From Exophiala sp. HKRS030 (lineage: Eukaryota > Ascomycota > Eurotiomycetes > Chaetothyriales > Herpotrichiellaceae), in NCBI GenBank assembly GCA_023897205.1, contig JAHWDD010000012.1:1054001-1118000 (forward strand): a stretch of 64,000 bases of DNA. Direction: 5' to 3'. Below the pieces are notes generated by a model. It ran no database searches. It saw nothing but the letters and a program-made list of their open reading frames with translations, and was not told where the DNA came from. Each line of letters opens with the position of its first letter. Position 1 is the first letter of the stretch. The position numbers and the translations under genes were made by a program. This document shows, piece after piece, positions 1 through 64,000 of this stretch.

Positions 1-3000
1 GCAACTCTATCTTCTCCAAAAGGAATTAAGCAAGAACAACGATCCAGTTCTCAATGATCTGGATTCGTACGACCTGGTTCGTGCTGGTCTCCTCTCACCA
101 GCAAGCGCACATTTGGCTAAGCGCCCAATATTGATTTCTACCATTGGTGAGTTTGATCCATTTTATTGTTTCCCTTAAATGCTAAACTAGGATAGATAAC
201 TATCAGGGGGAGGAGAGAGATATTGTTATTGCCTCACTAACCCGCAGCAACAAAGAAGGAGATGTTGGATTTATGGCTGCGCCAGAACGCCTTAACGTAC
301 TCCTTTCACGAGCACGCAATGCGCTGATTGTCATTGGGAATTTCGGAACCTTCCTCAGCAGCCGCAAAGCAAAAACGGCATGGCAGCCCCTACTTGACCT
401 TGTGTCTGAGCGTGGACAACTGTATGATGGATTTCCCCTGAAGTGCGAGAGACACCCGAATCGAATGACAACAATACGACAACCTCATGACTTCGATACT
501 GAATGCCCTGATGGAGGGTGTGCCGATCCATGGTATAAGTCCTCCGTTTCTTGTCACTGAGTTACTGCTGATTAGTTTCTAAGCACAACGATGCTCCGGT
601 GTGGTATTCATGTTTGTCCGCAGCGATGCCACCAGCTCTACGACCATTCAAAGATAGACTGTACTAGCATTGTTGACGCTACATGTCCTGAGAAGCATAA
701 GTACCGCTGGGAATGCCATAAGGGAGCACCAACTTCGTGCCCTAAGTGCGAATATGAGAAACGAATCATGGACGAAAAGAAGCGAAGAGACTTTGAGCTA
801 GAGCTCAAGCGACAGGAGCGTCAAAAAGACCACGCTATACAATTGGCTAAGATTGAGCAGCAAAAAGAGATGCAGAAACAAGTCATGAAAGACATCATAG
901 AAGAGAGAGAGCGGCAAAATGTCCTCGCGCAAGGGAGGGATGATCTCGAAAGATTAAAACAGATGGCCGAGCGTGCTCGGAATCATGAGTCTACTCCTCG
1001 GGCACCGTCCTCGAAAGCTCCAAACTCCCCTCCTGGAGCGCCCAAGGTAAACGAGGGTCCAACTCCAGTCCCAGCACAAGCCCAGCCGTCCGGGAAATCT
1101 TATGTTCAACCACAAAATTCTGCTGCTCGCGATGAGTGGGAGCGGCAGAAGAAGATGGAGGGCCAAGTGGATAAAAGTTTGGATGCGCTCATGGGTATGG
1201 CTGGACTGGAAGAAGTGAAAGACAAATTCTTGGACATCAAAGCGAAGGTTGATACCGTGGTTCGTCAAAATACTAGCTTGAAGGATGAAAGATTCAGCGC
1301 AGCTCTTTTGGGCAATCCAGGAACAGGTACGCACATATCTCGCAGACATCTGCCTCAAGCCTTGAATGCACCTTCTTGACCCGCACCTGACTCTGCCAAG
1401 GGAAAACGACTGTCGCGCGTCTGTATGCGAAGTTTCTCAGTTCAGTCGGGGTCATCCCCGGAGACTTCTTTGTCGAAACATCTGGTTCGGCTCTTGCCAA
1501 TGGCGGGGTCGCTGGATGCAAAAAGCACCTTGAAGAGATCTGCAACAGTGGTGGCGGCGCATTATTCATCGACGAGGCGTATCAGCTCACCTCTGGAAAC
1601 AACTATGGAGGCAGTGCAGTCCTTGATTTTCTGCTTACGGAAGTGGAAAACTTAACCGGAAAAGTCGTTTTCATTCTTGCTGGCTACAACAAGAACATGG
1701 AGACATTCTTCGCACATAATCCAGGAATTCCAAGCCGATTCCCAGTCGAGTTCCAATTCCGCGATTACAGCGACATCGAGCTGCAGAGTATTTTCTGTCA
1801 TAGGATAGAAAGGAAATATAGCAGCAGAATGAAAATAGAAGGAGGTGTCGACGGACTGTATGTCAGAGTAGTTTCTCGTCGGATCGGGCGAGGTCGGTCA
1901 CGAGAGGGTTTTGGGAACGCCCGGTCTGTTCACAACTGCTTTTCTCGAATAGCTGCTCATCAAGCAAAGCGATTACAACAGGAACGTAAGGCAGGCAAGC
2001 GCCCTGATGACATGGTTTTGACTAAGGAGGATCTTCTCGGCCCAGAACCACATTCTGTATTGAAAGAAAATCCCGCTTGGGACAAGCTTCAAAAGTTGAC
2101 GGGGTTGGAAAGCGTCAAACAGGCCGTTCGGTCGCTGATGGACACCATACAGTTCAACTACCAGCGCGAATTAGAGGAAAAGCCATTAGTTGAATATTCT
2201 CTCAACAAGGTCTTCGTGGGTAACCCAGGCACAGGCAAGACGACAGTGGCGAAATTATATGGTCAAATCCTTGCTGACATGGGCTTTTTATCAAGCGGAG
2301 AAGGTGGGCTTCATTGTTCTGCGTCGTCACAAAATTGTTGAATACACTAACGAGAACTAGTTGTTGTCAAAAATCCCTCGGATTTTGTAGGAAACGTGCT
2401 CGGCGCATCAGAAACGACGACAAAGGGAATATTGGCTTCTACTGTTGGCAAAGTTCTAGTTATTGATGAAGCGTACATGCTCTATCCGAGCCCTTCGTCT
2501 AACGGGGCATCATCTGTGGCAGATCCATATAAGACCGCAGTCGTCGACACAATTGTTGCAGAAGTACAGAGCATCCCTGGCGATGATCGTTGCGTGTTAT
2601 TGCTTGGTTACAAGGACCAAATGGAGGTGATGTTCCAGAATGTCAACCCTGGGCTCTCCCGCCGTTTCCCGATAGCTTCAGCGTTCCACTTCGAGGACTA
2701 CACCGATGACGATCTACAAAGTATTCTGGAACTGAAGCTTGCAGAAGTTGGCTTCGATGCCACCCCAGAGGCGAGAAGAGTGGCTGGGGAGTGCCTTCGC
2801 CTAGCACGAAATAGGCCTCATTTCGGTAATGCTGGAGAAGTGGACATTCTCCTTGACACAGCAAAGATGGAGCACCAGAAACGCCTGTCATCGAGGCAAA
2901 CGAAGAGTATTGACACACTGGAAGCCCTCGACTTTGACCCAGACTTCAACAGAGGAGACAAAGCTGCAACAAATTGCAGGAAACTCTTCGAGGGTGTGGT

Positions 3001-4457
3001 TGGGAGTGAAGAATTGATCCTCCTGCTCGAGTCCTATCAGAGGACAGTCGCCAATCTAAAGAAGCTGGATATGGACCCGAGAGAGCAGATTCCCTTCAAC
3101 TTTTTGTTTCGTGGCCCCCAGGTAATTCGAGCTCCTCCGAAACATTATTCACACACTGTCAACTAACTATCGTAGGCACGGGCAAAACCACCACTGCAAG
3201 ACGAATGGGCAAGATATTTTACGATATGGGACTTCTAGCATCTGCTGCGGTAGAAGAGTGTTCCGCAACAGATCTTGTCGGCCAATACGTAGGCCAAACG
3301 GGTCCTAAAACACAAAAATTGTTGGAGAAAGCACTGGGGAAAGTTCTTTTTATCGATGAAGCCTACCGACTGGCAGACGGCCACTTTGCTAAAGAAGCCA
3401 TGGACGAGTTAGTCGACTGCCTGACAAAGCCCAAGTTCGCTCAGAAGCTCATCGTGATTCTCGCTGGATACGATGAGGACATCAATCGCCTAATGTCGAC
3501 AAATCCAGGTCTGACCAGCCGCTTCCCCGAGACAATATCCTTCAAACACTTGTCGCCGGAACATTGCTTCGAGCTCTTTCAAAAGTCCTTACCAAAGCGG
3601 GACAATTTGAGCAGCACTGCTGTACAACAGCCATCCGCCACGTTCAAGGCTGCTCTTCTGGAGCTTTTCGAGAACCTCGCTCAGCTTCCTGCCTGGGGAA
3701 ACGCAAGGGATGTAAAAACACTGGCCAAATCTGTTACCCAGAAGGTCCTCTCCACCGAAACAGGGGACGCTTCGTTCTCGATTACTGAGGAAATAGTGCT
3801 CTCAGCAATCCATCAAATGGTCACGGAGCGCAAATTTCGCAAGGAGTCGAAGTCCGCCTCGCGACCCCGATGTTCCCGAAGCACCAGCAGCTTGCTCTCA
3901 AAAGTGGACCGCTTCCACCTGCTCTCACCACTCTCACACATGCAGCTTCTACGAAAGCTCACTCCACCCCACCGCCACCTCCACCGCCACCTCCAGCCCT
4001 GGGAGCCCAACAAAGCACCAGTCGTGATCGTGGGGTATCTGACGACATCTGGGCTCAATTGCAATCCGACAAGCATGACGCCACGGAGCGGGAGCAGCAG
4101 CATCAGAAGCTCCTGATCACAGAGAAGCAGGCGCAGGACGAGCTGAAGAAACAGGCCCTCGCCGAACAGGAGGCCAGGAGAAAAATCGAAGAAGAATCCA
4201 ACGCCGAAGCGCGTCGCTTGCTCGAGTTAGAGCGGCTCAAGGCGGAGTTGGAGTGGCGCAACCAGATGGAGATTACGAAGAAGATTGAGGAGGAAAGAAA
4301 GGCAAAAGAACAAGAACGAAAGAGAGAGCAGGCTGTACAGGCTAAGTTGAGAGAGTTGGGAATATGCCCGATGGGATTCCGGTGGATCAAGCAGGCTTCA
4401 GGATACAGATGTGCGGGCGGCAGCCACTTCATTTCCAATTTACAACTCGGGCTTTAG
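1..4457 (+). CDS. NFX1-type zinc-finger helicase fused to three CbxX/CfqX AAA+ modules (5' end outside window)
   Basis: This is the 3' part of a ZNFX1-like RNA helicase. Exons read 2-146, 196-532, 584-1326, 1401-2303, 2361-3121 and 3176-4457. Exon 2 opens with the SF1 (Upf1-like) motif V/VI block: DNYQGEERDIVIASLTRSN, then a GFM..ERLNVLLSRAR segment. A Cys/His-rich NFX1-type finger follows (about 450-740, e.g. CGIHVCPQRCH). Three AAA modules of the CbbX/SpoVK type come next, with Walker A GNPGTGKTT (split by the intron 1327-1400), GNPGTGKTT near 2220, and a third near 3110-3190. Their Walker B motifs are ALFIDEAY, VLVIDEAY and VLFIDEAY. The tail has a polyproline run (about 3970-4000), a long charged coiled coil (4100-4360) and a C-terminal GxCPMGFRW patch. 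Two single-base deficits break the frame, at the C-run 3115-3119 inside the third Walker A and at the C-run 3865-3868. The family is implicated in RNA surveillance and antiviral sensing in animals; the role in fungi is unknown to me. Confidence 0.85.
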
Positions 4458-5121
4458 GGCGGATCTATATTCTCATTTGGGATGGGGACTAGAACGGCGG
4501 ATTATGGTAGGACAAATGAAGTCATGTCAGTAGCATCGACCGAATATATCTCTTCCCACATAAGTATGAAACACCTTCCTCGTACTCTGAGACTAGGAAC
4601 AACTTTTTAACAATTGTTGTAAAATTGAAAGAAAGAATGTACACTGCAAGGCCAAGATGGGGCATGACCATTGATCGTCTCCTCTAGTTAGTAAAGCCAC
4701 GGCCCATCATCGAAATGCTGGGGTGACTTCATAGTAAGAATAACGCTAAGAAGCACAGTTGCAGAATGGTTATAGGGACAAGTAGGGCAAAGTATCATCG
4801 GGCCTACTGCTGTCATTCCCATGCGAATCAACGGAGGGACGACGCTGATCAAGCTACACCTCTTCCATCTACGGAAGCGGTATATCAATTGCCAAGGGGA
4901 GGCACGGGGAGGATTCTGAGAAATGGCAGGTATGCGATGAAAGCTCCACCGTATGATGCCAAGATTTCGAAGAGGGAAATTCTGCTCCACCAACACAAAT
5001 TTGGGCCTCACACTCGCAGGCACACCTCTGCAACCGCAGACCAGACGACGAGTACACCTCACTTTGTTGCCCTCACTCCTCCCGCCTTCACGAACACTCA
5101 ATCACCCTCTCTATCGCAAAC
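4458..5121. other. Intergenic, helicase/AAA gene to eIF3e
   Basis: This is the 3' flank of the helicase/AAA gene and the promoter and leader of eIF3e. A CT-rich stretch lies just before the eIF3e ATG. Short reading frames here show no conserved motif, and I see no RNA gene. Confidence 0.5.
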
Positions 5122-6507
5122 ATGAGCACCGTCGAAGATCCCACCGGCGAATATGCCTTCCTGGCGAAGCTGATCCCGCGCATGGATCGCCATTTAATAT
5201 TTCCCCTCCTTGAACATCAACTGGGCGACGAAAATATCTCTCAACAACGATACGATGATATCAAACTCGCCATTTTCAATCTTCTCAAGAACACCAACAT
5301 GATCGACTTTGTTGGCAATCTCTACACTGAAATCAACAAGACCGACAACATCCCGCAGAGTATTCAAAGAAACGAGAAGAGGTCCTTAGCAGACTTGCAA
5401 AATTCGAGGAAGAATCAGCACATTTGACGAATCTGCTCAACGATGAGGCCGTAACAGGTCAGTTAAGAAGTGACAAAGTTGCCAACTTGAAATTTCTTGA
5501 GGAACAACATGGTGTCACCCAGCAAATGGTGGACAATCTTTATGAATTTGGTCGATTTCGATACGAGTGCGGTGTGTATCCCGAAGCCGCCGATCTTCTA
5601 TACAGATTTCGCGTTCTCTCTACCGACAATGACAAAGTTGTGAAAGCCACTTGGGGCAAACTGGTCTGTGAGATTCTGGGCGAGGAATGGGAGTCAGCAC
5701 TTGAAGAGGTAGAAAAGGTCAAAGAACACATTGAAACTCGACTTTTCAACAACCCCGCGCCCAGTTGACTGCACGAGAATCACTTGTCCACTACGCCCTC
5801 TTTCCCTTCTTCAACTACGAACCCGCTCGAGAAAAACTCACCGACCTGTACTTCTCCCCAGCCTACATCTCGTCGATCCAAACCGCATGCCCATGGATCC
5901 TGCGCTACCTCTCCGCAGCGGTCATCACAAATCGTGCCCGCCTCAACAACTCTCATAACTATCAGAAACAACTCAAAGATCTCATCCGTGTCGTGAAGCA
6001 GGAGGTTTATGAATACCAAGATCCCGTCACCGAATTTGTCAAGGCATTGTACGTCGACTTCGACTTTGAAGGTGCCCAAAAGAAGCTTTCAGAAGCCGAA
6101 GCCATTCTCCGTGGAGATTTCTTCCTCGGATCGAGCACAGATGCTTTTATGGAGTCTGCCCGACACCTGATCTCAGAATCGTACTGCAAGATTCATCAGA
6201 GAATTGATATCAAGTAAGTACTCCATTCATTCGCACTTGATGAGTGGCAATAGTTGTAGAAAAGGATCGCTAATATCAATTTCTAAACAGAGATCTCTCC
6301 TCTCGTCTCGGTCTATCCGAATCAGAAGGCGAGAAATGGATTGTCAACTTGATCCGCGACACCAAGGTCGACGCCAAGATCGATTACCAAGCCGGCACCG
6401 TAGTGATGAACCACCCTCCACAGTCCGTGTACCAACAAGTCATCGAAAAGACCAAAGGTGCATTCTTCCGTACCCAGGTTCTCAGCGCTGCGGTGGCCAA
6501 ATCTTGA
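5122..6507 (+). CDS. Eukaryotic translation initiation factor 3 subunit E (eIF3e/INT6)
   Basis: eIF3e is a PCI-domain subunit of the eIF3 complex that loads mRNA onto the 40S ribosome. The protein is about 436 aa, normal for fungi. Recognisable segments are the N-terminal PKLIPxxDRHLxFPLLE-like block (here [17 protein letters not shown]), [28 protein letters not shown], the [17 protein letters not shown] block, and the PCI region with [15 protein letters not shown] and [15 protein letters not shown]. One intron at 6214-6290 (GTAAGT...AACAG) joins K to [10 protein letters not shown]. The frame shifts by one base twice: near 5377-5382 (AAGAGG, expected AAGGAGG) and at the CCC 5760-5762. Restoring one base at each gives an uninterrupted family-like protein and closes the exon phase. 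A probable sequencing error is therefore more likely than a dead gene. Confidence 0.95.
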
Positions 6508-7732
6508 TATCTGCAAGGTGTAAGGACCATAAGGCTGTGATTTTCAAGGGAGCACATCGAATGGTCTCATTCGGCCATCTCAATCGTCATACCTATCACG
6601 ATATCCCCAACAAACCATACTCCAAGTTTACGATATTAATGCCACGACAGAGGTGTTGTGGTCTCAGTCGCATGAGCAACGGTAGATGAAAGTGCGTCTC
6701 CCGCATGAAATGCTATAGCCTCGACTTGCGCGTGGGGATGAGAAAAGGATGCATGAATAATTTGCAACGAAGTGCCGTCAGGAAAACGACGTTCGTCGAT
6801 GATACAGCTGGACACTGTGTCGACAACACAGATCCAGCCATTGTAGACTGGAATCGAGAAGATGAGACACAAGGAAGGATGATAGAGAGCAAGGAAGAAA
6901 TAGCAGACGTGAGGGGAAATGTCCGTTTCGACAAAAAGCACAAAAGCATGAATTCGGCAGCACAGGGAGAACACGGTGCATTTGAGGCAGTCACACCTCA
7001 TGTCCCAGGCCTCAACTCGGCGGTATGGATAGGCCCTCTAGTGGAAGGCACATGGAAATTTTACATTGATTCTCCTTCGAGGATCCTTGACGGCGAAGAA
7101 TGAGACGATGGTTGGGCCAGGAGGGAGGCGTGTCCCTCCAAGCCCAAGATCCCAAGCCTGGATCGATCTTTATCACCACTATCAATGCGAAAGGACACGC
7201 AACAACGACATGGCACACCGTCTCGTATCTCCTTAAGCAGAGCAGGAACACCAACCTGCTAGGCCCAAGACTCTAGGCTCTCATCCACTCTTCGCCTATT
7301 TGACAAACAGCGACGTGTCACTGATGTGCCTCCTCTTTTCCCAGTCGTGACTCTACCTTGAGACTGGCCTGCCTAGAGTTCAGACATAGCTAGACAGATA
7401 GATAGAGTATCGATGACAAATCCGATCTTCTCGTCACAATCAGTCATCAATGTGAAATCTAAGATCGAGGTGGGAGGGGCCTCGTTAGTCCACGAATGCG
7501 AAGAACAAGCATAGTTTTAGCGTATTATTCATAGTAGCCTTGTAGGTCTGCTTTATGGTTCTGACTTCATTCAGAGGTCCTCAAAGCCAGAGGAACAAGC
7601 ATATCTTATACAACATGTACATAAAGCACTTTTCGTCTCCCCGTGAGACTCCCAAACCCATGACGGAGCACCGGGCAATAGTAGTACAAAAGACCTCACC
7701 TCATAATCACACAGCCACATACACACAGACGC
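6508..7732. other. Intergenic, convergent 3' flanks of eIF3e and mitochondrial RF1
   Basis: The two neighbouring genes converge here. Open frames of 90-130 codons occur on both strands around 6636-7103, but they overlap each other antisense. They lack introns, recognisable domains or a convincing start. I cannot support a gene, and no RNA gene is evident. Confidence 0.4.
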
Positions 7733-9147
7733 TTATTTCACCACACCCTCCTTCTTCTCATCCTTCTTCTTGCGCGCCTCCTCTTCAGCAATCAAGCCGC
7801 GAATCTCATTCTCGCCCATCCACTCCTTGACACTGAGCATGATATCCTCGAGCGCCTGACCACCGGCCAGGACATCGTCCAAGGCCAAGGTCTCCTTCCC
7901 ACTGCGATGGTCCGTGACGCGGTTCTGCGAGTAATTGTACGTGCGGACTTTATCCTCGCGGCCCATTTTGCCGACGCCGCCCATGGCGGCACGGCGCACG
8001 GCGATGACTTCGGCCTCGCGCTCCTCACGCCGTTTCTGGGCCAATTTGGCGCGTAGGATCTGCCATGCTTTCGCGCGGTTCTTGTGCTGGGAACGCGATT
8101 CTTGCATCGCCACGACGATGCCTGTCGGGATGTGGGTGAGGCGGATCGCTGAGTCGGTCTTGTTGACGTGTTGGCCGCCGGCGCCTCGTGCCCGCATGGT
8201 CTCGGAGCGTACGTCCGCGGGCGAGATGTAGTAGTCCGAGTTGGGGTCTTCGTAGTTGAGTTCGTTCTCGGCGCCGGTTTCGGGTAAGGCGGGCAGAACG
8301 AGCACGGAGACGGCTGAGGTGTGGGTGCGGCCCTTTTTCTCCGTTGCCGGCACACGCTGCACGCGATGGACACCGGCTTCGGCGCGCAGGATGTCGTAGC
8401 TGCCTGGGTGGTTGACTTCGAGAAGGGCGTCTGAGAGAGCTCGTTCGCCGGCGGAATCGTCTGCGGTGTAGGATTCGAGAACGGTAGGCCAGCCGTGGCG
8501 CGCACAGAATGCCCGGTACATTTCTAAGAGGTTGTTGGCGAAGATGGACGCTTCACTTCCCCCGGCGCCGGGATGGAACTCGATCATCGATGGCATCTCG
8601 GCGAATGGGTGAGCGGGGACGAGGGATTGCTTCAGCTTGAGTGCTAGAGAGTTCAGTGAGGCGGTCGTAGACTGTATGTCTTCCTGTGCAAGGCTCCGGA
8701 TCTCTGCATCGGAGGATGGATCGGTGAGAAGGTGCTCCAATTCCTTCAAAGACTGGTAGACAACAGTTTCAGCTTATGATATCTGGTTTGTGGGACATGG
8801 TATCCGGAATTTCTTACGTTGTTTGCATCTTCCCAGTCTTTCAGAGCGGTGCATGTGGGACCGAGCTCTCCGATCTTCTTTGCGACGGCGACATCGTAAT
8901 TCTCAGCGTTGGCCGCAGACAGTTTTTGGTGTTCGGCAGCCACTGATCGAGCACGCTGCAGCAGAATTGGAGAGATCAGTTCGCTAGCAGAGTCTAAAGA
9001 GAGAGTTAAATAAGCGTTGCAATCAGGTCGTCGTAACGTACCTGAACTCTGAAAACGAAGAGAGGGAATATATCTAGCTGCCGTGGGTCGCCAGAGTCCA
9101 AGGCATCTTGAGTATAGCCGCCAGCTAGTACGGCCACCACTCAACAT
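7733..9147 (-). CDS. Mitochondrial peptide chain release factor 1
   Basis: A class I release factor that hydrolyses peptidyl-tRNA at UAA/UAG codons on mitochondrial ribosomes. Exons on the minus strand are 9147-9042, 8993-8818 and 8752-7733; introns are 8994-9041 and 8753-8817, giving about 433 aa. The catalytic GGQ sits in RGAGGQHVNKTDSAIRLTH. Other family blocks are HPGAGGSEASIFANNLLEMY, GVHRVQRVPATEKKGRTHTS and the C-terminal KVRTYNYSQNRVTDHR. The first in-frame ATG (9147) begins an Arg/Ser-rich, acid-free leader (MLSGGRTSWRLYSRC) that fits a mitochondrial presequence. The C-terminus is Lys/Glu-rich. It converges on eIF3e. Confidence 0.95.
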
Positions 9148-9928
9148 GCCTTGCGGAAGAGTAAGGCGAATTGAGAGGGCGAAGGGAGTTGGGTAGAGGA
9201 CGATGGTCGAAGAGGTGTGAATGTTACACAAGTCAAAGTCGAATGTGGATCTTTACCAAAAGTTTCATTCCGCACCCGCAGCCTTGCAGCCTCCTTGACC
9301 GGCTTTACTTCGGAAGTACTTCCAAGCAGGAGACCGATGAAGGGGAAACCAAGTAGACTCTCTAGGGGGTGCTATTGTAGTGAACTATAACTCAGATTCT
9401 GTGTAACATTCGATCTGGCACCACTGATCTTCTTGAATACAATTTAATACTGGAGCGAGTAGCATGACCCGGTAGCTGTGGCATCTGCAGCCTTGTCATC
9501 TTGTGACTGTTTGGCTTGCCACGTGCCACCTACGTGCTAGGACGGTCAACAGCCACGGGGAACTTCAAGATTCAGACAATCACAAAATTGCTTAATCCCA
9601 TTGACAACTCGCAGACCACGCTCTAAGTCAAATCTAACCATGATAGAAGCGCCTCGCCGAGAAGAGTCCTTACACCACTCTCTATCCGAGAGAAGTGGAG
9701 AACTGTGCATTGGTCTTCATGTGCTTTCTCCCCAGAATATAGTCAATACTCCTTCATATTGGATGATATTCGCCAACCTTAGCCAAATCGACATGCAATT
9801 TTCAAGTCCCGCTTATTGCACCAGTCATTCTCATTATGATTGTCTTTTTGTTCTCTGTACAAATGCTCATGGTTTTCCGTCGTGTCTCGTCAAATCCAAC
9901 CTTTTTGGACCCCTGGATCGTTGGTTCA
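9148..9928. other. Intergenic, upstream of mitochondrial RF1 and 3' of the CCCH gene
   Basis: Nothing codes convincingly here. A 113-codon frame at 9601-9942 on the plus strand has no family signature and overlaps the 3' end of the CCCH gene. A CCACGTG element lies near 9520, on the promoter side of the release-factor gene. Confidence 0.4.
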
Positions 9929-11822
9929 TTATCGGTGCCTGAGCTGGTCAAGCTCGAAAACTCCACATTGATTTTTCTTCTCCACCGTGAATATCTCTCC
10001 TGCTCCTCGACAAATCTCCGTTGGTTCTCTCGCGTAGGGGTGTGAGTCGTGGCGATTGTCCAGACCAATTGGTTTCATCCATGGGGAAGAATGCCCTTCA
10101 ACTTCCTCTTCGATCTTTTTCGAGGTTAAACCTGGACTAGAGATTCCACGGTCAAATCTGGCAATTGGTGCGGAGGAGTGTCTCAAACCACCAATAGCCT
10201 GGCCTCTGGTGCCATTTGACTCGGAGGAATCCCCACGATTCAACTGCATCCGTCCAATAGCTTGAGAAATACCGGATACTTGAGTGTTGGCCGTTGAAGA
10301 CTCATTTGGCATCCATGACCCTCGAAGAGGTGACCCGACATGACCAAGGCTGCCAGATGTCTGCGCATCTCCCGATTTTCTTTCTCTCTGCTCAGCCCAA
10401 AGAGCACTAAACCGAGACGGACTGCCTGTGGGAGGCGATCCCACCTTGCTGGAAGTCCCACTTGGTATTGCCAATCCTCCAGTCTGTTCTCTAGAATTGT
10501 AATCTTGTTCAGGCCTTGAAAGTCGCCTGCTCTTCTCCTGTGGGGTCAAAACCTCATCGTGGAGACTGTTAGGGAGCAGGTCGGTTTCGACACCGAGGCC
10601 ATCCTCCCATTCATGCCCAGGAATGTGAGATCGAGGAACACTGGCGGATAGGCCCCTCACCTTGATGGCTCTTTGAGAATGCATGATCCTTTGTCCGATC
10701 GATTCTTCGGCGTTGGCGGGTGAAAGACCGAGTGGGGAAGGTGCGTTGCGTAGGTTCGTACCGAGATTGGCATTACGAACATTGACAATCGAATCAGGCG
10801 GGCTGCCCAATTGCCTGGAGAGTGACGAGGATTGAGGGGAGCGTAGGCCAAACTTGTCAGGAACTGACTGACCCAGAGGGCCGAATTGAGCGATATGGGA
10901 GATTCCATTGGCGTCAAAAGATTGTGGTAGAGGAGCATTAAGGGCGGTGCGAAGATTTTCGACGGGGGACTTGGGGAATTGAAGGTCATTGGGCGGAGAA
11001 CCATAGTGAGAATTAGGAGGAGAGCTGACACCAGAATCTAGGGCGGAGTGATTGTGGTATTGGTTATATCGATCCTGAAAGGCATCAGGCTCGTCAACAT
11101 CGAGAGGGAAGGACTGATTGGGGAAAAACTCGGGCCGTAGGAAGTTTGGTTGAGGAGAGGATCGACGAGATTCGAATCCTGAGTGTGGAAAGGGTGTTGA
11201 TCCTGTCGACTGGAATAGTTGTAATTTCGTCCATTCCCACCGTTGATAGCAAGCCCCACGTCCAAATCGGCGCGATTGACTCGTCGCCCGTCGGGAAGAT
11301 AGTGAGCCAGGGCACATTTGGCTCCGAATTTGCAATTGCCCTGTGACAGACGACGTTAGGCCAGGTCATGAGTCGGGGGACTCTTTGAAAGGCTACAACA
11401 TACCCTCATGAAGTATTTACAAGGAGCTTGTTGATTGATAGGGTCCAGCGAGTGTGAGAAAGGGCAGGCATTGCCAGCCTGACAAGCATTCTGTCTGAAG
11501 AACTTGCAGGGCACATGTTTTGTGTCTAGAGAGAGATGTGTCAGGGCGCGCGTGTGGTGACATGGGCATTTTGAGGTGACTTACTCTTCCCAGAGGCAGA
11601 GGCTGTGGCTGTAGGTGGACTCCGGGCGAGATCAAATAGTGGTGGAGGCCCACCAAGGGGATTCTTTCTGTCTGCGCCGTTGGTGTACATGTTGGAAGCG
11701 ACGGGGACTGGGACAGCGCGATCACCATTGGAGGAAGAGTCGGTGCGAGTTCTGTTGCGCGTGGAGAAGCCCGGAGCAGGCATGGGAGTTGCAGAGATGG
11801 ACTCGGTGCGAAGTCGGTTCAT
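9929..11822 (-). CDS. CCCH-type zinc-finger protein (LEE1-like)
   Basis: Exons on the minus strand are 11822-11585, 11525-11404 and 11340-9929, with introns 11526-11584 and 11341-11403. Two tandem CCCH fingers span exons 2 and 3: PCKFFRQNACQAGNACPFSH and PCKYFMRGNCKFGAKCALAH, both C-x7-C-x5-C-x3-H, as in yeast Lee1 and related RNA-binding proteins. The rest (about 450 aa) is Ser/Pro/Gln-rich and low complexity, with many SP pairs suggesting phosphorylation. The frame changes once after the fingers, near 11148-11158 (coding CTCCTCAACC, one base short), where DPLL should run into QPNFLRPEFFP. This is another single-base deficit. Function is inferred as post-transcriptional RNA binding; the target is unknown. 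Confidence 0.8.
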
Positions 11823-12296
11823 GGTGTGGAGGGGAGGGAGGGGAGGGAGGGTTCAGGACGCCGAAGCGTGGTAGAGGAAGAATGTGTAGACGAGATGTCT
11901 ATATAGGGTGGATTGTGTGATTGTATGAGCTGGGGAGGTGGAATAGGCCGAGCATGTATCGTATCGCGAGTTGCAAGTCATGCGGCAGTGGCAGTACCTA
12001 GTAAAGGCAGGGCTCATGCGGGCACAACGTCGGGTGTGAATGTGTGAGGGCGTGAGGCGTGAGGAGGCGTGAGGACGAGAGAGAAGGTGAGAGCGTGACA
12101 GGGCTTCCCCACGGTCTTGTCAGGCTATCTCGTTTGCGTTGGCGACGTGGGGTGAAATGAGGAAAGGTGAGTTTGGAATGGCGAAGATAGAAAGGCTAGT
12201 CGAGGGTAATAGCGGGACGAAGGAGGGGTCGAGAACTGAGATGGATAGGAACTTGCAAATGATGGAGTGGATGTGAGAGGAATCAGGATGATGGAT

Positions 12297-12320
12297 GGTT
12301 GAGTGGTTGAGTGGTTGAAT
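12297..12320. repeat. 8-bp tandem array GGTTGAGT x3
   Basis: Three adjacent copies; the third is GGTTGAAT. It lies in the long 5' region of the CCCH gene. Confidence 0.8.
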
Positions 12321-12820
12321 GGGTGAAATCGTGCAATGGTGGAATGGTCTTTATCAATGAGGCCATGGTAATAGCGGCCTAGTTACTGTGAAGATAGCTA
12401 AGAATCGAGATAGTGACTTAGTGGCTTAGTGCCGAACAAAGTATTGATTTGGTGGTTTAGATACGCAATTTGGGGCTGCAGGTGGCCCCTCGGCCCTTGA
12501 CCGACCCTAGAAAGAAAATCCCTTGGGGATTGATTTAGCTAAAAAGTACCGACGACTGGCCTTAGCAGTTACAAGATCATGTAAGTTAGAGTCTACGAGG
12601 AGTAGCTCCGTCGGCGGATGCCTGAATAGGCACGTGCTCGTTTATGTGACCAACTAGGAATTACCGAGTAGTCAGCTAACTAACTACATAACTACGGAGT
12701 AGATAACTAACCAACTAAATAACTAAATAACCACCTAGTAACCACTTAGCTGGTTAAGTTGGCAATCACAATCTTTAGGTTAATCGCGGGGTCAGAGAAA
12801 CAGGCTACGGGCTCCTGGCT

Positions 12821-12870
12821 TCAGGCTTCAGGCTCCAGGCCACAGGCCACAGGCCACAGGCCACAGGCTA
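12821..12870. repeat. Period-7 tandem array (CAGGCCA / TCAGGCT)
   Basis: About seven 7-bp units. Two are TCAGGCT-like, followed by four exact CAGGCCA copies (12836-12863) and a terminal CAGGCTA. Confidence 0.9.
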
Positions 12871-13238
12871 CAAGCTCAAGGCTACCACCGCCATTCAGTA
12901 ATAACCTGCAAGCTGCGGTGTGAGACCCTCGGCCATTCGCGGACATCTTTAGCCTCAGATCTTGAGACGCAGAAACTGCGTCTTCCTCCTATCACAAGGC
13001 CGCACGATTCTTAGGCAATCGAGTCATTGACTCATCGGCTCACGGCCGAGATCCAGTCAGTTGGACTGACAACTTGTGCCTTGCTTGTCATGCCTTGCAG
13101 ATTGTAGTGCGTAACTAGACTGACGGGGCCACATGGGTAGTTATAGATTGATGCCCAACCTGGGGCGCCTACCAACACTAGGTAGGCATTTGTCGGTATT
13201 TCTCTATTTCTCAAGGCACACGCATCCTACCTAGTAGG

Positions 13239-13276
13239 TACTGTACATACCAGGTAAATACTGTACATACTAGGTA
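13239..13276. repeat. 20-bp duplication TACTGTACATAC-n-AGGTA
   Basis: Two copies start at 13239 and 13259, inside a TAGGTA-rich tract that runs to about 13300, roughly 220 bp upstream of the Mtf2-like gene. Confidence 0.8.
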
Positions 13277-13497
13277 GGTATGTACGTACGGAGGTAGGTA
13301 CATGGATATCTAGGCTCGCCTCGCCTGCTAAAGGCAGGTGCCACAACTGCCAAGCCCACAGCCTTGCGAGCCTCGCCAGCCTTGATAGCAATCCACGTGA
13401 CTACAGCAAGATTTCCTCATTCTCCTGAAATTGGTTCCAAGCCATTAGTAAGACCTTTCACTTCACACCTCATACGAGATATCACGCCTGAGGCAGC

Positions 13498-15030
13498 ATG
13501 AGCAATATTCACATCATCCCTCAGACCTCTTTGGCTGGTAGGACGTCCTTGTCTTTCCTCTATCAGACAAGAACGATACTACGTCAATCTCATTATTGCT
13601 TATCCTCCTCTTCTACACCTCGTAGATTTGCTTCAACTACCCATCATCAACATGGTCATCAACTCAAGCATCTAGCATCAGAGGCTCTCGGTCATGCACC
13701 TGACATTCCCACTTCTGCTCTGCCGACCGCAATCAACATCGCCTCTACCATAACCTCTCGAGAGCGTGCCGCCTTCATGGCCGTTTTGCACACCCCAAAA
13801 TCTCAGGCAACGAAGCCTTCTCCGGCAACGGGCCCTCCTCGGCCTAAGGAGCCCTATGACAGGTTGAGCTTCGTCAACCTTGACATTGACAGCATTCTCG
13901 ACCTTTTCAGCTTATCGTCCAACTCCGAACAACCATCTGATTCCTCTTCTATTAATCACACGCCTCCAAAGCTGCCTTCTACCACTCCCAGCCCTTCACT
14001 TGACACACGTAATTCCCCAACAACCCTCCAGCATCAAAATCAGTCCAAACCCGAGAGCGGAGAGATTCGTCAACGTTTGGTATCTATAGCCATCTCACTC
14101 AACGAAGCTTTATCCTCGTCAGACCGACCAGGCGACATGGCCCTCTGGGATGCTTGTGAACACCATGTTTTCTCTATGGCTAAGTCCCTGACTCCAGCAT
14201 CACGCAGGGCCGTCAAAAAGCATGCCACAGGAAAATCCGCTTCTGCTACTCCGCGCCCGGAAGCCCCAACGACTCTGGACGACCACCGAGAGCAAGACGC
14301 TGATGCTCAAACAGAGGGGATACTCAATTCGGATTCTGATCTGCCCCTCAATGCAGCTACAAAGCTGTCCGACCCGACCACCAGATCCAAGTCTGAAACT
14401 CGGCGACTAGTCTCTCATGAGACACGAGTCCTCCACCATCTCTATCCGATTGCACTTCTGTATGCACTACGTTTGTTCGCCAAAAGATTCCCAGATTCCG
14501 ATCTTGCCTTCAACATTCTACCACGCATTCGCGAGCTCGGTAACACGAGTTTTGTCCTTGGTACATCCACTCAATTTTACAACAGTCTGATCGCCTATCG
14601 GTGGAACACGTTTTCTTCGCTGAGAGAAGTAGATGCTCTTCTCTCCGAAATGGAGCAAATAGGCATTGAAATGAATTACGAAACACGTCACATCCTTCAA
14701 AGCATCGACAATGACCGAGCTCAAGATCAAATGCAAGAAACAAAGCCTCGGCTTGGAAGCAGCAGAGCTCGTGGTCCAAATTGGTGGAAAAAGCATGAAC
14801 AACTTTTGTGGTTTGCCAAAATTCAAACATGGGCCAATCTGATAGACAGGAGGTTGACCAAAGCTCAAGCTATTGCTTCGTACAAGGCAAGGGCTAAGGA
14901 CAACCATGTCCCTGATGATTACGAAGTGGACGATAGCGAGTCCGATGAGAACGACCCGAATAGCCCCGTTCCAGAGGATTACGATCTGCTTAAAGGTCCT
15001 GCATCGTCATCCCTAAAACCCATCCACTGA
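13498..15030 (+). CDS. Mtf2-like mitochondrial protein
   Basis: A 510-aa intronless protein of the fungal Mtf2 family (mitochondrial transcript processing/translation factor; yeast Mtf2 acts with Cox1 mRNA). The N-terminus is basic and Ser/Thr-rich without acids for over 40 residues, as for a mitochondrial presequence. Family-like segments are TSRERAAFMAVL and the C-terminal region LYPIALLYALRLFAKRFPDS, NTSFVLGTSTQFYNSLIAYR, REVDALLSEMEQIGIEMNYE and WWKKHEQLLWFAKIQTWANL. The middle third is low-complexity and acidic or Ser-rich. The extreme C-terminus is strongly acidic (DDYEVDDSESDENDP). Assignment rests on remembered family patterns, so the exact role is inferred. Confidence 0.75.
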   Translation: MSNIHIIPQTSLAGRTSLSFLYQTRTILRQSHYCLSSSSTPRRFASTTHHQHGHQLKHLASEALGHAPDIPTSALPTAINIASTITSRERAAFMAVLHTPKSQATKPSPATGPPRPKEPYDRLSFVNLDIDSILDLFSLSSNSEQPSDSSSINHTPPKLPSTTPSPSLDTRNSPTTLQHQNQSKPESGEIRQRLVSIAISLNEALSSSDRPGDMALWDACEHHVFSMAKSLTPASRRAVKKHATGKSASATPRPEAPTTLDDHREQDADAQTEGILNSDSDLPLNAATKLSDPTTRSKSETRRLVSHETRVLHHLYPIALLYALRLFAKRFPDSDLAFNILPRIRELGNTSFVLGTSTQFYNSLIAYRWNTFSSLREVDALLSEMEQIGIEMNYETRHILQSIDNDRAQDQMQETKPRLGSSRARGPNWWKKHEQLLWFAKIQTWANLIDRRLTKAQAIASYKARAKDNHVPDDYEVDDSESDENDPNSPVPEDYDLLKGPASSSLKPIH

Positions 15031-16076
15031 AGACTTCAATTTCTTCTTCTTCGACCTCAAAATCTCATTCCATCAGCTAAATCCCTCAGGCTGCCTTCGC
15101 ATATACCCATGTCCGCATATCTTCTAGAAAGCGTCGCCGACTAAATGCATATAAGCTCCATGTACAATACAAGACATTCAATAGATTCAAGAATGCCACA
15201 TACAACGGCCAAAAGCTGTTACAATATTAATTCATGATTAACCATATCTGACGTTATCCTCCTCGCAGGACCTCGTAGGTGCTTCGTCCACTGCACACCA
15301 CCCTCCTACCACGCCTCCTCAGCACCGAGGACACGACATTCGATATCCCCTCCTCATCAGACAGAACAGGCAAAGTAGACCTCTTTCCGTATTGCGGGTC
15401 TATCATTCCCTTCTGCATTAGAGTTGCTTTTCTCAAGAAATAATGAAGCCTACAACCACGAAGTGACCCCACCTTATCATGCCCACGATCTCCAGTCGCT
15501 AAATACCTAAGTTAGTAGCTACTCTCCTCTCCTCTACGACGGACAGACGGGCGGACAGGGAATACAAACGAGCATTCTGGACTCTAAGATCCGTCCTGGC
15601 GAATTATTTGAATGTGTGCATTGGCTACTGAAAATCTTTCATATCCCATCCACCTTCCGTATCGGGATCTCCTAATGGCATCCATGCTGGACTAAATACT
15701 CAAGAGTCGATGGCTGTGAGAGTGAGACTGATTAATACACAATTAGCACGTGTCCGTCTATCCAGTAGTAGCTTGCCTTGATTCCCGTCGGATTTGCGCG
15801 AAAATATTCCACACTGGATTTATCCAGGCCCGTCGTATGCCATTCTCCCATTTCTCGGAACCGCATAAGAAACCTGTTGGGAATGCGAATTTCCCTCCAA
15901 CCCTTGCTGAGCTGCCCATTTCTTCGTTGTCCGTCCTTTGGCTTCACAATTCCATCGTGTGAGATCCTTCTCAACCATTGTACCGTTGAAAAAATCACCG
16001 CAGATCATGGATTGTCGACGCTTTGTCTCACGAATTACAATTCTATTTCTGCTGCTGCGGCGCCTCGTCTATCATC
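15031..16076. other. Intergenic, convergent 3' flanks of the Mtf2-like and methyltransferase genes
   Basis: Roughly 1 kb between converging genes. Frames of 60-90 codons occur on both strands without recognisable content. No RNA gene or repeat is evident. Confidence 0.4.
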
Positions 16077-19000
16077 TCATGTCTGCCGGGGTCTCTTCGC
16101 CACGGGCCTCACCATCACGATCTCGATGTCGGAGTCGTCAGAATCTTCCATGATGACTCGTGCGGCTCGCTTCGTTGAAGACCGGGGTGTCCTTCCGAGT
16201 GGTGTGAGATCGCTGACATCAAGCGCCTCGGTCTTGACCTCTAGGTGTCGTTGGTCATGAACCGGATCCACTGGTAGAACTGAATTGGGACGAGAAACTG
16301 GTGTCCGCGGGGACATGTTCATGAATGTTTGGAGGGAGGGAGTCGATCGCGATGCGGGAGAAATCAGACCTGGAACCTGAACAGGCCCGTGTTGTGACTG
16401 ATCATTCGAAGCAGAGGCGGCCCATGCGTCACCGATAGCCCTTCCAATCGCGGCCCCAAGCACCCAGGGAACGCCATTACCCAGTTGTTTGTACTGTTCG
16501 CGGCTGTTGCCGACGATGAGAAACCAGTCCGGCAGGTCCATGGCTCGACAAACCTCGCGTATCGACAAAGTGCGGTGTTGCAGGGGGTGCAGAATCTCTC
16601 CACCAAACCGCTTGTCCATTGGAGTGATCAACGTACAGACTGTCCTGAACGGTTGATCAGCCTTGATGCGCTTCAAGCATTTTGAAGACTTTTCGATTCG
16701 CTCTTTGAAAAGACTCCGAAGCTTCGAGCGCTGAGACTTGGTGAAAAGACCACGATGGAAGGCCAAGGCAAGACCTAGACCGGGTGGATCCGTAGGGATC
16801 TGTTCCACCAGATGTCGGTAGTTGATCTCATCTTGAAAATCGATCTTTAGTCTGTGCACTGGCACATGTGTTGGGTGGATGATGTTCAAGGTTTTGTCAT
16901 TGCTCAAAGGAGGCAAATCTCGAATGCTTTCATAACAGGTTCGCACTTTTGGCTTCGTGGTCTGGGAATCGTAGGTTCTTTGTAGGTCTGCAGGAAGCTT
17001 AACATCAGGCGCGGCGATCATAATGATCAGTCGAGTTCGCTGTGATGCACCTCCGATATTTGACACTTTGACTTTGCACTTCCGTACTTGGTATCCCAGC
17101 GCAACCAGATGGCAGATCGCTTGCGCACATGCATTTGGTTTGGGTGCGCCTTTGCTCGGCATGGGATCCATGTTTGGCACATTTTCGATGATTCCATATT
17201 GAGGTAGAATGACCTCAAACCACGATAAAAGATTTGCCAGGAGGGAAACATTTCGTTGCGACCCTATGCTGTCTCGGTGAGCATTCAGAAGCGAGAATCC
17301 CTGGCATGGACACCCAGCCCCAATGCAACCGACATGATTGATCGGGCGTTCCCCTTGCATGATTTTTTTCAAGACGGGGTTTACAGAGCAATTGAGGACT
17401 TCAGTCTGGTTTCCCTCGTCGTTTGCTCGATAAGTGGCCGCTGGAGTAGCCCAAGACTCGATTGCGCAAACCATTTTGATCTGTTTGGTTGAGGCCATAC
17501 CAAACTCCAATTGACCCATGCCGCTAAATAGACCCATGCAGGTCAGCGGCGACTTGTTGTCATGGTGTCGGGGTGTTGAAGGTGCCTTCTTCGCCTGTCG
17601 ATAGAACCGGTCCTTGCAGTGACATTGGACCATAGCATCGTTCGCCGTGACATGTTTGGCCTCGGATCCACCTTCATAGTACATCGAGTGCGCAAACAGG
17701 ACATGCCCTACACTTGCTCGATCCCTGAAAACAGACGCAGGTATCGTGTGGACAATGCTTCGTACATGGACTGTCTCACAATTGCAGGCATTGCTAAAGA
17801 ACAATTCGTTGCCAATAGGGTATTTGCCGGAGGCACAGAGAGTTTGCTTGGGTTCAACTAGCCACACCACATTGACTGAGAATTCCGAATTGATTTTACG
17901 CACCCAGGCGTACAGAAAGTCGTAGGAACCTGATTTCTTGTCTTTCTTGCGTACAACCACAAACTTGTCAAGTAGATCTTGAGTGTTTCTCAGTATCGTT
18001 GGCTTTCTCTTGCTTGCTTGCTGTAGAATAGTAGTCGTGATGGGAATCTGATTAACGAAATGATCCTTCTGATTGACATCAAGTTTGCTCGGGAAGCCGA
18101 ATTTCTGCTTTTGTTGTGCTCGAGACGCTTCGACCTCAGCACACATCCTCACGGTCTCCAGCAACTTTAGCTCGTTCCACGCAGGGAATAATTCCAGAAA
18201 AGACCTGGCGACGTGTTCACTAACAACTGTTGGCTCATCCTTCGTATTGGGTGATTCTCGGTCGCCAGTCAGATCCGCAGAGCAGTCGTTCCATACTTTG
18301 TGATCGAACACCCGTTGAACCGCTTCCTCATCGTGTCGTAACGACGTCCATGCAGTATCACGAAGGAAATCGACATGAGTAAGGACATGTTGACGGAAAT
18401 CTGTGGTAGTTCCACATTTTTCATGCCAATCCGCTAGCTGTAGAGCGTTTCTACCTTCATGTAGGTCCCGCAGCTTGTTCCAGAAGAGATGTCTGAAATC
18501 ATTCAGGCCGACATTTTCCTGCTTCTCGGTGGCTTGAAAAATGTAGTCCAGGAAGTGCTTGGCGAAATCTGCCAACCATAGGAACTCGACCCACCAAGAT
18601 TTGTACCCGGCGGAAGGAGCGTTCAACCGATACCAACAATCGTGGCTGGGTGCCGAGCTGACCTCTGTCTGTATCCAGACGAGATTTTTCACAGATACTT
18701 CTTTCAAATCGTCGATGCCACCGATGCTCAAGTTAGTAATGTAAGCCAGGATCCTCTTCTCCAAGCCGTGAGTCTTGATTACTCCTTCAATAACATACTG
18801 ATCCTCGCGGCTATGTACGGTGGCTGGAATCAAGGAAGCGTTTTCATATTGACCTTGGTGGCCCTTTTGGTTGTCTGGCGATCTGAAGATGTGAAAGTCG
18901 TCAAGTTGGACTTCGTAGAAATCATTGTCATCTGCAGTGGTTGGACAAGAGGTGTTGTCTTCAAGCCTCAATAGCTCTTTCAATGTCTCTGTCTCGTCAC

Positions 19001-19412
19001 AAAGTCCTTGGTCAGGCAGATCGACCCCGGACAAGCGTGGAGGGTAGAGCTTCTTTAGAGCTTCAGGTGTTTCTAGATCCTTGAGCATTTTGGAGAGAAG
19101 GATGATGTCTTCTTGCAGGGTATTTTCATTGTCGATAGCCTCTTGACGTCGATCTGCAGACCAGAACAATCGTTCGTTGAAGTCTTCCAAGTCTGCTATA
19201 TCTTCATCATCCTCGCCACTCCTATCATCGCTTGATGTGTCGAGTGATGCTTCGCTGGTTGTAATATCATTGTCCTTGCTACTCTCATCCTCGCTGGAGG
19301 TCTCGAGTGACGCCGCACTATTCGTAGTGTAATCATCCTCGCTATCTTTGAAGTCTTCGTCAGAAGATGGGACGTCGTCGTCACCAGATTCGCTGTCATC
19401 AGTGAACACCAT
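16077..19412 (-). CDS. DNA (cytosine-5-)methyltransferase, DIM-2/DNMT1-like
   Basis: An intact 1111-aa nuclear enzyme that transfers methyl groups to cytosine C5. The N-terminus (about 1-90) is a Ser/Asp/Glu tract. An RFTS-like region follows (about 170-290), then a BAH-like region (about 480-600). The catalytic domain shows motif I (LFSGMGQLEFGM, about 625), motif IV with the nucleophile in GAGCPCQGFS (about 702), motif VI ENV (about 742), motif VIII QRTRL and motif X QLGNGVPWVLGAAIG (about 978). All key residues are present. In Pezizomycotina the RFTS/BAH plus catalytic layout fits DIM-2-type enzymes (maintenance/heterochromatin methylation) better than RID/Masc1 enzymes, which usually differ in motif order and lack RFTS. 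The C-terminal tail is basic/acidic mixed with VMVRPVAKRPRQT at its end. The class assignment is inference. Confidence 0.88.
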   Translation of the reverse strand: MVFTDDSESGDDDVPSSDEDFKDSEDDYTTNSAASLETSSEDESSKDNDITTSEASLDTSSDDRSGEDDEDIADLEDFNERLFWSADRRQEAIDNENTLQEDIILLSKMLKDLETPEALKKLYPPRLSGVDLPDQGLCDETETLKELLRLEDNTSCPTTADDNDFYEVQLDDFHIFRSPDNQKGHQGQYENASLIPATVHSREDQYVIEGVIKTHGLEKRILAYITNLSIGGIDDLKEVSVKNLVWIQTEVSSAPSHDCWYRLNAPSAGYKSWWVEFLWLADFAKHFLDYIFQATEKQENVGLNDFRHLFWNKLRDLHEGRNALQLADWHEKCGTTTDFRQHVLTHVDFLRDTAWTSLRHDEEAVQRVFDHKVWNDCSADLTGDRESPNTKDEPTVVSEHVARSFLELFPAWNELKLLETVRMCAEVEASRAQQKQKFGFPSKLDVNQKDHFVNQIPITTTILQQASKRKPTILRNTQDLLDKFVVVRKKDKKSGSYDFLYAWVRKINSEFSVNVVWLVEPKQTLCASGKYPIGNELFFSNACNCETVHVRSIVHTIPASVFRDRASVGHVLFAHSMYYEGGSEAKHVTANDAMVQCHCKDRFYRQAKKAPSTPRHHDNKSPLTCMGLFSGMGQLEFGMASTKQIKMVCAIESWATPAATYRANDEGNQTEVLNCSVNPVLKKIMQGERPINHVGCIGAGCPCQGFSLLNAHRDSIGSQRNVSLLANLLSWFEVILPQYGIIENVPNMDPMPSKGAPKPNACAQAICHLVALGYQVRKCKVKVSNIGGASQRTRLIIMIAAPDVKLPADLQRTYDSQTTKPKVRTCYESIRDLPPLSNDKTLNIIHPTHVPVHRLKIDFQDEINYRHLVEQIPTDPPGLGLALAFHRGLFTKSQRSKLRSLFKERIEKSSKCLKRIKADQPFRTVCTLITPMDKRFGGEILHPLQHRTLSIREVCRAMDLPDWFLIVGNSREQYKQLGNGVPWVLGAAIGRAIGDAWAASASNDQSQHGPVQVPGLISPASRSTPSLQTFMNMSPRTPVSRPNSVLPVDPVHDQRHLEVKTEALDVSDLTPLGRTPRSSTKRAARVIMEDSDDSDIEIVMVRPVAKRPRQT

Positions 19413-20713
19413 GATGCAGGTTTGTCTTGTTAGGGGTCTTTCTCACGATCACAGTTGTGTTTTTCTGAGAGAAGAGCCTAGATATTGATAATGATTGTGG
19501 GTAGGTAGAAATGAAGGAGGTTGAACCCGTCTCAGATTCTCGAACGAACTGTCACAACATTGTCAGCAGATCCAAGTAGTCAATTGAATCAGAGGTAGAA
19601 GACGAATCAGACAGGAGACCCTGCTGTAGATTGACGAGGGCGACGAGAGAGAGGTGAGGCGTGGTGATTCGAAGATAAGAGAGCCAGACATTTTCGCCTC
19701 AGATCGACCAGGTACTAATCGAAAGGATGACGATATGATGAGGGAAGATCTTGCTGGTGGTCGAGAGGCTGCAGTGAGCAGTAGTGAACCCTCTCATCAA
19801 GGCCTTGAGACTGAAGAGAGGAGACAACGTGGTGATCGATTGAAGTTTCTCGGTCAAACTTCGAAGACACGATGAAGCTGACCGAAAGAATCTGCACAAG
19901 GAAACCTCACTTACTGAAATCTAGCGTATCCAACAGCTGCGAAGATGGACAACAATTCGAGTAACACGAGATCGAGTACTCATCAATCTCATCGTCCTGA
20001 ATAAAGTCAGCCAGCACTGTTGTTGTTGTTGTTCGAGCGAGGTGGAAACAAGAAAACTTGGGCGAACGAGTGTGGGGGGTAGAGGTGCACGGAAGTGATT
20101 GAGGAGGAAGAGAAGAAGAAAGAAAACTTTCATCGGCATGGAGATCAGAGGAGCGTAGAGCACAAAGCAACAACAGAAGAATTTGCGGCATGGTGAAGTT
20201 CTGTGTCTATCGCACCGGTGTGAGGAGGAGGTTGTGAGGACGTCCGCTGCCGCGATGGCTGGTGAAAGTTAGAGATCATGGTTGTGAACTTGCACAAGAC
20301 AAGTACAGGTGCAAGCACAACAGACACGACGACACACACGAGAAGACTCCCTCTTTGATGCCTTTGTCCATGTCCAGCTTATCCACCTGTTGCGATTTTT
20401 GTGAATCAGAAGGCCCAAGACTTTGGCTAACAGAAATGTGACGACTAAGAAATTGCTCACAATGAAGCGAGGCGAATGGCCAGTGCAAGTAAATGCCGTT
20501 GTCTTGGGCCGTTTGATTGCCATCAAGACGTAGCATGATATGTGACAATGCATAGCTTTGCTGCTGTGCAGGTAGCGTTGCCCATGGCTGTAGATCTTGC
20601 CTGACCTAACGAGGCTTTGCCAGTCGGAGTCGGATCGCAAGTATCATTCAGTTCAAACATCAAAGCAAACGAGTCGATTATCATTTATTATCTTCATAAA
20701 TCATAAGCTGATA
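19413..20713. other. Intergenic, methyltransferase promoter and 3' flank of the RasGAP gene
   Basis: About 1.3 kb. Short frames on both strands have no conserved features. The methyltransferase leader is purine/pyrimidine skewed. Nothing else is recognised. Confidence 0.4.
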
Positions 20714-23700
20714 TCAGTCATCATCTGCGTGATTGCGCTCTCCTCCTTTTCCTTTTCTGCGCCCTCCTGTACTCATCAGGTCGAAAAGCCTATTCTTAGT
20801 CTGGCCGTCTCGACTGTTTGGAAGCGGTCTCGTTCGCGCATCTTCGATGGCATCTAGAGACACGGTCGAGGAATTGGTGGAATTGGTCATAGCACGTGCT
20901 TCTGGTCCACGTTGGGGAAAGGGAATCCTTCGGTCCCAAGCTACCGAAGCTGAGCTGGAAGGTGTCGTATCTCCTTCTCCAATCGCTGGTGAAAACTCCG
21001 AATTCTTATAATCCATGTCTGCAAGAGCGTCCATGGTCTGAGGTAGTGCGGTGATTTCGGGCTCCACATGAGGTGTGACTGCCCGGTTCTCGAATGGGTT
21101 ATTTGTCGTGCTTTTCGGTTGGTTATCCAAGACACGTTGCCAGGTAGATTCGGCTTGTTCGTCTGGCCGCTCTGCTTGTTCTGCGCCTTTCAGGCAGTCT
21201 GCAGTTTTCTGGCTCAACTTTAGACATTCCGCATGAAAGGCGATGATTGTCTCGTCGCCGATACTATCATCTATATTGCTGGGAGCATGTGAAATCCAAA
21301 AATCAGCGAGCTGTGCTAGTAATTTCGCGTGATCTAGAAGGTACGGTAAGCTCGGCAAACCCTCTCTCGATAATGCTGGCAAACGAGATCGGATCTGATT
21401 CGGTGCCGCAAATTGGGGCTCAATTTGTGCGGCTGTCATTTGAGAAGAGCTAACAGCACAAATCTCATCGATAAACTCCTTAAATTCTTGCGATGCAGCA
21501 CCCAAGAATTTGTTCATAGGCTCCATCCACGGCTCTTTTGTGCCGAATTTGGCTGTGTTCGCAAGGACATTGAGACTTTTGGCGATGAGCGTAAAGGTCC
21601 TTTTCGTTCTCTCCGGCGGAAGATCTGTGGCTTGTTAGGACATTTCATGAGAGGGGAGGGACGCTTGGGGAAAGTAAACAGGGGCCCGGTGTTGACTTAC
21701 CATCAATGAGGCCGAAGAGTTTGGGGTTCAGGATCGCGGGACAAAAGAAACGCAGGAACAAGAATCCTGATACGCTTGTGTACTTGACAGTTCGGATGAA
21801 AGACCCATACCGATCTTCAGCACAGGATCTGACATGTCGGAAAATGAGACGGAGCTCAATGGGACAAAGGGACGCCGAAACAGCAATAGCCTTCCAAACA
21901 GTACTTGTGAGAAAGTTCAGGTTCGCCCAATTCCGGTCTAGTTGTTCCTGTGAACGAACTCGATTTGGGTCGACTTCGCAATCAGGATCACGTTCCATGA
22001 TAGTTCTCAACTTCTCGCCCAGGACTTCCTCTATATATGCCTCTCCCAGTCTTCGCATGTGCGCATCAAGTGCTTTTGTGACTAGGGAATTGCCTCTGAA
22101 GAGCAAGTTGGCTTCCATTGTGGCTGATCGACTAAGATCTCTTACCAAAATTTGGCGTTGCTCTGCAGACTCATAAGAATCGTTGGATTGAATTCGACCG
22201 CTGAACCTCATCCTCATCGGGGAGTCTCCTTGTAGATACCATCGATTTCCTCTTCAACCAGGTGGTTCAACCATTCACGCGCTGTGCCCGACGCTTGGAA
22301 AATGTCCAACAAGATGTTCGAAAACTGACGAAGATCCGGTCCTAAGAGGCTGGTTACCTGAGTGGTGAGGCCACTAGAAAAATGATGCAGCATTGTAGAG
22401 AGCTCCTTGTATTCCTCTTCCATCAAGATGACGGATTCTTGAAGAGCGAGGCGGACCAAAATCTGACCGACGCTATGATCATTGTTGTCTAGCAAGGGAA
22501 ACCACTTATCGATAGTCCCCTGGGCCTCCAATTCATCGGCTGAGATGTCAACACGGCCGAATATGGGGTCATGCGAGGAAATTTCGAGCCCGCCAAGATC
22601 TGACAGGTATCCAGCGTCATTAGAAATGTCATAAAGACCGTCAGCGACCATGGTCCATTCCTTCTCAGCTGGATTTGCGACTTTGACAGCGATTCTGATT
22701 TTCGACAAGGTTGGCGGAACATCTTCGAGGAGAAATTCCTCGGCCCAGAATGCCTTGTCCACGCTTTGTTGATGTGACGTACGTGCACGTAAATCTTTCC
22801 CAAGAGTAACCTCGGCGTATACGCTTTCCTTCCCACCATCTTGCTTGGTTCGACCTTTTGTCTTCGTTTGATCGAAATGACTGATAGCAACAAATCGCTG
22901 GCCGAACTTCACCTCTATAATTTTGACAGCTAGAGAACGTTCCATACGAAACATTCCGGCGGTTGACTGGCGGTCTGATGCTCGCCCGCCGCGGGTGGGA
23001 TGCTCATCGAGCGATGGTTGTACAGGGCCGTACAATTCAGGGACGGTCAGTGCTCTTAGTAGCACGAACCACGCCTGGAAGGCAAGGTCATTCTCCATAC
23101 AAAGGACCATGGGACGGGTTCGAGAGGACCTGAGGTTGGGCGGTTGCACACAGTGGTGAGGATAGATCGCGATACAGTGAGGCATATGCAGCACGCTCTG
23201 ATCCAATCTCTGAACAGCACAGCGGGATAACTGCGAAAGATGTGTTGAGGAGATTACTCGAGCGTCGACTTCGTCCAGTAAACGAAACAGACCATTTTCA
23301 TGAAGAGTACAGCTTACTCTTCGCCAAAGCAGGTATTCTGGTCTTGTGAAGCGAAACACACCGTGAGAATAGGTGCCAAGCTGGGAACCAGCAGGTAGTG
23401 GGCCATCCCATAGCATCAACTTCCCTACTTTGACAATGGCAGCACTTTTGATATTTGTCAGATCAGAAACCCGCCGTTGCGAGACTGACTTCTTGTCGGC
23501 CACAATCGGGTGTGCAATGCCAACTGGCTGAGGTTTGCTCATCTTGTTATGAACCCCCTTGGGCCTGAGTGGTTGCCAACATAATAATGCAGCGAGCCAT
23601 GAGTCGAAAGTCTCGGGAACCGGTGGACGAAGCTGATATCCTGTACCTGAAGAGGCTATCAGGACACTCAAGTACGTGCTCTGGGTTTCATGGTCAAAAT

Positions 23701-24538
23701 GTGTACGAACAGTGCAGCCTCTGAGATCCGATATGAGTGTTTTTGACTGTGAGACTTCACCTTTCGTCTGGCAGACAAGACTGCCTGGTGCCACATTGAT
23801 GGCACAATAGCCTGATTCCCATGCGGTTGTGTGCAATGGCCGGAAGAAGAGAATGCCATGCATTCGGCCACAGGTGGTTTTCATCAAATGCAGAATCTTT
23901 GCAGAATCAATGTCTAGAAGCTTGGGAGACCGAAGGCTGGCGCCAGTTGCCGGGAAAGGATTTTCGGGAGAAAAAGGACGGCGTGGAGTCCTTGGAGGGT
24001 CTCTGAAATCACGTTGTTCGTGCAGTTCAGGGCTTTGGACGACGGAAGGGAAGCCGATGGAGCCATGGGATTCATTGTCACGCTGCAGTAAACTGCCAGT
24101 GGTGGTGATGGAGCCCAAGCGTTTGCGTGTCTTACTGATAAAGGAGCCTGGGGAGGAGTCGAGGGGTAATTCTTCGGATGCATGTGTCTTGGTTTGAGCC
24201 CTTCGCCTCCTTCTTTCAATGGTGCTTTCCTCATCTGTATTGGAAACGGATGCTGAATTTTCCCTCCGCCGCTGAGAACCTCGAGTACGCGAGGATTGAG
24301 AAAGAGCAGCGGGCGAATGGACCAAAGTGGTCTCGACAGAATCCGTTAGAGAATTCGGGTATATGGTGGACTGCGGTTCTGGGGTTACAGCGCGAATGGT
24401 AGAACGCTCGGGTTCTTCGAACACCATCCCATGCCTGTCCTGTGATGAAGTGTGTCGACTGGTTCGGCGCTGAACATTCTGGGCTCGCGAACGGGAAGTC
24501 GTGACATTTCTTGTCTCTTCTCGCTCGGACCGATGCAT
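20714..24538 (-). CDS. RasGAP domain protein, BUD2/CLA2-like
   Basis: A GTPase-activating protein for a Ras/Rsr1-type GTPase, linked in yeast to bud-site and polarity control. Exons on the minus strand are 24538-21701 and 21624-20714, with intron 21625-21700 (GTAAGT...CCACAG), giving about 1249 aa. The N-terminal ~200 aa are basic and Ser-rich. A PH-like and C2-like region follows. The RasGAP domain contains LLFRGNSLVTKALDAHMRR, the SGFLFLRFFCPAILNPKLFG catalytic-support block and, after the intron, RTFTLIAKSLNVLANTAKFG. The tail is low complexity. One single-base deficit lies at the G-run 22219-22222 (C-run in the gene), between IYKETP and MRMRFSGRIQSNDSYESAEQ, just before the GAP domain. 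One added base closes both frame and intron phase. The first ATG is 24538; the frame upstream opens only with GTG. Confidence 0.88.
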
Positions 24539-25235
24539 CTTGGAGGATGGAGAAGGACAATGCACATGAGCCCGAGAAGTTGCGCACGGCCGTTACGACC
24601 AAAGTCAAGGTCGGGGGATGTCTGATCACAAACGCTTTTTTGCAAGATCTCACAAGTTCTGCACATCAGTATGAGATGCCGGTTTCCTTGGACGGAGCCG
24701 ACGCAATGTGCAGTTCGAGGATGCAGGCATTTGCGCGACAAGAGGGTGGGATCACTACCGGCGCAAGCGATCGTCAGAAAGGCATCGAGCAGGATGTGGT
24801 GCGCGCTGAATGATTGACGGAAGAAGAGGGAGTGGGATAATGTTGCAGCGTGAACAAATTGCGAGATGAGCGCCGAACGGTAATACGACGGAGATGGAGA
24901 TGAGGCCGGCGGCGGCGAGGGCAATGCTGGCGAATGATGAGGGACTTTTAGCCTTGAGTGATGGATCGGGGCAAGTGACAGGAACGGACAGAGGGTGCGT
25001 GAGGAGGAGGAGGGCGATGGTCTGTTGGTTCGGTGCCTCGATCTGTAATCAGAAGGGGATTTGACTTATGCAGGAACATGCAAAGTCGTGGTGAAAGAAG
25101 ATGGTGATTGTTGGCTGGACGGCATGTCTATCAGCTTCAATGGGCTCAATCATTGGATTTGGTTGATAGATTGACTCGGACGATTGTGCAGGACTTACGA
25201 GGATGGTCACAGAGGGTGTGGAGAGGTGTGGTGGT

Positions 25236-25320
25236 GCCAGTTGGTCCTGGTCTTGGTCTTGGTGGATGGTGTGGGTGTGGGTGTGTGGATGTGTGGATAT
25301 GTGGGAGGATGTTTGGATGA
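25236..25320. repeat. G/T-rich low-complexity tract
   Basis: GGTCTT, GTGGGT and GTGGAT units repeat imperfectly over about 85 bp upstream of the RasGAP gene. Confidence 0.6.
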
Positions 25321-26349
25321 ACGGGTCGTGCAGATGAAAGTGAACTTGAAAAATGAGGTGCAGATTGCTTTAGTAGCGACTTTGGTGGTGGATGCTGAAG
25401 ATGGTCAAGAATATCAACTAAGGTAATTAATTAGTTAGTGATTAGTTTGTTGCTTACCTGGGTAGGTAGGGATCTGCCTACTAAACTTAGGGTTAATACC
25501 TGTACCGTAGATTGCGTCTGTACCCGGTATCTTGCCCAGTGCCAGTGCCTGAGTTGTTACAATAGCTCCAGGTAATTCGATTTGGGCTCTTCCTCAAACA
25601 CGGTCTAGGTACACACAGCGCCCGTGGTATCCAAGAAACATGACCAACTTCCAGTGGAGTAACAGGAGTCTCTAGGGGTCATAGGTGCTTGCCTCGGTAG
25701 GTACAGTACTAACGAGAGGCCCCAGGCTAAACGGCCGGGCGTTTAATCAGGAAGGCTCGGTTAAGTGGTTAGGCCTCTGAGGCCCATCAGGATAATCCCG
25801 GGGATTGGCTCGATTGAATGGCCAGAGTACCTTGTAAGTGCCGTATTAGGTTACTTATTATTCGAGGGTTTTTTAAGTTAGCCACCTGTCGACTCCGTAC
25901 TCGGTCGTGTCCGTCCACCACAGGACTGGAATTAAGCCTGTGCCATGCTAGAAACTCACTCCCTTTTATGCCCTGACTTTCGCCTCCTAGGTCGTTTAAC
26001 CCCCTAGCAGGTGCCTAGGTCTTTTAACTAATCCCAAATGCTGAGTCCTTAGTGGTCTCCAGATCTGAAACTCCCGATACTCCGCGCTCAGTTCTGGGCA
26101 CCATCTAGCCACTCGTGCCGTTCCAGCCAAGGTCAACGCCAATCGAGCACGTGGTCTGTGGCAATTTGGCGGCATCTCCCAGCGATGGTGCCCGACGAGA
26201 CTCAACACTGACACTCATATCCCGGTGACATGCTTTGTTCTGTAGCACTAACTATAACTTCTGCGCCATTCTGAGGGACTATTGATCTACGAGAAGTGTA
26301 TTCTGGAGGGCGACCAAGTAGCGCAATAAACTGGGGAGACCAAATCTGC

Positions 26350-26384
26350 ATCTAACTACTTACTCAGTTAGTTAGTAGTTAGAT
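26350..26384. repeat. Perfect 11-bp inverted repeat, 13-nt spacer
   Basis: Left arm ATCTAACTACT (26350-26360) and right arm AGTAGTTAGAT (26374-26384) are exact reverse complements and could form a hairpin. Confidence 0.85.
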
Positions 26385-26434
26385 CCTCACGCTCGGGCAC
26401 GCTCAGGCTTCAGGTGTCATGTCGAATGACCAAG

Positions 26435-26450
26435 TACGGAGTACTCCGTA
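26435..26450. repeat. 16-bp perfect palindrome TACGGAGTACTCCGTA
   Basis: Self-complementary, 50 bp after the inverted repeat and about 330 bp before the SF3B1 ATG. Half-sites (TACGGAG or ACTCCGTA) also occur near 12697 and 60295, so the element is dispersed. Confidence 0.85.
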
Positions 26451-26776
26451 GTGGCTAAGGTGACAACTAGTGCTTCGCTAGTGGGTTCACTAACTGGATA
26501 GTCCCCGCGTGGTTCTGATTGTCAGCCTGCCACTGGTCATGTGGAGTTCCAGGTTGCTGAACTTGAGTTTTGCAATTCTCGACTTGACAGGCCCAAAACC
26601 CGTCAAGCAAACGTCAGCCACGTGACCTCCTTCGGACCATTGATCTTCCGGAGGCAAAAACTCGATCGCATGTCCATCTGTAAGCAGAAACGTTATTCTA
26701 GCGACGACTTCACCAATTCATCGGTCTTTCAAGACAACCTGCATCCAACACGAAGTCGCTGTCACAGACATTCACC

Positions 26777-29700
26777 ATGTCCGACGGTAAGAAAACCATC
26801 GCCGACCAGATCACACATCCACTGACTCCAAGTATAGCCGACTTCGACACCATCCGTCGCTTGCAGGCCGAGCGGAATGCTCAGTCTGCTGGCAAGAAAG
26901 GTTCAAAGACCTTTGACCCATCAAGTCAACGCACTGACTCATCCACCAAGGCCTCATTGACTGAATCGTTTGATACTCAACTTTACGATCGACCTGCCAA
27001 TGATAGATTCGCTGCTTACCACACCTCTCTCCCGGCCGACGACGATGACGACGACGACCAAGAAATGCCAGACGCTTCTCAAAGCAGGAGACTTGTCGGT
27101 CAATACACGGCTACAAAGGACCAGATAGACGAGTTCGCGCGAGGAAACGGCGTTGAAGAAGAAGACATATTACTCGGGCGTGAGAAATCAGCCAGAATCG
27201 CTGATCGTGAGACTGATTATCAGAAGCGAAGATTCGATCGGGGACCTCTGACCCCTACACGAGCCGATCCTTTTGCCGCCAATAAACATGCCGCTGTCAC
27301 CGATGGTGCTACCTACCGAGAAGTCATGCAACTACAAGATCTAGAACGTGAAGAGGAACGCGTGAACAAGCTGATCGCTGACAAACAGTCCAATGGTGAT
27401 GTTGTCCTTCAACATCAGCCTTCTTTGAAGGAAGAGGCAGACAAAGAAAATGGAGACGCGGGCTCAACCGTCGAAGCCACAGGCCGAAAGCGCAAGAAAA
27501 GATGGGACGTGGCAGGCGAAAGTGCCCCTGCTCCTGAAACCTCAGATACTAAGAAGCGGTCCAGGTGGGATCAAGCACCTGCCCAGAAGGCGCTCCGCAA
27601 TCTACCAAGAGATCAAGATGGGATCAGGCGCCCGCGCTGGGTGCGGCTACGCCAGTCGGTAATGCGGGGCTTGCAACCCCGATGCATCCTTCTCAACTTG
27701 GCTTTGGAACGGACATCAGTGGCCGCAATTCTGCCTGGTCTGATGAAGAACTTGATATGATGCTTCCTACGGAAGGATATACCATTCTCGAACCGCCACC
27801 TGGCTATGAACCTGTCCGCGCCATAGCGAGGAAGGCGATCGCCAGTCAGACCGCTGCCAGCAGTTCGGCGGCCATTGGAGGCTTCATGATGCAAGAACCC
27901 GAAAACCCACGAATGATGGGTAAACAGCTTCCTACAGATATACCTGGAGTAGGTGATTTGCAGTTCTTCAAAGCCGAAGATATGGCATACTTTGGTAAAC
28001 TTGTCGACGGCTCAGATGAAAATGCCATGTCTGTGGACGACCTCAAAGAGCGCAAAATCATGAGATTACTATTGAAAGTCAAGAACGGAACTCCTCCTAT
28101 GCGGAAAACCGCCCTGAGGCAATTGACAGACAATGCGCGACAGTTTGGCGCTGGTCCGCTGTTTAATCAGATCCTGCCTCTACTCATGGAGAAGACGCTC
28201 GAAGATCAGGAGAGACATTTACTCGTCAAAGTCATCGACCGTGTTCTCTACAAACTCGACGATCTGATACGACCATATGTGCACAAAATCCTGGTTGTCA
28301 TTGAACCTCTTCTGATTGACCAAGATTACTACGCTCGTGTCGAGGGTCGTGAGATTATCTCGAATCTTTCCAAGGCAGCAGGTTTGGCGCACATGATCAG
28401 CACCATGCGTCCTGATATTGACCACGTTGATGAGTATGTGCGGAATACCACGGCAAGGGCGTTCGCTGTCGTAGCCTCAGCGTTAGGCATTCCCGCCCTG
28501 CTCCCGTTTTTACGAGCAGTTTGTCGAAGCAAGAAATCCTGGCAGGCTCGACACACTGGCGTCAAGATTGTGCAGCAGATTCCTATTTTGATGGGATGCG
28601 CCATTCTACCTCACTTGAAAGGTCTGGTGGATTGTATCGCAGACAATTTAAGCGACGAGCAAGCCAAGGTGCGAACCGTCACGTCGTTGGCGATTGCTGC
28701 GCTAGCAGAAGCTGCAAATCCTTACGGCATCGAGAGTTTCGACGACATTCTTAACCCTTTATGGACTGGAGCCCGTAAGCAGCGTGGCAAAGGTTTAGCA
28801 GGTTTCCTAAAAGCGGTTGGCTATATCATCCCCCTTATGGATGAAGAATACGCCAACTATTACACCAGTCAAATTATGGAAATACTTCTGAGAGAATTCG
28901 CCTCACCCGACGAGGAGATGAAGAAAGTCGTCTTGAAGGTCGTGTCTCAGTGTGCCAGCACCGACGGTGTGACAGCTGGGTACCTGAAAGAGCACGTACT
29001 AGGTGAGTTCTTCAAAAGCTTTTGGGTCCGACGTATGGCGCTTGACAAGCGCAATTATCGGCAAGTCGTGGAGACAACCGTGGATCTCGGGCAGAAAGTT
29101 GGTGTCAGTGAGATTGTGGAGCGAATAGTGAACAATTTGAAAGACGAGAGCGAGGCTTACAGAAAAATGACGGTCGAAACCATTGAAAAGGTGATAGCTT
29201 CATTAGGCGCAGCCGACATTGGCGAGCGACTAGAAGAGCGTCTCGTCGATGGTATTCTTCACGCCTTTCAAGAACAAAGCATCGAGGATATTATTATGCT
29301 CAATGGTTTCGGCACGGTGGTCAATGCACTCGGTACGAGGTGCAAACCCTACCTACCACAAATAGTCAGCACAATTCTCTGGCGACTGAACAATAAATCA
29401 GCTACAGTGCGTCAACAAGCCGCAGACCTCATATCGCGTATCGCTATGGTAATGAAGCAATGTGGAGAGGATGCCCTCATGGGTAAGCTCGGCATCGTCT
29501 TGTACGAGTATCTTGGAGAAGAATACCCAGAGGTCTTGGGATCAATTCTCGGGGCTCTACGGTCCATTGTCACCGTGGTCGGAATCAATCAAATGCAACC
29601 ACCCATCAAAGATCTCTTACCGCGGTTGACTCCCATTCTCCGAAACCGACATGAAAAAGTCCAAGAAAACACGATTGATCTAGTTGGTCGTATCGCCGAT

Positions 29701-30474
29701 CGTGGACCGGAGTCGGTCAATGCTCGCGAATGGATGCGTATCTGCTTTGAACTACTCGACATGTTGAAAGCTCATAAGAAGGGTATTCGGCGAGCGGCCA
29801 ACAACACCTTTGGTTTCATCGCCAAAGCCATCGGGCCTCAAGATGTTCTTGCGACTCTCCTCAATAACCTGCGGGTCCAGGAACGACAATCTCGTGTATG
29901 CACAGCCGTCGCAATCGGTATCGTTGCAGAAACATGTGCTCCTTTCACCGTGCTTCCCGCGCTGATGAATGAGTATCGGGTGCCTGAACTCAACGTTCAA
30001 AACGGTGTACTCAAGTCCCTCTCGTTTCTCTTTGAGTACATTGGTGAAATGGCCAAAGACTATGTCTACGCAGTGACCCCGCTATTGGAAGACGCTCTCA
30101 TTGACCGAGATCAAGTTCACCGCCAAACAGCTGCAAGTGTTGTCAAGCACGTTGCCCTTGGCGTGGTTGGCTTGGGGTGCGAAGACGCTATGGTGCACCT
30201 GCTCAATCTCCTCTACCCGAATCTGTTTGAGACAAGCCCACACGTCATTGACCGAATCATTGAAGCAATTGAAGCTATACGCATGGCTGTCGGGACAGGC
30301 ATCGTGATGAATTACGTGTGGGCAGGGCTCTTCCATCCGGCAAGAAAGGTCCGCACCCCCTACTGGAGACTGTACAACGATGCCTATGTTCATTCCGCCG
30401 ATAGTATGGTTCCATATTATCCCAACATGAAAGATGAGGGACTACCAAGAGATGAATTATTCATCGTACTGTAA
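26777..30474 (+). CDS. Splicing factor 3B subunit 1 (SF3B1/Hsh155)
   Basis: A core U2 snRNP HEAT-repeat protein that clamps the branch site; essential in eukaryotes. A 10-nt first exon (26777-26786) is followed by a 51-bp intron (26787-26837, GTAAGA...TATAG). The protein therefore starts [19 protein letters not shown]. Because the intron is a multiple of three it can be read through silently. Total length is about 1215 aa. The N-terminal third carries three RWD motifs ([28 protein letters not shown]), the type bound by UHM proteins such as U2AF65/SPF45. The HEAT domain runs from [17 protein letters not shown] to the end and contains [16 protein letters not shown] and [20 protein letters not shown]. 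One single-base deficit sits at CCC 27582-27584, between the two RWDQAPA motifs. In an essential gene this argues for a consensus error. Confidence 0.95.
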
Positions 30475-30998
30475 TATATTACTCACGGACAATACGGCGT
30501 GGCAGAAGTACTCGACGCAGCAGCCAGTTCGTTTGCGCGGCATTGAATCGATAGTGGCATCAATCCTTCAAGCAAGACCTTATTTGAACTCCAAGTCTCA
30601 GCACCTGTATCAAAAATTTTCGCAAGAAGAGAGCAACCTCAATTAATATTGCATAGTTTCCTTTCTTTGTTGATTCAGCTGTGCTTATGTTTGATGTGCA
30701 CGAAACCGGCATAACTCCTTTTCATGTGGGCCTTGACACGTTGGCGCTGCGCGGAAGGCGGAAACTCACGTGACAGTCAGAGCGGATGCTCACGTGACAG
30801 CTTCACAGCACAAATCCACCCCGTGACGAGGCTCATTAATCCTACTCCACTCGTCCCTGCTCATATTTAAACACATCGAGACTCACACAAAGCCCGCCCG
30901 GATCCCCGGACAAAAACTGGTCCGAAACTCTATATCAAGTTACCACGTACTTTACCAGAGTCAACCTCTGAACATTACCTTGACGCCTGGCCATCACA
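30475..30998. other. Intergenic, SF3B1 3' flank and DUF7730-gene promoter
   Basis: Contains two exact CTCACGTGACAG copies (30765-30800) and a TATTTAAA-like element near 30862, about 135 bp before the next ATG. Confidence 0.5.
30765..30800. promoter_or_regulatory. Tandem CACGTG elements (CTCACGTGACAG x2)
   Basis: Identical 12-mers at 30765-30776 and 30789-30800, 24 bp apart, each with the palindromic TCACGTGA core. This matches bHLH sites of the Cbf1 (RTCACRTG) type. They lie about 200 bp upstream of the DUF7730 gene. The binding factor is inferred. Confidence 0.6.
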
Positions 30999-31997
30999 AT
31001 GACCGACTTGGCTACTCAAGGCATCTGCGTCTCGCAATCCACCGCTCCTTCGGGATATTTTGGTGATCTCACAACGAACAGTCCATATGGCAAACTGACC
31101 GTTTTCTCCGAAGATAACGGAGCCGTGGAGGAAATGCAAGTAAACGCCTTGAAAGGGTCGATGTCTCCCTTACTCGAACTCCCCAGTGAGATCCGAAACC
31201 AGATCTGGGAACTCGTGTTCAAGAACCATCTGGTCGTGCCTAATGGGTCCAGAAGAAAGCTCAGGCACGTCGGGTGTCTCGCATGCCTAAAGAATGACCA
31301 TGGCAACCCGAAAGCGTGGTCGGAGGTCTTCTTGCCAGTCTTGACTTGTCGACAGATCTACAACGAGGCTATCCAGATCCTTCGCGGCTCATTGAACCTT
31401 CACCTCAACGAAGGAATCTTCGATCTACTCGGCCCGACTCCGCCATACCCAAAGATCAACAACCAAGTTCGCTCATTAACGGTCTGGATCCACATCGATG
31501 AGGACAACCGGCTCCAGTGGGCCGAGCTTTTCAAATGGATGTGCAACGCCTTCCCCAACCTCCATGACCTGACGCTACACGCACACATGCGCCCGCCAGA
31601 CAGCTACGAGAAACTCACCGACGTCATCACGCTGGCGACTCCAATGGTCCGCTACACTCGGGACAAACCCAACATGCCCGTCACCTTGACCTTCGACTAC
31701 ACGTACGAGGACATCATGTTCGTCAGCCCGTACCTAGGTGAGATCAAGACCACCGACGCGCTGGAGGAGCACGAGCTGGTCCTCCGCGACCTTCTGGCGG
31801 ACGCCGCCTTCATCAAAGCCGCCCTGGCCGACGAAGAAGATGAGCAAGCCATGGTCGCTGCACTTCTCAGAACCGCCCGTGCGCATGAGCAGTCGTGGTT
31901 CGAGAAGCTTCATCGCAGGAACACCACACGGTTGAGAGAACTGGCAGAGATCCTGCGTGCCTCGGAACGGGAGACTGCCGCTGGCCAGTTGTCATGA
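30999..31997 (+). CDS. DUF7730/2EXR-type F-box-like protein
   Basis: A 332-aa intronless protein. It carries the F-box-like motif LLELPSEIRNQIWELVF (about residues 57-73) followed by LPVLTCRQIYNEAIQILRGS. This is the usual layout of the large ascomycete DUF7730/2EXR family, whose function is unknown. The C-terminal third is helical and charged. No signal peptide or membrane segment is seen. Related proteins are expanded in filamentous ascomycetes, so orthology cannot be judged here. Confidence 0.75.
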   Translation: MTDLATQGICVSQSTAPSGYFGDLTTNSPYGKLTVFSEDNGAVEEMQVNALKGSMSPLLELPSEIRNQIWELVFKNHLVVPNGSRRKLRHVGCLACLKNDHGNPKAWSEVFLPVLTCRQIYNEAIQILRGSLNLHLNEGIFDLLGPTPPYPKINNQVRSLTVWIHIDEDNRLQWAELFKWMCNAFPNLHDLTLHAHMRPPDSYEKLTDVITLATPMVRYTRDKPNMPVTLTFDYTYEDIMFVSPYLGEIKTTDALEEHELVLRDLLADAAFIKAALADEEDEQAMVAALLRTARAHEQSWFEKLHRRNTTRLRELAEILRASERETAAGQLS

Positions 31998-32851
31998 ATT
32001 TTGTGTGTATGCTGAGAGGTGACTCTCCCGCATGAGTGATCAGTGGCGGGGATGTGAAGACGTCAGTCTTGTGGTATTAGTGTATATAAGAGCTTTAGGC
32101 GCCGGTCTGTCTGATGCAGGAAGCATGTCGATACCGTTTCTGCGAAATATATATATATGTCAATCCGTTGCTTTAGAGTATCTGGTCCGTGCTTACTGAT
32201 TCTAAGTTACATTGGTAGCAGTCATCTGTGGGACCATACCTACGAAGCCGTTGTAAAAAAGCAAAACCCATAAAGTCTGGTAGAACGCAAGATGATATGA
32301 GACTACCATTTTCTACGCCCACCCATCCTGCTGGGAGAATTTAGGTAGATGGCCATTTAGATCGACGAGCTACTGGTTGCCCTAGTCACGAACAGGAGAA
32401 TTACTTTTTTGAGATCAGCCGAGTAATACTTGATCAAAATGAATTATACTTTGAAAAAAGAATCGCGCCAAAATTTTCCGAGAAACTCCGTGTATCTGTG
32501 TGTCGGATAATATTGTCAAGCCATGATCCAGGATACAGGAGCACTCAGGTACTTCTTTGGAGACAGGTGCACTAAATATGCCAGATATCCTCATACAATA
32601 ATCGACAGAACAGGAAACTGAAAGCTCATAAATTAGGCACCAAACTCCTGAAACCCAATGTAGGTATTAGAATAAGATACGCTCACTGCGTACACAGTAC
32701 ATCATGCAGCCTGCATGTGCCGTTCACTGTCAAATTCTCATTGCAACTTTGCAAGTATGAAAAAGCATTCATATCCGACCGACACTGCCAAGAAAATTGA
32801 AACATATCTGGCTCGACACCACAACTTCCTGCTATGGGGCGATTTTGCGGA
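31998..32851. other. Intergenic, converging 3' flanks
   Basis: About 850 bp of AT-richer sequence between the DUF7730 gene and the 3' end of the WSC gene, with an (AT)n run at 32146-32157. No coding signal is seen. Confidence 0.5.
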
Positions 32852-35800
32852 TTACGGCTCATTCGGTCTCGTCGCCCACGTCCAGGCACCGACAGGATAC
32901 GTGGGGGCATCAAAGTGGTCTGCGATGTAAGTCACGATGTTTGCAGGATTTGTCTGAGTTGTGTCGAAGACGAGTTTGCTTCCGGGCACGATACAGTCTG
33001 CCTGGCCGTGGCAGTGAGTGAAATCGCGCCCTGAACCCGTAGGACCTTGGCCGCCGACGCTCTGGCTCCCGCCTCGGTCGTTGGTGCCATCGCCCGCGTT
33101 GAAAAAGTACGTGGTCCAGCGGCCAGGGGAGTCTGTGTCGTAAGTCGTCATGGCGTGCACGGCCTGTTTGGTGTCTTGCCGGTGGGAGAGGTACCATTCG
33201 ATGCTGATGCCGTAGCGGCCTGTGCTGATCGTGTCGACTCGATAGGAGATACCTTGCTGGCCAGCCGAGAGCGCAATGCCGTCGATCCAGAATGGAGAGA
33301 GGGTGTTGTCGGGAAGACTCGATGTGGGGAATGTCAAGGGCTCTGCTCGTTGTTGCGACCTCCGACCGACCACTGGCTCTGCCCTGCTCCATCGAGGGTC
33401 AGGCTGGTGGTCGTGAACCAGAAGTTTGCAGTCACGAAGAGTTTATTGCTAATTTGATCAAAGATCTTCCACTGAATGCCGTACTCGCTGAAGAGGTCCA
33501 AGGGTGTGGCATGAGAGTTCGCGCTGTATCCAGTGAAGAACGTGTTTGTGCCTCCCGGATACGAAGGATCTGTCGCAGGTGCGATTGTAGGACCAACAGG
33601 AAATGGTATTGGGTCTCTGAGAAAAATTTGCAAGGATGGACCGGGTTGAGGACCAGCCAGTCCAGTATACTGGTTGTACAGGTATCTACCGGAGTGGACT
33701 CCGGCCTGCTTGATTATGCCGGATGTTGATCCTAAATTGTTGTCAACTGACCCAAACAGTGAACAACGTGACGTGCTTGCAGTCCAGCTAGCAGCAACAC
33801 AGGAGGTATCACTTCCCAGGAATGCAGCAGCTTGGTCGCAGAAGCCCACGCACTCAAGGAAGCTGGTCGCGGGCGTGGTGAAACCTGGGCTGTTTGGCGC
33901 GATCTCGTAATTAACCTAGATCGTATTGTCAGTGGTTTGTGTCCACGCTCGTTGAGGTATAGTGGTAGACGTACCGAGCACTCGATATTATAGTATCGGG
34001 CCTGTTGAGGACTTATAAGTACCTGGCCACCTGTATCTCGTTAGGACCAAATATGATCAATAGAGTATAGCATACCTTCGAACTTTGACTCCAAGTCATT
34101 CTCGCACACGGTTCCTACAGGATATGCAGTCGCAGCAACGGGGTTAATGACATTAGTGAATTTCGTTGTAGTTGTAGTGGTTGTTGTGACTGTTGTGGTT
34201 GTCGAGGTTGTAGAGGCTACCGTGGTCGTGGTCGTGGTTGTTGTCGATATCCCACTGGTGCTCGAGGCTGCTGTAGTGGATGTCGAAGCTACGGACGAGG
34301 AGGTCGCTGATGCAGAGGACAAAGATTGACTCGCAGACAAAGTAGTCGTCGCCGCAGCTGTAGTAGGCAGAGTTGTCGAACTGGTGACTTGAGACTGTCC
34401 AACAGAGGTCGAAGACGATGCTGCCGAAGATGAGGTAGTCGACGAGGTGCGGACTGTACCTGTGCTGATGCTAGTGCTGCCTGGCAGTGAGTCAGTGATG
34501 ACCGGATAGCCTGCAAATATCAGACGTCCTGCTTGATTGTTGACATCAACGCCCGTGCTGGAAACAAGAGACATCAATCGGCAGTTATTGCCAGGATCTG
34601 CTTGTTTATAATTGGCGCCAACACATCCGAATGGAATAGCGACATTGTACAGCGTGCAAAAGCCGATGCAATCGTCAAGAGATGAGGCACGCGTGGCATT
34701 TCCAACCAGCTCCTGCCCGACCAATGTACTCTGACAGTAGATCTCATAGCAGACTCCATCACCATTGACGTTGATGCCGCGTCGATTGTAGTTGGGACAC
34801 AATGCTGCAGTGGGTGTTGCACTGGAGCAGGTACCACCAGCTACTGTGGTTGTTGCGGCAATCGAAGTCTGCGAGGCTGAAACCGAGGAGCCCTGTGTCG
34901 TGCCGACAACTGATGTGCCTAAGCCTCCACTTGAGACACCACTCACAGTGCTTGCAGAGGACGACAAAGTCAATGAAGGTGAGCTTAGGGAACCTCCACT
35001 TGTGCTCGACTGTTGTTCAGAGCTCAAAATTGTACTGGCCGGGGGAAGGGTGAAGGAGGTCAGAGGAGGCGTTGTGGTTGTTACTGCTGTTGTATAGCTG
35101 GATGAGGAGGATCCAACGCTTGTGCTTGAATCGCTAACACTCTGCGTGCTGGCCGAGCTTGTAGATTGCTCGCCAGATCTGAAAACGATTTCGTATACGA
35201 CAGCACCACCAAGACCACCACATATTTGATCTTGATTTCCTGGACAAGGCACATCACAGACACCAGGCTGAGTGCCTAGGATACTGTTTCCGCAGGCGCA
35301 AATTGTACCTTGGTAGTCCTATTAGCTGTGTGAGAGGAGATCTTGTTTTTTTGAGACTTACCCGCTTGCACTCCGAAGTAGTTGAAGCCCACGCAAAAGT
35401 CTGCGCACTGATTCAAATTGCTCACAGTTGTATAGGGTCCAAGAACTGCAGGAGAGTTGATAGACGAAACAAAACAACCCCTTGGCGACCCATACGCAAG
35501 GCTGCCAAATACAGTTCCTGGTGCATATGAGGTTGTTGGCGTAGATACCGCTGTGGTCTGTGTCGTAGTTGAGGAGACATAGGTCGGCGTTGTTTTTGTC
35601 GTCGTCTTTGGTGATTGTGTGGCGCTAACGGTGGAGACGGTGATCATACTCGAGGAGGACTGTACCTCCCGGCTTGGAATCGAGTCGAGACGAATGCGCC
35701 TACAGCCGGCTGGCAGGTTTCCATCAAACGCCACAAATAGCGCTTCGATGACACAGAAGACAGCTCTTCCATTTACAAAGAGACTATTCTCCCAACTCAG

Positions 35801-36311
35801 GGTACCTTTCGCCTCGACAGAAAACCGGGTCGAAATCGGTTCTAAACTGCTTTGAACTTGAAAACGCTGCGATGGTACCTGTCCGGACGTAGATACGTAA
35901 CCCCTGCCACTCATGAGCTGTCCGTCCGTCGTAATCGTAAAGGCTACGGCTTCCTGCGGATTCTCTGTGATTGACCCGTCTGATTTCACGTATTGCCGAT
36001 CACCGACATCGCGCCGACGGCTAAGATCGAAGGAAAAGGACAGGAAAAATGGCTCAACAGGTTCGACACTATGGATATTAGTCACCTTGTGCTTGAGGCG
36101 AGTTGGAACAGTACCTTGATGTAGACGGACGAGTGCTTGTGGTTCTTGTTGTTGGAGGACCAGGGGAGCTAGTCGTGCTGAACCCTGTACTGGAGCTCGT
36201 GTAAGTTGCTGGACAATAATCGACCGCAATGAACACCGTCGTGCCAAACCCAAAAGCTGAGCCTAGAAGCCGAGATACGAGCACAGTGCTCGATAACCAG
36301 GCTAACCTCAT
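32852..36311 (-). CDS. Secreted DUF7908/WSC-domain protein with PAN-like repeats and an unknown C-terminal domain
   Basis: Exons on the minus strand are 36311-36115, 36068-35362, 35308-34076, 34030-33975 and 33915-32852, giving about 1085 aa. A signal peptide (MRLAWLSSTVLVSRLLGSA) is followed by a DUF7908-like domain ending in FVNGRAVFCVIEALFVAF and CRRIRLDSI. A WSC domain spans the 53-bp intron: CADFCVGFNYFGVQAG joins TICACGN, then PCPGNQDQICGG. Two cysteine-containing PAN/apple-like segments follow (about 34500-34830 and 33760-33910), separated by long Ser/Thr-rich linkers of the kind that are O-mannosylated. The last ~300 aa (32852-33750) form a domain I do not recognise. A single-base deficit near 33341-33350 separates EQ from EPLTFPTSS; one base restores the frame. 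There is no clear C-terminal membrane or GPI signal, so secretion or wall retention is inferred. Confidence 0.75.
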
Positions 36312-37407
36312 CGCTGGCTTAGATATCGATCAAAACATGGTTAAGCTCGTATTGGATCGCAGTGAGGATTGGCGGATATGTGCAAGGCATGAATCACAGG
36401 AGAACTGGGTCGCGACATATTGACACGAGCTGGAATGACAAACATGGAGGAATGCAGTCAAGGGAATGCAGCTCTGAGATTGGCATTCCATCCTAGCGAC
36501 CACAATCCTTCGGATCGCGCCCGAAATAATTTCCCGATGCACTCAATGCCGCAGTGTGATGTTGGTCATCAATGTCAGGCAAGCAGATGGGATATGGTAG
36601 CATTGTGAAAATGCTCTCAGATCTCTTTGGGAAGTCGAACCTCAGCTATTTGCACAATCCTCATCACAACCGGAGATGGCAGAAACTCCGGTATTTTGGG
36701 TTATCCCAATTCTCATGAACTGAAGCCTTACTAAGGATTTACCCTATTGCAGGTTCGAAGTCGAACGCCGGTTGTTCGCGGGATGCAACCTTCGTCATTG
36801 TAGACTGCGTTTTCTGGGCGAGGCAGTATAGACCAAGACGACAAGACATGAGGATCCTACAAGCCTCGACTGGTATTGTCAGGATCAACAAGTAACGAGG
36901 TGGTCAATGGCGGTTAGGCTGCTCTAACGAGCAAGCTCATAAAAGCCCTAGGACGAATCAGAAACCCCTCCCGGGAGCTGAATAATCATTCTGATGCCAT
37001 GAAGCCACAGCCGGGCCGCAAGCGCTTGGCCGAGGGGCTTTTGTTCGGGTCCGAGCCTTGTTCGACACTCATCCGAGGATAGACAGACTCGTTGTGATGC
37101 CAGTGCCTGACTATCCTGAACAGCATCTAGGTCTGTAATCATTTATGTTATGCCCTCAAGAGTCAATGGACAAGGCTCCCTTGGACCTTGGTTTTGTAAA
37201 AGTTGTGAAAACACTTGGGTTATAACTCGGCTTCTCCACCCGAAATAAGCGTGTGTGTGTGTCAAGCAGCGCGTCATTGTTGTAAGTGGGTTCTATGACG
37301 CTATTCGCAGTATAAAATATACATATATATATGTGTGTGCAGGAGGCCCATTCCTTTATGATTCTGCATCTCCAATTCAACGTCTTGCTACACTACCTCA
37401 AGAAACA
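36312..37407. other. Divergent intergenic region
   Basis: About 1.1 kb between the WSC gene and the reductase gene. A GGTTCGAA sequence near 36752 resembles a tRNA B box, but no tRNA fold surrounds it. TATA and TG/TA repeats lie near 37250-37340. Confidence 0.5.
37311..37334 (+). promoter_or_regulatory. TATA element and (AT)n palindrome
   Basis: TATAAAA (37311-37317) lies about 92 bp before the reductase ATG. The palindrome ACATATATATATGT follows at 37321-37334, then a GT run. Confidence 0.55.
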
Positions 37408-38460
37408 ATGTCTACTATGAAAGCTCTCGTAACCATTGAGGGCAAAACTGCCTCGGTCCAGGATGTCCCTCGACCCACCCCGGAGGAAGGCGAGATTTTG
37501 GTCAAGGTAGAATACGTCGCTCAAAATCCAACCGATTGGAAAGCCATGCAGGCTGTCCCGCCTGGACGTATAATTGGCTGCGATTTCGCTGGAACAATCG
37601 AAGATCCCAATGGCAGCAAATGGAGAAAGGGTCAACGCGTGGCCGGATTCGTTCAAGGCACAGCCGTTAAGCCGACGCGAGGAGCCTTCGCTGAGTACAC
37701 CGTCATTGAAAGCAGTCTCGTTTATGCCATACCTGAAGGCACTTCGTTCCAGGAAGCCGCAACTATTCCATTGGCTTTTGCAACCGCTATTCAGGCCTTG
37801 TTCCAACGACTTGGTCTGCCTGAACCATCAAAGCCTGCCAAAGACGCCTTCCCCTTGTTGATTAATGGTGCAACATCCAGTGTGGGAAAATACGCTGTCC
37901 AGCTGGCAAAACTTGCAGGCCTATACGTTGTGGCTACTGGATCAAAGAGGAATCACGATCTACTCCTGTCCCTTGGAGCAGACTCTGTGGTCGACTACAA
38001 CGATTCTGACTGGCCAGAGCAAGTTCGGAAGATCACCCACGACAAACTCGAGCATGCATTCGACAGTATCTCAGAGAATGGGACTGTTCAGGCAATTGCC
38101 AAGGCATTTTCGCCGACCAAGGGTGGGCATGTTGTCACCTTACTCCCCGTGAATGAGGTCCGAGACTCTGGGGAACTCCAGAAACTCAACAGTAAGGTCA
38201 AAGCAGAGAGCACAATTGTTTACACCGTTTTCGAAAGAGAGCTGCATTATGGTGCGTTCGATAACTGTGGAAAACCCACTCCAGCGGACAAAGCTTTCTG
38301 GGAGAAATACCTGAGCCTGCTGCCAGGATTGTTGAGCGAGGGCAAACTCAAGCCCAACCGTATTCGCGAAAGAGGCGGTATTAATGATCTCCTGGCAGGC
38401 TTCAAGGAACAACAGGAGGGCAAAGTCAGCGCCGAAAAGCTTGTATATAAGATTGCTTGA
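37408..38460 (+). CDS. Medium-chain zinc-less alcohol dehydrogenase/quinone-oxidoreductase family protein (enoyl-reductase-like)
   Basis: A 350-aa NAD(P)H-dependent oxidoreductase of the MDR superfamily. The N-terminal GroES-like fold includes VEYVAQNPTDWKAM and GCDFAGTIE. The Rossmann segment is LLINGATSSVGKYAVQLAKL. Catalytic-zinc cysteines are absent. It closely resembles the fungal ToxD/LovC-like group, which includes trans-acting enoyl reductases of polyketide clusters, but no polyketide synthase is nearby. The substrate is unknown. The ATG at 37408 is preferred because it follows the TATA element and gives the normal family length; the frame stays open upstream to 37255. It is intronless. 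Confidence 0.85.
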   Translation: MSTMKALVTIEGKTASVQDVPRPTPEEGEILVKVEYVAQNPTDWKAMQAVPPGRIIGCDFAGTIEDPNGSKWRKGQRVAGFVQGTAVKPTRGAFAEYTVIESSLVYAIPEGTSFQEAATIPLAFATAIQALFQRLGLPEPSKPAKDAFPLLINGATSSVGKYAVQLAKLAGLYVVATGSKRNHDLLLSLGADSVVDYNDSDWPEQVRKITHDKLEHAFDSISENGTVQAIAKAFSPTKGGHVVTLLPVNEVRDSGELQKLNSKVKAESTIVYTVFERELHYGAFDNCGKPTPADKAFWEKYLSLLPGLLSEGKLKPNRIRERGGINDLLAGFKEQQEGKVSAEKLVYKIA

Positions 38461-39158
38461 GGTGGAGGGCTCGAGGGAGGTTAGAATCAGACGCTGGTTC
38501 CGCTAAAGCATTCGTCATATGTCAACCTGAAGACCAAGTTTAGCAAACTGTTGAGTCGTTTCGGCACTGCAAGAAATCAATGTTTAGGCCTTATTGTAAA
38601 TCTTGAGCCTTGAACTTCAAGGAAATATAGCAGACCATACATTCTAAGCTCTTAGAGCGCAAAATTTCACCGACTAAAAATACAAAGCGCTCCGAGCCGT
38701 GAAGCATAGATTCTCAAAACCAAACGAGGCTTAGAAGTCCAGATTAATCTAGATACTCCGTCGATGGAAGACTGGCGCACCTTGGCACCGCTAGAGCAAG
38801 GCGGGGGTGTTGCAGCCAAATGTCCACCTTTGAGGCTGACCAATGCTTCTCCTTATCTCGGTGCCTTATCTGTGCTCACCAGCCCAGCCAGCAACTAAAA
38901 AAAATCAATCAATTTAGTTTTAGTGCTTCTGCTTCCTATTTACTCGCACGAACTTGTTCGGCGGAAATGTAGAGGCGGTTAAAATTTAGACCTGCTCTTC
39001 TCTTCCAAGAGTAACGATCATGAGGACTGGACGGCCAACGGCGATGCTGTTTCCATAACGCCCCACATTCATGGCTGGACATCTTTCCAGGCTCACAATT
39101 TCGCGACAAATCCGTGGATCCAGAAACAAGAGCTGTATTCTACGCTCAAGCCAATAAC
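38461..39158. other. Intergenic, promoter of the Zn2Cys6 regulator
   Basis: About 700 bp holding the paired GATA sites at 38851-38871. No coding signal. Confidence 0.5.
38851..38871 (-). promoter_or_regulatory. Paired GATA (HGATAR) sites
   Basis: Two CCTTATCT copies (38851-38858, 38864-38871), each AGATAA on the minus strand, 13 bp apart. Paired HGATAR sites are typical for AreA/NIT2-type nitrogen regulators. They lie about 290 bp upstream of the regulator's ATG. Confidence 0.55.
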
Positions 39159-41217
39159 ATGTCAACTACCGATGTTGCCCCAGCACGAAAATACCGATCA
39201 CGGAAACAAAAACCATGCGACAACTGCCGTCGTCGCCGCGTCTGTTGCGTGCGGGACGCTGAGGGCGATTGTGCATTATGCAGTCGGCGTTCTATTCCTT
39301 GCACCTTCAGCTCAGAGCCTTCGCCTCGCAAACGGAGACCCAGATCTGATTTGATGCAATTCAAGCCGCCTATACATGAAGGCTCCGAACCACCACGAAA
39401 TAGGGCTCCAGATCACGTGACAGTATCTGATAGTGCAACCAATTCTGGGAAGCGGAAAAGCGGTGGTGAGGCAAAATACATCGGGTTGACAGGAACCGAT
39501 GATGTTTATTTCGTCGTGGAAAGGGATCAGGGGATTGGCAATGATCCTGCACGTGAAGCCTATTTCCGGGTAATATTATCATCAAGTAAGCCATCTGGGC
39601 ATCTTGTGACTGACTGTCGCAATATAGGAGCGAGCATCGTCATCAGCATCTGCTGCTTCCACTGCATCGACTCATAGAGCACGCTCAATCGAGCCTGATG
39701 CTTCCGTGGTCCAGACCATCTTCTTCGAGCGATCGCATCCAGCCTTTCCCTTATTGGATGAAGATCGCGTACGTGCTCCAAAGCAATCAAAGATGCTAAC
39801 GAATGCCATCGCAATCATTTCGAAGTATACCTCGCCTGAACTAGAGGGTCTTCATAACAATGTCCTCATCGAACAAATGACTTCATCCCTGCTTCTCGAG
39901 GCAAGATCACCAACGTTGGAAACTGTCGAGGCGGGCATATTGTTCACACAGCGTGCCTTACGGGGGAAAATGAGCACGAGTGCACCAGGAATGTGGGCTG
40001 TGATCGGATCGTTGGTCGGCATATGTCACGATCTTGGTCTCAATGTCGATTGCTCCACTTGGACAATCCCAGAATCGATGCGTAAGCGACGAAAGCGGAT
40101 ATGGTGGGGAGCGTATATGTCAGATAAATGGTACGTTCATCGCCCTCGTGGAAACGCTGGTGTTGACTAACTCTGCAGGTTTGCGATGGCTCTGGGACGA
40201 CCATCCTTTATCGATGGCGCTAACACCACGACCGCCATGTTAAGCCCTTCGGATTTCGAAGACACCAACGATGCTAGCAACGAGCAGGTCACAAAACGTC
40301 CGGAATTGACCACCGGGATACATTGCTTCGTAGCATTCGCAGAACTAACAGTAATTCTCAACGAGATTCTTTCCATTTTCTTCACCATCAAGTCTGTTGT
40401 CGATCTCCGAGAAGTGAGTGCTGAATACATTACGAATATTCACGACAGGATCGAGCAGCAGTTGGAAATGTGGCGGGCAACATATCTAGATCAGATTTTG
40501 ACCCAGAGATTCTTCCCAGATGTTACAGGTGCGATTTTGATACATTTCAGTCTGACCATGTCCAGCTAATGCAATCATAGGAAGTTTGGAACTGGCTTAC
40601 ATTACTGTTCGGGTCATGCTTCTCCGAGGTATCTTCCCCAAGTTGTACCGCCGTCACGTCAATTTAGACCGCCACGTCGAAAGTGCCGTTGAGGTGACTT
40701 CCCGAGTGATACTGCTGGTTGAAACTCTTCAGATCAACAGACTCAGTGCGTTTTGGTGGTCCTGTAAGTGATGTCCCCTTAGCTGTCCCTAATCAGGTCT
40801 AACACGACTAACAAACCAGGCTCCGGATTCAACCTTGCTGTTGTTGGTACCTTCATGGCGAGTCTGAAACGCTTATCCACCGAGCCTGAGCGCGCAAATT
40901 ACTGGGACAGCCGGCTGAAATATTATAGAAAGTTGTTGACAGCACATGGTCCTAGTTTCTGGCCGGCGAAATTTGCCGCAACAGCTCTCGATCTCATGGC
41001 GAAGAACTTGACAAAAGCTGGGAGCTCACAACCTCGTGAAGATATCAGTGATAGTCTTGATGCTTTCACGACACCCTCTACAACTTGGTCAGGAGTTTCA
41101 TACGACTTCCTGCCACAAAACATTGGCAACATGCACGAACCAGACATTTTCTCGGATTGGTGGATAGGCGAAGGCTTTCAATGGCAACAACCTGTCTCGA
41201 TCAACCTCGCGGAGTGA
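39159..41217 (+). CDS. Zn2Cys6 transcription factor
   Basis: Exons 39159-39569, 39628-40130, 40179-40528, 40581-40763 and 40820-41217 give 614 aa with all phases closed. The N-terminal binuclear cluster is CDNCRRRRVCC plus CALCSRRSIPC, within a basic region (YRSRKQK). A fungal-specific transcription-factor middle domain follows, with FFERSHPAFPLLDE, GMWAVIGSLVGICHDLGLN and KRRKRIWWGAYMSDKW. The C-terminus has FWPAKFAATALDLMAKN. A plausible job is control of the adjacent allantoinase and permease genes, in the manner of Dal81-type co-activators; that is inference from position and nitrogen-type promoter sites. The ATG at 39159 is the first in-frame one; the frame upstream opens only with GTG. 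Confidence 0.88.
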
Positions 41218-41414
41218 CGGGAGACCTCAAACAGGTCCGAGGTCGCCCCTTTTATACCATACAGGTTCTTTCATCTGTGGGTAGAACATCTACATTATTT
41301 TCGGGCAACGACATCCCTGAAGATGCGTAGAAAATCAAACGGAATCCCCGCACAGTTTTCCGCCAGGGGTCAGTGGGCGGCGAAGATCAATGTCACCTCA
41401 TGGTTTGTTGGCCC

Positions 41415-41433
41415 GCGGCCAAATTTTGGCCGC
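41415..41433. promoter_or_regulatory. 19-bp palindrome GCGGCCAAA-T-TTTGGCCGC
   Basis: Two inverted copies of TTTGGCCGC around one base, about 680 bp upstream of the allantoinase ATG. It is a candidate dimeric regulator site. Confidence 0.6.
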
Positions 41434-41541
41434 CGTCTAATCTCTTGGCCTTGCGACCTAAATCTGAATGTTTATCCAAGCGAGTCTATCTTGATTGGGC
41501 CGTCGGCATTTGACTTGCGGCTTAAATCTCCAGGGATTAAT

Positions 41542-41591
41542 GCTGCTTTGGCCGCCCACTCCAAGTTATGTTTGCGCGCTGCTTTGGCCGC
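41542..41591 (+). promoter_or_regulatory. Direct repeat GCTGCTTTGGCCGC x2
   Basis: Exact 14-mers at 41542-41555 and 41578-41591, 36 bp apart, sharing the TTTGGCCGC core of the nearby palindrome. Confidence 0.65.
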
Positions 41592-42112
41592 AGAGCCACT
41601 GCCCATGAGCCAAAACGTTTACGGTGCCCATGCACGCCTAAATTCTAGGCCACGGACGGGGCTGAAGAGCCCAATACATGCCTAGGCAATACGCCATATG
41701 GCGGTCAAAGTCGTTGTATTCGCTGCCCGTCGACTCCGCACGGGCACACATCCTTCAAGACATCGGGATACATCCTTGTTACTCGATGAAGATTTTGTCT
41801 GGGACGATGCACGATCTGAATTCTGGGGATGGTTTTCTGTCGCGCCTTTGGGCACAGCTTGAGACAGCATGTGTATTGATCGGAATCCATGCCTTGGGCG
41901 ATGGGCAAATTGCTGTGTCTGTCTCGCCGCGCTTTGCTTCGCCAGTTTTCCATACCATGGGCGAAGTGTTGTTGCACATCAACTGAGGCAAGAAATACAT
42001 ATGAAGAACTCGAGCATGTTCAATGCACAAATTACTCTATGTCCTCATCCATCATTTCATACCTTCCTGCAATCCACTGCGATCCTAGTCACCTGCCTGG
42101 TCTCTCATCCTC

Positions 42113-43993
42113 ATGGACTCATTGATTCGTCAAAGAATGTTGTCATGTTGTCGGACACAACATGATATTGTTGTGCTTGTATCCAGCCGTGTTGTCCTCT
42201 CGAACGAAGTCAGCCCAGCTACGATCGTAACTTGCGTAGACAGCGGCAAAATCACAGCAGTACACAAGACGATCCTCCCTCGCCGGTGCTTTCCGACTGC
42301 TACATACATCGACTATAAAGATCTTATACTCATGCCTGGACTGGTCGACACTCATGTTCATCTGAACGAACCAGGTCGAACCTCTTCGGAGGGCTTCTAT
42401 ACTGGAACGCAGGCAGCTGCTTCTGGAGGCCTCACTACTGTCATCGACATGCCACTGAACTCGATTCCTGCCACAACAAGTCTGCAAAACCTACGTACAA
42501 AAATTCAAGCATCGCAGGGAAAGTGCTGGGTCGATGTTGGCTTTCTCGGTGGCATCATCCCTGGCAATACAGCAGAGCTCAAGCCCATGATCCGTGCAGG
42601 CATTCGTGGTTTCAAAGGCTTCATGATAGACAGTGGTGTGAGTCAAGCGTGCCAAAACGTGTGTCAAAGGTTCCTTCATACTAATCCTGCCTCTAAACAG
42701 GTACCAGAGTTTCCTCAAGTCCACCCACGAGACATTAGATCTGCCATGGTCGAGATTGCCTCAGAATCTACCATGCTTATGTTCCACGCCGAGATGCTTC
42801 CAGCACCAGATAGCCAGCAGAGTCTGTCTGAGAAGGACTCTGAACCTCCCTACCTCTATCCTATCCCAGCACGAGACCAAACATACCTTTACTCCGAGTT
42901 CCTACACAGCCGGCCACCAAGCTTTGAGACAAGAGCAGTCCGTGAATTGGTTTCACTTGCTAGAGAACACCGATCAGTTCCCATTCATGTCGCACACGTG
43001 TCGACATCTGAGGTACCACCGATCATCAAGTCAGCACAAGAAGAAGGCATCAACATTTCAGCCGAGACATGCTTCCACTACCTCTCAATCTCAGCTGAGG
43101 AGGTGGCCATAAGAGACACAAGATTCAAAGCCGAACCACCTATTCGAGAAGCAGCCAACAAGACCAAGCTATGGTCAAGCCTTTTAAAGCCCAAGCTCCA
43201 AGAGAAATCAGTGCAATATCAAAACATCTCTAAGTCAAAGCCCTTTTGCTCTCCCCTCCTCCAACAGCCTATCTCAATGGTCGTATCTGACCACTCTCCC
43301 TGCGCTCCTGTCGACAAACTTCTTCCCTCTTATATCCCTCCACATGCCGAACCACCAGCATATCACGACGACGTGATCAAAGCCGCCAACGGCGACTTCT
43401 TCCACGCATGGGGTGGCATTTCATCGCTCGGCTTCGGTCTGCCCGTCCTGTGGACGGAATTAAGCACACAAACCACCTCCAAGTGCATGGACGACTCGAA
43501 ACTGCTACAACTCTCAGCATGGCTATCAGCAAATCCAGCCCGGCTCGTGGGCTTGGAGCACCAAAAGGGCCAGCTAGAGGTCGGCTTTGACGGCGACGTG
43601 CTGGTCTTCGACCCGGATCGCTACTGGACCGTGGAAGCAGCAGACATGAAATTCAAGCACAAGATGAGTGCCTACCAGGGCCGTACCCTGAAAGGCAGAG
43701 TGCTGGAAACGTGGATTAGAGGAAACAGAGTGTTCCAGCTCGATGGCGAAAATGGCGGCTTTGGCCTCCAAGCACCTCAGGGCAAGCTTCTGCTAGAGCC
43801 CAGACAGAGGCATTCTGAGGAAACCAGTCAAGAATGCGACTGTCGCGCACAAGCGTCCGAGCTGTGTTGTAGCTACCAGGACTGTGAACATGGCTCGTAT
43901 GGTTTTGGCGATAAGTCGTCTATAAGCCGCTGGCTAGAAAATACAATTGGAATATGCTGTGGAACTGGGGCGCAATATCCATTTGAGTTATAG
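42113..43993 (+). CDS. Allantoinase
   Basis: Allantoinase hydrolyses allantoin to allantoate in purine breakdown. Exons 42113-42637 and 42701-43993 (intron 42638-42700, a multiple of three) give about 605 aa. Metal-site motifs are present: GLVDTHVHLNEPGR, the carbamylated-lysine segment GFKGFMIDSG, MFHAEM, PIHVAHVSTSE and VVSDHSPC. The final domain has VFDPDRYWTV and KMSAYQGRTLKGRVLETW. The last ~60 aa after GKLLLEP are an unusual Cys-rich extension (ECDCRAQASELCC...), beyond the normal family end. Neighbours are a Zn2Cys6 regulator upstream and a Dal5-type permease downstream, which supports a nitrogen-scavenging cluster. Confidence 0.95.
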   Translation: MDSLIRQRMLSCCRTQHDIVVLVSSRVVLSNEVSPATIVTCVDSGKITAVHKTILPRRCFPTATYIDYKDLILMPGLVDTHVHLNEPGRTSSEGFYTGTQAAASGGLTTVIDMPLNSIPATTSLQNLRTKIQASQGKCWVDVGFLGGIIPGNTAELKPMIRAGIRGFKGFMIDSGVSQACQNVCQRFLHTNPASKQVPEFPQVHPRDIRSAMVEIASESTMLMFHAEMLPAPDSQQSLSEKDSEPPYLYPIPARDQTYLYSEFLHSRPPSFETRAVRELVSLAREHRSVPIHVAHVSTSEVPPIIKSAQEEGINISAETCFHYLSISAEEVAIRDTRFKAEPPIREAANKTKLWSSLLKPKLQEKSVQYQNISKSKPFCSPLLQQPISMVVSDHSPCAPVDKLLPSYIPPHAEPPAYHDDVIKAANGDFFHAWGGISSLGFGLPVLWTELSTQTTSKCMDDSKLLQLSAWLSANPARLVGLEHQKGQLEVGFDGDVLVFDPDRYWTVEAADMKFKHKMSAYQGRTLKGRVLETWIRGNRVFQLDGENGGFGLQAPQGKLLLEPRQRHSEETSQECDCRAQASELCCSYQDCEHGSYGFGDKSSISRWLENTIGICCGTGAQYPFEL

Positions 43994-44797
43994 CGAGAGA
44001 TCGGATCACATTGTACAGTATTGATAGAACGGATGAATGTAGCGAAATGTCCTCATTTTATTTCTAGGATCAATCCTACTCGCCGCTCGCGGCAAGTCCT
44101 GTACACGTACATCAGCTCCTGAGGGAGAAGTTTGCATTCAGCATGCTGAAATCCTCGGACGAGAATGAGACCGTTGATCTTGATGTCTATTTAACATCTG
44201 GAAGACGATACAAACTTGTTGAGGACAGCCATTTTCGAAGGATGAAATCTTACTTCCAGATATCTGAACAAATTCAAGCATGATCGAAGCGAAATTGGAG
44301 TTTTTACATTGCAGAAGTATAGTTACAACGCCGAGAATATATCCTTGGATTAGGTTTGAAGGAACCCCAGAGGGTAGAGGTTTCAAAGGCGAACGCCTCG
44401 GTTCTGCCCCGAGCAACCATTCCCTCGTTCAAGCAACGTTCTTTGCTTTCTATACTTTCCAGCGTCTTAGTGAGTATGACTTCGGGACTGGAACGCTCAT
44501 GATCTTCTTGGACAAGGTAAGGAATTCGATATTGAAAGATCTCGTATACTCTAATCGACTAGACTAGGAAATGAAAGCATCGCAATATAAGCCAAGAGCA
44601 ACCCATCTCCCATTATACCATCGGATCGCTTGCTCCTTAGATCATCGCATCTCATAACATCGCAATTTTCGGCGTCGATAAGCCTAGCCCTGACCCAGAA
44701 ATCTAGGGTGCTGGGTCGTGTGGCCCCTCCAACATCAGACGGGCTAAGGGGCACAGCAGCACCCCCACGGCCAAAAATCTAAGGTTCCACCACAAAT
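43994..44797. other. Intergenic, converging 3' flanks of allantoinase and permease
   Basis: About 800 bp. Open frames of 60-95 codons show no domain. Nothing else is recognised. Confidence 0.45.
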
Positions 44798-46318
44798 TTA
44801 CAAGAACCAGCGGTACTGAGGAGCACTTGGGCCATCGGCCAGGAGCTCGGATGGAATGTCGATTGCTCTGATCTTGCGGCCATCTCGCACGTCGCGTCGC
44901 TTGTTGTCGATAATCATCCAGGCTCCGAGGACGCAGGTGAGCAGGCAGCCTACACCACCAAAGATGGCTGTGGTGATCAGGGCGGGCATATACTTGGGAG
45001 CATCCTGGGCACGGAAGATGTTGCTGGAAACCACACCCATCAAGTTGGCGACCGGGACACCAACAGTGGTCAGCATCATTCGCTTGTTCTCGTCGGCAAT
45101 GTTGTTGTTGTACCACACATCAAGAATCACACTAGGCGCGCTGGTACCCCAGGTCATCATGAAGCAAGCGTAGTAGGCAACGTGGAGCTGGGTGTGGATA
45201 TCGACAGTTGCGTAGATAATAAATCCGATACATGTGAATGCAAAGCCGAGTGCAACGAAGGGGAAACGAAGGCGGGTGAGATCGGAGCAGAATGCTAAGA
45301 TAAGAAGCATGGCCGCGCCAGAGATGTTGGGAGCAACGGTGTACAGATTAGTCTTGACGGTGGAGTAGCCCAATCGCTTAACGATGACTGGAAGGAAGAG
45401 AGAGACTGATTGAAGCGGGACTCCGAGGCAGATTTCGATTCCAAGAATGATCCAGCTGGTAGGGTGTTTGAAAATGCCCAGGGCGGATCGGAGGTTGAAC
45501 TTCTCACCGACAACTGATGACGAATCGACTTGCATTCTGTAGAAAGCGAGTTGTTTCTCCTCTGGAGTCAGGAACTTGGCGCTTTGAGCATCGTAAGGCA
45601 GATACCAGAATGCAAAGACGGCAAAGAGCATGGTGGCGCTTCCTTCAATGACAAACAGGTACCGCCAATTAGCGATCGAGCCTCCCTTGATCTGGAAAAC
45701 GCCGTAAGATAAGAGACCACCAAATGCGGAAGCGATGGACGAAGCAGCGTAGAAGATGGCCAATCGACGGGCGAGTTCTCCTCTTCGATAAAATGTGGTC
45801 TGGTAGTAGATCACGATGGGGAAGAAAGCTGATTCGGCCATGCCCAGAAACCAACGAATGGCTAGTAGGCCCGAGAAGTTCTTGACAGCGACGACCATGA
45901 GGGTACAGAAGCCGAAGGAAATCATCATGAGGGGAAGAACACGGCTTGGTCCGTACTTTTTGCCGGCGATACCCAAGAAAGGAGCAGTGAGGACGTAGGG
46001 GATGAAGAAGATGGAGAGAATTGTGCTGTATTGATTGCCGGTGAGACCCAGGGTCTTTTCGAGGCCGGCAGTCTTTGCATTGCCCAAGTTGCTCTTGTCT
46101 AGCGAGTTGAAGAGGTACATGACAGCAAGGGTTGGCAAAATGCGAAGGTCGAACTTCCAGACGAGTCGTCGCTCAGCTGCTGGGTCGATGGCGATGCTGG
46201 CGGATAGAGTTCGTCCTTCGCCGGAAGGGCTCAAGTCGGCGACACCATCTTCGAGGACCTTGATGTCCTTGGTGCCGTCCAAGGAGAGGCTAGGAGACTT
46301 GTTATCTGGAGTAGACAT
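44798..46318 (-). CDS. MFS anion:cation symporter, Dal5-like (allantoate permease family)
   Basis: A 506-aa intronless plasma-membrane transporter with about 12 membrane segments. Family marks are FDLRILPTLAVMYLFNSLDK, SNLGNAKTAGLEKTLGL, the YQTTFYRRGELARRLAIFY segment between TM4 and TM5, and WGTSAPSVILDVWYNNN. This is the ACS family that includes yeast Dal5 (allantoate/ureidosuccinate) and Tna1 (nicotinate). Substrate identity cannot be read from sequence, but the adjacent allantoinase favours allantoate or allantoin. The upstream region carries three HGATAR sites and a TTTGGCCGC element. The N-terminus is cytosolic and the C-terminal tail is short. Confidence 0.85.
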   Translation of the reverse strand: MSTPDNKSPSLSLDGTKDIKVLEDGVADLSPSGEGRTLSASIAIDPAAERRLVWKFDLRILPTLAVMYLFNSLDKSNLGNAKTAGLEKTLGLTGNQYSTILSIFFIPYVLTAPFLGIAGKKYGPSRVLPLMMISFGFCTLMVVAVKNFSGLLAIRWFLGMAESAFFPIVIYYQTTFYRRGELARRLAIFYAASSIASAFGGLLSYGVFQIKGGSIANWRYLFVIEGSATMLFAVFAFWYLPYDAQSAKFLTPEEKQLAFYRMQVDSSSVVGEKFNLRSALGIFKHPTSWIILGIEICLGVPLQSVSLFLPVIVKRLGYSTVKTNLYTVAPNISGAAMLLILAFCSDLTRLRFPFVALGFAFTCIGFIIYATVDIHTQLHVAYYACFMMTWGTSAPSVILDVWYNNNIADENKRMMLTTVGVPVANLMGVVSSNIFRAQDAPKYMPALITTAIFGGVGCLLTCVLGAWMIIDNKRRDVRDGRKIRAIDIPSELLADGPSAPQYRWFL

Positions 46319-46656
46319 CTTGTCGAATGCTTAAGAAGGTCGTTGCGTAAGGGCAGCGAAGGTTCTTGTGAAGCAAAGATGTTTTGTTGGAAGTAGTGGA
46401 GCTGAGAAGATGTGCTGGAGATTGATGCTGATACATTTTGAATTCGAGGGGGTTGTCGTTATCATTTATATCTTGCAGATCGGTAAACGATCTACATTCG
46501 CCAATGAGGGCGACAAGGTGTGGTGATCCTCCCGGTAGCCGCAGCCTTGCCCGTTGCGCAAAAATAAGGCTGAAGAGAGCGGGACGGCAAGAAGTGGGGC
46601 TAGATGTGGCCATCGGCAGAGCTGGCGGTTGTTGTTGGCCGCTGTGCTTTAAACTC

Positions 46657-46665
46657 TTTGGCCGC
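46657..46665 (+). promoter_or_regulatory. TTTGGCCGC element
   Basis: The same 9-mer as in the allantoinase promoter, about 340 bp upstream of the permease ATG. A related GTTGGCCGC lies at about 46634. Confidence 0.5.
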
Positions 46666-46683
46666 GTATCACGTCCGACTTTC

Positions 46684-46703
46684 TTATCTTTCATCTGCTA
46701 TCA
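46684..46703. promoter_or_regulatory. Clustered GATA sites upstream of permease
   Basis: TTATCT (46684-46689) and CTATCA (46698-46703) both match HGATAR on the minus strand, and TTATCA (46459-46464) adds a third. Spacing is typical for AreA/NIT2 binding. Confidence 0.5.
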
Positions 46704-47153
46704 ATGCAAAAGCAATTTTCTCCGAGGCCCTGGCGGTCGAATCAGAATCTTGCCCGTCGAGCTTCTGTGGGCATGAGCGGGCAAAGGATGATCGACAAGC
46801 ATTTCTTCTGGTGGTGCTTGGCCGGCTTCGACTCGGCGTCTTCGCCTACTTTAATCTCACTATGCCACGGGCCAAAATTTGCTGCCCTTCGGTTGAACAG
46901 CGCGCAACCCGCAATGCTACCCTCCACTTTGACTGCGACGGCAACCAAGGTAAGGACAGTATAGAGCGCAGAATCGGCCAAGTAGGCGAAGTTTATTCCT
47001 GTAGATATCAATGATACCACGATGAGCATGCCAGCTCTGTGGCTATATCTGCGGTTAGATGCTTCGGAAGTCTGATGGTCCTGCCCACTGCATATTGTGA
47101 AGTGTCCCTTCGAACAGAACACGCAAACCATTACTGTCTCGTGTTATTTGAGC

Positions 47154-49172
47154 ATGTCTCAATACAACCAAATGTCAACATCTAACCTCGACATCCCATC
47201 CAATCAAATCAACCCTCTACTATCGCAATCGCGCAGTAGTCAACCATGGTCGCAGTCCTTTCAGGCAAGACCAAGCTTCTCATTATCTAGCTCCCTAGAC
47301 CCTCGAGGATTCTTCAGTCGAAGGTCTTCGACATCTTCTCATTCTGATGACGTTGATATTGAGAATCTACAGCTCAGTCTCGCGAATGTTGTCTCATTTA
47401 CCCCAGGCACTCCTTTCGATATAGCGCGTTCATACAACACCCTGTCCGAGCAACGGCCGAAGACGATTCAAAAACAACCTTTGCCTGCGAGTAAGCAACC
47501 AGTCTACGGTACTTTTGCCGATGAAGGTATTGAAGATGCGGAGCTACTAGAGTCAGACGACCTGAGCGATTCGAAGTTCATAGGCATAAGCCCAAGCGCT
47601 TCTGGCTTGTATTTGTCGTCATCATGTTGGGATATTTTATCGCTTGCTTCGACTCAACTCTGATGGCGTCAAGTCATCCTATCATCACTTCATATTTCGG
47701 GGCGTCACAAGCCGCATCCTGGTTGAGCACAGTCTTCCTTATCACGAGCACTGCTTTCCAACCCCTGTTCGGACGACTTTCCGACACAATAGGACGAAAA
47801 CCAGTCTTCATGCTCTCATTTGCGATCTTCGGGCTTACAACACTTTGGTGCGCAGTCGCTGGGAGCATTGAAAGTTTCATCGCGGCTCGTGCGGTGTGTG
47901 GACTTGGTGCTGGTGGCACGATGTCCATGAGTTTGATCATTGTGAGCGATCTGGTCCATATTGAACACCGTGGTGTATTCCAATCCCATATCAACCTTGC
48001 ATTTGGTCTCGGCTCTGCCTCAGGTGCAGCCCTGGGAGGCTGGCTTTGCGACTCCTTGGGGTGGCGATGGGCTTTTGGGATCCAGGTGCCATTCATCGCC
48101 GTATGTCTCATTATGGGACTTTTGTTCACACCTTCGGATCTTGGACCAATGTTAATCAACGCGGAGGGAGGCGGTGCTTGGATTGCACTGCGAAACTTCG
48201 ACTGGCTTGGTTCCATCTCTTTGATTACTTCCGTCACCTCACTCATCCTTTTCCTGAACCTTGGAGGAAACATCTTCCCGTGGTCATCTCCAGTCGTCAT
48301 TGCATGCTTCGTCTTGTTTGTGGTCGTCACATCTGCTTTTCTGTACATCGAGACTCGGGCAACACAGCCTCTTATGCCGCTCAGGCTGCTCTCCAAGGCG
48401 CCTATCTCAAATATGGTCTTTGCAAATCTCCTAGGAGCTATTGCCTCCAACACAGTGTTATTCAATGCTCCGTTGTTCTTCCAAGCGGTGTTACTGACAT
48501 CGGCTTCGAGCTCGGGCTTCCGCCTGGCCATTCCCAGTCTCATCGGATCCTTCGCTGGTATATCGACAGGTTTCATCATAACCTACACCCGGCGTTTGAA
48601 GCCGACTCTGGTCTTCGGAGCCGTACTGTACCTTATTGGATCTGTTGCAATATGTTTCATTTCAAAGGGAACATCTGAGGTCATGAGTATGATTCTGATC
48701 ACGGGTGTTCCGCTAGGCCAGGGATTTGTATTTCCGAACACCATGATGAGCGCTCTGGCGGTTTCTGAACAAGTCGACCAAGCCGTCGTGACGACAACGA
48801 TCGGCCTGTGGAGAAATCTAGGTGTTGTTTTGGGGGTCGCGCTTTCAAGTTTGGTCTTCCAGAACTCCTTGGCTGCCAGTCTTAGAGAGAGCGTGAGTGA
48901 TCCAGACGTCATCAAGAAAGTGAGGTCTTCTGTACAAGCAATTCGCTTTCTGGAGAAGACCCTGCAAGCACGAGGTAAGTGAACTCTCCGCCCATATGAA
49001 GCTCTGACTTGAAAGCTTACATCTCGCAGTGATTGACGCCTATGCAACGTCACTTCGGACAACGTTTTGGTGCGCCGTTGTGGCGTCAGTGCTTGTGGTG
49101 ATCCTTCTTGTTCCCGTCAAGTTACCACGGCTGCGAAAAGGAAGGCAAATGGTTGTCAGCGCTGGCGAGTAG
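47154..49172 (+). CDS. MFS transporter, Vba/Fnx1-like (vacuolar basic amino acid transporter family)
   Basis: Exons 47154-48974 and 49030-49172 (intron 48975-49029) give about 654 aa. A ~150-aa cytosolic Ser-rich N-terminus includes QPVYGTFADEGIEDAELLES. The DHA2-type MFS core follows: MLGYFIACFDSTLMASSHPI, QAASWLSTVFLITSTAFQPL, FGRLSDTIGRKPVF and the motif-C-like GLGSASGAALGGWLCDSLGW. The C-terminus ends in a last membrane helix and KLPRLRKGRQ. These match Fnx1/Vba vacuolar amino acid transporters. A single-base deficit at CCC 47591-47593 lies between KFIGIS and PKRFWLVFVV, just before TM1; one base restores frame and intron phase. The N-terminal choice 47154 is the first ATG. Confidence 0.85.
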
Positions 49173-49463
49173 GTAGTCAACGTGTGTGGTGCTTGATTGG
49201 CATAAATATCAGATATGCAATTCTTTACCCTATACTTTAAGCCTCGATGCATAGAGCTCTGAAGAAGAAGTTTTGTGACTTGTTCGATCATGTCCTATGT
49301 CCAGTTGCGTTTGAATTTGTCAGTCTTCCTCAAGACCTCCTGAGCGTGCGTGCCTTCGGACCCCTTTTGTCGATCTAAGTTTTGATCTTGATGTTATCCC
49401 TTTCATTTGAACTCCTAGATCCGACTAGTCAGGGTGTGGAAGAAGATCCTCGAATGTGCAATC

Positions 49464-50534
49464 TTATGCCCCAGTAGGGGCCTCTGGTTTGCCATATTGG
49501 GCGTAGTTCCTTTGAACTGCTCTCCAATTATTGAAACCGTTGGGACCTTTGGCCTCACAATGCTCGTAGCACTCCCACCACCACTTGTTTGTCTTTTGAG
49601 GAAGAAGAGACCAGCGCAGCATATCTTCCTTCTGCCCAACGCTCAGGCCCAACTTGAAGTACGCTTCAGCGCGGGTGTCGGAATCGTCATGGTCCTCCTG
49701 GCGCTCAATCTTCAACCGTGTTCCAACGGTCTCGTCATCGTCACCAAGGTGTAAGACAACCGCACATGTGCTCGTTAGCACTATGACTACCACCAGAATC
49801 TGGATGAACAAGCTCGACATGCCCAGGGTGACAGCCAACCCGCCAAATGCTACCCAAGCCACAGCTCTGGACCAGAACTTTACAGGACCCTTCGTCTTGG
49901 GCGTGGTCAGAAGGCAATTGAGTAAAATGCCTTTGGAAGCTCTGATGGTGACTGCATCTCCGGTCGGTAGAATCCAGAAGGTCCGCTGGAGCTTGTCTCC
50001 ACCAGGCCAGCTAAATGCACTCTCTGCATTCTCACCCATGATTCGCTTGTTCTGATGGACGAGAATATAACGTGACAAAGTAGAGAACGCCATGGTAATG
50101 CAGCAGGCGAATCCCCACCAGTCTCCGGTCAGTGCAGCTAGAACGATGATGGGTACGTGAGCCAGTACCCCAAGGACTATGGCGACGAATGTGTGAAAGG
50201 CCGACGAGGCTGAAGGACCTGCTCGATATGAAACGACAAACTTTGTAGCATTGGTCTTTACATTCTGGTTGAGAAGCCATCTCGAGAACCATCCGGGCAC
50301 GTCTGTAGTGTAGATGCTGTCATCGATGTTGTATACCTGAAACCCTGGGATGGGTGCGGTGAAGCTATTGGCCGCGAAGACATAGGCTCCAACCGTCGGG
50401 AGAAATCTGGTGTAGCGATTGGTCGCTAGGCGCCCGAAAGCAGAGCTGATCTCTTCTGCGCCTAGAAGAGTAATGAGACCCAGGGCATCAAACTGAAAAG
50501 GGTTCCAATCTTGTAGCGCAGCTATACGGAACAT
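49464..50534 (-). CDS. Uncharacterised multi-pass membrane protein
   Basis: 356 aa from the first ATG (50534); the frame stays open to 50606 without ATG, so a further 5' exon is possible. Three to four hydrophobic segments are visible: FHTFVAIVLGVLAHVPIIVL, WWGFACCITMAFSTLSRYIL, and the paired WVAFGGLAVTLGMSSLF and ILVVVIVLTSTCAVVLHL. The soluble C-terminus ends with WWWECYEHCEAKGP..GFNNW. I do not recognise the family. It lies 3'-to-3' with the vacuolar transporter and upstream-to-upstream with the NLR-like gene. Confidence 0.65.
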   Translation of the reverse strand: MFRIAALQDWNPFQFDALGLITLLGAEEISSAFGRLATNRYTRFLPTVGAYVFAANSFTAPIPGFQVYNIDDSIYTTDVPGWFSRWLLNQNVKTNATKFVVSYRAGPSASSAFHTFVAIVLGVLAHVPIIVLAALTGDWWGFACCITMAFSTLSRYILVHQNKRIMGENAESAFSWPGGDKLQRTFWILPTGDAVTIRASKGILLNCLLTTPKTKGPVKFWSRAVAWVAFGGLAVTLGMSSLFIQILVVVIVLTSTCAVVLHLGDDDETVGTRLKIERQEDHDDSDTRAEAYFKLGLSVGQKEDMLRWSLLPQKTNKWWWECYEHCEAKGPNGFNNWRAVQRNYAQYGKPEAPTGA

Positions 50535-50954
50535 TGGGCTAGTTACTCGGTGAGGAAGTACATGAGATGGAAAAGTTGGCAAGAAACCTGTAACGGCAGA
50601 GTTCAAGGGCCTTGACGATGCGTTGTTTTAGTCCTGCTAGTGAATGTGAAGGCAGCTGAAAGGAGGAGTTTAAGGCGCACCATTGTGCAATGAGGTGGCT
50701 GGCAGCACCGTCAGGATTCGCTGCAATCCAAAGAGGATAAGCGCTGTAGCCCCGCCTAAGTAGTACTATGAAGAACCGTTTGTCCCATGTGTCCTCTGTC
50801 GGGCTCCGTGAAACAGACGCAAGATCCTGACGACGAAGATCTTCGAAGTCGGGTGTCCTTGAACATCATCGGCAGGGTGCCAGCATCGCTTAATTATCTC
50901 GAAATTACCCCTGTCTCGAGGGTGCACGGGAGACACATTGACTCCGCCTCCACT
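50535..50954. other. Divergent promoter region, membrane protein and NLR-like gene
   Basis: 420 bp with no recognisable element apart from short A/G-rich stretches. Confidence 0.4.
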
Positions 50955-53900
50955 ATGAGTGGAGGTTTGGCTAACCCAGATCTGGCTCAGGCGCCCGTGC
51001 CGGCTAGTGGTAAGCAAGAGTTATTTGACTGCACGAAAGGCCAACTTTGTTCTGATTTCAGTTCTCGTAGGAGATCCAGTGACCGAGAATGATCTCAAGC
51101 CACTATTCTTTCGCATCCTAGATATCATAAAAAGTCGCAAATTCTTTGACGAGGCCCCCACCTTTTTCGTCGTCTATGCTTGGGATAATGGCGGTCAAGA
51201 AGCAGGTTCGGACGTCGTGGTGGAGTTCATCGAGGCATGTCAACGCGCCGGATGCCGTATCACTTCAGATCAGGACCCGGCAGCTCGCGTGGTCACGGAA
51301 GAGCAACTCTGCTTGTTGCCTTTTGGTTTGCACAAGAATTCCGTTGAGCTTGTCGTCTTGTGCGGCTCTAACCTACTTGGTGGATACATGAAGGATGACA
51401 AAGTGCAACGATTCATTCAAGAAATGGCCGAGTGTTACGCCAAAGCTGAAGGTGACACCGCTAAACGCAAGGCTGTACTTGGGGTTTACGAAAAGTACTC
51501 AGGAGACCGCGATTTCCATCATGTTTATACAGAGATGGCGTTATTGAATATCAGGAGCGAGTTCTACGAAAGGAATTCCATCATTCCTTTCTTGCTCAAT
51601 GGGAATCATGAAGAAAACTTTCCGACATATCTCACTCAACATAAGAACATCCTGCGGACAGTGCTTGGACCAAAACCCGCAGGAGACGGATCCAAGTATG
51701 AGTGTTTTCTCCAAATACTGGAGAAATTTGCCGATCGCAGGACACGCGGTCCAGGCTCGGCACATTTAATCCAGTCATTAAGAAAAATATTCAGCCGTGC
51801 CGTTGATGAGCTTAGAAGTCAACCGTTCATGACAAAATCAGAGCTCGAGGCGTTTCTGCTTAGCCACAGAGACAAGGCCAATGATGCTTCTGATGAGTGG
51901 TCCAATTCTCAGTGGCTCCCTTCAACTGCTGGGATCAACAATTATCAGATTGAGGGCCGCTCAACTCGGAGGCTGAAGGTACTCAAAACACTACGCAGTG
52001 CATATCGAGATGGAAAGGACAGGAATCCCCAACGAGTTCAAGGAACATGTGAATGGTTCGTAAGCCACAGGTTTTTTCAACAATGGCAGAGAAGCGGCGT
52101 GTCAAGTATGTTATGGGTATCCGCGGACCCTGGTTGTGGAAAGTCCGTTCTGGCGAAACATCTAGTGGACGACGTGCTACCATCAAATGAGACCAGAAAA
52201 ACCTGTTATTTCTTCTTCAAGGAGGATTATGAGGATCAAAGAAGCGCTGTGAGTGCTCTCTGCTGCTTACTGCATCAACTATTTGAACAAAATGACAGCC
52301 TTCTCTCTGATAAGGTCATCGAAAAATTCGAGACCTCTGGGGAGCGGCTTACGACTTCGGTTAGCGAGCTTTGGAAGTTGTTGATCAATGCTTCGCGGGA
52401 GAGATCCGCCGGCGAAATTCTATGTGTCCTTGATGCATTCGATGAATGTGACGATCAAGGGCAGTTGGACATCACGCAAGCCTTGGTTAGCTTCTATGGT
52501 GCTGAGAATCACAACAAATTGAAATTCCTCATAACGAGTCGACCATATGGTTCGATCAGGCGAGGCTTTCAACCTCTCGATATGCCAGGGCTCCCGGTAA
52601 TTCACTTGAGTGGAGAGAGCGAAGAAGAGATGAAAAAGATTGCTAGTGAAATCGACATTTTCATCGAGGCCAGGGTTCGGAGCATCCGAGCGATCCTCAA
52701 ACTTAAACCCGAAGAGGAGCAATTGTTGAGAAAAGAGCTTTTGAACATTCCAAACCGAACTTATTTGTGGGTTCATCTTACCCTGGATCTTGTCCAAAAG
52801 GCCGTCAACATCGACGCAAAAGGAATTTCAGAGGTTGCATCACATCTTCCACGAAATGTGAATGAAGCCTACGACAAAATTCTGTCAAAGACTGACGATG
52901 TTGATGAAGCCAAGAAACTTCTGCATATCGTTGTTGTAGCAACAAGGCCATTAACTCTCAAGGAGATGTCATTCGCATTGACCATTCGAGAGAACAACCA
53001 CGGCTACAAAGACATTGACTTGAAATCAGAGGATCGATTCGCTGAATATGTACGAGATCTTTGTGGACTCTTTGTCACCATACAAAGCCAAAAGATATAT
53101 CTGCTGCACCAGACAGCAAAAGAATTTTTGGTATGGAAGGACTATCCAAATGCCGAAAATGGTCCCATTCCTAACCTAAAATGGAAATCGTTGCTTGTTC
53201 CACAAGAGTCTCATCGAGTACTTGCGGAAATTTGTCTGTGGCATTTGCTCTTCGCTGAATTCGATACTGAGCCTCTCACAACCTCAAACGTCACCCAATA
53301 CGTTCTCGACCACATCTTCCTTGATTATTCTGCCAAGAACTGGGCCACACATTTCCGCACGTCGGGTATCGCGGACGATGAAACCATAAAGTCGCTACTC
53401 AGGATTTGCGACGCAAGCTCTCGCCGTTGTCAGACCTGGTTCAATATTTTCTGGGAAAGCACATACGGAAGCTCTCCACAGCAATTCACAACCGTGATGA
53501 TTGCCTCCTACTTCGGACTAGAACGAGTAGTCACTGCCCTACTCAATGAGAAAGGTGTTGTCCTCAACTCCGTCGATGGTGTGCATTGCCGGTCAGCACT
53601 TTCTTGGGCCTCACAGAACGGTTTCAGTAATGTGGTGGGTCTTCTAATTAAAGGTCCGAAGATCTATCTCAGAGACTTTGCGAGACTCCGGTTTTGGAAA
53701 GGAGCTGAAGTCAATGCAAAGGACAAGTACGGTCGCACGCCTCTCTCGTATGCAGCTTGGAGTGGCCATATGGATGTTGTCCAGCAGTTGATCAAAGCAG
53801 GTGCACAAGCTGACTTAGCAGACGACATTGGCGGTACACCAATGTCATATGCTTTGCTCAGTGGACAAAATCGGATCTTAGAGCTGATGTTGACGAAAAT

Positions 53901-55611
53901 ACGCAAGACCAGTCTAGACGATAGCATCAGTGGGGATTTATTGCTGTCAGCTGCCCAAAAGGGCCATACAGATGTCGTGAAACTACTGTTGGATAGTGGT
54001 AAAGTCAACCCCAACTTGAAAGACACCTCAGGACGGACGTCATTGTCACTTGCTGCTGAGAATAGTCATGACGCTGTCGTCGAATTGTTACTCAGCTGCA
54101 ATAATGTGGATGTCAATTCAAGAGACCTGAGCGGTCGCACTCCACTGTCCTGGGCTACAGGGAGTGCCGTCGCCCATATGTTGCTCGAATTCAGCAAGAT
54201 CGACGCGGACTGTAAAGACGACTCCGGTCGAACGCCACTTTCGTGGGCTGCCCAAGCCGGTCATCGCGCTGTAGTCACAGCACTGCTAGAGACTAACCAA
54301 GTCGATGCTGACGGGAGGGATAACTTCGGCCGTACACCACTATCATGGGCTGCCCAGCATAGTGACTCTTCAATTGCTGAAGTATTACTCCGGCACAGCC
54401 AAGTCGACGTCGAGTCGAAAGACCTCTCCGGACGCACACCACTGTCTTGGGCTACAGAGAACGAGGATACGAGCATTCTGAAAATGTTACTCGAGCATAG
54501 CAAAGTCAATGCTGATTCCCGGGATAACTCTGGTCGCACACCACTGTCTTGGGCCGCAGAAAGAGGCATTGATACTGTAATGGAAATCCTAATTGGGCAC
54601 GATCAGATCAATGTGGAATCGAAAGATGAGAGTGGCCGGACGCCACTCTCATGGATAGCCGAGAACGTGGAAGCAGGCTTGGTATCTCGACCCCTTCTCG
54701 GGAGACGCGACATCTATCCTGATTTGGAGGATCAATCTGGCCGCACACCGCTATCCTGGGCCGCCGAGAAGGGCAAGACTGACTTTGTTGAAGCCTTACT
54801 TATCAGTGGCCGTGCCGATCCCAATTCAAGGGATATTTCAGGCCAAACACCATTGGCGTGGGCTTTCCGGAAGACCCAATGGGATGTGGTCAGGCAAATT
54901 GTCGACTTTCGTGGAACGGACGTGACCTCGAATGGTAAAACAAAGGGCTTGATAATTCTAGAGAACAAGCTTGATGAAACAATAAGCGTCAGGGAGGTGG
55001 GCAATGACAGCCTGATGACACTGGGCAAAGGAGAGATCAACGCCATGCACCAGAGCACTGAGAAAAAGCAACTATGTCTCTGCTACCCCGGTCCAGGAAA
55101 TCAATGGACGTCACCTTTCACCGGTGACACCGGCTTCACACATGTGAAGATTGCCAAGGCAGGGCGTAGGCAGCATCTTATCCGAGTGGATGTTTCGCTA
55201 CTGGAAGATGTTGGTGCCTTTATCCAGCTCAGCCCAGAAAAGGAAGCCTGGCCGTTCTTGATCCGCAACGAGAGCCACGTCGAGTTCATTTTCTGGCAGT
55301 CAAATCCGCAATTGAACGGCGATGACAGCTTTCGGCCGATCAGATTTCGACTTCCGCCCCGAAGCATCATGCCATACTCCTGGGATTATACTACCGCAAA
55401 AAACAAAGAGCTCGTGCTCTCCGCGCAAGGAGTCGAGCGGAATGTGAAGCTCGACGAGCCTGGCTCATTAGTCCCACTCCGTGTCAATTCGCCATCTGGC
55501 TCTGGCGAGAGGACTGTCATCGATATTGCGGTCGTTGCAGACGGCCCTAGTATGACGCTAGTTTTGAGTACATTCAAGCCTGGGAGAGTTGCAAAACAAT
55601 CGAAACGGTAG
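50955..55611 (+). CDS. NLR-like STAND protein: TIR/SEFIR-like - NACHT - ankyrin - VPS13 SHR-BD-like
   Basis: Exons 50955-51009 and 51062-55611 (intron GTAAGC...TTTCAG) give about 1534 aa with no frame break. Residues ~20-230 look TIR/SEFIR-like: FFVVYAWDNG, then GCRITSDQDP and VELVVLCGSNLL, ending at RNSIIPFLLNG. A NACHT NTPase follows: Walker A SADPGCGKSVLAKH (about 370), Walker B EILCVLDAFDECDD (about 470), then ITSRPYGSI and a helical/winged-helix region with LHQTAKEFLVW. About 13 ankyrin repeats cover residues ~826-1305, many near-identical (SGRTPLSWAA). The C-terminal ~210 aa (54970-55600) match the VPS13 SHR-BD/VAB-side pattern: LCYPGPGNQWTSPF, WPFLIRNESHVEFIFWQSNP, RFRLPPRSIMPYSWD, KNKELVLSAQG and DIAVVADGPSMTLVLS. 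The first three parts are typical of fungal heterokaryon-incompatibility/immune-like receptors. The last is unexpected and suggests a decoy or lipid/membrane-linked output. Confidence 0.85.
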
Positions 55612-56616
55612 TGGATTTCGATGGCTCATATGATGTCAGGATTGTGGCTCCTCCGCTCCTCTTAATGATGTACTTGGTGGACTCAGCAGTTGGTTTCACA
55701 TGTGAGAAGCCGGTGACATGTCGAAACAAGTTCTGTTGGAAGAGGGTTTCCGTCCATACTTCAATCTGATCTTCAGTGGCCGCCAGTGAGTATTCGGCGA
55801 ACATCGCATCCTGGGTTTCGAAAATGGCTAATGTTCCATCTTCGTGCAGAGGATGCTGTCAAGCTGTTCCAGGGAACGTACTACCCAGTTAATGAAGAAT
55901 CAGTTTCTCAATGCTATTCTGGCGAGTGGCTCGATGATAGACTTTAGTGGTGCATCACGTAATATTTCATTTTCAGGGTCTACACCTCGAGACCAACTAG
56001 GGCGTGTTCCCCATTGTCAACGTTGTGTAAGAAAAGAGGCTCCTCCTTGGGGCCGCTTTGCGTGTCCGGATACACTATCTCGATGTCTGAATGGGAAATG
56101 AGGCTCGAAAATCCCAACATATTGTATCGTTGTCGAACAATGGCCACGGTGATAGAAAGTAGACCGAAAAATGGGAAGGACATGACCCAGGGAACTTGTG
56201 GGCAATCGTCGGGAGAAAGTCTCATACCCGGTAAAGGGTAGAAGAGGAGACTTCACTCTCTACCTATTTCACGCGGAATGATTGGGATGAGGTGCTAGAA
56301 ACAGGCGCTTAAGCTCAAGGCTTCTAACTTCAGTCAAGACGGACAGCACTTTACCCCTGACAATCTCAGCCGCACGAAATGGCTCGGCCTCACCCGAGTG
56401 CCAAGACCAGCCCGTGATGTCACCCCTTTAATTTTCATGCCTTTAAACTGAGCCACCTGTTCAGTCCCTCCGCGGCGTAAGAATCAGTACTCTATTCTGG
56501 CTTCCGAGGCAGAAGTCCAGGTTTACATATAGCAGATCACGATTTTCACACAATTCGAGCCCTCCTGTGTCATCCAAGACGCTATAGCCTCTGCATTGGA
56601 CCCTGCTCCACCTCCA
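55612..56616. other. Intergenic, NLR-like gene to DUF1772 gene
   Basis: About 1 kb. Frames of 75-85 codons on both strands near 55844-56256 have no conserved content. I see no transposon ends, so relic status cannot be shown. Confidence 0.4.
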
Positions 56617-57345
56617 ATGCAAGGCACAACGTCGACCATGCCTGGTGCGGTAGCCATTCTCTCAGCACTTGGCGTCAGTCTATCAACAGCGTTCTCAATC
56701 GGGTCGCTGACATTGACGTATTTCGCCATTCCAGCGCTTCTTCTCCCCGCCGACGCCCCGCTCATGCCGCCACTAGAGCTGGTCGCCGAACGCAGAGCTC
56801 GACACTTCCGAACCGAAAAGACGCCCAAGCAACCCGCCGACAGCGGCATCGGGGACGAACAAGAATCGATCCTCGACCACGGAGCAGTGACCAAGCCGAA
56901 AGGCGGAATCAAGCCGCAATCTTCCGAGAGCCAACTCTTGCGGCAGTGGTTCCATCTCTTCGCTAAGGGCATGCACACGTTCCCACCTATGGCTGTTTCA
57001 GGCGCATTGTGCTACGCGGCTTGTGCTGCAATCATCCCTGGTCCACTGTTGCAGACGGCCGATAAGGTCTTACTGGGAAAGAGGTGCTTGTACGCTGCGT
57101 CCACGTTCTTGTCCGCGGGGATCATGGTTTTTACGCTGACCCTCATGAAACCCACGAATGCTGCACTGCACGCAAGGGTGATTGGCCTTATGCATGCCGA
57201 AGAGGACGGAACGGTTGCTCAAAGAGAGGAAGGTGAAGCTGAGAAGACTGAGTTATTGATTCGACGATGGGGCAAGGTCAATGCTCAGAGGTCGACTCTG
57301 CCCGTAATGGCTGCGGTTGTGGCGACGATTGCTCTTGCCTTGTAA
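56617..57345 (+). CDS. DUF1772 family membrane protein (anthrone-oxygenase-like)
   Basis: 242 aa from the first ATG, with four hydrophobic segments: AVAILSALGVSLSTAFSIGS/LTLTYFAIPALLL, MAVSGALCYAACAAIIPG, LYAASTFLSAGIMVFTLTLM and LPVMAAVVATIALAL. The phrase MKPTNAAL after TM3 is the hallmark of DUF1772. Some members are anthrone oxygenases in polyketide pathways; most are uncharacterised. A long hydrophilic loop (about 60-120) separates TM1 and TM2. There are no introns, and it sits between the NLR-like gene and the SNF2 helicase. Confidence 0.75.
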   Translation: MQGTTSTMPGAVAILSALGVSLSTAFSIGSLTLTYFAIPALLLPADAPLMPPLELVAERRARHFRTEKTPKQPADSGIGDEQESILDHGAVTKPKGGIKPQSSESQLLRQWFHLFAKGMHTFPPMAVSGALCYAACAAIIPGPLLQTADKVLLGKRCLYAASTFLSAGIMVFTLTLMKPTNAALHARVIGLMHAEEDGTVAQREEGEAEKTELLIRRWGKVNAQRSTLPVMAAVVATIALAL

Positions 57346-58062
57346 TGTTTCTACTGGGGACATGCTTCAGATCAGCGAATTGCAGAGATTCATGAAAGAT
57401 GGTGGCTGATAAGAATCTGGACCAACTGCACTACGAGATCGAAATCGCGCACATGCGCGTCGATGGTATACCGCTCCGGCGCATGGGTACTTGGGGCCGT
57501 TTAGAGAGGTGTGTTTTATCCAAAAGTAGACAGCGACTATGGCTTTGAGTGCGGGTATCAAGTAAATTCCTGCGGTCGGAAAATACGTTTTTCTGATGAC
57601 GCTCGCCTTGTTGTTGAATTTCTTACCACATGTGAAGAAGTGTCTGGGTAAAGATAGAATTACAATCAATCTAACGATTCGAGACCATGGAGAGAGTATC
57701 ACAACCAATGACGATCACGATATACTCATGGTTAGGGTCCTCCTCCCAACAAAGACAAAGTTGGCATCAGACTGTTCACAGAACGAACTACAAGTAAAAA
57801 ATTCTGACTCCAGTAGCTGGCAGAAACGACTGTTGCGAGACGACAAGAAGTTGCGACATGCTTGGGTGGGTCTCCTTTTGACCATCTCCCGCTCCACACA
57901 ACATCCTCCACAGTGCACTCCGGGGCCGTTACGATCAACGTTCACTTTGATCACAATATCCTCCCGGCTTATCTGCTTTCCAAGTTTGCTTTCTCAATGC
58001 CGTATAAAACTTCGATCTAGAACGACTAGAGTGTTGAAGCTGTGGCTTAGGCTGATGGGGAT
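57346..58062. other. Intergenic, converging 3' flanks
   Basis: About 700 bp between the DUF1772 gene and the 3' end of the SNF2 helicase. A plus-strand frame at 57596-58279 runs antisense into the helicase and is rejected as a gene. Confidence 0.45.
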
Positions 58063-61000
58063 TTACCCGAACGCTGGATATTCAGACTTGATATACTGGC
58101 TGGTGTCATCCGGGACATGGCTCGTGATTTTGGCCATCCCACGCTTCCTGACCTGTAATTTCTGTATATCTTCTTCCACAGTACCCCGAACAATGTATCG
58201 TGTCACATGGACCGCTTTTTGCTGGCCAATACGAATCGATCGCCCTATCGCTTGTTCCTCCACGCTAGGGTTCCATTGAGGTTCGACCAGGAACACTCGA
58301 TTTGCGGCGATGATGTTCAAGCCAAACGCTCCAACACCTGTGGTCATGATCAAGGTCGATATACGTGGATCGTTTTGGAATCGATCCAGGACTTCTGGCG
58401 GTGAGAGATGCCATAATCTCCATCAATCCGATTGAACGTGATCTTCTTACGTTGGAAATGGAGACCTATCAGATCCAAAGTTGTCGTCCAACAGGAAAAC
58501 ACAATGCTCTTGTCACCAGCGGCAGCAGCCGCTAAGACATCTGTGACAAGAGCGTCCATTTTTTGGGATTGTCCATGTGTGCGGAAATAGTCCTGGTGTG
58601 AGCCTGAAGACGAAATGTTCTTCGTGGCATGACGTTGCGTGGAGCCTAGAGTCTCCGCACACAAGGCGCAAGTACCGTCAGTTCCTTCTTTGCAATCTGC
58701 GCACCAGACATGTGCACAAGTTGCCAGTTGCCCAAAAATCCGATCCGTGAAGATGCTGGGCATCATTTGATTGCATCCCGAACACATGCTTTCAAGACCG
58801 CCATCTGCAGACGTAAAAGCATCTTCCTTAGCATCGCGAGAATTCCGGCTCTGGGCCCAGTGAAATTGATGTTGGAAGGTACCGTGATTGCAAAGAAGAC
58901 GTAGCTGGAGTTGAGCCTGAAACATACTCATTCTGTTTCTGTTTTCGTAATTTCCAGCGAGGTTCTGCAACGCTCTTTTCATGTCCTCTTTTGTTTTTTC
59001 GTACTGACGTCGTTCCTCCGGTGAGATCTCGATAGTGTGTGTCGTCTCGAGAGGCATGGCAAGGTCCAAATGGCCTTTCGTTCGCCTTATGCCCATTGAG
59101 TCGAACAGCGTCACAAGGTTATTTTGCCCTTCTAATCGTCTGCTCCCGCCTTCACTAAAAGGAACCGATATGTATTTCCGAAAGACGCCTAACCGATCGA
59201 ACGGGTATAGTTTAAGGAAAGAGAACAACGAGCCAACCTCATCAAGGTTGTTTTGGATTGGTGTTCCCGTAAGACACCACCGAAACTTCGCGTCAAGTTC
59301 AGCAACGCGCTTGTGTAGAACAGTAGTCATTCTGCGTATTACGTGTGCCTCGTCCAGGACAATGCGGTACCATACAACGTCGGTCGCGGGCCTTGACCTT
59401 GTGTGCTCTGCGGCAAGAGTGTGATACGTTGTGAGAACAATGTCGTGGTCCGCTAAAACAGCAGGATCGCGAGGTCTGCCGGTGCCGTGGTGAACCAAAA
59501 CCTTGAGTGAGAGGTCCGTACGAAGACGTATCTCGTCATCCCAGGCTCTCAACAGAAGTGGGTTGGGTACAATCACTAGTGTCGCTCTTGATAGAATCTT
59601 CGTCGGAAGAATGTCTTCTTTGACATGTGTAGCAGGATCCATGGCCCATCTCGTTGCGTTCATGAGGCTACTGATCACCAAAGCAATCATAGAATAGGTC
59701 TTCCCCATCCCCATCTCGTCTGCTAAGATGCCGCCACCAATCTCTGAGGGCAGCGTTTGGCTTCTGAAGCCTGTGATCTTGTGGCGGAACCCAGAGTCTG
59801 GGGAGGTTGGAGCAGGCTCCCATAACCGGAAATTCTCTGGCACAGGACCGATCTCTCTCTGCAACATAAATTCAACAGCTTTGGCTTGATGAGGTAGCAG
59901 AGATGTTCGAAGACGGTCAACATGGGCGATCCCCTCAAGGTGAGAGTCTCGTTTGAGCTGTGAGTACACATCTTGTATGGAATCTCGAAAGCTGGTAACT
60001 CTGTCTTGCGGCTCAACCAAGATTGGTATTACTGCATCATTCAGTGCTTGGGTAAATTCGAACTTGATCACATGCGGATTGTCATAAACCGAGTTCGGAC
60101 TCAGCCAGTCTGGTCTCTGAAGCCAGATTTTCTTTGCCGAGAATTCACGCCCTATGGAGTTCTGTCTTATCTTCGGACCGTAAACGTTGATGTTGATTGT
60201 GGTCCGTGCAGCGCCCGCTTTGGACGCAGCACCTATATCCCTAGATGAAGAAGTCAAAACTCGGAAGCTAGGGTGTCTGAAGGTTTTAGGACAATACTCC
60301 GTAGTGCTAGGATGATTTGTGGTCGATCATTATGCGACTTACTCGAATATGCTCCTAGCGTGGACTAAAGCTTCAAGCCGAATGCTTTGCGACCTCAAAG
60401 GATCAATCAGAGCCTCGGTCAAATGAAGGTTTAGCCGTGCGATGTTGATGCTCTCTGGAATGCAGACGAAGAGGTCATCATCAACAACTTTAATGCCTAG
60501 GACGAAGTGGGTTTGTCCTTTAGGCATGTAAGTTCTGAGATGTCGACTGACTTCAGACATGTTCCCATGGAGTAGGGCTTGCACCCGGTAGATCTTCCAA
60601 CATGGAGTGATTTAGCATGGAGAGGTGAGACAATAAGCCGAGAACGATATTGGAGCACATGGACTCACCATGCCATAGCACAAATCCGATTTTACACCGG
60701 ATTGATCCACCTTGTTGATCACGCCCATGTGTGGGTCGTCCACATTGCCGAAATCATGGATCCCCAGATCTGCAGAGAACCACGACTCGATATCCTGTTG
60801 AGCATCATTGACTTCTGAAAGGACGGGAAGATCCCAGAAGCCTTCAAAATTCTTCTGCTCGGTGAATTCGTCGTTGAGTGTCGGTAAACCTCCAATCAGC
60901 TCTTCCCAGGCACTGTTCCAGTCGCAAGAGCTGGAAGCAGCCTGAGTCTCTCCATGCTGGAGACTTGAAAACCAGGAAGATGATCCCCCGAAAGATTGGA

Positions 61001-61079
61001 AAGGATCGGTATCTCCTGAGAGATACTCCAGATCTGTCTCAAAGCAGTCTGAAGACCGTTTGAGTGACGACGATGTCAT
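58063..61079 (-). CDS. SNF2-family helicase with RING finger (RAD5/RAD16/HLTF-like)
   Basis: Exons on the minus strand are 61079-60669, 60593-60343 and 60240-58063, with introns 60594-60668 and 60241-60342, giving about 946 aa. The N-terminus is acidic/Ser-rich, followed by a region reading YGMIYRVQALLHGN. The SNF2 core shows motif I ADEMGMGKTYSMIALV, motif II VLDEAHVIRR, motif III WCLTGTPIQNNLDEVGSLFS, and motifs V-VI TGVGAFGLNIIAANRVFLVE and EQAIGRSIRIGQQK. Between the two helicase halves is a Cys-rich RING-like finger (CSGC..C..HVWCADC..CALC). This layout is that of RAD5/RAD16/HLTF ubiquitin-ligase translocases. A single-base deficit near 58388-58393 lies after the IDGDYG motif and separates it from VLDRFQNDPR; one base restores it. 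The role (repair or chromatin) is inferred. Confidence 0.85.
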
Positions 61080-61705
61080 CCTTGCGGATTTTTGTTTTTT
61101 CCGCCAACAATGAAGTTGAGCCTCGTGCGGCTTCTCGAGTCGTCGTCCAAAGAATGTTCCTCCTGAAGGACTCTCAACAGTTGGTTCTTTACGTTTTTGA
61201 GGGCTTCAGCCGGTCACTTCCAATTTGTAAGGCTGTGTCAGCCAGAGGGAAGCCGAACAGCCTCACAAGCCTGCACTACATCGATGGCGCAGATGCACCT
61301 GCAGGTCGGCAAACGCCTTGGTCAGGCTGCATGGAACCAAGGCGTCTGGCCCCAGCCTGATTGCCCTTGCCCAATCTCTGAAAGTGGTTTGCACTTTCTG
61401 CCTGGATCTCCGAGCGTTTGGAGGAGGGTTTCCTTGGATTTTTCTCGTCCTCCATTGACTGCATAGCCTCAAAATTCGCACCACAAGCCATTGCACGGTT
61501 TGACAGAATGCTGGCCGAAGATAGCATTTCTTCTCACCGCATTCACCCCAATCATTGATCTTCTCAACCTCGCTCTCTATATTTTCAATCTTCACCTGTT
61601 CTAGGAGCTAATAGACTTGGAGAAGAACAAGTGATTCAGGCATGGTCTGTCTCGAGGCCTCGTTCAATCAGCCAATTGTTCCCAATTTCACACCCATTCG
61701 GCAAG
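61080..61705. other. Divergent promoter region, SNF2 helicase and NLR-like gene 2
   Basis: About 630 bp with no recognisable element or coding signal beyond the leaders of the two genes. Confidence 0.4.
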
Positions 61706-64000
61706 ATGGCTACTGCGGCACAGAACAACAACCCTCCTCCCGACGCATTTCAGACTGCATTCAAGAAGTTCGAAGCGCGACTCAGCGACAAGGAGAGACG
61801 AAAATTCAAGTGTGCATCACGTCAAGATGTGGAGACAGCCCTTGCAGATATTCAGACTCGCCAGGAAGTGCAACGAGATCTGCGTAATTTGACGAGGATT
61901 CGTGGCTTTCTGGAGGCCATGGATCAGTTTGGCAGAGTTATCGAAGTCTTCACGAATACAAACGATTTTGTGGCGTTCGTTTGGGGCCCTTTGAAATTCC
62001 TACTGCAAGTTTCGAGCAACTGGGCAAATGCCCTAGACACGATTTTAGATGCCTACGAGCAGATTGGTGAAGCATTGCCTCTCTTGCAGCAATACGAGTC
62101 ACTCTTTCAACAGCATCCCGAGATGCAAAAAGTGCTTGTTCTGATATATATTGACATTCTCGATTTTCATCAGCGCGCAATTCGTTTCTTTGATCATCCT
62201 AGTAAGCATTTAGAGCTTTTCATATCACGTTCCAACTAACGGGTGCCGTAGCCTGGCGCCAGATGTTTCGGTCGGTTTGGGCCGATTACAAGATTCGATT
62301 CGGACAAACTCTGAAGAATTTTGAGAGACACGCAGAACTTATTCAATCCCAATTCATTCTCCTCCAGTCTCGCCAGCAGTCAGTTGATAGGAGTCAGATT
62401 ATTGAAGGGATCAACAAATTGCAATCCAATCTCGACCAGGTGCAACAATCTCTCAAGGTCCAAGAAGACAACCGCAGAACCGAGCAAGTACGTTGTATCC
62501 GAGAGTGGTTGGCTGGATCTGCCTCATCGACCTACCACGAGGTAGCCGAGAGAGCTCGTGAGGACTTCGGCAAGACGGGATTTTGGATTATCAACTCTCC
62601 AGAGATATCGCAATGGCTCAACGATGACCTTCCTCCCAAATCAACAGTGTGGATGCATGGTATTCCAGGGCAGGTGGGTGAAGGCCGACGTATGTTTATA
62701 GCCCTACTGACAAGGACTCCCAGGCAAGACAGTTTTAGCCTCGATCATCGTCAACGCTTGCAAAGAACGACAGCAAGACCGAATAGCATACTTTTATTGC
62801 AGGCACGATGATGATAGTACGACTTCGTGTGTCAACATCTTGAAAGGGTTGTTGACTCAACAGGTAGGATGGTATCCAAACCTCGTTCCTTTCTTCAACG
62901 AACAACGAGAAGAAAAAGGCGAAGTGGTTTTGAGATCGGAGAAGACGGCAAAGACTCTCTTGAGGGCTGTTTCTGAAGAGGGTGATCGCCAATTCATTGT
63001 CATCGATGGCCTAGACGAATGTCTACCTCAGGAACGAAAATCGATCTTGACATTCCTCCAGTCTCTGGTTGAGAAGATCGATGACAGAGAGCCTTCGAAA
63101 CTGCGCTTGCTCATCATCAGCCAGGACGAGTTTGACATTAGGAAGCTACTGTCGGGGCAAAAGAATTCAGAATTCAGGCCACACATAACGCTGCTGACAT
63201 TGACTTTTTTGTTCAAACGTGGACGAAGATAATAAGATCCAAATTCGACCTCGATGAGGGTATCTCAGATTACATCCAAAGGCAGACATGTACAGCTGCC
63301 GCCGGTGGGTTGATTATCCCTAATTGATCAGTCTTTTACTGAGACCACAGCCTAGGTCAATTCTTATTTGCCAAGTTAGTCATGGAGAACTTGTATGGCC
63401 AGGCCAACCGTGAAATGCTCGAAGTTGAGATGCAAGAATCACGTTTCCCAAAGGAACTGGCAGAAGCGTGAGTCTAGAGCTTCCAAGATTCATGCCAGTT
63501 GTTGAGATCACCTTGGGACTGACCTGGTTTGGATCTTAGATATGATCGTATTATTGAACGCGTCAAGGTAAGCCTGAGTGGCCACGAATGGGACGTTGCT
63601 CAGAAGCTTCTTGGTTGGATGACATGCGCGATACGTCCGCTGAAGTGGCACGAAATGCAAGGGGCAATGTCCATCGACATGGATAAGAGCAACGTCGACT
63701 TTGAGGGTCGTCAAGCCCGGCGGCATGCACTTGAGCTGTGTGGGTCTTTGGTGATTGAACATCAAAACCGGCTTTGTCTTGTTCATGGCACTGCTAGGAG
63801 GTAAGGCTCTGTGAAGTCTTGGATAGATCTTGGGAAAAGCCAAACTTTGTGGCCTGGATTGAATGGATATCGCGCTGACGATTCTAGGCATATCATGGAG
63901 TCGAGCCACATCGACATTTTCGTCGTTCAATGCAAGCTTGCGGAACTCTGCTTGCAATACATTACCTTTCCTTGCTTTGACCCAGACAATAGCGCGGAGG
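61706..64000 (+). CDS. NLR-like protein 2: DUF7708 - NACHT (3' end outside window)
   Basis: Exons 61706-62201, 62252-62673, 62724-63304, 63356-63467, 63540-63800 and 63888-64000+. The N-terminal DUF7708-like domain has FEARLSDKERRKF, FTNTNDFVAFVWGPLKFLLQ and WANALDTILDAYEQIGEALP. A NACHT domain follows with Walker A GIPG-GKT split by an intron, Walker B FIVIDGLDECLP and the LLIISQDEFDI sensor-like segment. After it comes a winged-helix-like part (WMTCAIRPLKWHEMQGAMSI, a motif common in these proteins) leading into the missing C-terminus. Two single-base deficits occur, at GGG 62668-62670 in the Walker A and near 63184-63190; one added base at each closes every exon phase. NLR-like genes are often pseudogenes, so here the frameshifts could be real. 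I still favour error because the same signature hits essential genes. Confidence 0.75.

Follow-up and report, generated by a model that had tools for sequence, protein, structure and literature searches.

For most fungal NLRs, no ligand is known. Among the described receptors close to the one reported here are T-NACHT NLRs of Sordariales with a C-terminal CHK2/PRD-4-like kinase. As presented in a survey of fungal NLRs (PMC12258605), they too consist of a complete NLR with a captured C-terminal domain of a conserved cellular protein, apparently resulting from one fusion event. The supplementary tables of the survey list 185 non-canonical NLR domains. As for Vps13, its VAB repeats 5-6 alone are reported to suffice for adaptor binding (PMC7999203, PMC8978259).

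We found an NLR gene in Exophiala sp. HKRS030 that is fused in frame to these two repeats. It lies within a stretch of 64 kb, the whole of which we call the window. The original prediction held that no fungal NLR of this type had been described. This still applies to the open-licence literature, in which we found no fungal NLR with a VPS13 module, and to the main text of two NLR surveys (PMC12258605 and PMC9815663), from which the word VPS13 is absent. It does not apply to public records: P0092, a 2265-aa record from Paramyrothecium foliicola (Stachybotryaceae, Hypocreales) named as a GH43 arabinofuranosidase, is an unrecognised copy.

Gene model and neighbourhood

One frame of 1550 codons is open at 50959-55611 on the + strand. 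Its first in-frame ATG is at 51388, and the product from there would have 1407 aa. Homology to P0092 begins at residue 26 of a 1534-aa model, i.e. upstream of that ATG, and we therefore favour the upstream start at 50955, which gives the following gene model.

50955..51009, + strand: exon 1, with the ATG start, 18 codons and 1 base; in-frame splicing gives 1534 aa
51010..51061, + strand: intron of 52 bases, inferred, GT..AG (GTAAGC...TTTCAG); sequence read directly
51062..55611, + strand: exon 2, the remaining coding sequence, with the stop codon at 55609-55611; open frame, collinear with P0092

An unbroken NACHT-ankyrin protein had been predicted at this position, with which the open frame and the Pfam domains agree. 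All five motifs quoted in that prediction occur in the translation, and the splice at 51010-51061 reproduces its length of 1534 aa. The unbroken frame and the same junction in P0092 argue against a pair of genes or an artificial join in the assembly.

The neighbours in the window are as follows.

47624-48979: MFS transporter
56617-57342: anthrone-oxygenase-like protein (PF08592)
58353-59867: SNF2-type ATPase

About 8 kb downstream of the NLR, positions 63583-64000 and the 80 bases past the window (G000:C12:1117583-1118080) resemble the NLR's post-NACHT/winged-helix part (query 503-658, E 3.8e-4); the stretch contains a single TAA in frame.

Receptor domains

The protein has the architecture of a NACHT-type fungal NLR, with a central NACHT NTPase carrying Walker A and Walker B motifs (Pfam NPHP3_N E 7e-41, NACHT E 5.6e-8) and C-terminal superstructure-forming repeats, here an ANK array.

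51064..51726, + strand: N-terminal domain, probable SEFIR/TIR-like effector domain
51532-51534, + strand: conserved Glu (residue 176) of an HHVxTE motif
52042..52542, + strand: NACHT NTPase core (NPHP3_N/NACHT), located by Pfam and motifs; Walker A ADPGCGKS, Walker B LDAFDE
52909..53139, + strand: winged-helix domain (GPIID_WHD), Pfam E 9.5e-9
53500..54921, + strand: ankyrin repeat array, limits approximate (judged from the translation); Ank_2 E 8.4e-73, Ank E 1.6e-61

Matches to NCBIfam Dot/Icm Ank effectors fall far under their cut-offs and were set aside as generic ankyrin.

The N-terminal domain has no Pfam match. Its predicted model, a weak one (pLDDT 69, from 4 sequences), has an IL-17R/ACT1 assembly and TIR-APAZ as its best two fold-match rows and no Foldseek match at E 0.001. 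A profile of four N-termini was also run against PDB sequences; none of its 3 rows is a TIR or SEFIR domain, and the best (7on1_C, E 0.005) was judged spurious. The Glu of HHVxTE is invariant in all four N-termini compared, and by comparison with TIR motifs we take it to be a possible catalytic residue. Overall, the predicted fold suggests that this is probably a SEFIR/TIR-like effector domain. TIR-like NLR N-termini that resemble SEFIR domains are described in Pezizomycotina (PMC9815663), and the likeness of our domain to them consists in the two fold-match rows.

A search with the N-terminal domain gave 3 matches from 1583 candidates, one of which carries a VAB. Another is P0212, a NACHT-HEAT NLR of Polytolypa hystricis, which we take to be a distant fungus (Onygenales). 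It shares the N-terminal domain at 49% identity, but has a different NACHT and HEAT repeats, and VAB is absent both from the 25 of its 40 Pfam families that are listed and from the precomputed list. The roughly 240 N-terminal residues of P0212 are thus the N-terminal domain of the window NLR on another receptor type. This effector-like domain, which has no Pfam entry, seems to move between receptor types.

The C-terminal Vps13 module

54946..55608, + strand: Vps13 VAB repeats 5-6, predicted PxP-adaptor-binding fragment, starting at about residue 1314; about 221 residues

Pfam VPS13_VAB (PF25036) matches at 54955-55401 with E 2.7e-38 and 132 bits (cut-off 22.6), over model positions 415-569 of 570. 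With tblastn, the tail is 46% identical over 227 aa and 47% over 228 aa to the two Vps13 proteins encoded in the same genome (49% to either copy in an alignment). As sequence comparisons, the profile match and the tblastn identity are far above chance. The tail also matches the sequence of a solved structure, PDB 7u8t, in which the C. thermophilum VAB is fused with the Mcp1 PxP. Its predicted fold is a confident two-module model that matches the Vps13 VAB across both repeats. A complete NLR thus continues in frame into a domain that has its homologue in a separate cellular protein, as in integrated-domain NLRs.

These results bear out the original prediction of a Vps13 piece gained by the NLR, including the profile and structure-prediction checks that it proposed for the C-terminal residues. 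Its extent needs correction, since only VAB repeats 5-6 are present, amounting to about 221 residues from 54946. VAB model positions before 415, which correspond to earlier repeats, are absent from the tail, and the 1407-aa frame has, at E 1, neither chorein nor any Vps13 Pfam domain besides VAB. By its sequence, the window protein is not a VPS13 protein. Elsewhere in the window, no Vps13 match was found at E 0.1 (queries P0001 and P0034). A longer Vps13 remnant past the stop was considered and rejected; it would amount to about 11 more codons in a doubtful alignment with one query.

The same fusion in Paramyrothecium foliicola

We searched for relatives with residues 1-700 of the NLR, scoring the 7988 candidates that share most words and examining the best 120 of 1752 matches. 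P0092 is the top match (E 7.6e-244) and the only one of these 120 in which VPS13_VAB was found (the domain list of P0211 is partial). It is collinear with the window protein, with 47% identity over 1564 alignment positions, and has the same N-terminal domain, NACHT, WHD, ANK and VAB tail in the same order. The junction between the last ankyrin repeat and the VAB is the same, and both proteins stop shortly after the last VAB strand. VPS13_VAB matches P0092 itself with E 1.2e-23, and its tail has diverged further from Vps13 than the window tail. Judged from these two proteins, the fusion has been kept over evolution. A search for further NACHT-ANK-SHR-BD proteins had been suggested along with the original prediction, and P0092 answers it among the matches listed.

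Residues 1-570 of P0092 are a GH43 part that lies upstream of the whole NLR-VAB protein. The record probably consists of two genes merged by annotation.

A separate search with the tail region gave 91 matches from 688 candidates, all of which list PF25036 and none of which lists ANK or NACHT families. This search overlooked P0092, so its sensitivity is limited, and these two fungi need not be the only ones with the fusion.

Residues of the PxP site

Mutants of the PxP site of C. thermophilum Vps13 are reported in which R2489, L2554, I2559 and M2560 were changed jointly and N2521 singly (PMC8978259). These residues correspond to the following positions in the NLR.

55168..55170, + strand: Arg 1388, corresponding to R2489 of the PxP site
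55267..55269, + strand: Asn 1421, corresponding to N2521, the conserved Asn of repeat 6
55351..55371, + strand: segment LPPRSIM, with Leu 1449, Ile 1454 and Met 1455 corresponding to L2554, I2559 and M2560 of the PxP site

All five published residues are kept in both NLR tails. The chance of this is 0.025, set against the 36 of 73 near-invariant Vps13 columns that both tails keep, where near-invariant means that at least 95% of 93 Vps13 rows have one residue. The tail thus has VAB repeats 5-6 with the PxP-binding residues that mark the VPS13 family, at a predicted site. The segment PIRFRLPPRSIMPYSWDYTT covers the LPPRSIM region and carries three of the four jointly mutated binding residues. 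It is the best-conserved segment of the tail, with 85% identity (17/20) between the two NLRs; non-overlapping 20-residue windows of the two tails reach at most 50%. Judging from these comparisons, the tail seems to change fast while its PxP segment is kept. Throughout Vps13, however, the residues of the PxP site are nearly invariant, and the PIRFRLPPRSIMPYSWDYTT segment is very constant there as well, so their retention may partly serve the fold and not binding. For the C. thermophilum VAB, AlphaFold reportedly fails to show the groove that lies between repeats 5 and 6 (PMC8978259), and the predicted model of our tail is therefore no test of the groove.

As to function, the original prediction went beyond the gain of the piece and conjectured either a decoy of the Vps13 pathway or a membrane-directed output. 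In the latter case, the beta-sandwich modules would themselves bind to membrane and take the activated receptor there. The adaptor site is intact and the VAB is reported to lack liposome binding (PMC8978259), both of which favour a bait or anchor for adaptors over direct lipid binding. We consider a membrane- or lipid-directed output the least probable of the readings discussed here.

Evolution of the tail

The window tail keeps 55 of the 73 near-invariant Vps13 columns, and P0092 keeps 41. In 11 columns, both tails have a replacement (without gaps), and in five of these they share the same new residue, a result reached by 8 of 20000 shuffles. One of these five shared residues is also seen in 4 Vps13 rows. 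These shared replacements, together with the shared junction, suggest that the fusion in the two NLRs was probably a single event, and argue against independent fusions. A maximum-likelihood tree neither showed nor rejected a clade of the two NLR tails (p-AU 0.567), which have very long branches; it used 66 of 95 rows, after rows with 90% identity or more to a retained one, including the genome's own Vps13B, had been dropped.

We also considered that the tail might be a recent copy of the fungus's own Vps13. Its identity of only 49% to either copy makes this doubtful, and the free tree does not group the tail with copy A, but the constraint tests are not decisive. Forcing the tail together with the own Vps13A costs 16.5 log units (p-AU 0.051), and forcing it with Vps13A, P0073 and P0077 costs 12.8 log units (p-AU 0.105). 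A link of the tail to the own Vps13 lineage is thus not firmly excluded by the tree.

Between the two NLRs, the tail has the lowest identity of eight parts, 39%, compared with 41% for residues 712-840, 46% for ANK, 56% for the N-terminal domain and 64% for NACHT. Repeats 5-6 among Vps13 rows have a median identity of 67% and a minimum of 52.5%. The low conservation of the NLR tails could also mean loosened constraint. One could read the tail as a Vps13 fragment that was accidentally read into the end of an NLR and has no function, in line with its being the least conserved part and with the loss of 32 of the 73 near-invariant columns in P0092. Against this, the frame is open, two fungi have the same junction and the same end, with a stop codon soon after the last VAB strand in each, the two-module fold is predicted confidently, and the PxP segment is selectively kept. 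We regard an accidental read-in as highly improbable.

Another possibility is recognition of self and non-self, in which the tail would read allelic variants of the adaptor or of Vps13 partners at hyphal fusion, and the gene would be a heterokaryon incompatibility locus. The strong difference between the NLR tails outside the PxP segment would suit this. However, known recognition NLRs carry near-identical repeats, and no tandem repeat was found in the ankyrin part, in DNA of 53000-55000. A role of this kind is described for some fungal NLRs (PMC9815663), but for the present gene we think it quite improbable.

Vps13 and Mcp1 genes of the same genome

The genome has two genes each for Vps13 (L001, L002, L004) and for the adaptor Mcp1 (L028, L029).

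G000:C8:1185869-1187596, + strand: own Vps13 gene
G000:C8:2560969-2562695, - strand: second own Vps13 gene
G000:C1:1396513-1396845: own Mcp1 gene (L028)
G000:C1:6297608-6297940: second own Mcp1 gene (L029)

Searching the genome with the tail gave 3 matches and, beyond the two Vps13 genes, no second copy of the tail. The two Vps13 genes have 90.5% protein identity over VAB 5-6 and 75% DNA identity over 4.3 kb, and in the second one the VAB is split over two open frames, by an intron or a frameshift. Both genome matches to Mcp1 exceed the PF07950 cut-off, and both N-termini contain a PxP motif, VPMHEVDPSPVD and VPMYEVEPSPVD, similar to the C. thermophilum PxP peptide LVELDPAPIAE (PMC8978259). 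A DNA pattern for PxP codons is far too frequent across the genome to carry information. Both an adaptor, Mcp1, and a lipid-transfer protein, Vps13, are thus duplicated in this fungus.

The presence of own Vps13 homologues, the presumed target, fits an integrated decoy in the strict sense used for plants. Here, proteins of a pathogen or mycovirus would be directed at Vps13 repeats 5-6, and their copy in the NLR would be bait only, with no need to bind the fungus's own adaptors. There are fungal precedents: in NLRs of Sordariales, the C-terminal CHK2/PRD-4 kinase is a proposed integrated decoy (PMC12258605), and HET-E, a fungal NLR, recognises the glycolipid transfer protein HET-C (PMC9815663). 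On the other hand, the kept adaptor site suits binding of own adaptors equally, and among the literature matches listed none, by title and start of abstract, concerns a pathogen protein acting upon fungal Vps13. A strict decoy is in our opinion rather unlikely.

Proposed mechanism and comparison with known systems

The explanation that we lean towards, with some reservation, is a NACHT-ankyrin NLR with a probable SEFIR/TIR-like N-terminus, whose C-terminal Vps13 module acts as bait or anchor through PxP binding. The fusion, its occurrence in a second fungus, the predicted fold and the kept PxP-site residues are results of the analysis; tail binding, activation and output we infer. The tail would bind PxP peptides and may anchor the receptor to contact-site PxP adaptors. 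Alternatively, it could imitate Vps13 and let a PxP-like or Vps13-directed protein of an invader dock on the NLR, or it could sense altered adaptor occupancy. The NACHT would then be released and oligomerise, bringing the N-terminal domains together, and the assembled N-termini might lead to cell death by NADase-type or other TIR/SEFIR signalling.

A more specific proposal, which we put forward tentatively, is that the NLR is plugged into the adaptor code of contact sites. A working copy of the PxP groove would compete with Vps13 for Mcp1/Ypt35-type adaptors, and a TIR/SEFIR-like output would follow once adaptors at contact sites are imitated, become exposed or are lost. If true, this would connect innate immunity with the bulk transfer of lipids where membranes are in contact. 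The NLR carries a predicted peptide-binding site that is structurally understood, and both its ligand class, PxP, and key mutations are published, so sensing is directly testable with peptides and point mutants.

The tail is the same module as repeats 5-6 of the fungal Vps13 VAB (PDB 7u8t, PF25036), here attached to an NLR and without chorein. Compared with the Sordariales T-NACHT NLRs, whose integrated domain is described as a kinase (PMC12258605), the integrated domain is the adaptor-binding module of Vps13. Beside the CHK2-like kinase, this would be a second example of a domain captured by fungal NLRs, and one with a clearer mechanism.
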